From Woeseiaceae bacterium (GTDB taxonomy: Bacteria > Pseudomonadota > Gammaproteobacteria > Steroidobacterales > Woeseiaceae): a stretch of DNA of 64,000 bases. A program made the position numbers and the translations under genes. Positions within the stretch are counted from its first letter, which is position 1; each line of letters starts with the position of its first letter. The notes under the pieces were generated by a model. The model was not told the DNA's origin and did not search any database. It saw only the letters and a program-made list of their open reading frames with translations. The stretch is taken from the NCBI GenBank assembly GCA_011772865.1, contig WVYQ01000020.1, positions 101,168 through 165,167 on the forward strand, given 5' to 3'. Positions 1 to 64,000 of the stretch are shown piece by piece.

Positions 1-1292
<1,292 letters not shown>

Positions 1293-1410
1293 TCAGAAGC
1301 ACCTCGAATAAGGTTCAGTGCTCTTCTCCAACCCTTGGAAATACGCGCCGTCGTTGGATGAAAGACGGTATTAGACGTTAACAGAACGTTTCCCCGGAGA
1401 CAATGAATTC

Positions 1411-2745
1411 CTAGTGCAATGGCGGCCTGTTGACCCAGCGCACGGCCGTGCCGGGCTCGCTCTTGGCGGCATCGGCGATCCACAGGTCGGCGACAGCCAC
1501 GAGTTCGCCTGCCGAGTACACCAGTGGCAGCCGCTCACGCATCCATGGAACGATGCCCTCTTCTTGAAGTAATTTCTTGAGTTTCTTGGTATGTGTTTGA
1601 TCAGCAAGCTTAATTTTCTCGCCGCCTTCTCGAAACCGGACACGGAGCCCCGCTGCCACCACGGTATCGGACAGTCCGGTGCTGGCGCCCGACTCGAGCG
1701 CAAGTTCGCCGCAACCGGGACCAAGGTCTACCCGGCCACCCTCAAACATCCGCTCAGTCGCAGGCGGTTCAGCGGGACCGGCCTGGAGTAAGTAGACGGA
1801 GTCACGATACCGTCGCACCTGCACACCGGACCACTCGACCAGCGGTTGCGCATCTTCACGGGCCGGAATCAGATCATCGACGATGCTGTGCAGAACCGAT
1901 GCCGGCGGTGACGGCAGCCCGAGCTCACGGACAATGTAGCGGATCAGGTTGCGTTGCCGCTCCGGCGGCAGCTGGCGCAACAGTGGCAGCGACAATGCGT
2001 CGGGCCTGTCGCCCAGGGTATGCCAATCCGCCTCGGCCAGCTGGTCGAGAAGCGTCGCCGCCTCGCCGGCCAATTGTGCGCTCAATCGCAATCGACTGCT
2101 GGCCTCGGGCCAGCGCGCCTCGATGACAGGAATGACTTCATGGCGCAGGTAGTTGCGATCGTAGCTGCGGTCTTCGTTCGACGGGTCGTCAATCCAGGCC
2201 AATTCGTGCTTCGTCGCATACTCAAGCAGTTCACGTCGCGAGTACGGCAGTAACGGCCTGACGAGCCATCCCGCCGCAAAAGGCTGCACCTCGCCGATGC
2301 CAGCAAGGCCGGCCGGCCCGCTGCCGCGCATCAGGTTCAGCAGCAGCGTCTCCGCCTGGTCGTCCTTGTGATGCGCGGAGATCAGCCAGTCTCCAGCCTC
2401 GACAAGCCGCCGCAGCGCATCGTATCTCGCGGTGCGCGCCGCGGCCTCTGGCCCCAGTCCGGATTCGCGATCGACCTTCACGCGAAGAGAGACGAACTCG
2501 ATGTTCCAATCGTGCACGACACGCTCGCAGTGCTCGCTCCACTCGCGCGATTTTTTATGCAGACCATGGTCGACATGCACGGCCAGGATCTTTGCGTCGA
2601 GCGCATCGGCACGCGTCGCCAGCGCGTGCAACAACACTGTCGAATCGAGGCCACCGCTGAACGCGATAACGATGCGTGTCGGGGAACCGGCCAGTTGCGC
2701 AAGCCCGGCAAGCTCCCGGAGCAGGCTCTTGCGACTGAATTTCAC
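1411..2745 (-). CDS. tilS: tRNA(Ile)-lysidine synthase
   Basis: [15 protein letters not shown]-loop motif; 444 aa; synteny accA-tilS-pyrG. Confidence 0.93.
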
Positions 2746-3701
2746 GCTTCCTTGAACTGACCGAAGCTGGCGAGCCGACGTTGCCGGTTCTCTAGCAGCT
2801 GGTCGACCGACAACTGGTCGAGTTCCTCCAGGTTGTTGATGATCGCATTGCGAATCACCTCGGCTGCTTCCTTCGGAGCGCGGTGTGCGCCCCCAAGAGG
2901 CTCTGCAAGCACTTCGTCAACAAGACCGAACTCGTTGAGGCTATCGGCGGTAATGCGCATCGCCTCTGCCGCATCCTCTGCCTTTTCGGCGCTTTTCCAG
3001 AGAATCGACGCGCAGCCTTCCGGGGAAATTACCGAGTAAATTGCGTACTGCATCATCAGCAGCCGATCGCCAACACCGATCGCCAACGCACCGCCGGAAC
3101 CGCCTTCACCAATAACGACGCAGATGATCGGCGTCTTGAGTCCCGCCATCAGGTACAAGCTGTAGGCGATCGCCTCGCTTTGCCCTCGCTCTTCCGCCCC
3201 GACTCCCGGATACGCTCCGGGCGTATCGATCAGGGTTACGATCGGCAGCGAGTACCGCTCGGCCAGTCGCATCAGCCGCTGGGCCTTGCGATAGCCCTCG
3301 GGTTTCGGCATGCCGTAATTACGACGCACGCGTTCTTTCGTATCGCGGCCTTTCTGGTGGCCTATGAACATCACCGGGCGCCCGTCAATACGTCCGATAC
3401 CGCCGATGATGGCCGGGTCATCGGCATACATACGATCGCCATGCAGTTCCTGGAAATCGGGCGCGATCAGTTCGAGGTAATCCTGCGTATAGGGGCGCAT
3501 CGGATGGCGCGCGACCTGCGCAACCTGCCACGCGCTGAGCTTCGCGAAGATGCTCTTCGTCAGAGCTTCGCTCTTGCTACGGAGTCGCGCAACCTCCTCG
3601 TTGATGTTGATTTCGGAGTCATCACCGACGAAACGCAGTTCCTCGATTTTAGCTTCGAGTTCCGCGATAGGTTGTTCAAAATCAAGGAATTTCAGGTCCA
3701 T
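2742..3701 (-). CDS. accA: Acetyl-CoA carboxylase carboxyltransferase subunit alpha
   Basis: [23 protein letters not shown]..., [20 protein letters not shown]; 319 aa. Confidence 0.97.
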
Positions 3702-3734
3702 GACAAGCCGCTGTCCGTGCCCGGAAGAGAAACC

Positions 3735-6700
3735 TTACCTGATTTCTCGGCCGGGTGCGTACAGCATTCGGACATTTTTGCTGCCAAGCAGCTCACTCAA
3801 CTTGTCCCGCAATTCACGGCTCGGCCGAACCGTCCATTCGGGCCCCAGTTTGAGCTGCGCAGATGCCGAATCGCCGATGTACTGCACCGATATGTCGCAG
3901 TTGCCCTTTCGGTAAGGCAGCAAAACGTCGTGCAGCTTGACCAACAGTGCCTCACCCTGCCCGTACGGCCTCAGGTTCAGCACAATGCCTTTGGCACGGG
4001 CTTCGATCACGCGATCGATATGGCTCACCTGCTTGGCAGTCACTGTCCAGTTCGACAGGAAGTCATCGTAGCGGAGGCCGCCGCTCACGACGACCACCTC
4101 GTCCTTGACGAGCAAATGTCGAAACTCCTGGAACGCTTCACTGAACAGGCTCATCTCCATTCTGCCGGTGTCATCGTCGAGAACGACGCTGACACGATTG
4201 CCGCGTTTGCGAATGTCGGCAACCAGTCCGGCAACCGTGACCTCCCTCTGCGCCTGCGCATAGCTGTTTTCTCCGCGCGTGGACTGTGGCGGCGGCTCCG
4301 ACAGGATATCCGCCAGTTTGCCGTCAACGAACGCCATCGCATCTGCGCGCACCGCGTTAAAAGGATGCCCGGTCAGGTAAAGTCCGAGCGCTTCCTTCTC
4401 ATAACGCAGGAACTCCTGTTCCGGCCACTCGGGTCGGTTGATCACCTTTGGTGACTCCACCGGCGCGGCGACCGGCCCGAGCCCGAACATGTCATTTTGT
4501 CCCGCCGCTGCCGCACGGGCGACCTGATCCGCGCTGGCCACCGCCTGGGGTACCTGCCCGATCAACGCGCGGCGCGTCAATCCGAAGTCGCCCATTGCGC
4601 CTGCCTTGATCATGGCTTCGATCGCCCGCCGGTTTATCTTGTCGTGTTCAACGCGACGACAGAATTCGGACAGGTCAGAATACGGCCCATTGGCTTGTCG
4701 TTCCACGATAATGGCGTCGACGACCGAACGACCCACTCCCTTGATTGCGCCCAATCCATAAAGAATCGTGCTCTCGTCAGCAACCGAGAACGCATAGGCC
4801 GAGCCGTTGACGTTCGGTGGAATGATTCGCAGCCCTTGCTTGCGACAGTCGTCCTTCAGCGTGACCAGTCGATCGGTATTGTCGAGGTCCGCCGTCATTA
4901 CCGCTGCCATAAAGGCCGCAGGGTAATGCGCTTTCAAATAAGCCGTCTGGTACGCGAGCACGGCGTAAGCCGCCGAGTGAGACTTGTTGAAGCCGTAGCC
5001 TGCGAACTTCTCCATGAGATCGAAGATGCGGGTCGCCGTGCGCTCTGCAACTCCTCTCTCTGTCGCACCGCCCACGAAAATTTCTCGCTGCGTGGCCATT
5101 TCCTCGGGCTTTTTCTTGCCCATGGCGCGGCGCAGAAGGTCAGCGCCACCGAGCGTGTAGCCTGCGAGTACCTGGGCAATCTGCATCACCTGCTCCTGGT
5201 ACAGGATGACGCCATAGGTTTCTTCGAGCAGGGGCTTCAGGTCCGGGTGCAGGTAGTCGATATCATCCTTGTTGACGGCATGCCGGTGCGCAATGAAGTC
5301 ATCGACCATGCCGGACTGCAGCGGACCCGGCCGGAACAGCGCGACGAGCGCCACGAGGTCGTCGAACCGGTCGGGACGCATGCGTTTTATCAGGTCGCGC
5401 ATACCGCTCGACTCCAGCTGGAACACGGCGGCGGTCGCAGTGCTGCGCAGCAACTCGAATGTCTTCGGGTCACGGTCGGGAATACTGCTGATATCGAAGC
5501 CGGCACCGGGCTGCGACTCGTTCACGATTTTCCCGGCCCAGTCGATGATCGTCAGCGTTTTGAGCCCCAGGAAATCGAACTTGACGAGCCCGATTGCCTC
5601 GACGTCGTCCTTATCCAGCTGCGTGATGATCTGCGTGCCGCCATCTTCGCAATACAGGGGCGTGAAGTTCGTCAGCGCGGTTGGTGCGATAACAACGCCG
5701 CCGGCATGCTTGCCCGCATTGCGCGCCAGTCCCTCGAGCGACTTTGCGAGGTCGATGATCGCGGCCACCTCCTCGTCGTCCCTGTACATCGCCGACAGCT
5801 CGTCCGACTGATCCAGGGCCTTGTCGAGGGTCATTCCGATCTCGAACGGCACTTGCTTCGCGATACGATCGACGAATCCGTATGGGTGCCCGAGCACGCG
5901 TCCGGTGTCCCGAATCACGGCCCTGGCCGCCATCGTGCCAAATGTGATGATTTGCGCAACGCGGTCGCGGCCATAGCGCTCTGCGACATAGTCGATAACG
6001 TTGTCACGGCCTTCCATGCAGAAGTCGATATCGAAGTCCGGCATCGACACGCGCTCGGGATTCAGGAAGCGCTCGAAAAGCAAATCGTGCTCGAGAGGGT
6101 CGAGGTCGGTGATGCCGAGCACCCAGGCGACGAGCGAACCCGCGCCCGAGCCCCTGCCCGGACCGACCGGAATATTATTGTCGCGCGCCCACCGGATGAA
6201 ATCGGCAACGATCAGGAAGTAACCCGGAAAGCCCATGCCGCTGATCACATCGAGTTCGGTCCTCAGGCGTTCGAAGTACGGTGCGCTGAACGCGGCCCTT
6301 TCTTTGTCCGCCAATTCCCGGGTCTTGAAAATACGCTGCAGCTGCCGCTCGAGCCCTGCACGCGCCTGCTCCTCGAGATACGCCGCTTCCGTCTGCCCGT
6401 CAGGCACCGGGAACGCGGGCAACACGCTCTCGCCGAGCGTCAGTTCGAGTGTGCAACGGCGCGCGATCTCTGTGGCGTTTTCGAGCGCGGCGGGAATGTC
6501 GGCAAAAAGCTCGGCCATTTCCTCGGACGAACGCAGGTACTGTTCCTTGCTGTAGTGGTTCGGCCGATCGGGATCCGCGAGCGTGCGACCCTCGTGGATG
6601 CACACCCTGGCTTCATGAGCGTTGTAGTCGTCGCGGGCCAGAAACCGGACGTCGTTAGTCGCCACAACCGGGGTCCGCGTATCGCTCGCGAGCGTCAGGG

Positions 6701-7256
6701 ACGCCTGCACACAGTCTTCCTCACCCGACCGTCCGGTTCGGACGAGTTCAAGGTAATAGCGATCGCCAAAAAGCTGCAGCCAGCTATCCAACAGGGTCTG
6801 CGCGAGATCATAGTGGCCGTTGTGCAACGCATGGCCGACGTCACCGTGCAGCCCCCCGGAGAGCGCAATCAGGTTTTCGCAGCTGCTCGACGTCAGCCAT
6901 TCCCTTTGTACCAGAGGCACGCCCCTCCTCTGGCCTTCAAGATACGCCCGGGTCAGCAGCCGCGAGAGATTTCTGTACCCGGTTTCCCCCTGGCAGAGTA
7001 GTACGAGATGCCAGGGTCGGGATTCGTCATCCTCGTTGGCAACCCTGATATCCGCGCCTATGATCGGTTTGATACCCGCGGCGACAGCGGCACGGTAGAA
7101 CTTGACCATGCCGAACAGGTTGTTGAGATCCGTCAGAGCTATCGCGGCCATACCATCGTCGGCTGCGCGCTGCATCAATTGCGAAATCCGCACTGTGCTG
7201 TCGACGAGCGAATACTCCGTGTGCAGGTGGAGGTGCACGAATGGCGCAGTACTCAT
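3735..7256 (-). CDS. dnaE: DNA polymerase III subunit alpha
   Basis: [18 protein letters not shown] start, [12 protein letters not shown] catalytic motif; ORF runs to 7301 but the [10 protein letters not shown] start is at 7256. Confidence 0.97.
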
Positions 7257-7855
7257 CCGGCCATCCTCACCGGCGCAAAGCTGCGCCGATGCTGCTCGCA
7301 CGGCCCGAATTCGCGTAAACGGGCTCGATGAATTTCGGTGCCATAGCCTTTGTGACGCCCGAATTCGTAACCCGGGTAAAGAGTGTCCAGGCGCTCCATG
7401 ATGTTATCGCGGGTCGTCTTGGCGATGATCGACGCGGCGCTGATGGCCGGCACTAACCCATCACCGCCGACGACAGCCTCGCCGTCGAGCTGCCGATCGT
7501 GAAATCGCAGGTCGGGCAGTCGGTTGCCATCGACCTGTACACCGTGCGGCAAAACTGCGAGGCCAAGGATTGCCCTGCGCATGGCCAGCATTGTTGCCGC
7601 GAGGATGTTCATCGCGTCAATCTCGGCCGCATCTGACCAGGCAACGGACCAGGACAGCGCCCGTTCGCGAATTTCCGCGGCCAGTTCCGTTCTTAGGCTT
7701 GGCGCAAGCTTCTTCGAATCATCGAGTCCCTGATAGCGGCGCCCCGGATGCAGGATGACCGCCGCCGCCACAACGGGTCCGGCCAGCGGTCCCCGACCAG
7801 CCTCATCAATGCCCGCGATGAGGCCCTGCAACTGGAAAAGTCGTGCTTGTTGCAT
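7253..7855 (-). CDS. rnhB: Ribonuclease HII
   Basis: [21 protein letters not shown] motif; 4-bp overlap with dnaE. Confidence 0.96.
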
Positions 7856-7873
7856 CGAATGTCGTCTTGCCCG

Positions 7874-9004
7874 CTATTTTGCGAGGTTAATAACGGCCTC
7901 GGCCGCGCAGTCGTCCGCGCCGAGTGCCAGGTCCTTGCGAAGTTTAGCAAATCGCTGCCTGATCGCTTCGGACCTTTCGGGGTCATCGAGAAAATTCCAA
8001 ACGGCCTGCGCCAGGGAACCGGCCTTGAAATCCTCCTGCATGAACTCCGGGATCAATTCCTCGCCCACGACAATATTCGGAAGCGTATAAAACTCGTTCT
8101 TGACACCCATCATCCTGGCAATCATGGCCGTAGTGCCGGAGACGGCATAGCCCGCCACGGTAGGCTTACCGATCAGCGCGGACTCCAGCGCGGCAGTCCC
8201 GGACGCCAGCATGACGACGTCGGCGGCCGACATTGCCTCGATCGAGTCGCCCTGGATAATTCGAAAGCGATCAGCAATAGCAGTATCGGCGAGCTGCGCT
8301 TCGATCAAAGGTCGGAGCTTGGGACTTGCCACCGGCGTGACAAACCGCAAGTTGTCCTTCTGCCCGGCAAGCATCACGGCCGCCTTCAGAAGCACAGGAC
8401 CAATACGCTTCACTTCTGACACGCGGCTGCCAGGCAAGACAGCGACGACCTGTCCTTCGCCGAGATCGAGCAGTTCCCTGACCGATTCGATATCGATATC
8501 GGCTGGCAGGCTGGTCGCTTTCGGGTGCCCCACAAATACTGCGTCGATACCGTTCTCGTCGTAGATTCTTTTTTCGAAAGGCAGTATGCAGAGCACCCTG
8601 TCGGCGGCTTTGCCGACCGTCTTGATGCGACCGGAGCGCCAGGCCCAGATCGACGGACTGACGTAATGTGCGGTCCGGATACCGGACTGGCGCAAGCGCT
8701 TTTCGAGCCCCAGGTTGAAATCGGGAGCATCGATGCCGACGAAAACGTCGGGCGGCGATGCCCGCCAGCGCCGCGTGAGCGACCGGCGCAATTTGAGCAG
8801 TCGCGGAAGGTGCACAAATGGTTCGACCAATCCAAATACGGCGAGCTCCGCGGCGTCCGCCCAGGCATCGCAACCCGCCTCGGTCATAGCCGGGCCTGCG
8901 ACACCCTCGAAACTGGCTTCCGGTATGCGCTCGCGGATCGCGCGGATCAGACCTGCGCCGAGCAAATCACCGGAAGCTTCGCCAGCGACCAAACCGACTT
9001 TCAT
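7874..9004 (-). CDS. lpxB: Lipid-A-disaccharide synthase
   Basis: MKVGLVAGEASGDLLGAGLI..., YVSPSIWAWR, LPGSR; synteny. Confidence 0.97.
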   Translation of the reverse strand: MKVGLVAGEASGDLLGAGLIRAIRERIPEASFEGVAGPAMTEAGCDAWADAAELAVFGLVEPFVHLPRLLKLRRSLTRRWRASPPDVFVGIDAPDFNLGLEKRLRQSGIRTAHYVSPSIWAWRSGRIKTVGKAADRVLCILPFEKRIYDENGIDAVFVGHPKATSLPADIDIESVRELLDLGEGQVVAVLPGSRVSEVKRIGPVLLKAAVMLAGQKDNLRFVTPVASPKLRPLIEAQLADTAIADRFRIIQGDSIEAMSAADVVMLASGTAALESALIGKPTVAGYAVSGTTAMIARMMGVKNEFYTLPNIVVGEELIPEFMQEDFKAGSLAQAVWNFLDDPERSEAIRQRFAKLRKDLALGADDCAAEAVINLAK

Positions 9005-9016
9005 GGCATCGCTCGG

Positions 9017-9787
9017 CTAGCGAGACAATCCACGTTCGGAAGACCGCAGTGAATCCTGGAAGACCTGAAGCTCAGGCTGACTCGGCAGGCGTGTGGCAAT
9101 TTCATCCATCGCTTCCGACAGTTTTAAACCTTTCCGATAAACGAGCCGGTAGGCGTCCTTGATATTGCGAATCTGCTCTGCGCTGAAGCCACGCCGTTTC
9201 AGCCCTTCGCTGTTGATCCCGCGCGGCACTGCCGGCGTGCCGAATACGGTCGTGTAAGCAGGAACGTCCCGATTGACGGCGGCATACATTCCGACAAACG
9301 CATGCGCGCCAATGTGACAGAACTGATGCGCCCCCGAGAAACCACCGAAAATCGCCCAGTCACCAACATGGACATGCCCCGCCAGCGTCGCATTATTGGC
9401 CATAATCGTCTTGTCGCCGAGGACGCAGTCGTGCGCGATATGTACGTAGGCCATTATCCAGTTGTCATTACCGATGATCGTCTCGCCCTTGTCCTGAGTC
9501 GTGCCGCGGCTGATCGTGCAAAATTCGCGAATCGTGTTGCGATCGCCTATGTGCAGCCTGGTTGGCTCTCCGGCGTATTTCTTGTCCTGCGGGTCATCAC
9601 CGACCGATGCGAACTGGTAGATGTGATTGTCCTTGCCGATGATCGTCGGGCCGTTGATCACGACATGACTCTCGATGCGCGTACCGCTTCCGACTTCAAC
9701 ATTGTCACCAATTATCGAGTACGCCCCAATTTCAACATCATCGGCGATTTGCGCCGAATCTGACACAATGGCTGTAGGGTGAATCAC
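9017..9787 (-). CDS. lpxA: Acyl-ACP--UDP-N-acetylglucosamine O-acyltransferase
   Basis: Hexapeptide repeats [20 protein letters not shown]...; probable GTG start at 9787 overlapping the fabZ TGA (GTGTGATT); the longer ORF 5' part looks spurious. Confidence 0.95.
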   Translation of the reverse strand: MIHPTAIVSDSAQIADDVEIGAYSIIGDNVEVGSGTRIESHVVINGPTIIGKDNHIYQFASVGDDPQDKKYAGEPTRLHIGDRNTIREFCTISRGTTQDKGETIIGNDNWIMAYVHIAHDCVLGDKTIMANNATLAGHVHVGDWAIFGGFSGAHQFCHIGAHAFVGMYAAVNRDVPAYTTVFGTPAVPRGINSEGLKRRGFSAEQIRNIKDAYRLVYRKGLKLSEAMDEIATRLPSQPELQVFQDSLRSSERGLSR

Positions 9788-10242
9788 ACGTTGTCTCCGC
9801 CGGGTGCACACACGATAGTTGCTGTCGCGGCGAGCTGCCCGTCGACGCTTGCTTCGCCGCTGTACCACCACATTCCGCGTTTGACCTTGTCCGCGGTAAC
9901 CCGAATCAGGAGCCGATCTCCAGGAACGACCGGGCGCCTGAACCGCGCGTCTTCGACTCGCGCCAGCATATAAAGCGGTTTTGGCTCGAGAGCCGGGTGG
10001 CTCAGGTGTGACAACACGCCTCCGGCCTGAGCGATTGCCTCGACAATCAATACGCCGGGCAGAATGGGCATGCCCGGAAAATGGCCTGCAAAATGCGGCT
10101 CGTCAGCAGAAACATTCTTGACTGCCGTGACGCTCTGATGAGCCGTGAACTCGAGCACCTCGTCGATCATGAGGAAAGGGTCACGATGCGGCAGGAGTTT
10201 TTTGATTCCCTCGACGTCAAGCGGAAGGGCAATCGCAGTCAT
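9784..10242 (-). CDS. fabZ: 3-hydroxyacyl-ACP dehydratase FabZ
   Basis: [17 protein letters not shown]..., [17 protein letters not shown]. Confidence 0.97.
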
Positions 10243-11252
10243 TTACTCTTTTTCTCCAGCTCGCTGACACGATTCTGCAGTTTATCGAGGCGCCGCAGCG
10301 ATGCAACACGCCGGTTCCAGGTGCGAGCTTCTTCGGCGGGTAACATGGCCGCGTACGCGCCGGGCCTGGTGATGTTCTTCGTGGCGACCGCCTTACCCAG
10401 CAGGACGACATCATCGCAGATTTCGATATGGCCGACGGTCCCGGAATGACCTGCAAACATGCAACGCTTGCCGATCCTGGTACTTCCGGAAATGCCGACA
10501 CCGGCAGCCATCGCGGTATGTTCGCCAACATGCACGTTGTGGGCAATCTGGACCAGGTTGTCGATTCGCACGCCATCGCAGATGACTGTGTCATCAATCG
10601 CGCCGCAATCGACCGTCGTGCAGGCACCGATCTCGACATCACTGCCAATGCGCACACCGCCGAGTTGGGGAACCTTAAGCCACCCCTCGGATGTCATGGC
10701 ATTACCGAAACCGTCGGATCCGATCACGCAACCCGGATGGAATATGCAGCGGTCGCCCGTCGTAACGCTTCGAACCAATGTTGCATTGGCGAGCACCCGG
10801 CAATCATTGCCCACCGTGCAGTCCGTGCCCACGACTACACCAGGTCCGATATACGAGTTCTCACCAATCGTCACGCCGTCCTCGATGACCGCATGGGCCG
10901 CAACGTGCGCAGACGGCGCTACGGTTGCAGATGCTGCAACGACAGCAGATTCATGAATTCCGGGCGCATAGATTGGCGCCGGGCAGATGGCGGATGCCAT
11001 GCGCGCATACATCGCGTAGGGATTATCACTAACCAGTACCGGGCACGGTGCGCCGGACGCGTCGTCAGGTTGCAATACGACGGCAGCCGCCTTCGTCGAA
11101 GGCAGCTGCTCTTTGAAAGCGTCGCTGGCGAGGAAACTCAGCGCATCCGATCCGGCGGATCCAAGCGTACCGACCGTCGTGATCGAGACATCCGGATCAC
11201 CGATTAGCTCGCATCCGAACCGTTCCGCGAGTTCTCCAAGGCTGACCGGCAC
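10239..11252 (-). CDS. lpxD: UDP-3-O-(3-hydroxyacyl)glucosamine N-acyltransferase
   Basis: Hexapeptide repeats, [30 protein letters not shown]; synteny. Confidence 0.96.
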
Positions 11253-11264
11253 TGGAGGCGCGAT

Positions 11265-11807
11265 TTACGGGGCGGCGTTTAACGCCTGGAAATTGGCTTC
11301 GACGGCTCGCAGCACCTGCTCGGTGATATTGACAGCGCCACTCGCGTAAAGAACGCCATCGCCGACAAGCAGATCGTAGCCTTCCTGGGCGGCGTAAGCC
11401 TGGATCTCCTGCAGCAGCGAGACTTGCAGGTTGCTCATTTCTTCGTTTTGACGAAGATTCAGATCTTCCTGGAACTCGTTCTGAAGACGCGTAACCTCAC
11501 GCTGCAGGTCGCGGAGTTCCTTCTCCATGTTGCGGCGCTCGGTTTCACCCATCACAGCCGCATCCTTTTGAAACTTCGTTCCAAGTTCTTCGTACTCTTT
11601 CTGCCTGGCAAGGATTTCACGCTGACGTGGAGCAAACTCTTCCTGCAATGCATCCATGGCGGCTTGTGTCTGCGGCGCCCGTTGCATCAGCGCCGGGATA
11701 TTCACAACGCCGATCTTCACTTCCTGGGCGCTGGCCGGTAATGCAATGGCTGCAAGAAGCGCAACGACAACGAAAAGTTTATAAACCTGTTGCTTCAAGA
11801 AACTCAT
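11265..11807 (-). CDS. skp: OmpH/Skp family periplasmic chaperone
   Basis: Signal peptide, KIGVVNIPALMQRAPQ, coiled coil; next to bamA. Confidence 0.9.
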   Translation of the reverse strand: MSFLKQQVYKLFVVVALLAAIALPASAQEVKIGVVNIPALMQRAPQTQAAMDALQEEFAPRQREILARQKEYEELGTKFQKDAAVMGETERRNMEKELRDLQREVTRLQNEFQEDLNLRQNEEMSNLQVSLLQEIQAYAAQEGYDLLVGDGVLYASGAVNITEQVLRAVEANFQALNAAP

Positions 11808-11821
11808 AAAAAACTCAACTT

Positions 11822-14200
11822 TTAAAACGCTTGACCAATGGAGAACTGGAATCGTTCGATCTGATCTCCGTAATACCTGTCATTCCCTCTGTACTCATTC
11901 AGTGGGAATGCATAACTAAACCGGAACAATCCGAGCGGCGCCAGCCACTGTACGCCAACGCCGACCGACGCACGTAGTTCGTCGACGCTGGGCTTGTACT
12001 CAACAGGCGAACCGAGTTTGTCGGTAAACTCCACCTCGCCCGTGTTGAACACGTTGCCGATATCGTAAAAGATGCTCGCGCGTGCCTGGCTGGCCCATTT
12101 TTCCGGCAGCGGGATTATAAGCTCTAGCTGGCTCGCAACCAACATATTGCCGCCATAAGGATTGCCGAAACTGTCCCGCGGGCCGAGGTAGGACTCCTTG
12201 AATCCACGTACCGAAGACGGGCCGCCGCCATAGAACTGCTTGTACGGCGGCGCGGCGGTAGTATCGCCCATCGCCTTGGAGATACCGAGCTCGGCGTTGA
12301 TGCGACCGACCCACTGCCCCCAGATCGGAATGTACTTCGTCAAATTGTAGCGCGCCTGGTAGTACTCGACGTCGCTACCCGGTACGGCCATCGACAATAC
12401 CAGCTGCTGGCGCGTTCCGCGATTTGCAAAAAGTGCGCGGTTGCGGCTGTCGTAAGTCCATCCTGTGATCAGCTCGATCGTATCAAACTTGGTACCGAAG
12501 AACTGGAACCCGGTGCCGGTGTCTTCGACAAACGTGTTGCCGTTATTGAGTACCCAATCCTGCGCCTGCTGAGTACTCGATTGGGACGCAAGCAACTCGG
12601 CGCGCTGATATGACAGGCCGAATGACAAGCGCTGGAATTCGGTGATCGGATACCCGTAGTCGACCGTCAGACCGCCGCTCGTCGTCGAAAAGTCGGACGA
12701 TGCAGACGTGAACTGGGTGATGTCGCGGTAATTGAGACTGATTGTCCGTGAAACGCCGTCCATGGTTCGGTACGGGTCCGTGTGCGACAGGCTGTAGAAC
12801 TTCTGGTAGCGCCCGGACATTGCCTCGAGAGCCACCCGATTGCCGGTACCGAGAAAATTGGTGTGAACGATGCTGCCATTCAGCATCAGCTTCTGTGATT
12901 CCGAGTAACCGATGCCGCCGCTGAACTGGCCCGGCATGCGGTAGGTCAGATCGAAGTCGACATCGACCATATCGGGCACACCAGGCACCGGTGTGGTGTT
13001 GACTTCGACATTTTCGATATACGGCAGCCGCTGCAGGAGCACTTTGGACCGATCGACCAGGGCGTTGGAAAGGTAGGCGCTCTCCATCTGCCGCATCTCC
13101 CGGCGCAGCACTTCGTCATCGACTTCGCTGACGCCGTTGAAATTGATTCGCCTCACATAAACGCGGCTCTTCGGATTGATGTAAAACGTGATCGCCGCTT
13201 CCTTTGTTTCGTGATCCAGCTCCGGGACAGGCTCAATTTCGGCGTTCGCATAACCCTGTTCGCCCAATCGGAACGACATGAACTCCGCGGACCGCGCCAG
13301 CAGGGTCTGGTTGAAGATCGATCCCGGCTGTGCCAGCACCATTGCACGCAGCAACTCTTCCGACACCACCATTTCACCGACAAGCTTGATATCCGAGATC
13401 GTGTACAGGTCACCCTCGTGAATACCGATCGTCACGAAGATGTCTTTTTTGTTCGGCGAAATTGCGACCTGGGTCGATTCGACCCGAAAATCGGCATAGC
13501 CCTTGTCCATATAGAACGACCGCAATGTCTCGAGATCGCCTTCGAGGGCTTCCTTCGAATAGCGGTCGTCCTGCCGAATCCAGGACAGCCAGTTCGCTGT
13601 GTCGAGTTCGAAATCTGACCGGATTTCGTCATCGGGAAACGAGTCGTTGCCGACCAGGTTAACCTGCCGAATCTTGGCGCGGTCGCCCTCTTTTACATCG
13701 ATGTTGATCCGCACCGTGTTATTCGGCGTATCGACGACCGACGTGTCGATGGCAACACCGTACTTGCCACGATCGTAATACTGCTCTCGCATGAAGCTGG
13801 CGACGTCTTCGAGGACCGAGCGGTCGAATGTCTTGCCGCGGGCAAGCCCGACGTTGCGCAACGACTCCATCAGGTCTTCGGTCTTGATATCTTTATTGCC
13901 CTCGATTTCGAAGCTCTCGATCGAGGGCCGCTCCTGGACAACGACGATCAGCGTCTCGCCATCGCGACGAATCTCGATATCGTCGAACAAGCCCTGGCCG
14001 TAAAGCGCGCGAATCGCTTCCTGGATGCGAATCTTGTCAACCCGATCGCCGATATTAATCGGCAAATAGTTGAAAACCGTGCCTTCGGAAATACGCTGCA
14101 ATCCTTCGACGCGCATGTCACGAACGACGAAATCGGACTGCGCCACTGCAGACAACGGCAGCAGCAGGCACAGGATTGCGACGCGCAGTCGCCTTGCCAT
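11822..14200 (-). CDS. bamA: Outer membrane protein assembly factor BamA
   Basis: Signal peptide, POTRA repeats (FVVRDMRVEGLQRISEGTVFNYLPINIGD), GGGPSSVRGF, C-terminal FSIGQAF. Confidence 0.96.
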   Translation of the reverse strand: MARRLRVAILCLLLPLSAVAQSDFVVRDMRVEGLQRISEGTVFNYLPINIGDRVDKIRIQEAIRALYGQGLFDDIEIRRDGETLIVVVQERPSIESFEIEGNKDIKTEDLMESLRNVGLARGKTFDRSVLEDVASFMREQYYDRGKYGVAIDTSVVDTPNNTVRINIDVKEGDRAKIRQVNLVGNDSFPDDEIRSDFELDTANWLSWIRQDDRYSKEALEGDLETLRSFYMDKGYADFRVESTQVAISPNKKDIFVTIGIHEGDLYTISDIKLVGEMVVSEELLRAMVLAQPGSIFNQTLLARSAEFMSFRLGEQGYANAEIEPVPELDHETKEAAITFYINPKSRVYVRRINFNGVSEVDDEVLRREMRQMESAYLSNALVDRSKVLLQRLPYIENVEVNTTPVPGVPDMVDVDFDLTYRMPGQFSGGIGYSESQKLMLNGSIVHTNFLGTGNRVALEAMSGRYQKFYSLSHTDPYRTMDGVSRTISLNYRDITQFTSASSDFSTTSGGLTVDYGYPITEFQRLSFGLSYQRAELLASQSSTQQAQDWVLNNGNTFVEDTGTGFQFFGTKFDTIELITGWTYDSRNRALFANRGTRQQLVLSMAVPGSDVEYYQARYNLTKYIPIWGQWVGRINAELGISKAMGDTTAAPPYKQFYGGGPSSVRGFKESYLGPRDSFGNPYGGNMLVASQLELIIPLPEKWASQARASIFYDIGNVFNTGEVEFTDKLGSPVEYKPSVDELRASVGVGVQWLAPLGLFRFSYAFPLNEYRGNDRYYGDQIERFQFSIGQAF

Positions 14201-14217
14201 GATGTTGCTAGTCCTGA

Positions 14218-15546
14218 TCAACCGAAAATTCTCGCGATGTCATTATAAAAAGCGAAGCTCATCAATAATATCAGTGCGAGTATGCCGAATTGCTGCCCGA
14301 TAATCTGCGCGCGTTCAGAGAGTGGACTGCCTTTTAGTCCCTCTATCGTCTGGTAAACGATCTGCCCGCCATCCAGCACGGGCACGGGCAACAGATTCAG
14401 CACGCCGAGGCTGATACTGATCATTGCGAGGAAACCGAGAAAGTAGCGCATTCCGCGCTGCGCCGAGTCGCCGGCGAACTGGGCGATGTTTATCGGCCCA
14501 CTGATGTTCTTGACCGACACATCTCCCGTAACCATTCTGCCCAGCATGCGCACCGTGAACATCGTTTGCGACCACGTATCCCGTATTGCGTTCGGAATAG
14601 CCTCGACAGGACCCAGCTCGTCGAACAGCGCACTGACACCGAGATAGCCGGCTGTTCGTCCGTCGACTTCCCGTGTGCCCAGCACGACGTCAAAGTGCTC
14701 CAGGCGCCTGTCTCGCACGACGCCAATCCTGACCCGCTCGTCAGGCCGGCCGACGACTGCGTCGACGAGGTCCGTGAAGCCGAGGATCGGTTCGCCATCG
14801 ACAGAGACGATTCGATCGCCCAAGCGCATGCCGGCCCGGGCCGCGGCTTCGTTTTCGGTGGGCTCACCAAGAATGACGGGCGGACTGCCGGGGTTGAAGC
14901 CGATGCCCTCGAATAGCAGTCCCGGCTCCGTTAACCGGGCAGAATCCTCGCCAACGCGAATCACGGTCCGCCGTTGCCGACCGTCGCGATTTTCGAGAGT
15001 CATCGGGATATGACCCGATTCGACCATGTTGTCGAACATCGCCATAAGCGCCTGTTGCCAGTCCCCGGTCTCGGTGTCGCCAACGGCGATGATCTGGTCG
15101 CCGGTCTCGAGCCCGGCCTCCGCCGCATAGGAATCCGGGGTCACTTCGCCGATCGCCGGTCGCAACGCCGGCACGCCGTCCATGGACAGCAACCAGTACG
15201 CGACGACGGCAAAAAGAAAATTGAAAAGCGGGCCAGCGAGCAAAACAGCAATGCGCGCAGAGACGGGTCGGTGGTTGAACGCGCGTCCCTCGTCTTCGGG
15301 CGCGACGGGCCCCTCGCGCCCATCGAGAAAACGAACATAGCCGCCGAGCGGTATCGCGGATACACAGTACTCGGTCTTGTCAGCGCCGCGCACCCATGTC
15401 CAGATAGGCTTGCCGAATCCCACGGAGAATCGCAGGACTTTCATGCCGGCCCAGCGACCGACAATGTAATGACCGTATTCGTGGATCGCGACGAGAACGC
15501 TGATCGCAACGATGAACGCGAGCAAACTGGTCAAAAAGTCACCCAT
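14218..15546 (-). CDS. rseP: RIP metalloprotease RseP (site-2 protease, PDZ domains)
   Basis: HEYGH zinc motif near the N-terminus, PDZ regions, LLPVPVLDGG motif. Confidence 0.95.
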   Translation of the reverse strand: MGDFLTSLLAFIVAISVLVAIHEYGHYIVGRWAGMKVLRFSVGFGKPIWTWVRGADKTEYCVSAIPLGGYVRFLDGREGPVAPEDEGRAFNHRPVSARIAVLLAGPLFNFLFAVVAYWLLSMDGVPALRPAIGEVTPDSYAAEAGLETGDQIIAVGDTETGDWQQALMAMFDNMVESGHIPMTLENRDGRQRRTVIRVGEDSARLTEPGLLFEGIGFNPGSPPVILGEPTENEAAARAGMRLGDRIVSVDGEPILGFTDLVDAVVGRPDERVRIGVVRDRRLEHFDVVLGTREVDGRTAGYLGVSALFDELGPVEAIPNAIRDTWSQTMFTVRMLGRMVTGDVSVKNISGPINIAQFAGDSAQRGMRYFLGFLAMISISLGVLNLLPVPVLDGGQIVYQTIEGLKGSPLSERAQIIGQQFGILALILLMSFAFYNDIARIFG

Positions 15547-15657
15547 GGCTAGCTATTCCTGTGAAATCGTGGCGCTCAGCATAATGTTGACTGAGGCCGC
15601 CGGCCGCAGTTCCCGGCAGTTTGCCGCTGTATGAATGAATGCACACTGAACGGCACA

Positions 15658-16437
15658 TCAGGCCAGTCCCACCCAGCCCAGACCCAGCGCGAACAGTGGG
15701 GCTGCGGCCGAAACGCTGTCTATGCGATCGAGCACACCGCCGTGGCCCGGGAAAAGGTTGCCGCTGTCCTTGATACCTATGGTGCGCTTGAACATGCTGA
15801 CCGTCAGATCTCCAACAACCGACAGGCTGGCAACCGCCAGGCAGAACGGGATAAAAACCGCGAGATCGGTCTCCGCCCAGGTCGTTCTCAGCAAGGTCAG
15901 TAGCACTACCGCTACGAGACCGCCGATTACTCCTTCCCAGGTCTTGGCAGGACTGATGTCCGGGGCCAGTTTGACGCGCCCGATCGCCTTGCCCGTGAAG
16001 AATGCGCCCGTATCCGCGACCCAGACTATAAGAAGTGCGAAAAGCAGCAGCTCGGGCGTCGCCTGGTACAGAATTACGAGCGCAAGATACAGCGGCACGA
16101 GAACGAGCGCGCCAGACACCCAGCGGACGGCAAGTGGTATCGGAGTCGGAAAAAAGAAGGTCCAGACCAGGGCGGAAAGCCACCAGACAAGTGCGATAAC
16201 GAACACGAGCGATGCGTCGATATCGAGCAGCGTTACGGCCGCGATCAATGCCGCAATGATCGCGACGTAACCGAATCGCAGCATATTGCCCGGGACGCCG
16301 AGGAAGGCTGACCATTCCCAGGCACCGGCGAGCATGACAGCAATAATCGCGGCGAGAGCAACTTCGCCGGGCAGGTAGAACAGCACCGCCAGAAGGGCAA
16401 GCAGCGCGACGACTGCTGTGATGACGCGTTGCTTCAT
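15658..16437 (-). CDS. cdsA: Phosphatidate cytidylyltransferase
   Basis: SPAKTWEGVIGG and KDSGNLFPGHGGVLDRIDS signature. Confidence 0.95.
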   Translation of the reverse strand: MKQRVITAVVALLALLAVLFYLPGEVALAAIIAVMLAGAWEWSAFLGVPGNMLRFGYVAIIAALIAAVTLLDIDASLVFVIALVWWLSALVWTFFFPTPIPLAVRWVSGALVLVPLYLALVILYQATPELLLFALLIVWVADTGAFFTGKAIGRVKLAPDISPAKTWEGVIGGLVAVVLLTLLRTTWAETDLAVFIPFCLAVASLSVVGDLTVSMFKRTIGIKDSGNLFPGHGGVLDRIDSVSAAAPLFALGLGWVGLA

Positions 16438-17171
16438 CGACTGACTGCCTCAACCTGTTCACCCGTATGGCCATATCTGCGCTGTCGTGCAGCATAAAAA
16501 GCCAGAGCCTCGTCAAAATCCCGGTCGCCAAAGTCCGGCCACAGCGTGTTGCAAAAGTACAGCTCCGCATAGGCCAGGTTCCACAACAGGAAGTTGCTGA
16601 TCCGCTGCTCTCCGCCGGTGCGGATCAGAAGGTCCGGATCCGGGATGTCGCCAAGCTGCAGCTCCCCAGCAATCGCCTGCTCGTCCACATCGTCGGCATC
16701 GATGTCGCCGGACACTGCTTTTGCTACCAGGGAACGTGCCGCCTGCACAATGTCCCAACGGCCGCCGTAGGCAACCGCAACAATCAGATGCAGGCCCGTG
16801 TTTCCGATTGTGCGCTGCTCGGCAGCCTCGATTTTGTCGACCAGGCTTTTCTGCAGCTGCCCGCGCGCACCGACAAATTCGAGCTTTACATTATTACGAT
16901 GCAGGTCATCGACTTCTCGTTGCAGGGCCTCGAGAAAAAGTCCCATCAGCTTGCTGACCTCATCGCGCGGTCGCGACCAGTTCTCGCTGCTGAACGCAAA
17001 CAACGTCAGGTACCGGATACCCCGCTCCGCCGCCAGCTCCACTGCTCTTCTGACTGACCCGACGCCGGACCGATGCCCCGCATGTCGCGGCAGACCGCGA
17101 TTGCGGGCCCAGCGTCCGTTACCGTCCATAATGACGGCTACGTGAGTCGGTATTTTCGGGCTTTGAGCCAT
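16434..17171 (-). CDS. uppS: Isoprenyl transferase (undecaprenyl diphosphate synthase)
   Basis: HVAVIMDGNGRWARNRGLPRHAGHRSG; DLLIRTGGEQRISNFLLWNLAYAELYF. Confidence 0.97.
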   Translation of the reverse strand: MAQSPKIPTHVAVIMDGNGRWARNRGLPRHAGHRSGVGSVRRAVELAAERGIRYLTLFAFSSENWSRPRDEVSKLMGLFLEALQREVDDLHRNNVKLEFVGARGQLQKSLVDKIEAAEQRTIGNTGLHLIVAVAYGGRWDIVQAARSLVAKAVSGDIDADDVDEQAIAGELQLGDIPDPDLLIRTGGEQRISNFLLWNLAYAELYFCNTLWPDFGDRDFDEALAFYAARQRRYGHTGEQVEAVSR

Positions 17172-17197
17172 CGCAAAAACAAGGAACGTGGCCTTGC

Positions 17198-17755
17198 CTA
17201 GATCTCCATCAGCTCGCTCTCCTTGTCAGCGAGCAATTTATCGATCTGCGCAATGTACTTGTCGGTGATGGTCTGTATCTCGTCTTCGGCCCGGTGCTCG
17301 TCGTCCTCACCGATCATCTTTTCCTTGAGCAGGTCCTTGATGTCATGTATCGCATCGCGACGAATATTGCGAACCGCGATGCGGCCGCCTTCGGCTTCGC
17401 TGCGGACGACGCGAATCATGTCCTTGCGACGCTCCTCGGTCAAAGGCGGCAAAGGCACACGAATAACCGTACCGGCGGACGCAGGGTTGAGACCGAGGTC
17501 CGAACCCATGATCGCCTTCTCGATGACGGGCACCATTTCCTTCTCCCAGGGTGTCACTGTCAGCGTTCGCGGATCCTCGACGTTGACATTCGAAACCTGG
17601 TTCAGCGGCACCTGTGAGCCGTAATATTCGACCGTGATGTGGTCGAGCAGGCTCGTGTGCGCGCGGCCCGTGCGAATCTTGGTCAGTTCCTGCTTTAGCG
17701 ACGCGACGCTCTTGCTCATGCGTTCGCCAGCATCTTTCTTGATGTCGTCTATCAC
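17198..17755 (-). CDS. frr: Ribosome recycling factor
   Basis: [29 protein letters not shown]; 185 aa. Confidence 0.97.
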
Positions 17756-17775
17756 GTTCCAGTCCCTCTCTGTAA

Positions 17776-18498
17776 TCAGGCGGTAACCAGCGTACCGACG
17801 TTGTCACCCGACATTGCCTGCACCAGCGCGTTCGCCCGCGTGAGGTCAAAGACGCGCAACGGCAATCCGTTGTCGCGGCACATGACGACAGCTGTTGCAT
17901 CCATGACCATCAGCTTGTCCGCCAGAACCTTGTCGAACGAGACCGTATCGAAACGTTTTGCGTCGGGGTTTTTTACCGGGTCGGCGTCGTAGACACCATC
18001 CACCTTGGTGGCCTTCAAAAGAATATCTGCCCCGATCTCGATCGCCCGCAGGCTGGCCGCTGTGTCGGTCGTAAAAAACGGATTGCCGGTTCCCGCGGCG
18101 AGTATGACGACGCGGCCTTTCTCGAGATGACGTACCGCACGGCGCCGGATGTAATCTTCACAGACTTCGTGAATCTGCAACGCAGACATCACGCGCGCGA
18201 ACACGCCTTTCGACTCAAGGGCATCCTGGATCGCCAGCGCATTCATGACCGTCGCGAGCATTCCCATGTAATCGCCGGTCACGCGGTCCATCCCCGCCCG
18301 GGCGAGCCCTGCGCCGCGGAAGATGTTGCCGCCACCGATGACAATCGCGACCTCCACGCCCTTCTCCCTCGCGATGGCGATCTCGGCAGCCATGCGCTGG
18401 ATGACAGCTGGCTCAATCCCGTAGTCGAGGTCGCCCATCAACGCCTCACCGCTTAGTTTCAGCAGGACGCGACGATATTGAACCGGGGAGTCACTCAT
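17776..18498 (-). CDS. pyrH: Uridylate kinase
   Basis: [13 protein letters not shown]..., [10 protein letters not shown]. Confidence 0.97.
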
Positions 18499-18595
18499 GA
18501 TCGGGCCTTTTCTTTCCTGGCGTCTCGGCGGCGATTGATTCTAGCGTATTCGTCGATAGTAGTCTTTATTAAATCAAAGGGTTAAGTGACTAATC

Positions 18596-19471
18596 TCAGC
18601 TGGCGCCTTTGACTTGCGCCATGACTTCCTCGACGAAATTTTCCTGTTTCTTCTCGATGCCCTCACCAACTTCGAAGCGAACGCAGGCCGTGATGCTGGC
18701 ACCGGCATTGCTCAGCAGCTTGCCGACCGTGAGGCTGTCATCCTTGACGAAGGGCTGTCCGAGCAGCGTGATCTCCTTGAGGAACTTGTTGACGCGGCCC
18801 GCCACCATCTTCTCAATGATGTCGGCCGGTTTGCCGGAGTCCTGCGCCTGCTCGGTCAAAATACGCCGCTCGTTTTCGAGCGTGTCTGCGGGAACGTCCG
18901 ATTCGGCGACGTATTGCGGATTCATGGCGGCAACGTGCATTGCCACGTCGCGAGCCAGGTCCTCGTCACCACCATCGAGCGCAACGACTGTGCCGATGCG
19001 GGCGCCATGCGAGTAACTGGCCAGAACGCTGCCGGAATTCACAACCTGAATTCGCCGAACGCCGATGTTCTCACCAACCTTCGCGATCAGGTCTGTGCGA
19101 GCCTGTTCGACGGTGCGGCCATCGGCCAGCGCCTCGTTGCTGAATGCCGCGACATCGGTGGTGCCCGACGCCAGCGCCGCCGCCGCAACGGCATCCGTGA
19201 ACGCGACAAAGTTTTCGTCCTTGGCGACAAAGTCCGTTTCCGAGTTGACCTCGACCATGACGGCCGTGTTGCCTTCCTGCGCGATTACGATGCGCCCGTC
19301 AGCCGCGACGCGACTGGCTTTCTTGTCAGCCTTGGCCTGGCCGGTCTTGCGGAGGATCTCCGCAGCGGCATCCAGGTCACCGTCGGCCTCAACGAGTGCC
19401 TTCTTGCACTCCATCATGCCCGCACCGGTCCGCTCGCGCAGTTCCTTTACCATCGATGCTGAAATCGACAT
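18596..19471 (-). CDS. tsf: Elongation factor Ts
   Basis: MVKELRERTGAGMMECKKALVEADGD...; NSETDFVAKDENF. Confidence 0.97.
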   Translation of the reverse strand: MSISASMVKELRERTGAGMMECKKALVEADGDLDAAAEILRKTGQAKADKKASRVAADGRIVIAQEGNTAVMVEVNSETDFVAKDENFVAFTDAVAAAALASGTTDVAAFSNEALADGRTVEQARTDLIAKVGENIGVRRIQVVNSGSVLASYSHGARIGTVVALDGGDEDLARDVAMHVAAMNPQYVAESDVPADTLENERRILTEQAQDSGKPADIIEKMVAGRVNKFLKEITLLGQPFVKDDSLTVGKLLSNAGASITACVRFEVGEGIEKKQENFVEEVMAQVKGAS

Positions 19472-19484
19472 TGTTCTAACCTCT

Positions 19485-20711
19485 TTAGTCCTTGTCGGCA
19501 GCTTTTTTTGCCGTTTTCTTTGCGGCCTTCTTCGCTACCTTCTTGGCTACCTTCTTCGCTGTCTTCTTTGCTGCCTTTTTCGTTACCTTCTTGGCGGCCT
19601 TTTTGGCGACTTTCTTGGCCTTTTTCTTTGCGGGCGCCGCCTCGGCCTTGTCTGCTGCCGGCTCTTCGGCAACGGCCTTGTCTGCTGCCGGCTCTTCGGC
19701 AGCTGCTTCAGCCGGCGCTTTTTCAGCAGGTTTTGCTTCGGCAGGAGCTTCCTCGGCGGGAGCAGCTTCAGCGGGAGCCTCTTCTACCGGTGCTTCTGGC
19801 GCTGCTTCTGCGGACTCTTCGGCCGGTGCTTCTGGCGCTGCTTCTGCGGACTCTTCGGCCGGTTTCTCCTCGGCCGCAGCTTCGCTCGGGATCTCGACTT
19901 TCTTCGCAGCGGCTTTCTTCTTGACGGTCGCCTTCTTCGCCACTTTCTTCTTGCGGCCGCCAGTCTTCTTGACGTTACCCTCCTCGTCGAGTTCGACAAA
20001 CTCGTCCTCGCCGAGCGCAACCTCGGGCAACGACGTCTTGCCGTCGAGCACCGCGTCGGCGACCATCGCGGCATACAGCTCGATGGCCCGCATCGCATCG
20101 TCATTGCCCGGGATCACATAGTCGATGCCGTCCGGGGAGCAGTTCGTGTCGACCACGGCGACCACTGGAATACCGAGCTTTTGTGCTTCACGAACGGCGA
20201 TGTCCTCGTGATCGACATCGACGACGAACAGCACGTCGGGCAGACCCGTCATATCCTTGATGCCACCCAGGCTGCGCTCGAGCTTGTCCTGTTCGCGGTT
20301 GAGCCCGAGGATTTCCTTCTTGGTCAGGCCTTCGAAGCCGCCCTCTTCGGCCATGGATTCGAGCGCCACGAGTCTTTTCACGGACTGGCGAATCGTTTTG
20401 TAGTTGGTGAGCATTCCGCCCAGCCAGCGATAGCTGACGAACGGCATCCCCGCGCGCTCTGCGTTGGTCCGGATCGAATCGCGCGCGGCGCGCTTGGTGC
20501 CGACGAACAGCACCTTGCCGCCATCGGCGACGGTGCCCTTGATGAACGCACAGGCCTCGCGAGCCATAGGCAGGCTCTTCTCGAGGTTGATGATGTGGAT
20601 TCGGTTTCGCTCGCCGAAGATGAACGGAGCCATCTTCGGGTTCCAGTAGCGGGTCTGGTGACCAAAGTGCACGCCAGCCTCTAGCATCTGGCGCATTGAT
20701 ACGTCTGCCAT
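19485..20711 (-). CDS. rpsB: 30S ribosomal protein S2 with long low-complexity, Lys/Ala-rich C-terminal extension
   Basis: [46 protein letters not shown] = S2 core; continues in frame past the usual S2 end into ...[23 protein letters not shown]...[22 protein letters not shown]...; start at 20711, not 20753. Confidence 0.96.
19643..19702. repeat. Tandem 30-bp repeat (2 copies, 29/30 identical) in the rpsB tail
   Basis: cggccttgtctgctgccggctcttcggcaa / cggccttgtctgctgccggctcttcggcag. Confidence 0.95.
19789..19860. repeat. Perfect tandem 36-bp repeat (2 copies) in the rpsB tail
   Basis: ggtgcttctggcgctgcttctgcggactcttcggcc repeated exactly twice; encodes [11 protein letters not shown](A/V). 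Confidence 0.97.
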
Positions 20712-20722
20712 GTAAATTCTCC

Positions 20723-20796
20723 GGGTTAGGCCTCCGTACACCCCATCCCGCAACCCCTTTTCTGGCGGGGCACCCAGCGCGACGTGACGGTGTACG
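20723..20796 (-). promoter_or_regulatory. Putative S2-binding rpsB mRNA leader (nested stem and H-type pseudoknot)
   Basis: On the minus strand: CGTACACC (20796-20789) pairs with GGTGTACG (20742-20735); inside it, CCCGC (20769-20765) pairs with GCGGG (20751-20747); loop GGGTT (20756-20752) can pair with AACCC (20727-20723) just before the SD CGGAGAA. Confidence 0.7.
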
Positions 20797-20825
20797 TGTG
20801 GATTAATTGCCTCTAGGGCGCGCGC

Positions 20826-20854
20826 TTTATACCATAGCCGGCAGCGGCCAACAA
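20826..20854 (-). promoter_or_regulatory. Candidate sigma70-type promoter for the rpsB operon
   Basis: Minus strand TTGTTG - 17 bp - TATAAA followed by a GC-rich discriminator GCGCGCGCCC. Confidence 0.5.
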
Positions 20855-20890
20855 CGCCCTGACAAGCCGGATTTCTCCAGACTTTTTTCC

Positions 20891-21658
20891 ATGACTGTGA
20901 CGATCAAGACGCCTGACGAACAGGACAAGATGCGAATTGCCGGTCGACTGGCTGCAGACGTACTCGATATGATTGGGGATTATGTCAAACCCGGGATAAC
21001 AACCAATGAAATCAATGACATATGTCACCGATATATCACGGAGGTACAGGGGGCCACTCCTGCACCGCTGAATTACCGCGGATTTCCCAAGTCCGTGTGC
21101 ACCTCGGTCAACCATGTCGTCTGCCACGGCATTCCGGGCGATCGCAAGCTGAAATCGGGCGATGCGATCAATATCGACGTCACTGTCATCAAGGACGGCT
21201 TCCACGGCGACACCAGCCGCATGTTTTTTGCCGGCAAACCCACGATCCAGGCGCAGCGCCTCGCGCAGGTCGCGTACGACGGCATGTGGCTGGGCATCAA
21301 CGAGCTTGGTCCGGGTACGCGCCTGGGTGACGTTGGGGCAGCCATTCAGAAGCATGTCGAGAAGAACCGCTGCTCGGTGGTCAGGGAATATTGTGGCCAT
21401 GGCATCGGCCGGTCATTTCACGAAGACCCGCAGGTGCTGCATTACGGCACGCGCGGAACCGGCCTCGAACTCAAAACCGGAATGGCGCTAACCGTGGAGC
21501 CAATGGTCAATGCCGGCAAAGCGGCTGTCCGATTGTTGCCGGATGGCTGGACCGTTGTTACCAAGGATCACAGCCTCTCGGCACAGTGGGAGCATACGGT
21601 TTTGATTACCGACAGCGGCTACGAAGTCCTGACTCTCGGCGCCGCCGATCGAGCCTAG
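20891..21658 (+). CDS. map: Type I methionyl aminopeptidase
   Basis: [28 protein letters not shown]...; [18 protein letters not shown]; divergent from rpsB. Confidence 0.96.
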
Positions 21659-21660
21659 CA

Positions 21661-24324
21661 ATGAGTGTGACCGCAGCCGAGTGGGCACGATCGTTTGCGG
21701 ACGACGAAGCGCTCGCCATCTTGCGCAAGGCGCTCGAGGTCGACATGCCGGGCAGCTGCCGGGCGGCGCTCGAGAAAGCCAGCGAAAATATTCGTGAGCG
21801 CTTTCTGGCCGGAGAATCGGTCGTCGATCTCGTGCATTTGCGGGCTGCCGTCATTGACGAATTGCTCGTGCACCTGTGGCGCAAGCACGCAAATTATTGC
21901 GCCGGCGTCGCGGGGCTGGTTGCGGTGGGCGGTTATGGGCGGGGCGAATTGCACCCCTCGTCGGACATCGACATCATGCTGCTACTGCCCGAAGCCCTCC
22001 CCGAGAGCTGCGAACCCGAGCTAACCGTTTTCGTAACGGCATTGTGGGACGTCGGCCTGGAAATCGGACACAGCGTTCGTACGGTGGACCAGTGTTACGA
22101 GGAGGCTCGGCAGGACCTCACCGTTGCGACCACCCTGATCGAGGCCCGACTGCTCGACGGTCCGGAGCCGCTTTACAGGGAGATGCTGGCGGCGATCGCC
22201 CCTGACAAGCTGTGGCCGCCGGCCGAATTTTTTGCCGAGAAGCGGAAGGAGCAGATCGCGCGACACCACCGCTATGGCGATACCGCTTACAACCTGGAGC
22301 CGAACGTCAAGGGCAGCCCGGGCGGCTTGCGTGATATCCAGATGATTGGCTGGGTCGCGAAGCGCCATTTTGGCGTCGAAACCTTTGATGAGCTGGTTGG
22401 CCACAATTTCCTGACACCCGGCCAGGTCAGGCGCCTCCACGATGGGCAGGCTTTCCTCTGGCGAGTCCGTTTCGCCCTGCATATTCTGACCGGGCGACGC
22501 GAGGACAGGATCCTTTTCGATCATCAGATCAATCTCGCCGAAATGCTTGGCTACGAGGACGCCACCTATACGCTGGCCGTCGAGCAACTCATGCAGCGTT
22601 ATTACCGGACCGTCATGGACCTGAACCGGATCAACGAAATGCTACTGCAGTTGTTCGAGGAAGCGATCCTGATGGATCCGGCCGCGAAGCCTGAACCCCT
22701 GAATGATCGTTTCCAGGTCAAGAACGGATTTCTGCAAACTGTCGATGAACAGGTATTCGTGCGAGATCCTTCTGCCCTGCTCGAATTGTTCCTGCTGTTG
22801 CAGCAACATCCTGACATTCGTGGCGTCAGCGCCTACACGGTCGGCCTGATCAAGCGCAATCTGAAACTGATCGACGAAGAGTTCCGGCAAAATCCGAGGA
22901 ATCACCGCCTGTTTCTCGCGATTCTGCGGGCGCCCGAGGGCGTTACGCACGAGTTGCGGCGCATGAATCTGTATGGCGTCCTCGGCCTCTATATCCCCGC
23001 ATTCGGCCGCATCGTCGGCCGCATGCAGTATGACCTCTTCCATGCCTACACGGTGGACGAACATACGCTGTTCGTCGTCAGCAACCTGCGGCGTTTCGCC
23101 CTGTCCCGGTTCGATCACGAGTTTCCACACTGCAGCCACATCATGCAGCACCTGGAAAAGCCCGAGATCGCCTACCTGAGCGGCCTGTTCCACGACATCG
23201 CGAAAGGCCGGGGCGGCGATCACTCGGAACTCGGCGCGGTCGATGCCGAAGCTTTCTGCCTCGAGCACGGGCTGAGCAAATACGATGCACGCACCGTCGC
23301 ATGGCTCGTTCGTAATCACCTGATTCTTTCGACGACAGCGCAGAAAAAGGACATCGGGGATCCCGAGGTTGTCAACGAATTCGCATCAATCGTGGGCGAC
23401 CCGATCCACCTCGACTACCTCTACATTCTCACCGTTGCGGACGTTCGCGGCACCAACCCCAAGCTCTGGAATTCGTGGAAGGCGACACTTTTCCGCGACC
23501 TTTACGAACTGACTCATCGCGCCCTGCGCCGTGGTCTCGAAAACCCGATCGACCGCGAGCAGCTGATTATCGAGAAGAAATCGCAATCACGAGAAACCTT
23601 GCGTGCGGCCGGTATTTCTGACCCGCGTATCGACGAGGTCTGGCGTCTGTTGAATGACACCTACTTCCTGCGCCATCGATCCGACGAGATCGTCTGGCAT
23701 ACCGAGTGGCTGGCTGACTCCGACACGGATTCTGCCGTCGGGCTGGTCGACGTACGCCGGCAGAAAAAAGGCGACGGCGTCGAGGCCGTCTTGTACACGC
23801 CACGGACGCATCCGACGTTCGCCCATGCGACGGCGGTACTCGACGAACTCGGTATGACGATTGTCGACGCGCGAGTGATGCCAATCGAAAACGGCCACAG
23901 CCTCGATACGTTCATCTTCATGGAGCTCGACAAACAGAACGAGATCGATGATGCCCGCCTGAACAAGATACGGCGCTCGCTGACACGTGTGCTGACGGCG
24001 AGCGAAGAGAACATTACCAAGGTGACACGCGCCGCACCGCGTCAGGTACGCGTTTTCAAGACGGCAACCGATGTCGAGTTCAGCGAGAGTCTGGCCGATG
24101 GCCTGACAGTGATGGAACTGGTCACTGGCGACCGACCCGGCCTGCTCAGCAAGGTCGGGCAGACCTTCCTTGCCGAAGAAATCGATATTACGGCCGCGAA
24201 GATCATGACGATTGGTGAACGCGCCGAGGATGTTTTTTATATTTGCAGGCGGGACGGCTCTCCGCTGGATAAAGAAGGGCAGGAGAAGCTGCGGCAAAGT
24301 CTTATGGCCACATTGGAAACCTGA
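21661..24324 (+). CDS. glnD: [Protein-PII] uridylyltransferase / uridylyl-removing enzyme
   Basis: [20 protein letters not shown] nucleotidyltransferase motif, HD domain [17 protein letters not shown]-terminal ACT domains; start 21661. Confidence 0.96.
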
Positions 24325-25148
24325 TGCAGGACCTGATTGAAATTATTGAGCGCGGTTTTGAGAAAGGCGGCCGAATGGGTGATGCAGCCGAGCAGAAAAA
24401 GCTCGAAGAAGCTGTCGGGGAAGCGATTGCAGAACTCGACACCGGCGATGCCCGAGTCGCCGAAAAGAAAGACGGTGAGTGGCAGGTCAACCAGTGGCTG
24501 AAAAAAGCCGTGCTACTGAGCTTCCGGCTCGCCGACAACAGAGTCATTCCGGGCGGCCACAGCAAGTTTTACGACAAGGTACCCATGAAGTACGCCGAAT
24601 ACAGCGAGGACGATTTTCGCCGCGATGGTGTGCGCGTGGTACCGGATGCCATTGTGCGGCAAGGCGCATTCGTTGCGCCCGACGTCGTCCTCATGCCCAG
24701 CTACGTCAACATCGGCGCTTACGTCGATTCGGGCACCATGGTCGATACCTGGGCCACAGTCGGCAGCTGTGCGCAAATTGGCAAGAACGTTCACCTGTCG
24801 GGCGGCGTCGGCATCGGTGGCGTGCTCGAACCCGTCCAGGCGGGACCCACGATCATCGAAGACGATTGCTTCATCGGCGCCAGGTCCGAGGTCGTCGAAG
24901 GCGTTATCGTCGAGAAAGGGTCGGTATTGTCTATGGGCGTGTACATCGGACAGAGCACGAGAATCTACGACCGCGAGACGGGAAAAATCAGCTACGGCCG
25001 CGTGCCTGCCGGTTCGGTCGTGGTGCCCGGCAGTTTGCCGTCATCCGATGGAAGTTACTCGCTATACTGTGCCGTCATCGTCAAACACGTCGACGAAAAA
25101 ACGCGGTCCAAAACGAGCCTTAATGACTTGCTGCGCAACGCGGAGTAG
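24324..25148 (+). CDS. dapD: 2,3,4,5-tetrahydropyridine-2,6-dicarboxylate N-succinyltransferase
   Basis: [46 protein letters not shown]. Confidence 0.97.
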
Positions 25149-25160
25149 CAGTAGCCCGAC

Positions 25161-25517
25161 ATGCTGAAAATTTACGGAATCAAGAGCTGCGATACGTGTC
25201 GCCGGGCGCGCAAGTACCTTGGCGAACACAATATCGAGTTCGAGTTCCACGATCTGCGCGAAGACGGACTCGATATTCAGATGCTCGAACGGTGGACGAG
25301 CCGCATTGGCTGGGAACGCCTGCTTAATAAGCAAAGCCTCACCTGGCGAAAGATTCCTGAAGTGGATCGCAATGGCATGACCCATGACAAGGCGCTCGCG
25401 GCGATGATCGACAACCCGACTCTCGTCAAGCGCCCCGTGCTCGAATCGAAGAAGTTCATCGCTATCGGTTTCTCCGAAAAACGTTTCGGGGATTTCATCA
25501 ACAGAAACGAGATTTAA
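25161..25517 (+). CDS. ArsC/Spx/YffB family protein
   Basis: KIYGIKSCDTCRRARKYL; 118 aa. Confidence 0.88.
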   Translation: MLKIYGIKSCDTCRRARKYLGEHNIEFEFHDLREDGLDIQMLERWTSRIGWERLLNKQSLTWRKIPEVDRNGMTHDKALAAMIDNPTLVKRPVLESKKFIAIGFSEKRFGDFINRNEI

Positions 25518-25523
25518 GCTGCC

Positions 25524-26459
25524 CTAACCTATGCGGCCGGTAATGTAGTCTTCGGTCAGCTTGTGCTGCGGATTCGTGAAGATCTTGTCGGTCTCGTCAA
25601 CTTCGACCAACAGACCGAGATGAAAATATGCGACGCGTCCGGAGACGCGGGCCGCCTGTTGCATCGAGTGTGTCACGATGACGATCGCATAGTCTTCCGA
25701 TAGCTCATCCATCAGGTCCTCGATGCGCGCAGTTGCGATCGGATCGAGAGCCGAGCAAGGTTCATCCATAAGAATGACTTCGGGATTGACGGCAATCGTA
25801 CGAGCGATACACAGCCGTTGCTGCTGACCACCCGAGAGCCCGGTGCCCGGTTCGTCCATTCGGTCTTTGACCTCCTTTAGCAGGCCTGCCCTTTCCAGGC
25901 TGTTATGGACGATCTCATCCAGCTCGGCCCGGTCGTTCGCGAGACCATGGATCCTGGGGCCATAAGCGACATTGTCATAAATGCTCTTCGGAAACGGATT
26001 CGGCTTCTGGAAAACCATACCCACGCGCGCGCGCAGCGCTACCGGATCGAACTCCTTGCTGTAGATATCCTGGCCGCCCAGGCTGATGTCCCCGGAGACC
26101 CGGGCCGTCTCTATCGAGTCATTCATGCGATTGAGGCATCGCAAGAATGTAGACTTGCCACAGCCGGACGGACCGATCAGCGCAATGACTTCCTTCTTGC
26201 TTATCTCGAGCGTGACGTCCTTGATCGCATGATTGTCGCCATAGAATACGTTTACGTTTTCGGCAACAACGTAAGGATCCTCGCATCGAACATTGCCAAC
26301 CGTCTCACCGATATCGACGATCTGCTCTTCCGCCAGCGCAAGCTGTGCGCCATTCGCAGCTACTGCAGCTTCCGTGGGCACTTCAGTCTCTGCGTCGAGT
26401 TCCATACTCGGCGGTTGCTCGTCACTAGAGTTTGATTCGGTCATTCGGGCCATTGTCAT
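25524..26459 (-). CDS. pstB: Phosphate ABC transporter ATP-binding protein
   Basis: Walker [43 protein letters not shown]. Confidence 0.96.
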
Positions 26460-26487
26460 ACAGCCTCTCCATTAGCTCAATGCAGGA

Positions 26488-27783
26488 CTACCACTTGCGT
26501 TCCATTCGTTTCCGGATTATTACGGCGGCCAGGTTCATAACGAGCAGAAACCCGAGGAGCACGATAATCGCCGCCGATGTTCTCTCCGCGAACGCCCTTT
26601 CCGGGCTGTCCGCCCACAGGTAAATCTGCACCGGCAGCGCAGTTGCCGGGTCAGAGAATCCACCCGGGACATCGACAATGAATGCCACCATGCCGATCAT
26701 CAGCAATGGCGCCGACTCGCCGAGCGCGCGGCTCATACCGATGATCGTGCCCGTTAACATTCCGGGCAGTGCCAGCGGCAGGACATGGTGGAACACTACC
26801 TGCATCTGTGATGCCCCCAACCCGAGAGCTGCTTCCCTGATCGAAGGCGGTACGGCTTTGATTGCGGCCCGCGAAGCAATAATGATCACTGGCAGCGTCA
26901 GCAAGGAAAGCACGAGACCACCAACGAGTGGCGCCGAGCGTGGGAGCGCAACCCAATTGATGAACACGGCGAGACCGAGCAGACCGAAGACGATCGATGG
27001 CACGGCGGCGAGGTTGTTGATGTTGACTTCGATCAGGTCCGACCAACGATTACGCGGCGCAAATTCCTCGAGGTAAATCGCTGCCGCGACGCCGATGGGG
27101 AACGCCAACATCACGGTGACAATGAGCATATAGAAAGAGCCCATTAATGCGCCCCTGATACCGGCCAGCTCCGGATCGCGCGAATCGCCGTTTGAAAACA
27201 AGGCAGAATTGAACTGCGTCTGCAGGTTGCCGGCTGCCCGCAACGCGTCCACCCACGCGATCTGCGCATCCGATAAGGGACGCAACGATTCATCGAGCGA
27301 GGCATCGATGTTGCCCTTGACGTACATATCCACGGTCGATGCGGCTGGCACCCAGATCGCCTGCGTCGTGCCGAGAAGATTCGGATCAGCCACGATCATG
27401 TCCCGCAGCTGGTAACCCGCACCAACGCTTACCAGTCTGTAGAGTTCGCGACGTTCGTTTCGACCCGACACGTCCGGGAATACGCCTCGTAGCGAGGCGC
27501 GGACGAGGCCGTCAAAATCTGCGTATGCGATGTCCATCTCACCGCCGGGCGCTATGACCTGCGCGTCGAACTCGACGTCGAGGCGCACCTGAGTTTGCAC
27601 GAAAGCAGATGAACCCTTCGCAATGAGGTCGGCGAAGAATACGCCGAGAAACACAATGCCGACCGTCGTCGCCAGTAGCCCAGCCAGTTTGAACATTGTC
27701 TCGCGCCGCCGCCGCCCGGGCAGGCCGGCCTCGACCTTCTGAAGGGTATTTCGCGACTCATTCATGTCAGTCGTACTGCTCAC
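26488..27783 (-). CDS. pstA: Phosphate ABC transporter permease (long form)
   Basis: Permease core EFAPRNRWSDLIEVNINNLAAVPSIVFGLLGLAVF; next to pstB. Confidence 0.93.
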   Translation of the reverse strand: MSSTTDMNESRNTLQKVEAGLPGRRRRETMFKLAGLLATTVGIVFLGVFFADLIAKGSSAFVQTQVRLDVEFDAQVIAPGGEMDIAYADFDGLVRASLRGVFPDVSGRNERRELYRLVSVGAGYQLRDMIVADPNLLGTTQAIWVPAASTVDMYVKGNIDASLDESLRPLSDAQIAWVDALRAAGNLQTQFNSALFSNGDSRDPELAGIRGALMGSFYMLIVTVMLAFPIGVAAAIYLEEFAPRNRWSDLIEVNINNLAAVPSIVFGLLGLAVFINWVALPRSAPLVGGLVLSLLTLPVIIIASRAAIKAVPPSIREAALGLGASQMQVVFHHVLPLALPGMLTGTIIGMSRALGESAPLLMIGMVAFIVDVPGGFSDPATALPVQIYLWADSPERAFAERTSAAIIVLLGFLLVMNLAAVIIRKRMERKW

Positions 27784-29155
27784 GATATTTGCGAACTACG
27801 CTCAAACCGAACACGTTGAGAATCAGCGTCACGACGAACAGCATCAGTCCGAGCGCAAATGCGGCCAGGGTCTTTGCACTGTCAAACTCCTGGTCACCAA
27901 CCAGCAATGTGACGATCTGTACGGTCACGGTAGTCACAGCCTCGAAGGGATTGGCAGTCAGGTTAGCGGCCAATCCGGCAGCCATGACTACAATCATGGT
28001 CTCGCCGATGGCACGCGAGACCGCCAGCAAGACGCCACCGACGATGCCCGGCAACGCCGCAGGCAGTATCACTCGTGTCATCGTCTCGGAACGCGTTGAC
28101 CCCAGGCCGAGCGCACCATCGCGCATCGCGCTCGGAACAGCATTGATCGCGTCGTCGGACAACGACGAAACGAGCGGGATGATCATGATGCCCATCACTA
28201 GACCAGCCGCGAGTGCGCTCTCGGAAGCTACTTCGAGTCCCAGCGACTCGCCGGTACGGCGGACCCACGGTGCGACAGTCAGCGCCGCGAAAAAACCATA
28301 AACGACGGTTGGTATTCCGGCGAGGACTTCGAGCAGGGGCTTGGCGATCGAACGCACGCGGTGGGAGGAGTACTCGGCCAGGTAGATTGCAGTCATGAGG
28401 CCGACGGGTACGGCAACGAACATGGCAATTGCCGTGATCAGCAGCGTTCCCGTGAACAATGGCACGGCGCCGAAACTGCCCGACGAACCCACCTGGTCGG
28501 CACGAATGGCCGTTTGTGGGCTCCAGTTCAGGCCAAACAGAAACTCGGTGACTGGCACTTGTTGAAAAAACCGGATCGCCTCGAACAATACCGATAGCAC
28601 GATGCCAACTGTCGTAAAAATGGCGATGCTCGACGCAGCAATCAGCATCAGCAGGACGATCTGCTCGACGCGATTGCGGGCGCGAAGGTCTGGCCGTATG
28701 CGGCGCCAGGCGATCGCTGCTCCCAGCCCGCCCAGGCCGAGGGTCAGGATTGCAAGAATGCGTCGGCTCAGCGCCGTGAGTGCCAAGAATCTCTGCGCCG
28801 CATCGCTGAGCACGGCATCTACGGTGCCGCTGACGGCATCGCCGGCCGCGAGATTCTGAATGTTGTTGATCAACAGATCGAGTTCGCCGGGCGAGAGGGC
28901 CTGTTGTTCGGCCGGAAGGCCCTGGATCACCATCGCAACGACGACACGTGGCTCGAGCAAAACCCAGGCCAACAGGACGGCTAGTGCCGGAAGTAGACAC
29001 CAGATCGCTGTGAAATAGCCGTAGTAACCGGGCAATGAGTGCAGCTCAGTGCCGTGCTTTGGACCACCAACGAGCGCGATAGAACGCGAACGTCCCACGT
29101 AGAACGCGGCGACCGACATTGCACCCAGAACTAGTATGAGCGTTGTACTTTGCAC
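27767..29155 (-). CDS. pstC: Phosphate ABC transporter permease (long form)
   Basis: AEYSSHRVRSIAKPLLEVLAGIPTVVYGFFAALTVAP; multiple TMs. Confidence 0.93.
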   Translation of the reverse strand: MQSTTLILVLGAMSVAAFYVGRSRSIALVGGPKHGTELHSLPGYYGYFTAIWCLLPALAVLLAWVLLEPRVVVAMVIQGLPAEQQALSPGELDLLINNIQNLAAGDAVSGTVDAVLSDAAQRFLALTALSRRILAILTLGLGGLGAAIAWRRIRPDLRARNRVEQIVLLMLIAASSIAIFTTVGIVLSVLFEAIRFFQQVPVTEFLFGLNWSPQTAIRADQVGSSGSFGAVPLFTGTLLITAIAMFVAVPVGLMTAIYLAEYSSHRVRSIAKPLLEVLAGIPTVVYGFFAALTVAPWVRRTGESLGLEVASESALAAGLVMGIMIIPLVSSLSDDAINAVPSAMRDGALGLGSTRSETMTRVILPAALPGIVGGVLLAVSRAIGETMIVVMAAGLAANLTANPFEAVTTVTVQIVTLLVGDQEFDSAKTLAAFALGLMLFVVTLILNVFGLSVVRKYREQYD

Positions 29156-29228
29156 CGGTACTTCCCTGGCTAGAAACGACAGCGGCGGTCCCGTCAGGGC
29201 CGCCGCCTCACTACGTTATCAACCTAGA

Positions 29229-30293
29229 TTACTGACTCGCCATGGTCAGCGGTGTCAGATCGCGGACGTTGGCTGCAATGTCTCCACGCTCTTCGACGGG
29301 CATCGGAATCAGACCGCGGTCCGAAAGGTAGCCCTCGTCGCCCCATGCGCGCTCCGACGTGAACTCACGCAGAAACTCGCGCAGCCCCGGAATCACGTCG
29401 ACATGAGCCTTCTTGGCGTAGAAGTACAGCGGACGCGAAACCGGATAGTGACCTTCGGCGATTGCGTCGAACGATGGCTCGACGCCGTCGACCGCAGCAC
29501 CTTTGACTTTCTCGGCATTCTGGTCGAGGAAGCTGAAGCCGAAGATCCCGAATGCATTCGGATTGGCCTGGAGCTTCTGGACGATCAGGTTGTCATTTTC
29601 GCCCGCCTCGACGAAGGCGCCATCCTCGCGAATCGTGTGGCAGACGGCTTTGTACGCGTCGTCGTTCGAGTCTTTGAGCGCCTTTATCCAGGAAATCGAC
29701 TTGCAGCCGCCTTCCATGGCCAGTTCGACAAAAGCATCGCGCGTTCCCGAGGTTGGCGGCGGGCCAAGTACTTCGATACGCACATCGGGCAGTTCCGGAT
29801 TTACGTCCGCCCAGGTCTCATGGGGATTGTCGAGTAATTCGCCATCCTTATCGCCAGGCACCTGTTTGGCGAGTGCAAGGAAAATGTCTTTGCGGGAAAG
29901 GTTTACAGCCGCAGCGCCGATCGCGTTGGCAATGACGATCCCGTCATAGCCGATTCTGACCTCAACGACTTCAGTAACGCCATTGCCCGCACACATTGCG
30001 ACCTCTGAAGGCTTGATAGCACGCGAGGCATTGGTAATGTCCGGGTGATCAACTCCGACACCGTCACAGAAGAGCTTCAGGCCGCCGCCGGATCCCGTCG
30101 ATTCGACCTTCGGCGTCTTGAAAACCGTGCTGCGCCCGAAGCGCTCCGCTACGACAGTCGAAAATGGATACACCGTCGACGAACCGACGATGTAAATGTA
30201 GTCACGGCTGCTCTGCGCATTCGCCGTGCCCGTGAATCCTGCCAGCAGTACTGCGCTTGCAAGCAGCACCACTGCTGTGCTTCTGTTGGTCAC
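29229..30293 (-). CDS. pstS: Phosphate ABC transporter substrate-binding protein
   Basis: Signal peptide; DYIYIVGSSTVYPFSTVVAERFGR; STGSGGGLKLFCDG; ITNASRAIK. Confidence 0.95.
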   Translation of the reverse strand: MTNRSTAVVLLASAVLLAGFTGTANAQSSRDYIYIVGSSTVYPFSTVVAERFGRSTVFKTPKVESTGSGGGLKLFCDGVGVDHPDITNASRAIKPSEVAMCAGNGVTEVVEVRIGYDGIVIANAIGAAAVNLSRKDIFLALAKQVPGDKDGELLDNPHETWADVNPELPDVRIEVLGPPPTSGTRDAFVELAMEGGCKSISWIKALKDSNDDAYKAVCHTIREDGAFVEAGENDNLIVQKLQANPNAFGIFGFSFLDQNAEKVKGAAVDGVEPSFDAIAEGHYPVSRPLYFYAKKAHVDVIPGLREFLREFTSERAWGDEGYLSDRGLIPMPVEERGDIAANVRDLTPLTMASQ

Positions 30294-30341
30294 TGAATGT
30301 TCTCCGGAACAGTTGGAACCACGGCGACAAGATTAGCGATG

Positions 30342-30363
30342 AATTGTTACCGATTTATTGCAA
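30342..30363 (-). promoter_or_regulatory. Pho-box-like element upstream of pstS
   Basis: Minus strand TTGCAATAAAT-CGGTAACAATT, two 11-bp half-sites; the 18-mer TGCAATAAATCGGTAACA matches 14/18 to TGTCATAAATCTGTCACA; followed by TAATCT (-10 candidate). Confidence 0.7.
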
Positions 30364-30403
30364 AAACCGCCCAAAGGTGATCATATTGGCATTTCTTGGA
30401 AAG

Positions 30404-30425
30404 CCTGTTTTTCACTTGTTTTTCA
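30404..30425. repeat. 11-bp tandem repeat in the pstS-dapE divergent intergenic region
   Basis: cctgtttttca | cttgtttttca, followed by a degenerate third unit gtttgttatag (30426-30436). Confidence 0.85.
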
Positions 30426-30467
30426 GTTTGTTATAGAACTTTCCAAGACCTGTCGGCAGGATATGAA

Positions 30468-31595
30468 ATGCACCCTTCGATTGCATTGTTACAGGAGTTG
30501 ATCCGGCGCCCATCCGTGACGCCGGACGACGCCGGCTGCCAGGAGATCCTGACGCAACGTCTGCGGCCCCTCGGCTTCGAATGCGAGACGATGCAATTTG
30601 GCGATGTTACCAATCTCTGGGCGCGACGCGGCTCTGCCGGACCGGTGCTTTGCCTTGCGGGCCACACCGATGTCGTCCCACCGGGCGACGAGAGCGAATG
30701 GCATACCGATCCGTTCGACCCGGTGAGCAAGGACGGGCTCTTGTACGGCCGGGGCTCGGCCGACATGAAAAGCGGTCTGGCCGCAATGATCGTCGCACTC
30801 GAGGAATTTATCGGCACGCATCCGGACCATGCGGGCAGCCTCGCGATGCTGATCACAAGTGACGAGGAAGGGCGAGCCTGTGACGGTACGCTCAAAGTCG
30901 TCGAAGCACTGCAGGCTCGCGATGAGAGAATCGACTGGTGCTTGCTCGGCGAGCCGTCGAGCCAGGAAAGCCTGGGCGACATCGTGCGAATCGGCCGGCG
31001 CGGGTCACTGAGCGGTATGCTGACCGTCCGGGGTACGCAAGGCCATGTTGCCTATCCTCAGCTCGCGGACAATCCGATTGGCCGATTTGCGCCAGTCCTT
31101 GCCGACCTGTATGCCACCCAATGGGACGATGGCAATGAATTCTTCCCGCCGACGAGCTTCCAGGTCGTCGACATTCGCGCCGGTATCGGTTTCCCGAACG
31201 TCACTCCAGGCGAACTCAGCGCTCGATTCAACTTCCGATACTCAACTGAATGGAACCACGAGAGCCTTAAGGCGAAGGTCCGTTCGATCTTTGACACCCA
31301 TGGGATCGACTATGAGCTTGGCTGGCATCTGTCGGGCGAGCCCTTCCTGACTGAACACGGGCGGCTCATCGATGCAATCGTACAGGCCGTCAGCGAGGAA
31401 ACCGGATCCGATCCCGAGTTATCGACCGGAGGCGGCACATCCGATGGCCGCTTCATTTCCCCAGCCGGTACCGATGTCGTGGAACTCGGCCCGATCAATG
31501 CTTCGATTCACAAAGTCAACGAGCACGTCCGCATCGACGACGTCGTTGCACTGACGTCGATGTACCGGCGCGTTATGGAGTTATTACTGCTGTAG
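30468..31595 (+). CDS. dapE: Succinyl-diaminopimelate desuccinylase
   Basis: LCLAGHTDVVPPGDESEWHTDPFDP, YGRGSADMKSGLAAM; true ATG at 30468 (MHPSIALLQELIRRPSVTPDDAG). Confidence 0.96.
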   Translation: MHPSIALLQELIRRPSVTPDDAGCQEILTQRLRPLGFECETMQFGDVTNLWARRGSAGPVLCLAGHTDVVPPGDESEWHTDPFDPVSKDGLLYGRGSADMKSGLAAMIVALEEFIGTHPDHAGSLAMLITSDEEGRACDGTLKVVEALQARDERIDWCLLGEPSSQESLGDIVRIGRRGSLSGMLTVRGTQGHVAYPQLADNPIGRFAPVLADLYATQWDDGNEFFPPTSFQVVDIRAGIGFPNVTPGELSARFNFRYSTEWNHESLKAKVRSIFDTHGIDYELGWHLSGEPFLTEHGRLIDAIVQAVSEETGSDPELSTGGGTSDGRFISPAGTDVVELGPINASIHKVNEHVRIDDVVALTSMYRRVMELLLL

Positions 31596-32085
31596 ATTCG
31601 CGTCTCAGGTTGTTCCAGATACCCGCGAGCCCAAGCCCGAGCATCCACACCGCGACCCAGGCCGGCATCGACAGACCGAGAAATCTCCAGACGACGTCCG
31701 CACATTCGCCGGATCCCTTGAATACCATCGACAGTGCCTCGAACAGCGGGAAGTTGTCGAGCATGTAATCGAGACCCGGACCGCACGCGGGCACCTCTGA
31801 CGGTGGCAGATTCTGTAATCGCCAGTGCCAGCCCGCTGTCGCAAGACCGTCGCCGGCGGCCAGGAATACCAGGGCCGCGTAAACGCGTCGACCCCATCCC
31901 GATGGATTGTGGATCGCCGCCACGAGGAACACCAGGCCGAGCGCTATAACGGCAACGCGTTGCAACACGCAGAGTGGGCAAGGATCGAGCAGCAGGACAT
32001 GTTGGGCGTACAAGGCAAAGCCCATCAACCCTGCACAACAGGCGAAGCCCGCGAGGTTGAGGACGCGTCGTCCGGGTAGGGTCAT
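31573..32085 (-). CDS. dsbB: DsbB-family disulfide bond formation protein
   Basis: DPCPLCVLQRVAV CxxC motif, four TMs, second Cys pair region; 23-bp 3' overlap with dapE. Confidence 0.92.
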   Translation of the reverse strand: MTLPGRRVLNLAGFACCAGLMGFALYAQHVLLLDPCPLCVLQRVAVIALGLVFLVAAIHNPSGWGRRVYAALVFLAAGDGLATAGWHWRLQNLPPSEVPACGPGLDYMLDNFPLFEALSMVFKGSGECADVVWRFLGLSMPAWVAVWMLGLGLAGIWNNLRRESTAVITP

Positions 32086-32091
32086 GCTGGC

Positions 32092-32805
32092 CTATTCAGT
32101 AGCGAGCTCTGAAGCATCGGAGATGCCAGTATGACGTACATCCCTGCCCCGCACCATATAGATAACGTACTCGCAAATATTCTTCGCATGGTCGCCGATA
32201 CGCTCGAGTGAGCGTGCTGCCCAGGTGACGTTCATCACGCGCTTGATGCTACGCGGGTCCTCCATCATGAAGGTAATGCACTGCCGCTGAATGGCGTTGT
32301 ATTCCTGGTCGACATCTTCGTCTTCGCGCAACACTTCGAAAGCTTCGTCAACATCGAGGCGTGCAAACGCATTCATCGAATCGCGGAGCATGTGCGAAAC
32401 GTGCGTGCCGAGCGTTTTCAGCTCACGGTAAGAGTCGGATGGTCTATCCATACCTGCCAGTTTTGAGGCGAGATAGCCGATTTTCTCCGCCTCATCGCCG
32501 ATACGCTCGAGATCAGTAATGGTCTTGATGATGGCCACTATCAGCCGCAGGTCGCCGGCAGCCGGAGCCCGCGTTGCGAGTAACCGGCTGCACTCTTCGT
32601 CGATACTGACTTCAAGATCATTGACCTTGTAGTCGTCCTCGGCGACCTTGAGTCCAAGCTCGCTATCGCCGGTAACGATTGCCGTAATAGCTCGCGCAAG
32701 CTGTACCTCAACGACACCACCCATGGCCAGAACCGAGTTTCGCAGGTCCTCGATATCCTTGTTGAAACGGCGCGAAATGTGGTCTGTTAAATCGGAGGCT
32801 TCCAT
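32092..32805 (-). CDS. phoU: Phosphate signaling complex protein PhoU
   Basis: DHISRRFNKDIEDLRNSVLAMGG; RLLATRAPAAGDLRLIVAIIKTITDLERIGDEAEKI; RSLERIGDHAKNICEYVIYMV. Confidence 0.96.
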   Translation of the reverse strand: MEASDLTDHISRRFNKDIEDLRNSVLAMGGVVEVQLARAITAIVTGDSELGLKVAEDDYKVNDLEVSIDEECSRLLATRAPAAGDLRLIVAIIKTITDLERIGDEAEKIGYLASKLAGMDRPSDSYRELKTLGTHVSHMLRDSMNAFARLDVDEAFEVLREDEDVDQEYNAIQRQCITFMMEDPRSIKRVMNVTWAARSLERIGDHAKNICEYVIYMVRGRDVRHTGISDASELATE

Positions 32806-32838
32806 CGCATTATTCCATCGCAGCCAGATCAGCTGAGC

Positions 32839-34125
32839 CTACTTCCATTTCCACTGCATGTCGATCATCAGGCGGTTGTAGTCGCTCTTGTTGCCCGTGG
32901 CCAGGTCGACCTCGTTGATGAAGTACTGCGCCCCAACCGTCCAGCTCTTGCTGATCCCGTAATTGAACTGTAGCCAGTGGCCCCTGCGATCGGTACCACC
33001 ACCACCGAAATCCGAATCAGTGACAAGACCCAGCATCGAATCGGCCTCCTTGTCGGCATAGTAGTAGGTGAACTGGATCTGGCCGCGATCCCTGGTCTGG
33101 CCGATCTTGGTACCAACCGACCACCCGGTGTTGTTGTCGGAAGCGTCGCTGTTGTTCACGTAGTCCAGGAACACGAGCATTGGCCAGTCGCCGACGTCAA
33201 ACGACGCTTCAGCGAATACCTGGGTCAGGTCGTAATCGTACAGGTAGACGCAGGTTTCATCCGGCGTTGTGCCGCAAGGGAGCCCGCTCTCTTCGACGGC
33301 GGTGTTGCCGAAGAAGTCGCCCGGATCTGTCGGGTCGCCAAAAGTGGTCGTGTTGCCCGCGGTCGGAATCGAGTAATAACCGATGCCGCCAGTCAGCTTC
33401 ACATCGCCCAGGTTGCCCGTCGCACCGAACTGGCCGCCAAATGCGAACATGTCGTTGCTCTTTCGGGTATCGCTTTCCAAAAATGAGCCGATCGCGTTGA
33501 CGAAGAACCAGTCGCGCTTGTAATTGAGTGCCAGGCCTTCCGGCGTCCAGTCCCCATCCCAGGTAAACGGCTGACCGCCCACTCGCGTCAATGGATTCTT
33601 GAATTTGCCACCGATGACGTGCAGGCCGTCGGTTACCTCCCAATCGGCGTAAGCAAGATTGAGCACAATGCTCTTCGATGATCCGCCGCCACCCAGTGTC
33701 TGGTTGGTCGATACCGGATCATCGCCACCTGTTGCCAGGCCGAACCCGACCTCAACGTCGTCGGACACCTGCGCTTTGATATTGGTGCGGGCGCGAATGC
33801 GATTGCGATTGCGAGTCGAACTTCCCTCGGGATCGATCCATTCGTAGCGGTAGCGGAAATCCCCGTCCAGCACGATGCGATCAGACCAGCTTTCGGATGC
33901 TGCCGGCATATCTGCGACTGTCATTTCGACATCTGCAATCGCTGTCGCTGATTTTTCCTGCGCCTGTCGCAACTCGGCGTTTTCAGCAGCGAGCTCCTCG
34001 AGCCGCTGGGAAAGTGTCGCCAGTTGCGAGCGAAGCTCCTGGATATCTTCATCGCTGACTGCAGCAGGCGCCGCAGATGGAAAGATCAGGCTGGCGACGA
34101 AGATCAGGGGGAGAAAATGTTTCAT
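32839..34125 (-). CDS. Putative outer-membrane porin (Porin_5-like), coiled-coil N-terminus
   Basis: Signal peptide, DIQELRSQLATLSQRLEELAAENAELRQ coiled coil, amphipathic beta-strand-rich body ending in aromatic MQWKWK. Confidence 0.8.
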   Translation of the reverse strand: MKHFLPLIFVASLIFPSAAPAAVSDEDIQELRSQLATLSQRLEELAAENAELRQAQEKSATAIADVEMTVADMPAASESWSDRIVLDGDFRYRYEWIDPEGSSTRNRNRIRARTNIKAQVSDDVEVGFGLATGGDDPVSTNQTLGGGGSSKSIVLNLAYADWEVTDGLHVIGGKFKNPLTRVGGQPFTWDGDWTPEGLALNYKRDWFFVNAIGSFLESDTRKSNDMFAFGGQFGATGNLGDVKLTGGIGYYSIPTAGNTTTFGDPTDPGDFFGNTAVEESGLPCGTTPDETCVYLYDYDLTQVFAEASFDVGDWPMLVFLDYVNNSDASDNNTGWSVGTKIGQTRDRGQIQFTYYYADKEADSMLGLVTDSDFGGGGTDRRGHWLQFNYGISKSWTVGAQYFINEVDLATGNKSDYNRLMIDMQWKWK

Positions 34126-34184
34126 GTGAGTGCGCCTGTTGTTATAAAAAATGTTAGCGGCAAGTTACCGCCGGGCTGTGTCCC

Positions 34185-34217
34185 TTCTGTGACAGAAATA
34201 TTGCACTTTTGTGACAA
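34185..34217 (-). promoter_or_regulatory. Three-half-site Pho-box array upstream of porin-phoU
   Basis: Minus strand TTGTCACAAAA-GTGCAATATTT-CTGTCACAGAA: three consecutive 11-bp units resembling CTGTCAT+4 AT-rich. Confidence 0.8.
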
Positions 34218-34256
34218 CACCACAGTACTGATAACGCACTGCGGAGAAAGGTTTTT

Positions 34257-35576
34257 CTAGTTTTGGCCGCCGCTGGCCAGCGGCGCTGGCGGTTCCGCGT
34301 CGACGCGCTGCGGCGGAAAGTGACAACAAAAGACCGATCCCGCGCCGAGCTCGCTTTCGATACGGAGTTCGGCCTCGTGGCGCCCGAGCACGTGCTTGAC
34401 GATGGCGAGTCCGAGACCGACCCCGCCGTCCTCCCGGGCCCTGCCACGATCCACGCGGAAAAAACGCTCTGTAAGGCGCGGAATGTGCTCTTCGGCAATG
34501 CCCTCGCCCGTATCGGCCACGATGAGGTCCGCGCCGTCCGAACCGGACCGCCACGCGAGTGTTATTTTGCCGTCCGCGGGCGTGTGGCGGATCGCGTTAG
34601 ACAAGAGATTGGTGACCACGGAATCAATTTCGCCGGCATTGCCGCGCAATTGAGCCGCGGACTCCACCTCGACGCTAATGTCCGCAACACCCGCCTGTCC
34701 TGCAAAAGCTTTGCGGGCGCTGGCAAGCAACGGGGCTATATCGACCGTTTTCTCAATGCTGGCGTGTCCCGCCCCCTCGAGACGGGAAAGCTCGAGCAAC
34801 TCGGCGACGATATGCGTCATACGCTTCGCCTGCTCTCGCATTCGCTTCACCGGCTGAGTCCAGGTTGAAACCACTTGCTTGTCTTCCGCCATCGAGTCCA
34901 GGTAACCCGATATCACGGTCAGGGGCGAGCGCAATTCATGCGACGCATTCGCAACAAAGTCGCGCCGCATGCGATTCAGCTCGATGCGCTCCGTTACATC
35001 GCGCAGCAATAACAACTTCTGGTCAACACCGTAAGGAACAACACGGCAATTGAGCCAGCCGTTGTCAGTTACTGGTGACGGGATATCGACGGTTAATGTC
35101 GCATCGTTCGCGTCGAGTAATCTCGTAATTTCCGGGTCGCGCAGAATATTCTCGACTCGTTGCCCGCGATCCTTCTTGCGTTTCAAACCTGCAAGCGCCT
35201 TTGCCGCTCTGTTGCAGAGAACAATTTCATTGTCATCGTCGATAATGACGGCACCATCCGGCATCGCATTGGTCGAGTTGCGGATTTCCTTGAGAACCTG
35301 GCGGTGTAACTTCTTGTAACGCGACCCACGCTCGTGCTCATAGTTGAATCGAGCAAACATCTGCGGCCAGATGCCCTCCCCGTAACGAAATTTATCGAAG
35401 TCGCCGGTGTTCAGTGCTCGATTGAAATACAGCATCTGGCGGACCTGCCATATCAGTGCCAGGAAGGCGGCAACCAGGAACCCGAGCAACGGTTCTCCAT
35501 ATATCCAGCCGATCATTGCCCCGGCGGCGAGAAACACGGCAAGACCTGCCAGGAATTTTCGGCTGGAACCGAGCAC
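34257..35576 (-). CDS. phoR: Phosphate regulon sensor histidine kinase PhoR
   Basis: FVANASHELRSPLTVISGYLD H-box, PAS region, N-terminal TMs, GVGLGLAIVKHVL; GTG start overlaps phoB TAG. Confidence 0.93.
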   Translation of the reverse strand: MLGSSRKFLAGLAVFLAAGAMIGWIYGEPLLGFLVAAFLALIWQVRQMLYFNRALNTGDFDKFRYGEGIWPQMFARFNYEHERGSRYKKLHRQVLKEIRNSTNAMPDGAVIIDDDNEIVLCNRAAKALAGLKRKKDRGQRVENILRDPEITRLLDANDATLTVDIPSPVTDNGWLNCRVVPYGVDQKLLLLRDVTERIELNRMRRDFVANASHELRSPLTVISGYLDSMAEDKQVVSTWTQPVKRMREQAKRMTHIVAELLELSRLEGAGHASIEKTVDIAPLLASARKAFAGQAGVADISVEVESAAQLRGNAGEIDSVVTNLLSNAIRHTPADGKITLAWRSGSDGADLIVADTGEGIAEEHIPRLTERFFRVDRGRAREDGGVGLGLAIVKHVLGRHEAELRIESELGAGSVFCCHFPPQRVDAEPPAPLASGGQN

Positions 35577-36268
35577 TATTTTTCGCGGTTTGAGAAGCGG
35601 TAACCTGCCCCGCGCACCGTCTGAATATAGTCGTCCGCGGCCTCGTCGGCCAGAGCCTTGCGCAGTCGGCGCACGTGGACGTCGACCGTGCGCTCCTCGA
35701 CGTATACGTTCGCTCCCCAGACCCTGTCGAGCAACTGCGAACGACTGTACACACGGTCCGGGTGTGTCATCAGGAACTTGAGCAGTCGGTACTCGGTCGG
35801 CCCGAGCCGTATTTCATTGCCATTGGCGCTGACCCGATGGCCGGCCGTATCCAGCGAAAGCACGCCCGAGCTCACCGTCTCGTCGTTGTCCGCACCCGCG
35901 CGCCGCAAAACGGCCTGGATTCGCGCCACGAGTTCGCGCGGGGAGAACGGCTTCGTAATGTAATCGTCGGCGCCACTGTCCAGACCGGAGACTTTGTCAT
36001 ACTCATCTGCCCGCGCCGTCAGCATGATGATAGCGATGTCATCGTTTTCCTTGTCCCGTTTGAGCATACGGGTCAGTTCGAGCCCGCTCATGTCGGGCAG
36101 CATCCAGTCGATCAGGGCCAGATCAGGCCGCTCGTCGACCAGTAATTCGCGCGCAACCTTGCAGTCGCCGGCTTCGAGCGTTTCGAATCCGGCGCGCGAC
36201 AGGTGAAAAACGATCATCTCCCGAATTGGTGCTTCGTCTTCGACGACCAGAATCTTGTTTGCTGCCAT
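35576..36268 (-). CDS. phoB: Phosphate regulon response regulator PhoB
   Basis: MAANKILVVEDEAPIREMI...; SGADDYITKPFSPRELVARI; winged helix YRLLKFLMTHPDRVYSRSQLLDRVWG. Confidence 0.94.
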   Translation of the reverse strand: MAANKILVVEDEAPIREMIVFHLSRAGFETLEAGDCKVARELLVDERPDLALIDWMLPDMSGLELTRMLKRDKENDDIAIIMLTARADEYDKVSGLDSGADDYITKPFSPRELVARIQAVLRRAGADNDETVSSGVLSLDTAGHRVSANGNEIRLGPTEYRLLKFLMTHPDRVYSRSQLLDRVWGANVYVEERTVDVHVRRLRKALADEAADDYIQTVRGAGYRFSNREK

Positions 36269-36318
36269 ACGGAACCCTCGTGGGGGCCGGTTTGCCACAG
36301 CGCGGCATTACATCAACA

Positions 36319-36340
36319 CTATATTACAGTTCTGTTACGT
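36319..36340 (-). promoter_or_regulatory. Pho-box-like element upstream of phoB (autoregulation candidate)
   Basis: Minus strand ACGTAACAGAA-CTGTAATATAG, 11-bp periodic half-sites. Confidence 0.6.
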
Positions 36341-37030
36341 CGAGGCCGGGGGTTTCTGGGCAACCTTCTGGCGCAAATACGCCGGCTGGACTTCTCGAGG
36401 CTCGATTCCATGCCCCGCCTCGAGGCCCGCGGCGCCGAGTCCCAGCAGGTCCCGCGCGCGCGGGTGCACAATATCGAGAACCCTGGTAACCCGGTCACGG
36501 TTTTCCACCAGGAGTTCCGGATAACGTTGCCAGCCATATCCAGCCGCGACGCGGCCGCCCGAAGTCTCAGAATCCAGCTCCTCGATGACCGACAAGCCAT
36601 GCAGGCGTTCCGGCAGCCGGTCCTTCACCGCACCATCGGGACCCGGCCCGTACACGCCCAGGTAGACCTCGTTCATGTGAGCGTCTTGTGCAACGACCAC
36701 CTCGTCCGCCTCATGGTCGGCAAGTGCGCGCGCCGCGACCGCGGCCATCGACGAGACAGGAACGATCTGAAGAGATGCGCCATAGGCGAGGCCCTGCGCG
36801 ACCGATGCCGCGATGCGCATCCCGATGAAGGAACCGGGGCCGTTCCCGAGCACAATTGCATCGAGATCGCCCAGGGATGCTTCGGATTCCCGTAGCAGCG
36901 ATTCGATCATCGGCAACAGCAGGCGTGTGTGTTCTCGTGGTTGTTCCTCGTGCTGGTCGATGATCTTGTCGTCGATCTGCAATGCGACCGAGCACGCGAC
37001 AGACGATGTATCGAGAGCCAGAAGCTTCAC
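36335..37030 (-). CDS. tsaB: tRNA threonylcarbamoyladenosine biosynthesis protein TsaB
   Basis: MKLLALDTSSVACSVAL; GNGPGSFIGMRIAASVAQGLA. Confidence 0.94.
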   Translation of the reverse strand: MKLLALDTSSVACSVALQIDDKIIDQHEEQPREHTRLLLPMIESLLRESEASLGDLDAIVLGNGPGSFIGMRIAASVAQGLAYGASLQIVPVSSMAAVAARALADHEADEVVVAQDAHMNEVYLGVYGPGPDGAVKDRLPERLHGLSVIEELDSETSGGRVAAGYGWQRYPELLVENRDRVTRVLDIVHPRARDLLGLGAAGLEAGHGIEPREVQPAYLRQKVAQKPPAST

Positions 37031-38946
37031 GCAACGGCCCCTTCACGCTCGTGGCCGGAAAGAAAATCGCCAACCTGATCCTGTGACGATGTCACGGCCA
37101 TCGGCTCCAGACTTCTGAGGAACGTCCGGCCGTAGCTCTTGGTGCCCAGCCGCGGATCGCAGAGCACGATGACACCGTAGTCGCTCTGGTCACGGAGTAG
37201 CCGGCCGGCTCCCTGCTTGAGAGCGAGAACCGCCTGTGGGAGCTGATGTTCCGTAAACCCGTTGCCGCCCTCGCGCCGAATGAACTCGAGTCTTGCCATC
37301 ATCAGCGGATCCGCCGGCGACGCGAATGGCAGCTTGTCGATGACGACCACGGTCAATGCCCGACCCCGCACATCGACGCCTTCCCAGAAGCTGCCCGTGC
37401 CGAGCAAAACGGCACTGCCGGCATCCCGAAACCGGCGCAGCAGGTCGTCTCTGGGTGCGCTGCCCTGCACGAGCAGCTGGCGCCCGCCCAGGCTCTTTTT
37501 GTTCTTGCGACACCACTTGGCGGCGGCGTTCAAAGCTCGATGACTCGTGAACAGGCAAAACATGCCGCCTGACGTCATGTCGAGCAGCGGCACGACAGCC
37601 TCGAGCACGGACTCGGTATGAGCCGGATCGGAAGGCTGCGGCAAATCGGGAGGCAGGTAGACGAGCCCGTTGTTGTCGACGGCGTAAGGACTCGGGAACG
37701 TCAGGCCCGTCACGTCGCCGAGACCCATGCGGCTTGCGAAATGAGAAAAGTCTTCCCCGACCGCCAGGGTAGCGGACGTAAAGACCCATGCCTGGTGCCC
37801 GGTATCGATCAGGCCGTGAAGGGTCGCCGACACGTCGAGCGGCGTCAGGTTGATCCGCAGGCTGCGCGGGTTGATTTCGATCCAGCGCAGTCCGTCCCAC
37901 GCATCATCGACAGCCACCAGCGCCAGGCGCTCGGACATCCCGATCAATTGCTCGTGGAGCTTCTCCAGTTCGAGCGATCCGCCGGCAATCTCGGCCAGTG
38001 CCGTAATCAGCTCGCCGAGGGCCAGGCGCAACGCGTCCAGTGGTTTGCGCAGCGTATCGATGTGCTCGGCGAGCTGGTGCCGGCCCTCCTGCCTCGGTGC
38101 CTCGGCACGCAATACGCGAGCCGCCGTCTGCAGGGCGTCAATCCGCCGCTGGAGTTCGGGTTGCTGGAACGGCACGGCCTCGACCCGGACTTCGTCGATC
38201 ACCCGCTCGAGTTCCCGGGAGCCGAAACCAACCCCGAAGAACTGCACGGCCAGGTCCGGGATCTGGTGCGCCTCGTCGACGATGATGGCTTCGGCGCCGG
38301 GCAGAAACTCGACGAAGCCCTCTTCCTTCATTGCGAGATCCGCGAGCAACAGGTGGTGATTGACGACGACGAGATCCGCGTCCTGGGCGGCGCGCCGCGC
38401 CTTGACGACATGGCAGTCGGACCAGGCCGGGCATTTTTGACCGAGGCAGTTGTCGACCGTGGACGTGACGAGCGGCCAGACGCGAGAATCCTCGGCGACC
38501 TCGGTCAGTTCTGCCTTGTCGCCCGATGTCGTGCGGTGGCGCCATTCGCGCACGGCGTTGAGATCCTCGAGAAGCGTATCGCTAACCTCCGCCACGTGAT
38601 CGAGGCGTTCCAGGCAGAGATAGTTGGCGCGCCCCTTGAGCAAAGCCGTCGCGACGGGGCGGCCGATCGCTTTGCCGATCAGCGGCAGGTCCCGATGATA
38701 CAGCTGGTCCTGCAGTGCCTTGGTTCCCGTCGAAATAATCGTTCTGCGGCCGCTCTGCAAGGCTGGCAGCAGATAGGCAAACGTCTTGCCCGTGCCTGTG
38801 CCCGCTTCGACGACGAGCTTGCCGAGTCCGGCGATGGTCTCGGTGACAGCCTCGGCCATCCACGCCTGGCCGGCACGCGGCTGAAAGCCCGGCAGATACT
38901 GCTTCAGCGGGCTGTTTTCGCCAAAAAATTCGGAGAGGTCGGTCAC
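37027..38946 (-). CDS. DinG/YoaA-family ATP-dependent DNA helicase
   Basis: VVEAGTGTGKTFAYLLPAL Walker A; VDEAH box; C..C..C Fe-S spacing (CLGQKCPAWSDC); GSFWEGVDVRG. Confidence 0.92.
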   Translation of the reverse strand: MTDLSEFFGENSPLKQYLPGFQPRAGQAWMAEAVTETIAGLGKLVVEAGTGTGKTFAYLLPALQSGRRTIISTGTKALQDQLYHRDLPLIGKAIGRPVATALLKGRANYLCLERLDHVAEVSDTLLEDLNAVREWRHRTTSGDKAELTEVAEDSRVWPLVTSTVDNCLGQKCPAWSDCHVVKARRAAQDADLVVVNHHLLLADLAMKEEGFVEFLPGAEAIIVDEAHQIPDLAVQFFGVGFGSRELERVIDEVRVEAVPFQQPELQRRIDALQTAARVLRAEAPRQEGRHQLAEHIDTLRKPLDALRLALGELITALAEIAGGSLELEKLHEQLIGMSERLALVAVDDAWDGLRWIEINPRSLRINLTPLDVSATLHGLIDTGHQAWVFTSATLAVGEDFSHFASRMGLGDVTGLTFPSPYAVDNNGLVYLPPDLPQPSDPAHTESVLEAVVPLLDMTSGGMFCLFTSHRALNAAAKWCRKNKKSLGGRQLLVQGSAPRDDLLRRFRDAGSAVLLGTGSFWEGVDVRGRALTVVVIDKLPFASPADPLMMARLEFIRREGGNGFTEHQLPQAVLALKQGAGRLLRDQSDYGVIVLCDPRLGTKSYGRTFLRSLEPMAVTSSQDQVGDFLSGHEREGAVA

Positions 38947-39088
38947 TGGCCAATGGTTACACGGATACCTACCGTTGCACAGATCCGGATACGGAAATTA
39001 CGTGCTGATTATCTGGCCGCAACCCGTATAATTGCCGCCCCTACAGAAATGTAGTTTTAAGCACACAGCGACACAGAGATCCTTTACG

Positions 39089-40840
39089 ATGACAACCAAG
39101 CTTTCGGCCCTGCAGCGCTGGGTGGACGAGGTCGCCGCCCGCACTCAACCCGAGACGATTCATTGGTGCACCGGCTCCGACGACGAATACCAGCAGCTCG
39201 TCGACCTGATGGTCGAGGACGGCACGCTATCGCCTCTGAATCAGGAGACCTACCCAAACTGCTATCTGCACTTGTCCGATCCGACGGACGTGGCTCGCGT
39301 CGAGCACCTGACCTATGTCTGCACCGAGGAACCGGATGACGCCGGGCCGAACAACAACTGGATGAGCCCCGCCGACGGGCACGCCAGGGTCGACGCGCTT
39401 TTCGACGGCGCGATGCAAGGCCGGACGATGTACGTCATTCCCTACTGCATGGGTCCGATCACGTCGCCCTACTCGCGCTGCGGTGTCGAAATCACGGACA
39501 GCCCCTATGTTGTTGTCAACATGAAGCTGATGACGCGCATGGGCAGCGCCGCGCTCGAGCGCATCGAGCGAGACGGCAAATTTGTCCGCGGGCTGCACTC
39601 GACGGGCGACCTCGACCCGGAACGCCGCTTCATCATGCATTTTCCCGACGAGCTCTATATCAAGAGCATCGGCTCGGGTTACGGAGGCAATGCCCTGCTC
39701 GGCAAGAAGTGCCACGCGCTGCGCATCGCAAGCTGGCAGGCCCGCAGCGAAGGCTGGATGGCCGAGCATATGCTGATCATGGGCATAGAGAACCCGGAAG
39801 GCGAGACGCACTACATCGCCTGCGCATTCCCATCCGCTTGCGGCAAGACCAACCTCGCGATGCTCATCCCGCCGCATTCGATGCCTGGCTGGAAGATCCA
39901 CACGCTGGGAGATGACATCGCGTGGCTGCACTTCGATGATGACGGCTGCCTGCGCGCCATCAATCCCGAGTCGGGCTATTTCGGCGTCGTTCCCGGCACC
40001 AACGAAGAAACGAACAAGAACGCGTACGACATGATCACGCGCGACACGATCTTCACGAACGTCGCACGGACCGAGGACAACGAACCGTGGTGGGAAGGCA
40101 AGGCTGACGGCAAACCGGCATACGACTGGCGCGGCCAGCCCTACGACCCGTCGCAGGGAAAAGCGGCGCATCCCAATTCGCGCTTCACGGTAGCAGCGAC
40201 GAACAACCCGAGTTATTCGGAGCTCGCCGATGCTCCGGAAGGCGTTCCGATATCGGCGATCGTATTCGGCGGGCGCCGCAAGCGTCTCGCGCCGCTCGTT
40301 TACGAAGCGAGGGACTGGAAGCACGGGGTGCTCGTCGGCGCCAGCGCCGGTTCCGAGACGACAGCGGCCGCCATCGGCGAAGTCGGCGTCATTCGACGCG
40401 ACCCGATGGCGATGAAGCCTTTCTGCGGCTACAACTTCGGCGATTACTGGCGCCATTGGCTGTCACTCGAGGAAAGGAGCGACAAGCTGCCGAAAATCTT
40501 CCACGTCAACTGGTTCCGGCAAGACGACGACGGCAACTTCCTGTGGCCCGGTTTCGGCGAAAACCTCAGAGTTCTCAAATGGATCATCGACCGCTGCGAA
40601 GACCGCGTCGGCGCGCGCGAGACGCCCATCGGCTACCTGCCCGAGCCGGACGACATCGATACTGCGGAACTCGACATCAGCGCAGAGACGATGCGTGTAT
40701 TATCGTCGGTCGATTTAGATCGCTGGCGGATCGAAAACGCTCATTTCGCGACATATCTCGACTCTTTCGGGGAACGCGTACCGCAGGAACTGCGTGACGA
40801 GCACGAACGTGTCGCCAGCGAACTGGACAAAGCGTCCTAG
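39089..40840 (+). CDS. pckG: Phosphoenolpyruvate carboxykinase (GTP)
   Basis: [20 protein letters not shown] kinase loop; [10 protein letters not shown]; start 39089. Confidence 0.96.
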
Positions 40841-41737
40841 CTAATCCAGCGCCTTGTAGTGAATGGCCAGCGGCGCGCCGGGCTCTTCGGAACGCCCGAG
40901 CCCGATCGTTCCCTCGCCGCTGATCTCGGTCGAGTCGCGCCGTATGAACGTCTCCTCGCCCTGGATGTTCTGCACGAACGTGCCGTTGGTGCTCTGATCC
41001 ACGAGCACAAACTTGCCGCGCCGCATCTCGACCTTGGCGTGAATCCGTGAAATCAGGTTTCCTTTAATGACGAGATCGTTGTCCTCGGCTCTCCCCATGA
41101 TGACGCTCTTGCGCTTGTCATTGATCTCTATCGACGTGTCGCGAAACGACAGGACAAGCCGGGAGGCCTTGCGATCATGATCCTCCCAACCGATCGTGGG
41201 CAGCATGCTCGTCGCTTCTTCCGGATTCCAGAGCAACTCGTACAAAGCGACTTCGTCGAGTTTGCCGCGTACGGTAGCCACATCGATCTGTCGCGTCTGT
41301 CGCTTCAGTTCGGGACTCATCTTGGCCACGGTGTCGCCGGAAATGATGATTTGCCGAGCCTTCGCCTGGGAGGTCATGCGATTCGCGGTGTGCACGGCTG
41401 CGCCGAAAATGTCGTTCTGTTCCTGGACAACGGGGCCGAAGTGACAGCCGATGCGGATCGACACGGCAATCCGATCGTCCTGCTTGTTGTCGGCCGAAAT
41501 GCGCGACTGCATCATGACCGCCGCACCCATGGCTTCCTCGACGGTAGCAAACGTCGACATGACCTCGTCGCCAATCGTCTTGATGACGGTCCCGTTGTAC
41601 TGGTGAGTCGCGTCTTTCATGACGTCGAGACATTGGGCAACCGTCTCGCTGGCCTTGGTGTCGCCGAACTTGTCGTATAGCTGGGTGCTGCCGACGACGT
41701 CGGCGAACACGATAGCGACTTCAAGGTCTCTTGCCAT
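40841..41737 (-). CDS. Class III adenylate/guanylate cyclase with C-terminal FHA domain
   Basis: VIFADVVGSTQLYDKFGD, VIKTIGDEVMSTF, IFGAAVHTANRM; C-terminal VIMGRAEDNDLVIKGNLISRIHAKVEMRRGKFVLVDQSTNGTFVQ = FHA. Confidence 0.9.
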   Translation of the reverse strand: MARDLEVAIVFADVVGSTQLYDKFGDTKASETVAQCLDVMKDATHQYNGTVIKTIGDEVMSTFATVEEAMGAAVMMQSRISADNKQDDRIAVSIRIGCHFGPVVQEQNDIFGAAVHTANRMTSQAKARQIIISGDTVAKMSPELKRQTRQIDVATVRGKLDEVALYELLWNPEEATSMLPTIGWEDHDRKASRLVLSFRDTSIEINDKRKSVIMGRAEDNDLVIKGNLISRIHAKVEMRRGKFVLVDQSTNGTFVQNIQGEETFIRRDSTEISGEGTIGLGRSEEPGAPLAIHYKALD

Positions 41738-41764
41738 TGCGAGCGTAACTACCTAATTAAGAAA

Positions 41765-42589
41765 CTATTTTTCAGCAACAATATACGCTATCCAGGCGAG
41801 ATCCGCTTCGCCGGTTTGTGACGGCGTGAATTCGCCGTTGCCCTCACCGTCTTCGTCCTCGCCTTCCCAGTACACGGTTACGTTGCGAAAACCCGCTTCA
41901 TGCAACATGTCACGCAATTCCGGTGCCGTGTACAGGCGCCAGGCGTAGCTGAATGCGCGCTTGATCTTCGAGCCATCCGGAAACTTGAAGTGTATGTAGC
42001 ACTGCATGTGGTTCGTGACCGGGTGAAATTTTGCCTGGTGCCAGATATACGTGAATCCGTCGTGCTTCGTTTTTTCTTTGGTTTCCTCGAACGACTCCGG
42101 CCCACCGAACATATCCATGAACAGGATACCGTCGTCCTTGAGTGCGTCGAAGCAACGCCGCATGTACGCGACCATTTGCGCGCGCTCTTCGAATATCCAG
42201 TAGCTGAAGTTGAAAGCTGCAAGGATGTCGACCCGGGGGGTCTCGACGGTCTGCACGTCAGACTCGATAAGACTGACGCGCGCCTGATCTTCGGGCTTGA
42301 GCCGGCCGATGCGATTCTTGCGGCCCCACTCGAGCACGGCCGGGTCGATGTCGACACCAATCGACGAATACTCGGGTCCCTGCTTCGCCCACTCGCAGGC
42401 CAGGCTTGCCGTACCGCAGAAGTCCTCGCGAAAGCTGTGGGCGGTCCGTCCACTCAATTCCCTGAACGTCGTGCTCAGGAAGTTGACCTCGTTCTCGACG
42501 TTCTGTACCGACTCCTCGTACAGCTCGTGGATATCGGCCTGCTCGGCCATCGTCGGCCCTTTCTGTTTCTTGGATGATTTGGCGCCCAT
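41765..42589 (-). CDS. Class I SAM-dependent methyltransferase
   Basis: SFREDFCGTASLACEWAKQGPEYSSIGVDIDPAVLEWG motif I; start probably MGAKSSKKQKG at 42589. Confidence 0.85.
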   Translation of the reverse strand: MGAKSSKKQKGPTMAEQADIHELYEESVQNVENEVNFLSTTFRELSGRTAHSFREDFCGTASLACEWAKQGPEYSSIGVDIDPAVLEWGRKNRIGRLKPEDQARVSLIESDVQTVETPRVDILAAFNFSYWIFEERAQMVAYMRRCFDALKDDGILFMDMFGGPESFEETKEKTKHDGFTYIWHQAKFHPVTNHMQCYIHFKFPDGSKIKRAFSYAWRLYTAPELRDMLHEAGFRNVTVYWEGEDEDGEGNGEFTPSQTGEADLAWIAYIVAEK

Positions 42590-42629
42590 GTGTAGCCCTT
42601 CGCTCCTGCGATGATTGGAGTGGGCAATT

Positions 42630-43586
42630 CTATGCTGCAACCGGCATAGCATCCAGCGCTTCGCGCAATACATCGGTGCTGGCGTTTTCCCGGTATGCGT
42701 GTTCGCTCAGGTATCGCCGCCACGCCCGTGCACCCGGCAGACCCGCAAACAAGCCGGTCATGTGGCGCGTAATCCGCCCGAGCCGCTCGCCCTGCTGCAG
42801 CTCACCCTCGATATAGGGGATCATTTTCTCTATCACCTCAATGCGATCAGGGAGCGCACACTGTGGATGCATATGATGCTCGAGTTCGGCCAGGAAGTAC
42901 GGGTGATGATAGGCCTGCCTGCCGATCATGGCACCGTCGACCTTCTCGATTGCGGCATCGACCTGCTGAATCTCGGTGATGCCGCCGTTCAACACGATCT
43001 CCAGGTCGGGGTGCGCCTCCTTGAGGCGATAAACACGTTCGTAGTTCAGGGGCGGTATCGAACGATTCTCTTTGGGGCTGAGCCCCTCGAGAACGGCAAT
43101 ACGCGCATGCACGATGAACTTGCGACACCCGGCCTCAGCGACGATGCCGATAAAACGCCCCAGGAATTCATCGCTGTCCTTGTCGTCGATGCCAATGCGG
43201 GTTTTGACAGTCACCGGCACATCGACGGCCGCCATCATTTCCCGAACGCAAGCGGCAACGATGTCCGGGTGCGCCATCAGGCAGGCGCCGAACCGACCAT
43301 TTTGTACGCGGTCCGACGGGCAGCCGACATTGATATTCACCTCGTCATACCCGGCTTGTGCCGCTTTCGAGGCAGCTTCCGCCATCAGCACGGGATCGCT
43401 GCCGCCGAGCTGGATGGCCAGGGGGTGCTCGGACGAATCAAAGCGCAACAGGGAATCCGTATCACCGTAATGCAGTGCATTCGCCGTGATCATCTCCGTG
43501 TACAGGCTTGCGCTCGGGCTCAACAGCCGCATGAAATAGCGGCAATGCCGATCCGTCCAGTCCATCATCGGGGCAACCGAAATCAT
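42630..43586 (-). CDS. dusA: tRNA-dihydrouridine synthase A
   Basis: SVAPMMDWTDRHCRYFMRLL; VNINVGCPSDRVQNGRFGACLM; start ambiguous (43610 or 43586). Confidence 0.94.
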   Translation of the reverse strand: MISVAPMMDWTDRHCRYFMRLLSPSASLYTEMITANALHYGDTDSLLRFDSSEHPLAIQLGGSDPVLMAEAASKAAQAGYDEVNINVGCPSDRVQNGRFGACLMAHPDIVAACVREMMAAVDVPVTVKTRIGIDDKDSDEFLGRFIGIVAEAGCRKFIVHARIAVLEGLSPKENRSIPPLNYERVYRLKEAHPDLEIVLNGGITEIQQVDAAIEKVDGAMIGRQAYHHPYFLAELEHHMHPQCALPDRIEVIEKMIPYIEGELQQGERLGRITRHMTGLFAGLPGARAWRRYLSEHAYRENASTDVLREALDAMPVAA

Positions 43587-43677
43587 AAGGGCAAGATACT
43601 GGCTGGTCACGGATGTTTCCAGCAGGAGATTCTCGTATCACAATAGGCGCCGTGAATCACGACAAGGAAAGCGACCC

Positions 43678-44976
43678 ATGTCCCGGACATTAACCGGCGC
43701 CCTCGTGGTGTCGTTGCTGATGCTCTGCACGCTTGCCGACGGACACGATGGTGAAGTCGCTGTCGCTATCGATCCCGAGGTCGAACAACAGCTGGCGGCG
43801 CTGGCCGCTGATCCGGCCGTCCAGGCCGCATTTGCCCATATTGAATCAATGACGGCGAGGTTGCGGGACGAACTCATCGAACTCAATGAAATTCCGGCGC
43901 CCCCGTTCCGGGAAGAACAGCGAGGATTGCGGTTCGCCGAGATGCTGCGCGAAGCCGGGCTGTCCGACGTAAGTGTCGACGGCGAGGGCAATGTTGTCGG
44001 CCGGCGGCCCGGACGTGGCGGCGGTCGCATCGTCGCCTACGTCGCGCACCTCGATACGGTATTTCCACCCGAGACCGACGTGACCGTGCGCGTCGAGGGC
44101 GACACGCTCTACGCCCCCGGGATCGGCGACAACACCCGGGGACTGGTTGTGCTGCTGGCCGTTCTGCGCGCAATGGAGCAAGCCGGTATCGAGACCGACG
44201 CAGATATCTTGTTCGTCGGAAACGTCGGCGAGGAAGGCCTGGGCGACCTGCGTGGCGTAAAACACCTGTTCCGCGACGGCGGGCCCCCGATCGACTCGAT
44301 GATCGCCGTGGATGGCGGCGATACGACGCGACTGGTCTACGGCGGCGTCGGTTCGCATCGTTATCGGATCACGTTCAATGGCCCCGGGGGTCACTCATGG
44401 TCCGCATTCGGCCGGGCCAGTCCCCATCACGCACTTGGCCGCGCAATCGAGAAATTTGTCAGCAACGGACCGTCGGTCACGTCGACGGGTGACAAGACCA
44501 GCTTCAACATCGGCCGCATCGGCGGTGGCACGTCCGTCAATTCGATCGCATTCGAGTCCTGGATGGAGGTCGACATGCGCTCCGAGACCCAGGACAAGCT
44601 GGATGCGATCGATGCCGTGCTGCAACAAGCCGTCCGGGACGCCCTGGCCGAGGAAAACGCGGCGCGCAAGGAAAACGCGGCACTCACGGTAAGCATCGAA
44701 CGAATCGGCACACGCCCGGCAGCACGCGGAGCGATCGACTCGCCGCTGGTGCAACGAGCCGCGGCGGCGATGCGCCAGCTCGGTGTCGAGCCTGACCTGC
44801 AACTCAGCTCCACCGACGCCAATTACCCGCTGTCGATCGGCGTGCCCGCGATAACGATGAGCCGCGGCGGCGTCAGCCAGAATGCGCACGCACCCAACGA
44901 GTCATGGCAGGACATCGACAGCCATGTCGCCATACAGATCGGCCTGTTGACGCTGCTCGCCGAGGCGGGCCGCTAG
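43678..44976 (+). CDS. M20 family metallopeptidase, probably exported
   Basis: N-terminal signal peptide MSRTLTGALVVSLLMLCTLADG; VAYVAHLDTVFPPETDV; GNVGEEGLGD; PGGHSWSAFG. Confidence 0.88.
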   Translation: MSRTLTGALVVSLLMLCTLADGHDGEVAVAIDPEVEQQLAALAADPAVQAAFAHIESMTARLRDELIELNEIPAPPFREEQRGLRFAEMLREAGLSDVSVDGEGNVVGRRPGRGGGRIVAYVAHLDTVFPPETDVTVRVEGDTLYAPGIGDNTRGLVVLLAVLRAMEQAGIETDADILFVGNVGEEGLGDLRGVKHLFRDGGPPIDSMIAVDGGDTTRLVYGGVGSHRYRITFNGPGGHSWSAFGRASPHHALGRAIEKFVSNGPSVTSTGDKTSFNIGRIGGGTSVNSIAFESWMEVDMRSETQDKLDAIDAVLQQAVRDALAEENAARKENAALTVSIERIGTRPAARGAIDSPLVQRAAAAMRQLGVEPDLQLSSTDANYPLSIGVPAITMSRGGVSQNAHAPNESWQDIDSHVAIQIGLLTLLAEAGR

Positions 44977-45158
44977 TAGATGCGTCCCCCGACGCTGATG
45001 CTCGTGCCGAAGCCACCGCCGCCGTAATAGCCGCCGCCGCTGTAGGAGCTGTAACCGACGCTGCCATAGACCCGCGGCTGCTCACAGGATGACAGCAGCC
45101 CGCTCAGCGCAAACAGCAGCATCGCGCCGATGAGGCGTAGTTTTCTGGCAGTAATCAT
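44973..45158 (-). CDS. Small (61-aa) Gly/Tyr/Ser-rich lipoprotein
   Basis: MITARKLRLIGAMLLFALSGLLSSCEQPRVYGSVGYSSYSGGGYYGGGGFGTSISVGGRIY; lipobox LSSC; AGGAG upstream; ATGA overlap with the preceding gene. Confidence 0.7.
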   Translation of the reverse strand: MITARKLRLIGAMLLFALSGLLSSCEQPRVYGSVGYSSYSGGGYYGGGGFGTSISVGGRIY

Positions 45159-46051
45159 TCGGTATCTCCTTGTTGGAGCGGCCAGGTTTGCAGGGCGATC
45201 CCGGCACCCGACGGTCCGGCAACAAATGCCACGGTACCACCTATGGGCCGCGGCTGTGCCGGGACTATCACGCGACCACCGAGCGCCTCGACGCGAGAGG
45301 TGATCGCCTCGGGGTCTTCGACGCGCAGGTAATTGACCCATACCGGCAGTTGACCTTCGAACGGGTGCGGCAGGACCGCCACGCGGGCTTGCTCGCCGTC
45401 CGTCAACAGCCGGTAAACGACATCGGAGCCCTCGACGTCGCGGTCATCGACGGAGAGACCCGCCACGCCCCCGAAGAACTGCGACGCGGCGTCGACGTCA
45501 TCGGTCCACAGCTCGTTCCAGAGCCAGCCATTCATGACCGGCTCCTGTGCCTCCGGATCACCGCTCCGGGACTCGAGCAGCGCAATGATGGCTTTGTCCG
45601 GGCCCGCCACGACCGCCATCACACCGCGCGGCCCGACATCCGTCGGCGGAGTGAGAATTTCACCACCGTTTGCCGCAACGTTGCCCGCGGCGGCGTCAAT
45701 ATCGGCGACCGACATTACCGTGACCCACTGCGAGATATCGCTGTCCCGATTCAGCGCATTGGCATCGACCATACCGCCGATCAGGGCGCCGTTGTGTCGA
45801 ATGAGCATGTAGGTGTCGTCGTTACCCACGCCGATACCGCCGGGCGGCGTTTCGAACTCCCATCCAAACAACTCGCCATAAAATGCCCGCGACTCTGCCG
45901 GGGTGTCCGTCAGCAAGTCGTGCCAGACGATCCTGCCGGTGTCCTGCTCGCCGGTCGGCGTTTCGGAAATCGCCGGCAAACTGGGCGTCACCGTGGCACA
46001 TCCTCCAGCCAGCATCAGTATCGATGCCAACACCACTGTAATTCTGGTCAA
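45155..46051 (-). CDS. VOC (glyoxalase/bleomycin-resistance) family protein with lipoprotein signal
   Basis: Two VOC repeats (RIVWHDLLTDTPAESRAFYGELFGWEFE; GWLWNELWTDDVDAASQFFGGVAGL); N-term LTRITVVLASILMLAGGCAT lipobox; TTG start with AAGGAG SD. Confidence 0.82.
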   Translation of the reverse strand: MTRITVVLASILMLAGGCATVTPSLPAISETPTGEQDTGRIVWHDLLTDTPAESRAFYGELFGWEFETPPGGIGVGNDDTYMLIRHNGALIGGMVDANALNRDSDISQWVTVMSVADIDAAAGNVAANGGEILTPPTDVGPRGVMAVVAGPDKAIIALLESRSGDPEAQEPVMNGWLWNELWTDDVDAASQFFGGVAGLSVDDRDVEGSDVVYRLLTDGEQARVAVLPHPFEGQLPVWVNYLRVEDPEAITSRVEALGGRVIVPAQPRPIGGTVAFVAGPSGAGIALQTWPLQQGDTE

Positions 46052-46164
46052 TGTCGTCTCCTTGGTCGACCGGTCGCGAGGGGGGCACAGTCTACCGTAT
46101 AAACTCCGCCCGATCGTCCTGTGGTAGTCTCGCATCCACAACGAACAAGAACGGGGGACGCGAC

Positions 46165-47886
46165 TTGAACTCGTCCGCAAACGCAACCCGGCCCTATCCC
46201 GAGCTAACATGGGTGGCGGTCATCGTCGGCTGGATCATCGGCGTCATCATTGCCGTATCGATCGGCTATGCCGCCCTGATCCTCGGCTTCTCAATCGAAG
46301 GCTCGGAGCTCGCTGCAATACTGGGCTTCGGCGTGCTGCGCGGACTGCTGCGCCGCAAGAGCATCATCGAGAACAATATCGTCCAGACGATCGCCTCGGG
46401 TGTGAACGGCGCTTCGTCGGGCATGATGTTCTCGGTGCCGGCAATCTTCCTGCTCGGTTTCGGCGATCGCTTCGATCCCGTGATCCTCACGTTCGGCTGT
46501 ATTGCCGGTGCATTTCTCGGCATCGCATTCATCATCCCGCTCCGCAAGCACATGATCGACTACGAGCGCCTGACCTACCCGGGTGGTGTGGCCGTCGCGA
46601 CGATCCTGAAATCGCCGGGTGCGGGCGTGCGCAAGGCCATCATCCTGTTCGTCGCCGCCCTGGTCAGCGCCGGCATCCACTACGCGACGATTCATTTCGA
46701 GTTCGACAACTGGAACCTCGGTGCCCTGCTTGGCATGCCCGACTACATGAACGGCATCTGGTACCTGTCGCTGATGACAATTGGTGTTGCCTTTATCGCC
46801 GGCCGCGGAGGTATCGCGTTCATCATCGGTGGCTTCGTCGCCTATTGGTTCATTTCGCCGATGCTGTCCGCGACCGATGCCTTCCCGGTCGATGCGGCGG
46901 GCCAGGCAATCAGCGAGCCCAATGCGTTGCGGCTGATGCTGTACCGGCCTTTCGGCATCGGCATGCTGATCGGTGGCGCGATCATGGGCGTGATTCTGGC
47001 CGCGCCGCTCATCATTAGCGCAATCAAGTCGATGCAGAAGGCGGCCAGGGTCGCGGGCGGAAGCGGCAGCGAGGAGATGCCGATCAAGCTGCTCTACTTC
47101 GCCGTATTCGGCGCCGTTATCCTGCTCTGTGTCATGGCCGTTGGATCTGTCGACACGATGGGTCTCGGCGGCGGCATCGCGATGGCCCTGCTCGGCACGC
47201 TGTGGATCTGGATGGCCGGTATCATCCTGTCCGAGGCTATCGGCCGTACCAACTGGTCGCCGTTGTCCGGCATGACGCTCGTCGGCATAACGCTGCTGAT
47301 CGTCGTGACGCAGGCCATCGGCCTCGACCGCGCCGATTCGATCGTTGCGGCCATCATGGTCGGCGCCGCGATGTGCGTCGCGATGTCGCAGGCGACCGAC
47401 CTGATGCTCGACCTCAAGACCGGCTATCTCGTCGGCGCGACGCCGCGCATGCAGCAGATGGGCCAGTTCATCGGCGCCTGGCTCGGGCCGATCGTCGTCA
47501 TCTTCGTCATTTTCGTGCTGCACGAAGCCTATGGGCTGGGCAGCACCAAGCTGCCGGCGCCGCAGGCACAGGCGCTTGCCAGTACCGTTGACGGCATCCT
47601 GGGCGGCGATGTGCCCGCACAGAAATACGCGGCAGGCGCCATCCTCGGTGGCGTGCTTTCGGCATTGATGGGCGGTCTCGGCATCACCGTCGGCCTCGGG
47701 TTCTACCTGCCGTTCAACATCGTGCTGACCTACTCGCTCGGCACGCTCGGCCGCGAACTTGCGGACCGCTTCAAGGGCAAGGACTGGTCGGATGACGTCG
47801 GTATCCCGATTGCGGCGGGATTCATCGTCGGCGAAGCGCTGGTCGGCGTCGGCAACGCGATGGTCGCGGTTCTCGGCGGGGCCTAG
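46165..47886 (+). CDS. OPT family oligopeptide transporter
   Basis: Polytopic membrane protein, LGFGVLRGLLRRKSIIENNIVQTIASGVNGASSGMMFSVPAIFLLG typical of OPT; TTG start at 46165 likely. Confidence 0.85.
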   Translation: MNSSANATRPYPELTWVAVIVGWIIGVIIAVSIGYAALILGFSIEGSELAAILGFGVLRGLLRRKSIIENNIVQTIASGVNGASSGMMFSVPAIFLLGFGDRFDPVILTFGCIAGAFLGIAFIIPLRKHMIDYERLTYPGGVAVATILKSPGAGVRKAIILFVAALVSAGIHYATIHFEFDNWNLGALLGMPDYMNGIWYLSLMTIGVAFIAGRGGIAFIIGGFVAYWFISPMLSATDAFPVDAAGQAISEPNALRLMLYRPFGIGMLIGGAIMGVILAAPLIISAIKSMQKAARVAGGSGSEEMPIKLLYFAVFGAVILLCVMAVGSVDTMGLGGGIAMALLGTLWIWMAGIILSEAIGRTNWSPLSGMTLVGITLLIVVTQAIGLDRADSIVAAIMVGAAMCVAMSQATDLMLDLKTGYLVGATPRMQQMGQFIGAWLGPIVVIFVIFVLHEAYGLGSTKLPAPQAQALASTVDGILGGDVPAQKYAAGAILGGVLSALMGGLGITVGLGFYLPFNIVLTYSLGTLGRELADRFKGKDWSDDVGIPIAAGFIVGEALVGVGNAMVAVLGGA

Positions 47887-47899
47887 GAGGAATTTCGAG

Positions 47900-48436
47900 A
47901 TGAAGAAGATTGCTTACCTGTTACTGGTCGCCGGTTTCCTCTATGGCGCCTACGTCGCCGCACTCGATGAAAAAATTGTCGACTGGAACTTGTTCGCGAT
48001 TGCCGGACTGGCGGCCATTGCGGGCGTTGTCATAGCGAAACGGGCGGACTCGGCTGCGGCGCGGTCGGGCACGGTGCTCGAGATGAACCGCAACGAGCTC
48101 AATGAATCGATCGCCAATATTGTCCGCGATCTCGGGGAAGTCACGGATGGTGATCCGCCCACGCGCGAACGATTGCGCGAGTGGATCGACTCGACGCTCA
48201 GACATGACCTGCGCCGATTTGCCGAAGCTCGTGAAAGCATGGTGCATCTCTACGGCATGCAAACTTATGCAGACATCATGAGTGAATTCGCTGCCGGCGA
48301 ACGCTACGTCAATCGCGTGTGGTCGGCCGCTGCCGACGACTATGACGACGAGGCCAGGCGCTACCTGGACCGGGCCAATGAGCAATTCCGGCATGCTCAG
48401 TCACAGCTGAAGGAAGCCGCAAGCCAGTACCTGTAG
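47900..48436 (+). CDS. Conserved membrane-anchored protein of unknown function (178 aa)
   Basis: MKKIAYLLLVAGFLYGAYVAAL...AIAGLAAIAGVVIAKRAD two TMs then a soluble helical domain; strong SD AGGAGG 14 nt after the OPT stop. Confidence 0.72.
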   Translation: MKKIAYLLLVAGFLYGAYVAALDEKIVDWNLFAIAGLAAIAGVVIAKRADSAAARSGTVLEMNRNELNESIANIVRDLGEVTDGDPPTRERLREWIDSTLRHDLRRFAEARESMVHLYGMQTYADIMSEFAAGERYVNRVWSAAADDYDDEARRYLDRANEQFRHAQSQLKEAASQYL

Positions 48437-48448
48437 ACCGGATCTGCG

Positions 48449-49657
48449 ATGGATTTCGACCACAACGCGAAGACCCTGGACCTGCTCGAGCGCCTGACCG
48501 CGTTCATGGACGAGCATGTGTACCCGAAAGAGCAGGACTTCTTCGACCAGGTTCGCGCGATGGGCGATGACTGGCAACCGGTCCCGATCATCGAGGAACT
48601 GAAACCCAAAGCGCGCAAGGCCGGCCTCTGGAACCTGTTCCTGCCCGAGTCGGAGTACGGTGCCGGTCTGACCAATCTCGAGTACGCGCCCCTGTGCGAG
48701 GTCATGGGCCGCGTGCACTGGGCCCCCGAGGTCTTCAACTGTTCGGCCCCCGATACGGGCAACATGGAGACGCTCGTGCGCTACGGCAGCGCAGAACAGA
48801 AGCGCGACTGGCTCGAGCCGCTGTTGGCCGGCGAGATCCGTTCGTGTTTTGCGATGACCGAGCCCGAGGTCGCCTCGTCCGACGCTCGCAACATCTGCGC
48901 GACGATCCTCCGCGATGGCGACGAGTACATCATCAACGGACGCAAGTGGTGGTCGTCGGGCTCCGGCGACCCTCGCTGCAAGATTTTCATATTCATGGGC
49001 AAGACCGATCCTGACGGAGACGATGTCTACCGGCAGCAGTCCATGATCCTCGTTCCGGCCGACACGCCGGGCATCACTGTTCATCGTTCGCTGCCCGTGT
49101 TCGGTTACAGCGATGCGCCGCATGGCCACGGCGAGATCACGTTCGACGATGTTCGCGTCCCCGTCAGCAATATCCTGCTCGGCGAAGGGCGTGGCTTCGA
49201 GATCGCCCAGGGCCGGCTCGGCCCGGGGCGCATCCATCACTGCATGCGTCTTATCGGGCTCGCCGAGGTCGCGCTCGAAAAGATGTGCCGGCGTGCGCTG
49301 GAGCGCAGCGCGTTCGGCAAGCCACTGGCCGACCAGGGCGTCAGCCGGGAACGTATCGCCGAGTCGCGCATCCTGATCGACCAGGCGCGCCTGCTCGTAC
49401 TCAACGCTGCGGACAAGATGGACAAGGTCGGTAATCGCGAGGCGCGCAAGGAGATCGCCATGATCAAGGTCGCCGCACCGAACATGGCCTGCCAGGTCAT
49501 CGACTGGGCGATCCAGATGCACGGTGGCGGTGGCGTATCCGACGACTTCGGCCTGGCCTACGCTTACGCCGGCGCGCGCACCCTGCGCCTGGCTGACGGC
49601 CCCGATGAGGTCCACCGCGACCAGATCGCGCGCCTCGAGATGAAACCCTATCGCTAG
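48449..49657 (+). CDS. Acyl-CoA dehydrogenase family protein (ACAD10/11-like)
   Basis: [70 protein letters not shown]. Confidence 0.92.
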
Positions 49658-49660
49658 GCA

Positions 49661-50719
49661 ATGGGCGCCGCCAGGGACAATCGCGAGCTGGGCCGGCCGT
49701 CGGAAGCGCTGCAGATCGACCAGTCCTCGCTCGACGCCTATCTTGGCGTGCAGATCCCCGGCTATGCGGGCGGCGGAGATATACAGCAGTTCCTGGGCGG
49801 TCAGTCCAACCCGACCTACCTGATCGAAGACGAGTCCGGCAGCTACGTGTTGCGCAAGAAGCCGCCGGGCAAGCTGCTGCCGTCGGCGCATGCTGTCGAC
49901 CGCGAATACCGGGTCATCTCCGCCCTCGCCGGCACCGGGGTCCCGGTTCCGAGGGCGCGCATCCTTTGCGAGGACGACAATGTCATTGGGCAGTCCTTCT
50001 ACGTCATGGACTACGTCCCCGGACGCGTATTCACCGGCCGCGAGATGCCGGACTGTGCGCCCCGCGAGGTCACGGAGATGTTCCGATCCATGGCAGGTGT
50101 CCTCGGCGCGTTGCACACGGTGGATTTCGAAGCCGTCGGCCTGAACGATTTCGGTCGGCCGGCAGCCTACGTCGAACGGCAGGTTGCCCGGTGGTCCGGC
50201 CAGTACGAAGCATCGAAAGTGGAAGACTGCGAAGCCATGGATCGGGTCATCGCTTGGCTGGCGGCCAACAATCCAACGGACGAGCGCGCATCCCTCGTGC
50301 ACGGCGATTACCGGCCCGGCAATGTGATCTTCGACAATGACGGCCCGGACGTCGTCGCTGTTCTCGACTGGGAGCTATCGACGATAGGCCATCCACTCGC
50401 CGATGTCGGCTACTTCCTGATGCCCTATCGACTCGACGCCAGGGCGGCACCATTTGGACTCGCGGGACTCGATCTCGACGCGATCGGTATCCCGCCCGAG
50501 CACGTCGTGCTGGAGTACTACAGCGAATCGGCCGGGCTTGACACATCACCCGATATCGACTTCTACATCGTGTTTGCAATGTTTCGTCTGGCCGCCATCC
50601 TCGCGGGCGTCCTGAAACGCGGACTCGACGGCAACGCATCGGACCCGCGCGCCATCGAGCAGGGACGCACCTACGCTCCACTCGCGGCCGTTGCACTAAG
50701 TATTGCCCGCAGTTGCTGA
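49661..50719 (+). CDS. APH-fold phosphotransferase (ACAD10/11 kinase-domain-like)
   Basis: LVHGDYRPGNVIFDNDGPDVVAVLDWELSTIGHPLADVGY; 3 nt after the ACAD stop. Confidence 0.9.
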   Translation: MGAARDNRELGRPSEALQIDQSSLDAYLGVQIPGYAGGGDIQQFLGGQSNPTYLIEDESGSYVLRKKPPGKLLPSAHAVDREYRVISALAGTGVPVPRARILCEDDNVIGQSFYVMDYVPGRVFTGREMPDCAPREVTEMFRSMAGVLGALHTVDFEAVGLNDFGRPAAYVERQVARWSGQYEASKVEDCEAMDRVIAWLAANNPTDERASLVHGDYRPGNVIFDNDGPDVVAVLDWELSTIGHPLADVGYFLMPYRLDARAAPFGLAGLDLDAIGIPPEHVVLEYYSESAGLDTSPDIDFYIVFAMFRLAAILAGVLKRGLDGNASDPRAIEQGRTYAPLAAVALSIARSC

Positions 50720-50771
50720 GCCCGCCAGCCGCTGGGGTACAATGCGCGCTCGTTTGCGAAGGCGACCCTGA

Positions 50772-51806
50772 ATGTCAGACAAGATCATCGAAACGGATGC
50801 CCTCATAGTCGGCGCAGGTCCGGTAGGAATCTTCCAGGTTTTCGAACTCGGCCTGCTGGGCGTCAAGGCGCACATCCTCGACACGATGCGTGTCGCCGGT
50901 GGCCAGTGCGCCGAGCTCTACCCGGACAAGCCGATCTACGACATCCCCGGCATACCGGTCTGCAGCGCTGAAGAACTGATCGACGCCCTGATGGAGCAGA
51001 TCAAGCCATTCGATGCCGAGTTCCACCTCGGCGAAGAAGTGACTGAAGTCGAAGTGCTCGACGACGACTGGTTTCGCGTCGTCACCGACAGCGGGACCGA
51101 GTTCAGGACGAAGACCGTGTTCATCGCGGGCGGCGTCGGCTCATTCCAGCCGCGACGGCTGCGCTTCGAAGGCATCGACACTTTCGAGGACAAGAACCTG
51201 TTCTACAAGGTGCGCGACCCTGGCAAATTCGACGGCAAGAACGTCGTCATTCTCGGCGGCGGCGACTCGGCGCTCGACTGGGTCGTCGAGCTTGCGCCGA
51301 AATGCGAGAAGATCACGTCAATCCATCGGCGTCCCGAGTACCGCGGTGCGCAGGCGACCGTCGACAAGATGCTGGCGCTGGCGGATGCCGGCAAGGTCGA
51401 GCCCATCATCGGCCAGGTGTCGGGATACAAGTCGGACGATAATGGCGTCACGGCGATAAGGGTCGAGGTCGACGGCGAGGAACGCGAGATCCCCTGCGAC
51501 GCTGTCCTGGTTTTCTATGGACTGGCGCCGAAACTCGGGCCCATCGCCCAATGGGGTCTCGACATCAACCGCAAGACGATCAACGTCGACACCGAGAAGT
51601 TCGAGACGAGCACGCCCGGCATCTATGCCGTCGGCGACATCAACTTCTACCCGGGCAAGAAGAAGCTGATCCTGAGCGGCTTCCACGAGGCGGCGCTCGC
51701 CGCGTTCGCGGCCAAGGCACGCATCGAACCCGAGAAGAAGGTGCGCCTGCAATACACGACGACGAGTCCGCTCATGCACGAGCGGCTCGGCATCAAGGAC
51801 GAGTAG
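50772..51806 (+). CDS. Thioredoxin-reductase-like ferredoxin--NADP+ reductase
   Basis: ALIVGAGPVGIFQVFELGLLGVKAHILDTMRVAGGQCAELYPDKPIYDIPGIP; VVILGGGDSALDWVVEL; no CxxC. Confidence 0.88.
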   Translation: MSDKIIETDALIVGAGPVGIFQVFELGLLGVKAHILDTMRVAGGQCAELYPDKPIYDIPGIPVCSAEELIDALMEQIKPFDAEFHLGEEVTEVEVLDDDWFRVVTDSGTEFRTKTVFIAGGVGSFQPRRLRFEGIDTFEDKNLFYKVRDPGKFDGKNVVILGGGDSALDWVVELAPKCEKITSIHRRPEYRGAQATVDKMLALADAGKVEPIIGQVSGYKSDDNGVTAIRVEVDGEEREIPCDAVLVFYGLAPKLGPIAQWGLDINRKTINVDTEKFETSTPGIYAVGDINFYPGKKKLILSGFHEAALAAFAAKARIEPEKKVRLQYTTTSPLMHERLGIKDE

Positions 51807-54680
51807 CTAGTAGTTGAGCGACAGCCTTAATGTATAGGCCCGGCCGAATACGTCGTACATTTCGGTATCGGTATTGGCTTGCTGGCCGTTGTCGGCCATA
51901 AATGCCGGACCTTCATCGAACAGGTTTGCAATCGTCAGACCGAGCGACACATTGTCGTTCAATTCGTGCCGGATACTCAGGTCGACGTAACTCTTCGAAC
52001 CGATGGATTCGATCGCCGGATTGACGAACTCGGGCGGGATGCCGAATGCAGGGGCGGCATCACGCGCCGAATTCCTGGTTCCTTCAATCCATCGCCAGGC
52101 AAGTTGGGCGTGCCAATCTGACGAACTCCACGTAACTGTTGTTCTCATCCGGTTCTCCGGGAATACCGAGTCGTTACCGAACCAGTTGCAGGTAAACCCG
52201 AACTTACCGACACATTCAAAAGCGGTCGACGCGGGGTCTGCCTGTATCGAGTTCTCGAGCACGTGAGTCCAAACGACACTGACGTCCAGATTCGCATAGC
52301 TACTACCCAATGCCAGCCAGCCCGACAAATCTGTGCTGAATTCCAGCTGCGTATCGAAACCTTCGGTCCTGAGATTGCCCAGGTTCGCGTTGGTCAAATC
52401 CACGGCATTGATGTTAAAAGTCGCCGGATCCCGGGCAATGCCATCACAGGTCGCCCGCGCCGTGTTTGCCGGATCCCAGCACACGAGCAGCGGGTCCGAC
52501 TGACCGATAGTGTCCTCGACCTCGATCTCGAAATAGTCAACCGAGAGCATCCACGGTTCGAACATGGAAAAGATGATGCCGGCCGTCAGCGTCTCCGCGT
52601 TCTCCGGCTCGAGCGCCGGATTACCGCCGTAGGTATATACGACCGGCCATTGCAATGCTGCTTCGAAAGTGCCGAGTTCTGTGACCGGGATGCCCTGCGC
52701 GACGCAAACATCTGCGAGCCCGCTGCCCACCGGGTCGGCTGACGCCGAACAGGGGTCTTCGCGCGGGTCAAAGAGCACTGCTGCGCCGTCCTCGTCATAA
52801 GGAATCTGGAAGGCCTCGCCAAGGTTGGGCGCACGCGCGCTGCGCTGGAACATCGTACGGAAACGAATGCCCTGGAAGGGCTCCCAGTCGGCGCCCAGCT
52901 TCCAGGTTTCCAGTTCCCCGGCTTTGTCGTAGCTGGACAGGCGACCGCCGAGCTCGAGTCCGAGATAATGGGCCATCGGCACATCGCTCAGCAGGGGCAA
53001 GATTGCCTCCGCATAAATCTCATAGACCGATTCCTCGCCAACAACATTGGAGTCGGCGCGAAAGCCCAGTGTGTCGCCGCTGAACAGCGCCTCGTCGGCC
53101 GTCAGGCTGCCCGAATCCTCTCGCCATTCGATGCCAATCGCGGTCGCAACATCGCCTGCAGGCCACTCGAAGACCGTACCGCGAACGAACGCACTCACCA
53201 GGCTCTGGTCGCGATCGATGACACTCACGTAGGGAGCAGCCCGAATGAAGTCGGCCCCGGCCCGAGAAAGATTGCCTTCACCGAAAAGGTTCAGTGGCAC
53301 GCAGCCATTCGACGGGTCGAAACAGTTGCCGGTCACGGGGTCGACGAGCAGGCCTTGTTGCAGGCGGGAGAAGGACCCGTCATTGAGCTGCCGCTCCTCC
53401 TCTTCCGATTTCGTGTAGCTGACCCACATGTCGTATTCCCACGATCCGGATATATCCCCTCGCAGACCGGCCAGCAATCGAGTGTAGTCGCGTTCGGATT
53501 GGATGATCCTCGGTCCCAGTTCCAGGAGGCGCCGCGACAGCGCGATGCCGACAACGTTCGGCCCGACAGGGAACCCGTTGTCGGCAAGCAGCTGCTGGTT
53601 GGCCGGTGTCAGCACCGGGTTGTCGGTATTGATCGCGACGAATGCGCCGAACGTGCCCGTCGGTGCAAGGCTGCTAATGACGTCGTCGCGGGTGTGCATC
53701 AACTCCGAATAGAGCTCGACCCTGTCAGAGAGATCAAAATTGATCAGGGCGCCGGCCGAGTAGCGCTCGAGCGGGAGCTGCAGGTAGTTGATCGGCGCGT
53801 AGTCGTAACGATCGTCGGGTGAAATCCATTCGCGCGGATCTCCGTTGGCATCCCAGGTGGTCCGTGCCGGCCCGTTGCCGAAATCGATCCGCGGGAAAGA
53901 CATCGTGCCCGCCGGTGTCGTCGAACTACCCCCGGGCTCGAGCATGCCGGTAAACCAGTTGTCGCTTATGGTCTGCGCCGCAAAATCCCGATCTGCCTGG
54001 AAAGTTTCCTTGCGGTCGAGGTAGCCGCCGAACAGAGCCAGATTTCCTCTATTGAAGTTACGGCCCCAGGCGAGGTTCACGTCATATGTGTCCGAGTCAC
54101 CCTGTTCGGTCGCGTAGTAAGTCATGTCGAGACCGAAACCATCGAAGTCGTCCCGGGTGATGAAATTGACGACCCCGGCAATGGCGTCGGAGCCGTACAC
54201 GGTCGTCGCGCCGCCTGTGATGATCTCTACGCGTTGCATCAACACGCTCGGCAGCGTGTTCACGTTAACCGCACTGCCAATACCTGCGGGTGCGATGCGC
54301 CTGCCATTCATCATCACGAGTGTGCGGCCCGCCCCGATACCGCGCAGGTCGATCCGCGCCGAACCATCACCGGGATTGTTGCTCGCGCGGCCGAAGGACG
54401 GCTGCACCTGCGGCAGGGGATTGAGTGATTCTTCGAGCGTCGCCTGCCCCGAGCTCACAATGTCATCGCGGTCGATCGAGGTGATCGGACTCGGCGCTGT
54501 GAAATCCCGGCGCCTGAGGCGCGACCCGGTGACGATGATCTCCTCGACACCGGTCTCTTCGCCATCGGCTTCGTCGAAGGTCGCTACATCGTCTTGCGCG
54601 GACGCGTACCCACTAAAAATTATGGCAAACGCGGCCGCTAAGCCTTTGGAAGAGCCGGAAAGAAACTGCCGGACACGCAT
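51807..54680 (-). CDS. TonB-dependent outer-membrane receptor
   Basis: Signal peptide; EEIIVTGSRLRRRDFTAPSPITSIDRDDI plug; NLFDEGP; C-terminal YTLRLSLNY. Confidence 0.93.
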   Translation of the reverse strand: MRVRQFLSGSSKGLAAAFAIIFSGYASAQDDVATFDEADGEETGVEEIIVTGSRLRRRDFTAPSPITSIDRDDIVSSGQATLEESLNPLPQVQPSFGRASNNPGDGSARIDLRGIGAGRTLVMMNGRRIAPAGIGSAVNVNTLPSVLMQRVEIITGGATTVYGSDAIAGVVNFITRDDFDGFGLDMTYYATEQGDSDTYDVNLAWGRNFNRGNLALFGGYLDRKETFQADRDFAAQTISDNWFTGMLEPGGSSTTPAGTMSFPRIDFGNGPARTTWDANGDPREWISPDDRYDYAPINYLQLPLERYSAGALINFDLSDRVELYSELMHTRDDVISSLAPTGTFGAFVAINTDNPVLTPANQQLLADNGFPVGPNVVGIALSRRLLELGPRIIQSERDYTRLLAGLRGDISGSWEYDMWVSYTKSEEEERQLNDGSFSRLQQGLLVDPVTGNCFDPSNGCVPLNLFGEGNLSRAGADFIRAAPYVSVIDRDQSLVSAFVRGTVFEWPAGDVATAIGIEWREDSGSLTADEALFSGDTLGFRADSNVVGEESVYEIYAEAILPLLSDVPMAHYLGLELGGRLSSYDKAGELETWKLGADWEPFQGIRFRTMFQRSARAPNLGEAFQIPYDEDGAAVLFDPREDPCSASADPVGSGLADVCVAQGIPVTELGTFEAALQWPVVYTYGGNPALEPENAETLTAGIIFSMFEPWMLSVDYFEIEVEDTIGQSDPLLVCWDPANTARATCDGIARDPATFNINAVDLTNANLGNLRTEGFDTQLEFSTDLSGWLALGSSYANLDVSVVWTHVLENSIQADPASTAFECVGKFGFTCNWFGNDSVFPENRMRTTVTWSSSDWHAQLAWRWIEGTRNSARDAAPAFGIPPEFVNPAIESIGSKSYVDLSIRHELNDNVSLGLTIANLFDEGPAFMADNGQQANTDTEMYDVFGRAYTLRLSLNY

Positions 54681-54757
54681 GGCCCACCCCCCAGAGTAAT
54701 GCGGATCAAACTCTGTGTCTTATTTTGGCCAATTATATCAAGGAAATAGACGCATAT

Positions 54758-56587
54758 TCAGATTGCGGCGCGCTCCTCCCCGAACCGCAACTCTCTCAAT
54801 GTCGCCGTTTTCTTGTACTGGTGCGCCTGCATGCGGCGCAGGATGTCGTCGAGCATGCGGATGGCCGCCAGGATATGCGGGCCCTTGTTAAGCATGACGC
54901 AGTCTGCCCGCTGTGACATCGCGGCGTCGGAAATCTCGGCTCGGGACGGGAATCCTCGCTTCGCTTTCTTCTCGAGGACCTGGGTCGCCCAGATCACGGG
55001 CACCTGTGCCGCCTCGCAGATCCACAGGACTTCCTCTTGCAGTTCGGCAAGCCGTTCCCAGCCCGCCTCGACGGCAAGGTCGCCGCGCGCGATCATGACG
55101 GCCGTTGGATAGCGCCGCATTGCCGTGAGCAATAACGTTGGCAGGTTCTTGAAGCCCTTCTTCGTCTCGATCTTGATGATCAGGCCGATCTCCTTCGCGC
55201 CGATCCGGTCGAGCTCCTCGTGCAGCGCGATGATGTCGGACGGCCGACGCACGAAAGACAGGCTTACCGCATCTGCATTCTGGACGATGAATTCGAGATT
55301 ATTCTTGTCGGCCAGCGTCAGGCCAGGCAAGCGGATATCGCTGTCGGGGAAATTGATACCGCGATCCCCACGAAGGCGGCTCCCTGTCGGCTTGGCCTTG
55401 GTCACCTCGATCTCGAGCACGTCATCCCGCGAATCGCGGACCACACCCGAGATCTTGCCGTCGTTGAGCGACACGCGGTCGCCCGCTGACACGAACGCGA
55501 AGACCTCCGGCTGCCGGCACGATATGCGGGCCGGTTCCGTGATCTGTCCGTCGTCACCTTCGACGGCAGGCGCACCTTCAATGGCTGCCGCATGCAGCTC
55601 CAGCATATCGCCCGGCCGTAACCGCAGGGGTTGTTCGACGGCTGGCAAGTCACCAACGCGATACGCCAGTTTGTCTGCTTCATTCTGGCGGCACAGTCGC
55701 AGCTTCATACCGGTCGCGATGTAAGCGCCCTGGTAGAGTTCGGCAACAAGTCCTTTGTCGTCCTTGTCGACGATCATCAGTCTGCGCTTCTTGCCTCGCG
55801 TGTCCCTGAGCCGCATCACGTCACCACGATGGGCGAATTCGAGGCACTCCCGAGGCACGGGTATGACCGCCGCCTTGGTGCCCTGCCACGGGACATCTTC
55901 AGGAATCAGGCGAATGCGGCGCGGCGCGATGACGCGCCCCAGCGGGTCCCTGCGCGGCCGCATGTGGACAACCCGTGGACCGGGCCGCAGCGGTCCGGTC
56001 CTGAGCTTCGGCCCGGCCAGGTCCATGACGATGCGGCACGGCTTGCCGGCGGCCTCACTTTCTTGCCGGATGTTACTTACCATGGCTGCCCAGGTCTCCT
56101 CGTCATCGTGCGAACAATTGATGCGTGCGACATTCATTCCGGCATCGAGCATGCCGGCAACGAGTGACCTGTCTGTTGCAGCCTCGATCGGCATCGTCAC
56201 CATGATGCTGACGTCGCGACCGGCGGGAAACTCACCCAGGATTTCGGCTTTGTGACGATCGGCGGTCGGATTCCTGAGCAGCAGTGGGCTATCGGCTAGC
56301 GCTTCGGCCTTATTGCTCAGCGCCGCGCATACCGCGTCAATCGATGCCAGGACGTTGCGCTCCGCCCGTCCCAGCGATGACAAGCCCAGGATAGCGAGGT
56401 CTTGCTGCAACTCGCGAATGTCGAACTTGCGCAGTGCCAGGTAGTGCACGAGGTTTTTCGCGCTTTCGCGGTACCGCGGATCCACGGCCAGGAGAGAATC
56501 CGCATAGAGCCCCTCCGATGCGACGGCTTGCGCTCGAATCGCTTCGAGCTGCTCCGCCACGCGCTCAGTGTCGACAAAGTGGGCCAA
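54758..56587 (-). CDS. Pyruvate kinase-like protein with N-terminal extension
   Basis: AGMNVARINCSH, VMDLAGPKLRTG, VMIARGDLAVEAGWERLAELQEEVLW, ATQVLEKKAKRGFPSRAEISDAA; ~125-aa N-terminal extension. Confidence 0.85.
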   Translation of the reverse strand: MAHFVDTERVAEQLEAIRAQAVASEGLYADSLLAVDPRYRESAKNLVHYLALRKFDIRELQQDLAILGLSSLGRAERNVLASIDAVCAALSNKAEALADSPLLLRNPTADRHKAEILGEFPAGRDVSIMVTMPIEAATDRSLVAGMLDAGMNVARINCSHDDEETWAAMVSNIRQESEAAGKPCRIVMDLAGPKLRTGPLRPGPRVVHMRPRRDPLGRVIAPRRIRLIPEDVPWQGTKAAVIPVPRECLEFAHRGDVMRLRDTRGKKRRLMIVDKDDKGLVAELYQGAYIATGMKLRLCRQNEADKLAYRVGDLPAVEQPLRLRPGDMLELHAAAIEGAPAVEGDDGQITEPARISCRQPEVFAFVSAGDRVSLNDGKISGVVRDSRDDVLEIEVTKAKPTGSRLRGDRGINFPDSDIRLPGLTLADKNNLEFIVQNADAVSLSFVRRPSDIIALHEELDRIGAKEIGLIIKIETKKGFKNLPTLLLTAMRRYPTAVMIARGDLAVEAGWERLAELQEEVLWICEAAQVPVIWATQVLEKKAKRGFPSRAEISDAAMSQRADCVMLNKGPHILAAIRMLDDILRRMQAHQYKKTATLRELRFGEERAAI

Positions 56588-56832
56588 ACGATTTCTCCTG
56601 CTGGCACCTTTTTAATGCATTTTGACGTCCCAGACAGTTCTGGATTTCACGTATGCGAACGCATCAGGGAATTTGCGGATAGCAGGCAGGCGCCGGCTCG
56701 GCTGCGGGTGTCGCCGCACGGCGCGCGGCCGGATCGGAGAAGCCGTGAGTTGCGGATCGACCACGGTTACAGCGGCTGGTACGAGCCAAGCGAGGCCTAA
56801 TGCCGGCCCGACGGTGACAGCTTCGTCTGTGA

Positions 56833-57813
56833 CTAGAGGTAGCCGGCGTAGCTGCTGATGTACTTGGCCGCATTGTCGGCGGATATCAGCACCGCCGTGC
56901 CGTTCTTTGCCAGGCCTGAGTTCAGTGCCGCGTGCAGAACGGCGCCCGTCGTGGGTCCGACCATGATCCCATCCTTGCGGGCTACTTCGATGCCGGCCCG
57001 GTAGGCCTCTTCGTCGGTAACTGAAACCACATCGTCGAGCAATTCCGTGTCGAGGATGCTCGGGAAATGCTCATCGGGCAGGCCCGTGATGCGCTTGAGG
57101 CCCGACAGCTTATGGTGCCGCGATGCCGGTTCCACGGCGATGATGCGAATGTTCGGGTTCTGTTCCTTGAGATATCGGCCGACACCGCTGATGGTTCCAC
57201 CGGTGCCGACGCCGGCAAAGAAATAGTCAACCGCACCGTTGGTCTGTTTCCAGATCTCGGGACCCGTTGTCGTGTAGTGCGCCTCGACGTTGAGCTCGCT
57301 CTCGTACTGGTTCGGGCTCACGTACCTGCCGTTGTAGGCCTCGCTCTCGACCATGCTCTTGACGACGCCGCGAGCGCCTTCCGACGGGAACAGCGGGCAC
57401 AGCTCGTCCTCGACCTCGATCAACTCGGCGCCCAGGAACCTGAGCAGCGCTTTCTTCTCCTCGGGCGTGCCGTCCGGCACGGCGATCTCGATCGGCGTGT
57501 CCTGCGCATTGGCCATCGCCGCAAGCGCTATGCCTGTGTTTCCGGCCGACGGTTCGACGAGCGCCTGACCTTCTTTTATGCGCAGTCCGCGCAGCATGTG
57601 CAGCGCCGTGCGGTCCTTGATCGATCCGAACGGGTTCATACCCTCGAGCTTGAGCAGCACATCGAGGTCGTCGCGAGGGTTCATGCGTGGGCTGAGACGC
57701 ACCATCGGCGTCGGGTTGTCCGGGTTCGGGGCCAGGTCGACGATGCTGTCGTAAACCCGGTCCCCGGCCGGAGACCCAGATTCTCTCGCGATGAGTTTCA
57801 GTGCGGCGTCCAT
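56833..57813 (-). CDS. Cysteine synthase family PLP protein (CysM-like)
   Basis: EGMNPFGSIKDRTALHML, PSAGNTGIALA, GVGTGGTISGVGRYLKE. Confidence 0.9.
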   Translation of the reverse strand: MDAALKLIARESGSPAGDRVYDSIVDLAPNPDNPTPMVRLSPRMNPRDDLDVLLKLEGMNPFGSIKDRTALHMLRGLRIKEGQALVEPSAGNTGIALAAMANAQDTPIEIAVPDGTPEEKKALLRFLGAELIEVEDELCPLFPSEGARGVVKSMVESEAYNGRYVSPNQYESELNVEAHYTTTGPEIWKQTNGAVDYFFAGVGTGGTISGVGRYLKEQNPNIRIIAVEPASRHHKLSGLKRITGLPDEHFPSILDTELLDDVVSVTDEEAYRAGIEVARKDGIMVGPTTGAVLHAALNSGLAKNGTAVLISADNAAKYISSYAGYL

Positions 57814-57890
57814 AGCCCGAAGTCTATGGGCGTATTGTTCTCAGGCAATAAAGTGGTACGACCGAGTTGCTATAGCGATATAACTCCTCG

Positions 57891-59447
57891 TTATAAGCAC
57901 TCCTCGAGCACCTCGCTGTGGCGCTCCGCCCGGATGTCGCTGCGCTCGCGAATAATCTGGTAGCCGACGTAGTACTTGAAGATGTTGCTAACGTAAGTGA
58001 CTGTTTCTCGGCCAATTTTTCGTGCCGCGATGATTTCGACATTGTCGAACCAGATATTGCGGTCGTAGCCGGCCTCCTCCGCATCCCGGCGCATCCGCGC
58101 CACCTTGGCGGGTCCCGCGTTGTAGGCCGCCAGGCTCAGCAGCCATTGGTTGAGATCGTTGACGCCTGCGTCGTCGAAGTAGCGATCGGCGAGAAATCGC
58201 AGATACTTGGCGCCGGCGTGAATGTTGTTCTCGACCGTGCTGATGTCGTCAATTCCGACGTTTCGATCAGCCGCAGTCGAGGGCTTGATTTGCATGATGC
58301 CGACCGCGCCGGCAGGACTGCGGCGATTCTGCCTCAGACCCGATTCCTGGAATCCCTGGGCCGCCAGCATGAGCCAGTCGAAATCGTATCGCTCGCCGTA
58401 CGTCATGAAAGTGGATGCCAGTTCCTCGATTCGCTCCGAGCGCTGGCCGGCATGCGCACAGCGCACCTGCGAGGCGTCCTTGAGGTAGCGGTTGAACGTG
58501 TCGTTGCCGACCAGCGTGCCTTTGCCGTACCTGCGCAGAAACTGGTTGACGACATCGAGCAGGCCCGGCGTATCCGAGCGCGTGACCCAGGCAATCGATC
58601 CGCCTTCATTGATGACGAGATCTTCACGAACCCGTATGTCCGGAAATACTTCCGACCAGAATTTCGCCTTGTAGTCATCGAGAACCGTCACGCCGACCAT
58701 ACCGCCATTGAGCATCTCGAGAATGTCCTCCGCCTCGAGGAGCTCATCGGCCCGCGTAATGACCGGCCGAGCGAGGCCCTGCGCTTCGAAATCCGTGGCG
58801 AGCCGCTGCAGGTGCTCGTGGTAACTGCTCGACTCGCGGACAAAAATCTCCACACCTGCGAGATCTTCAAGTGTGTCTATATCGGGCGCCGTCGGTCCCG
58901 TCACGATCACCTCATCGATTTTGGTCCTGAGCGGACGGCTGAAACTGAAACTCTCGGATCGTTCGTCGGTAATCGTGAGGTCGGCCGCTACGAGGTCCGC
59001 GTGGCCTGCCTCGAGTGCCGGAAGCAGTTCGCCCCTGCTGACCGGAATAACCACGAAATAGACCTTGACGTTGCCGGTGCCGAGTTGCTCGTTGACGAAT
59101 CCCTCCAGTCGCTGCACCAGTTCATAGATTGCCCCCTTGGGACGAGCTTGGTCGTAATAGAACTGGTAACCGCCGTAGGGAACGACGACCCGGACGACGC
59201 GCCGCTCGATCATCCGCTGATAATCGACTTTGGCAGGCGCCCAGATGACCGCGAACGGCATCGGCAGCAAATCTCCGGTCGACGGATTGACGGGCGGGCC
59301 TGCATCGGTCTCTGGCTCGGACTCCGATGGGACTTCGGTTTCGGCCGCCGCCTCGGCCGGCGGCAGCAGCTCTTCCTCGGGGGCCTCCGAGCCGCAGGCG
59401 GCAACACTGACGAGGGCCAAGAGCAATATGAGATCCAGACGCGCCAT
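57891..59447 (-). CDS. MltF-like membrane-bound lytic transglycosylase (SBP_bac_3 + SLT)
   Basis: Lipobox LVSVAAC; solute-binding domain; QGFQESGLRQNRRSPAGAVGIMQIKPSTA SLT motif; LLSLAAYNAGPAKV. Confidence 0.9.
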   Translation of the reverse strand: MARLDLILLLALVSVAACGSEAPEEELLPPAEAAAETEVPSESEPETDAGPPVNPSTGDLLPMPFAVIWAPAKVDYQRMIERRVVRVVVPYGGYQFYYDQARPKGAIYELVQRLEGFVNEQLGTGNVKVYFVVIPVSRGELLPALEAGHADLVAADLTITDERSESFSFSRPLRTKIDEVIVTGPTAPDIDTLEDLAGVEIFVRESSSYHEHLQRLATDFEAQGLARPVITRADELLEAEDILEMLNGGMVGVTVLDDYKAKFWSEVFPDIRVREDLVINEGGSIAWVTRSDTPGLLDVVNQFLRRYGKGTLVGNDTFNRYLKDASQVRCAHAGQRSERIEELASTFMTYGERYDFDWLMLAAQGFQESGLRQNRRSPAGAVGIMQIKPSTAADRNVGIDDISTVENNIHAGAKYLRFLADRYFDDAGVNDLNQWLLSLAAYNAGPAKVARMRRDAEEAGYDRNIWFDNVEIIAARKIGRETVTYVSNIFKYYVGYQIIRERSDIRAERHSEVLEECL

Positions 59448-59578
59448 CGCCGGATTCTACCTCAGAGGCGGTAGGCAGAATCCCTTATGCAAAATCAGTC
59501 TCTATTAGCTAATACTAATATTCATGAACTCCATGGCCTTGGGGTTTATGCATCCGACATCTGCAGGGGAAAACGACA

Positions 59579-60232
59579 ATGGATCTCCTCGAATTTGCCC
59601 GCGGACCTGCCCTCCAGGTTGCATCCCTGATTTTTGCAGCCGGCCTCGTCTGGCGCCTCATACACATCTTCCTGATTCCGAAGAAGACCGACATCTCGGA
59701 GGCACGGTTCGGTGGGGAGAAAATGGGTGGTTTGCGAACGATATTCTCGCGCTTCGTGCACCACCAACCGTTTCGCAGAAGGACTCGCAATGGCACCTTG
59801 CTTGCGTACACCACACACATCGGCCTTGCGATCATCGTTTTCGGCAGTGCGCCGCACATCCTGTTCATCGAAAGCTTTTCCGGGCTGTCCTGGACGCCGC
59901 TGCCCAACGTTGTGATTCATGTTGCGGGCGCCCTGACGCTGGCTGCGTTGCTCACATCACTCGGGCGGCGTCTCAGCCACCCGGTGCTCAAGATGCTGTC
60001 GAACTTCGACGACTACTTCACCTGGCTCGTAACCACCCTGCCAGTCGTCACGGGCCTTCTGGCGGTCGCGCATGTCGGAGCCAGGTATGAAATGCTGCTC
60101 GCAATCCACATCCTGAGCTTCAATGTTTTCCTGATCTGGTTCCCATTCGGGAAATTAATGCACTCGTTCATCGCGATCGGATCGCGTTACACGACCGGTG
60201 TGACGTTTACGCGCAGGGGGGCCAGGGTATGA
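59579..60232 (+). CDS. Membrane cytochrome b / respiratory nitrate reductase gamma (NarI/DsrM)-like subunit
   Basis: Polytopic, spaced His residues (THIGLAIIVFGSAPHILF; LAIHILSFNVFLIWFPFGKLMHSF); overlaps the Fe-S subunit by 4 bp. Confidence 0.75.
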   Translation: MDLLEFARGPALQVASLIFAAGLVWRLIHIFLIPKKTDISEARFGGEKMGGLRTIFSRFVHHQPFRRRTRNGTLLAYTTHIGLAIIVFGSAPHILFIESFSGLSWTPLPNVVIHVAGALTLAALLTSLGRRLSHPVLKMLSNFDDYFTWLVTTLPVVTGLLAVAHVGARYEMLLAIHILSFNVFLIWFPFGKLMHSFIAIGSRYTTGVTFTRRGARV

Positions 60233-61587
60233 CTCAAGCCACCGAACAATATCCGCTCGATACAAGCGAACAACGCCTCACGATCCGGGAACCGCATCCT
60301 CGTCACGATACGCAGGGCGATATGACGGCCGACGAGCGTCTGCGCAAGGCAATGGCGAACTTCGCCAAGGACATCAACCGCACGACGGCAACCTACATGG
60401 AGGCCTGTGTGCACTGCGGCCAGTGTGCCGAGGCCTGCCACTACTATGTCCGGACCGAAGACCCCCGGTACACGCCGATCTGGAAACTCGAAATCTTCAA
60501 ACAAGCCTACAAGCGTGAAAACAGTCCGTTTGGACTTTTCTACCGGGCTCTTGGACTCAAACGCAAGGTCAGTGTCGAACAGCTCGGCGAGTGGCAGGAA
60601 CTCCTGTACGACTCCTGCACAATGTGCGGACGCTGCTCGTTGATGTGCCCGATGGGCATCGACATTGCTACCCTGATCGGCCAGGCGCGGCACGGCATGT
60701 TCGAGGCCGGGTTGATCCCGGACGAGCTGCACGCTGTGGCACAGCGCGCCCGTGAAGAAGGCAGCCCCCTCGGGGCAACGGCATCGGTGTTTGAAGACCG
60801 GGCGGAATGGATGGCCGACGAACACGATACCGAGGTATACATCGATGAAGACGAAGCCGACATCCTTGTGACGATGTCGTCGATCGAGATCATGAAATAC
60901 CCGAATGCCATCGGGGCCACGGCGAAAATCCTGAATGCGCTCGGCGAAAAGTGGACGTTTCGAACCGAGGGCTACGAAGCGACCAACTTCGGCATGATGG
61001 CGGGTAACGTTGAATGGCAAAAGCACGCGACGATGAAGCTGATCGACTCCGCCATCAAATGCGGCGCCAAGCTCGTGCTACTCCCGGAATGTGGCCACGC
61101 ATACGGCGCATTGCGGTGGCAAGGCGCCGCAATGTACGGCAAACCGCTACCGTTCAAGGTGCAGCACGTCTCGGAGTTCCTGGCGGACGTCATCAGCTCC
61201 GGCCGGCTCAAGGTGAAGAAAGTCGACCAGACCGTGACATTCCATGATCCGTGCCAGGTATCACGCCGCGGCGGCGCAACGCCTGCGCCGCGAGTCGTTA
61301 TGGAAGCACTGGGTCTCGATCTCAAGGAGATGGTCCCCACTGGCGATTTCAATTGGTGCTGCGGCGGTGGCGGCGGCGTCGTGACGATCCACCGCGCTGA
61401 CAGGCTGCGTTACAAGGTCTTCGAACTCAAGATGGAGCAAGTAGAGGCGACCGGCGCCGACACCGTATTGTCAACGTGCTCGAACTGCCGGCAGAGCTAC
61501 AACGACGCCAAAGAGCACTTCCACTGGGATAAGACCATGGAAAGCCTGCTCGAGCTCGTCGCCGATAACCTCGCCGAAGAAAACTAG
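60229..61587 (+). CDS. HdrD/DsrK/GlpC-like (Fe-S)-binding oxidoreductase
   Basis: ACVHCGQCAEACHYY and SCTMCGRCSLMCPMG 4Fe-4S motifs; CCG domains DPCQVSRRGG...FNWCCGGGGGVVTIHRADRLR...STCSNCRQSY. Confidence 0.88.
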   Translation: MTQATEQYPLDTSEQRLTIREPHPRHDTQGDMTADERLRKAMANFAKDINRTTATYMEACVHCGQCAEACHYYVRTEDPRYTPIWKLEIFKQAYKRENSPFGLFYRALGLKRKVSVEQLGEWQELLYDSCTMCGRCSLMCPMGIDIATLIGQARHGMFEAGLIPDELHAVAQRAREEGSPLGATASVFEDRAEWMADEHDTEVYIDEDEADILVTMSSIEIMKYPNAIGATAKILNALGEKWTFRTEGYEATNFGMMAGNVEWQKHATMKLIDSAIKCGAKLVLLPECGHAYGALRWQGAAMYGKPLPFKVQHVSEFLADVISSGRLKVKKVDQTVTFHDPCQVSRRGGATPAPRVVMEALGLDLKEMVPTGDFNWCCGGGGGVVTIHRADRLRYKVFELKMEQVEATGADTVLSTCSNCRQSYNDAKEHFHWDKTMESLLELVADNLAEEN

Positions 61588-63320
61588 TGCTTGCTGGTAG
61601 CGCCCTCGGGTAACGCGAAGAACTGCAGTTCACCAAGCTCGCCTTCGAGGGACTGGAGTTTCTCCGGTCCTTCATCATTGAGGTGCTCGACCCAGCGCCG
61701 TGCATCGGTCATGTAATGATCATAGAGTTGCTTGCGCAGCGGCAGCGACAGGATGGCCGGCTCCCCTTCTTCATGTTCGAGTGCAGCATCGAGCTCGAAC
61801 CGCGGTAGCTGACAGCAATCATTCTTGTGTGACCAGGTGCCTGTCGAGAGATCGAAATCGTAAAGCGCCAGGAAACGGTATCCGTTATTGGCGACGAAAT
61901 GTACGGCATCGATGACGTAGTTCGCCTCGGCATCGTCCATGACCCAGTGCAATCCGACGCGACACCAGCCCGGCTTCATGCCGCAATGCCCTTGCTGGAC
62001 GACGTGGCGGTAACGTTCTGACGTTTCGAGGTCGATATTGAGAAGCCGATGGCCGTAAGGACCGGCACACGAGCATCCCGCCCGCGACTGAATTCCGAAC
62101 AGGTCGTTCAGCAAAGCAGTGACGAACTTGTGATGCAGGTAGTGGCCACGGTCATCCTTGATGTTGAACGACATGATGCCGACGCGCCGTGACGCATCGG
62201 GATTGCCGAGAATTTCGATGTTGTCGTTCCCGGCCCAGCTCTCCAGGGCGCGGCTTGTCAGTTCGTACTCACGTTGCTCGATAACCTCGACGCCGACCCG
62301 ATCCTTGATCTCGAACACGAGGCCTGCCTTGAGCGTCTGTAACACGCCCGGTGTGCCGGCTTTCTCGCGCTCCTCGATACGGCTAATGAAGTCCTGATCC
62401 GTGGGGCCGACATAGTCGACCGTGCCGCCGGCACTCATGCTGGGCGGCAGATCACGATTGTAGATACGCTCGTTAAAGACGAGTACGCCACTGGAACCGG
62501 GTCCGCCAAGAAATTTGTGCGGCGATATAAAAATCGCGTCGATCGACGGGTCCTCATCGCCGACCGGTTCCGGGTTCATGTCGATCTCGACATACGGTGC
62601 GCATGCCGCATAGTCGAAACAGGCGATAGCGCCGTAGCGATGCAGCAAAGCCGAGATATCGCGTACATTGCTGCGAATCCCGGTTACGTTTGACGCAGCC
62701 GAGAACGAACCGATCCGCAGCCGGTCCCGGTATTCGGGCGCCTGTAACAGTTCCTCGAGATGACTGAGGTCGATACTGCCATCGCCCGTTAACCGGACTT
62801 CAACGGACGTCGCGAGCGACTGGCGCCATGAAATCTCGTTCGAGTGATGTTCATAAGGTCCGACGAAAACGATCGGACGATGCTTGTCGAGCATGTCTGC
62901 AAATGCCCGTGAATCGAAATCGCCTTCGGAAGCATCGAGCAGCTTGTCGATATTCAGGCGCGTCACCGGAGACAGCGAGACTCCGACGATTTGCTGTAGC
63001 TTGTCGATCGCTCCGGTTGCACCCGTCCCGCAGGCAATGATCCGCCCCGAAGCGCCGGCATTGACCGATTTCTTGATCGCTTCTTCAGCCTCGTGCAGCA
63101 GCTGGGTCATGCTGCGGCCTGTGATGTCGTCCTCGGTATGCGTGTTAGCGTAGACGCGCTGCAGGCTCTGCAGATACGACTCGACGAACCGTAAACAGCG
63201 CCCCGACGCCGTATAGTCGCAGTACACCATCAGCCGCTCGCCGAACGGCGTCTTAAACGTCGAATCGACCCCGACAATTTGTTGTCTCAGGTCGGCCGGG
63301 GTCAATTTTCTTTTATTCAA
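61584..63320 (-). CDS. Class V aminotransferase/cysteine desulfurase-like PLP enzyme with C-terminal extension
   Basis: SPHKFLGGPGSSGVLVFNERIYN PLP-Lys motif; SRAGCSCAGPYGHRLLNID; 578 aa; TTG start overlapping the upstream gene. Confidence 0.82.
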   Translation of the reverse strand: MNKRKLTPADLRQQIVGVDSTFKTPFGERLMVYCDYTASGRCLRFVESYLQSLQRVYANTHTEDDITGRSMTQLLHEAEEAIKKSVNAGASGRIIACGTGATGAIDKLQQIVGVSLSPVTRLNIDKLLDASEGDFDSRAFADMLDKHRPIVFVGPYEHHSNEISWRQSLATSVEVRLTGDGSIDLSHLEELLQAPEYRDRLRIGSFSAASNVTGIRSNVRDISALLHRYGAIACFDYAACAPYVEIDMNPEPVGDEDPSIDAIFISPHKFLGGPGSSGVLVFNERIYNRDLPPSMSAGGTVDYVGPTDQDFISRIEEREKAGTPGVLQTLKAGLVFEIKDRVGVEVIEQREYELTSRALESWAGNDNIEILGNPDASRRVGIMSFNIKDDRGHYLHHKFVTALLNDLFGIQSRAGCSCAGPYGHRLLNIDLETSERYRHVVQQGHCGMKPGWCRVGLHWVMDDAEANYVIDAVHFVANNGYRFLALYDFDLSTGTWSHKNDCCQLPRFELDAALEHEEGEPAILSLPLRKQLYDHYMTDARRWVEHLNDEGPEKLQSLEGELGELQFFALPEGATSKH

Positions 63321-63987
63321 GTACAGCCTCTTCGATGGAATTTACGATATCACCGGGAACGCCCATATTAGCCGTGAAAGCCCGGTAACCGGAATCCCAG
63401 AAGTATAACTGCATTCGCCACATCTGGCCGTAATGCAGCACCTGCGTCTGTCCGCCTTCCCTGACGATTAATACCTCGGTCGGCAGTGCTGCCACATGAT
63501 CCACGCCCGGGTATGGAGACAGGTTGCTCTTGCCTTCCTTGCGATAGCGTGAATTGATACTGATCATACGATCTTCGATGAACGGATTCGTGAGGCCGAG
63601 GTGCACGACGTCGTCGCGCAGACGGATCTGCGATACAAGCTGCCAGCCACCAGGTTCGTCCGCGTTTGCCACTGCGTCTTCTTCGAGACTTGCGACCACC
63701 CGTTCGACAACATTGTCGAAGTTGGCAGCCTCATCTTCAATGATGACCAGCTGGCTCTTCTCCCACTTGCGAAATTTAGCCATCATCCGTGCCGGGCCGT
63801 CACCCTTGTACTTGTTGTAATGCTTCTCGGAACGAAGCGGCTCGGCTTGCACGCTGACGACCTGTCCGGGAATCGTCTTGACCAGATCCCTGATCTCATC
63901 AGCTGCGATTCCGGCCGCCTCCACGAGCGCATCGTAGTTGGGCGACTCCGCAAAGTAGATCATTGCGTGCGCAACAGGGTTTGCCAT
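63313..63987 (-). CDS. Unrecognised conserved-looking protein, overlaps the PLP enzyme
   Basis: 224-aa ORF MANPVAHAMIYFAESPNYDALVEAAGIAADEIRDLV...; 8-bp overlap with the next gene; amino-acid composition normal for a protein. Confidence 0.65.
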   Translation of the reverse strand: MANPVAHAMIYFAESPNYDALVEAAGIAADEIRDLVKTIPGQVVSVQAEPLRSEKHYNKYKGDGPARMMAKFRKWEKSQLVIIEDEAANFDNVVERVVASLEEDAVANADEPGGWQLVSQIRLRDDVVHLGLTNPFIEDRMISINSRYRKEGKSNLSPYPGVDHVAALPTEVLIVREGGQTQVLHYGQMWRMQLYFWDSGYRAFTANMGVPGDIVNSIEEAVLE

Positions 63988-64000
63988 ATTGACGAATGTG

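Follow-up and report, generated by a model that had tools for sequence, protein, structure and literature searches.

The Woeseiaceae lack dxr between cdsA and rseP and have very probably exchanged the MEP pathway for a mevalonate pathway

The window analysed here, a stretch of 64,000 nucleotides from a Woeseiaceae genome (hereafter the source genome), contains a cdsA-rseP gene block without dxr. We are close to certain that the whole MEP pathway of the Woeseiaceae has been replaced by a mevalonate pathway, with dxr cleanly deleted from its place in the cdsA-dxr-rseP block. The gene order on the minus strand is frr-uppS-cdsA-rseP-bamA-skp-lpxD-fabZ, the frr product being confirmed as RRF by Pfam. 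A sequence-only reading had placed uppS, cdsA, rseP and bamA in order with 111 bp between cdsA and rseP; the Pfam identities agree with that order and the coordinates with that spacing. The features of the locus are as follows.

10239..11252, minus strand: lpxD (Pfam LpxD and Hexapep)
11265..11807, minus strand: skp/ompH (Pfam OmpH)
11822..14221, minus strand: bamA (Pfam Omp85 and POTRA)
14218..15546, minus strand: rseP, site-2 protease with M50 and PDZ domains (Pfam PF02163, PDZ)
15547..15657, no strand: cdsA-rseP gap, the position of dxr in dxr-containing relatives (coordinates, synteny, dxr HMM scan)
15587..15613, minus strand: sigma-E-type promoter-like element, GGAACT-N17-TCAA (motif scan, family conservation)
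15658..16437, minus strand: cdsA, CDP-diglyceride synthase (Pfam PF01148)
16434..17171, minus strand: uppS, undecaprenyl diphosphate synthase, a consumer of IPP (Pfam PF01255)

The gap had also been read as free of any DXR remnant, and this stands. An HMM of dxr derived from nine relatives and run with filters off over all six frames of positions 15401-15800 gave a best score of -2.3 bits, against 811 bits for the positive control, which rules out a decayed dxr inside the gap. Neither a sigma-70 promoter of conventional type nor a terminator was found between cdsA and rseP.

Comparison of the same locus in relatives, proposed with the original observation, showed that the dxr-less gap is shared by members of the family and of a second family, f15. 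The cdsA and rseP genes are direct neighbours in 21 relatives from the Woeseiaceae and in 6-7 members of f15 (one contig is cut), and because the gap is shared across the clade, an assembly deletion, which had been raised as a possible cause, can be dismissed. In ten relatives that retain dxr, spread over four further families of the order, the gene lies exactly between cdsA and rseP in a closely packed uppS-cdsA-dxr-rseP locus. This place for dxr appears to be at least the standard one in the order, if not the ancestral one, and since in sister families with a dxr the gene occupies precisely this spot, the Woeseiaceae arrangement is best read as a clean loss of dxr from the block.

The assembly of the source genome (3.26 Mb, 46 contigs) is 84.6% complete and so leaves room, on its own, for a dxr that has simply moved, as the earlier reading had allowed. 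We consider it together with a survey of 147 genomes of the order, 24 of them from the Woeseiaceae and most of these more than 95% complete, in which the MEP pathway was judged by Dxs (TIGR00204), Dxr, IspG and IspH. Searches of the source genome found no Dxr, DRL, IspG, IspH or canonical Dxs. Across the 24 family genomes Dxr, IspG, IspH and canonical Dxs are likewise absent, with a single 18.6-bit match to Dxr and no TIGR00204 match over the cut-off, so that the family does not encode dxr at some other constant site. Over the order as a whole, Dxr was found in 44 genomes (plus the one 18.6-bit match), IspG in 44, IspH in 43 and Dxs over the cut-off in 44, the last confined to families of dxr-containing genomes. 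One Woeseiaceae genome, G065, is a single chromosome of 4,059,891 bp and 100% complete, yet lacks all four MEP genes; the absence is therefore not an effect of assembly. IspG and IspH, which would be useless without Dxr, have gone too, and we regard simple relocation of dxr within the genome as extremely improbable. In one other family, f10 (G118, G073, G122, G138), a second ispH stands beside a second Dxs-like gene that TIGR00204 matches in two pieces (for example G122:C16:52324-55096).

A DXR-like DRL enzyme had been offered as another replacement, standing in for Dxr within an otherwise retained MEP pathway. The DRL-type domain PF21135 does occur in two of 60 relatives, one from the same genus (G155) and one from another family (G004), but it has no match in the source genome or in 35 other members of the genus, and with Dxs, IspG and IspH absent such an enzyme would have neither a source of substrate nor a use for its product. 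We give this explanation practically no credence. The two PF21135 loci, L011 (G155:C226) and L012 (G004:C2), both belong to genomes of the mevalonate clade, and L011 sits on a 3.2-kb contig of a bin with 6% contamination.

The remaining proposal, a mevalonate pathway in place of dxr, is the one that the searches bore out: among dxr/DRL, dxs, ispG/ispH and mevalonate genes, only the mevalonate set was found, as an apparently full cluster on contig C42 (HMGR locus L031, C42:64001-84000).

C42:68127-69611, plus strand: HMGS, probable HMG-CoA synthase (Pfam HMG-CoA synthase)
C42:71584-72156, minus strand: IDI, type 1 IPP isomerase (TIGR02150 over curated cut-off)
C42:72153-74303, minus strand: HMGR::MVK fusion (TIGR00532 and TIGR00549 over curated cut-offs)
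C42:74300-75289, minus strand: probable PMK, second GHMP kinase (best NCBIfam match TIGR01220, below cut-off)
C42:75282-76244, minus strand: MVD (TIGR01240 over curated cut-off)
C42:76339-77244, plus strand: FPP synthase

The HMG-CoA reductase and mevalonate kinase are fused in one open frame of 716 aa, with the reductase domain at residues 15-377 (PF00368, 318.6 bits; TIGR00532, 389 bits, over cut-off) and the GHMP kinase domains at residues 476-701 (TIGR00549, 233.7 bits over residues 429-687, over cut-off). Its closest counterparts in the PDB belong to the class II HMGRs and the mevalonate kinases. By eye, the residues of class II HMGRs are present (E in EEP, K in HNKG, D in TGND and H in GHM), as are the GHMP motifs GLGAS, HGTPSGID and GAGGGG. 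MVD is firmly assigned (TIGR01240, 251.8 bits against a cut-off of 171), and the names of two other genes lean on position: PMK has TIGR01220 as its best NCBIfam match at 86 bits, under the equivalog cut-off of 165.7, and the 494-aa HMGS passes both Pfam HMG-CoA synthase cut-offs and, by eye, carries the active-site cysteine motif CLGG but scores 145 against 360 bits for the NCBIfam equivalog. The MVD, PMK, HMGR/MVK and IDI genes overlap by 4-8 nt in an operon-like arrangement, and the same cluster with the same neighbours is present in two further Woeseiaceae MAGs (L070 and L072).

The best model of the reductase domain, TIGR00532, is labelled 'degradative', which could suggest that isoprenoid precursors are scavenged and that the cluster serves another end such as mevalonate breakdown. 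Class II HMGRs from biosynthetic operons also receive this label. Here the reductase is fused to a mevalonate kinase, its operon also contains PMK, MVD and IDI, and HMGS and FPP synthase adjoin; the steps of these enzymes run towards IPP, and scavenging is accordingly very unlikely. Under replacement of the MEP pathway, acetyl-CoA would be converted by HMG-CoA synthase and then by the reductase-kinase fusion, phosphomevalonate kinase, diphosphomevalonate decarboxylase and type 1 IPP isomerase, and the cluster, presumably as the sole source, would supply IPP to UppS.

HMG-CoA reductase is found in 106 of the 147 genomes of the order, including all 24 from the Woeseiaceae. A real dxr and an HMGR occur together in only five (G003, G009, G010, G073 and G138), where the HMGR is encoded by a frame of 391-578 aa and is not of the fused kind. 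A second, short HMGR of about 390-440 aa, distant from the fused one, was also seen at loci L013-L017 (genomes G003, G033, G021, G006 and G046); three of these genomes, all of the same genus as the source genome, carry both the short HMGR and the fusion.

When the fused protein was used to scan named genomes, the Woeseiaceae MAGs L070 and L072 were among the nearest, and in a tree of HMGRs they form one supported clade with the source genome and G065. One-frame fusions were also found in other Gammaproteobacteria, Acidobacteriota, Calditrichota, Cryobacterium and a Planctomycetota MAG, whereas the two genes are adjacent but unfused in Bacillaceae (Virgibacillus, Oceanobacillus), a Myxococcaceae MAG and a Lokiarchaeota MAG. 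The fused HMGRs form a single clade (SH-aLRT 99), where Cryobacterium and a Salinisphaera MAG fall together, in what is a quick tree with arbitrary rooting, and this grouping suggests that the fused cluster has spread horizontally. Clusters elsewhere share the gene pair with the Woeseiaceae and, in most of the fused ones, the order MVD-PMK-HMGR/MVK-IDI; the Woeseiaceae cluster differs in that HMGS and FPP synthase adjoin it in a fixed arrangement.

The space vacated by dxr contains a promoter-like element, which the sequence-only reading had not mentioned. RpoE (sigma-E) promoters have the consensus GGAAC(T) at -35 and TC(A)A at -10, and the gap element displays this pattern with fixed spacing before an envelope gene. 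Its sequence, GGAACT-N17-TCAA, is the sole exact match in the 64 kb (0.10 expected), and its end lies 40 bp short of the start codon of rseP. An alignment of the gaps of the closest relatives reveals a conserved GGGAACTGC...CAGTCAACA block, and in all 22 gaps from the family, which are related by descent and are not 22 independent tests, the top-scoring site agrees with the motif at 8-10 of 10 positions, at a spacing of exactly 17 nt, while the sequence separating the boxes is free to vary. Shuffled gaps reached at least 9 matches in 0.4% of cases. The same scan did not find the element in the 250 bp before rseP of the ten dxr-containing relatives, nor in family f15. The element resembles a sigma-E promoter, and we infer that the loss of dxr was accompanied, or later joined, by a separate envelope-stress promoter for rseP-bamA, which would probably let envelope stress turn on rseP-bamA-skp-lpxD. 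The sigma-E regulon of E. coli includes bamA/yaeT, lpxD and lpxA (PMC2215328), the same envelope genes, and has a similar promoter sequence; the Woeseiaceae element differs in standing before rseP, in space that holds dxr in relatives.

Dxs also provides DXP for pyridoxal phosphate, and PdxJ consumes DXP. PdxJ is nonetheless encoded in all 24 genomes of this dxs-less family.

G000:C44:68299-68997 (locus L166), lying upstream of the window by 33 kb: pdxJ, intact

PdxJ scores 337 bits and aligns end to end with its E. coli counterpart, and the conserved histidine, glutamate and arginine motifs are retained in ten of ten family members examined. Across the order's 147 genomes nothing convincing matched PdxS, of the DXP-free route, and a PdxS route that would make PdxJ dispensable is ruled out. 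Matches to ThiG, the other DXP consumer, are weak in the family (about 20-27 bits), and the thiazole branch seems to be absent there. With PdxJ kept and both PdxS and canonical Dxs absent, either DXP comes from a source other than canonical Dxs or PdxJ does something else. We lean, with some reserve, towards this pair of options, namely that vitamin B6 synthesis in the family draws on DXP from a non-Dxs route, through a dedicated or promiscuous enzyme, or that its PdxJ acts on another substrate. Candidates for a promiscuous enzyme would be pyruvate dehydrogenase, transketolase or a ribulose-5-phosphate converting enzyme. None stood out among the genomes examined for transketolase-type domains: the source genome has a transketolase, an oxoglutarate-dehydrogenase-like E1 and an E1-beta-like protein, and G015, which is 99% complete and encodes PdxJ, shows no more than an ordinary transketolase under this domain model. 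Split Dxs-like halves (e.g. G078:C3:176597-177502) were rejected, as their similarity to Dxs is limited to its C-terminal half and their occurrence across the family is patchy.

In E. coli dxs mutants, altered forms of AceE or RibB can supply DXP and restore growth (PMC3424233), which shows that DXP can be made without Dxs; these are laboratory suppressors, and something similar may operate in the Woeseiaceae. Dxs has been called the flexible step of the MEP pathway (PMC10663253), and a survey of B6 pathways takes PdxJ as a signature, with mevalonate users not discussed in the parts of it consulted (PMC9997740). The loss of dxs with retention of PdxJ over a large clade would offer a natural lineage in which to find a non-Dxs source of DXP, and turns the vague idea that Dxs is replaceable into a testable question. 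A divergent PdxJ subfamily, with VNVNKVA in place of VNIDHVA near the N-terminus, is present in some dxs-less relatives (L182, L183, L184, L185 and L202-L205, from f5, f6, f8 and f16); the relatives in f5, f8 and f16 keep a full ThiG as well, giving two DXP consumers without canonical Dxs.

The exchange of the MEP for the mevalonate pathway is already known in bacteria, and what is new here is the clade-wide case of the Woeseiaceae. Mevalonate genes with no or an incomplete MEP pathway, the same metabolic state, were recorded in 541 of 4,400 surveyed bacterial species, about 12% (PMC10663253). Coxiella burnetii and Legionella pneumophila likewise have mevalonate genes and no MEP pathway (PMC9803151), but they are intracellular species, whereas the present case is free-living and extends over the family and several sister families, with a fused HMGR::MVK and an apparently complete gene set; in Legionella, PMK is absent and HMGS often so according to one survey (PMC13001223). 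The literature searched, with subscription papers outside it and hence weak evidence of novelty, yielded no report of mevalonate replacing MEP in the Woeseiaceae and no description of the HMGR::MVK fusion.

These results would set the isoprenoid route of an abundant and hardly cultured family. Woeseiaceae are expected not to respond to fosmidomycin and to depend on HMG-CoA reductase, and metabolic models that assume the gammaproteobacterial MEP pathway would be wrong for them. The clean exchange at this conserved locus, where a new stress-type promoter apparently fills the vacated space, provides an example of the exchange of an essential pathway.

Elsewhere in the window, rpsB (19485-20753, minus strand) encodes a 422-aa product in which the S2 domain extends to residue 238; the long tail behind it is first Ala/Glu/Pro-rich and then Lys/Ala-rich, like histone H1.
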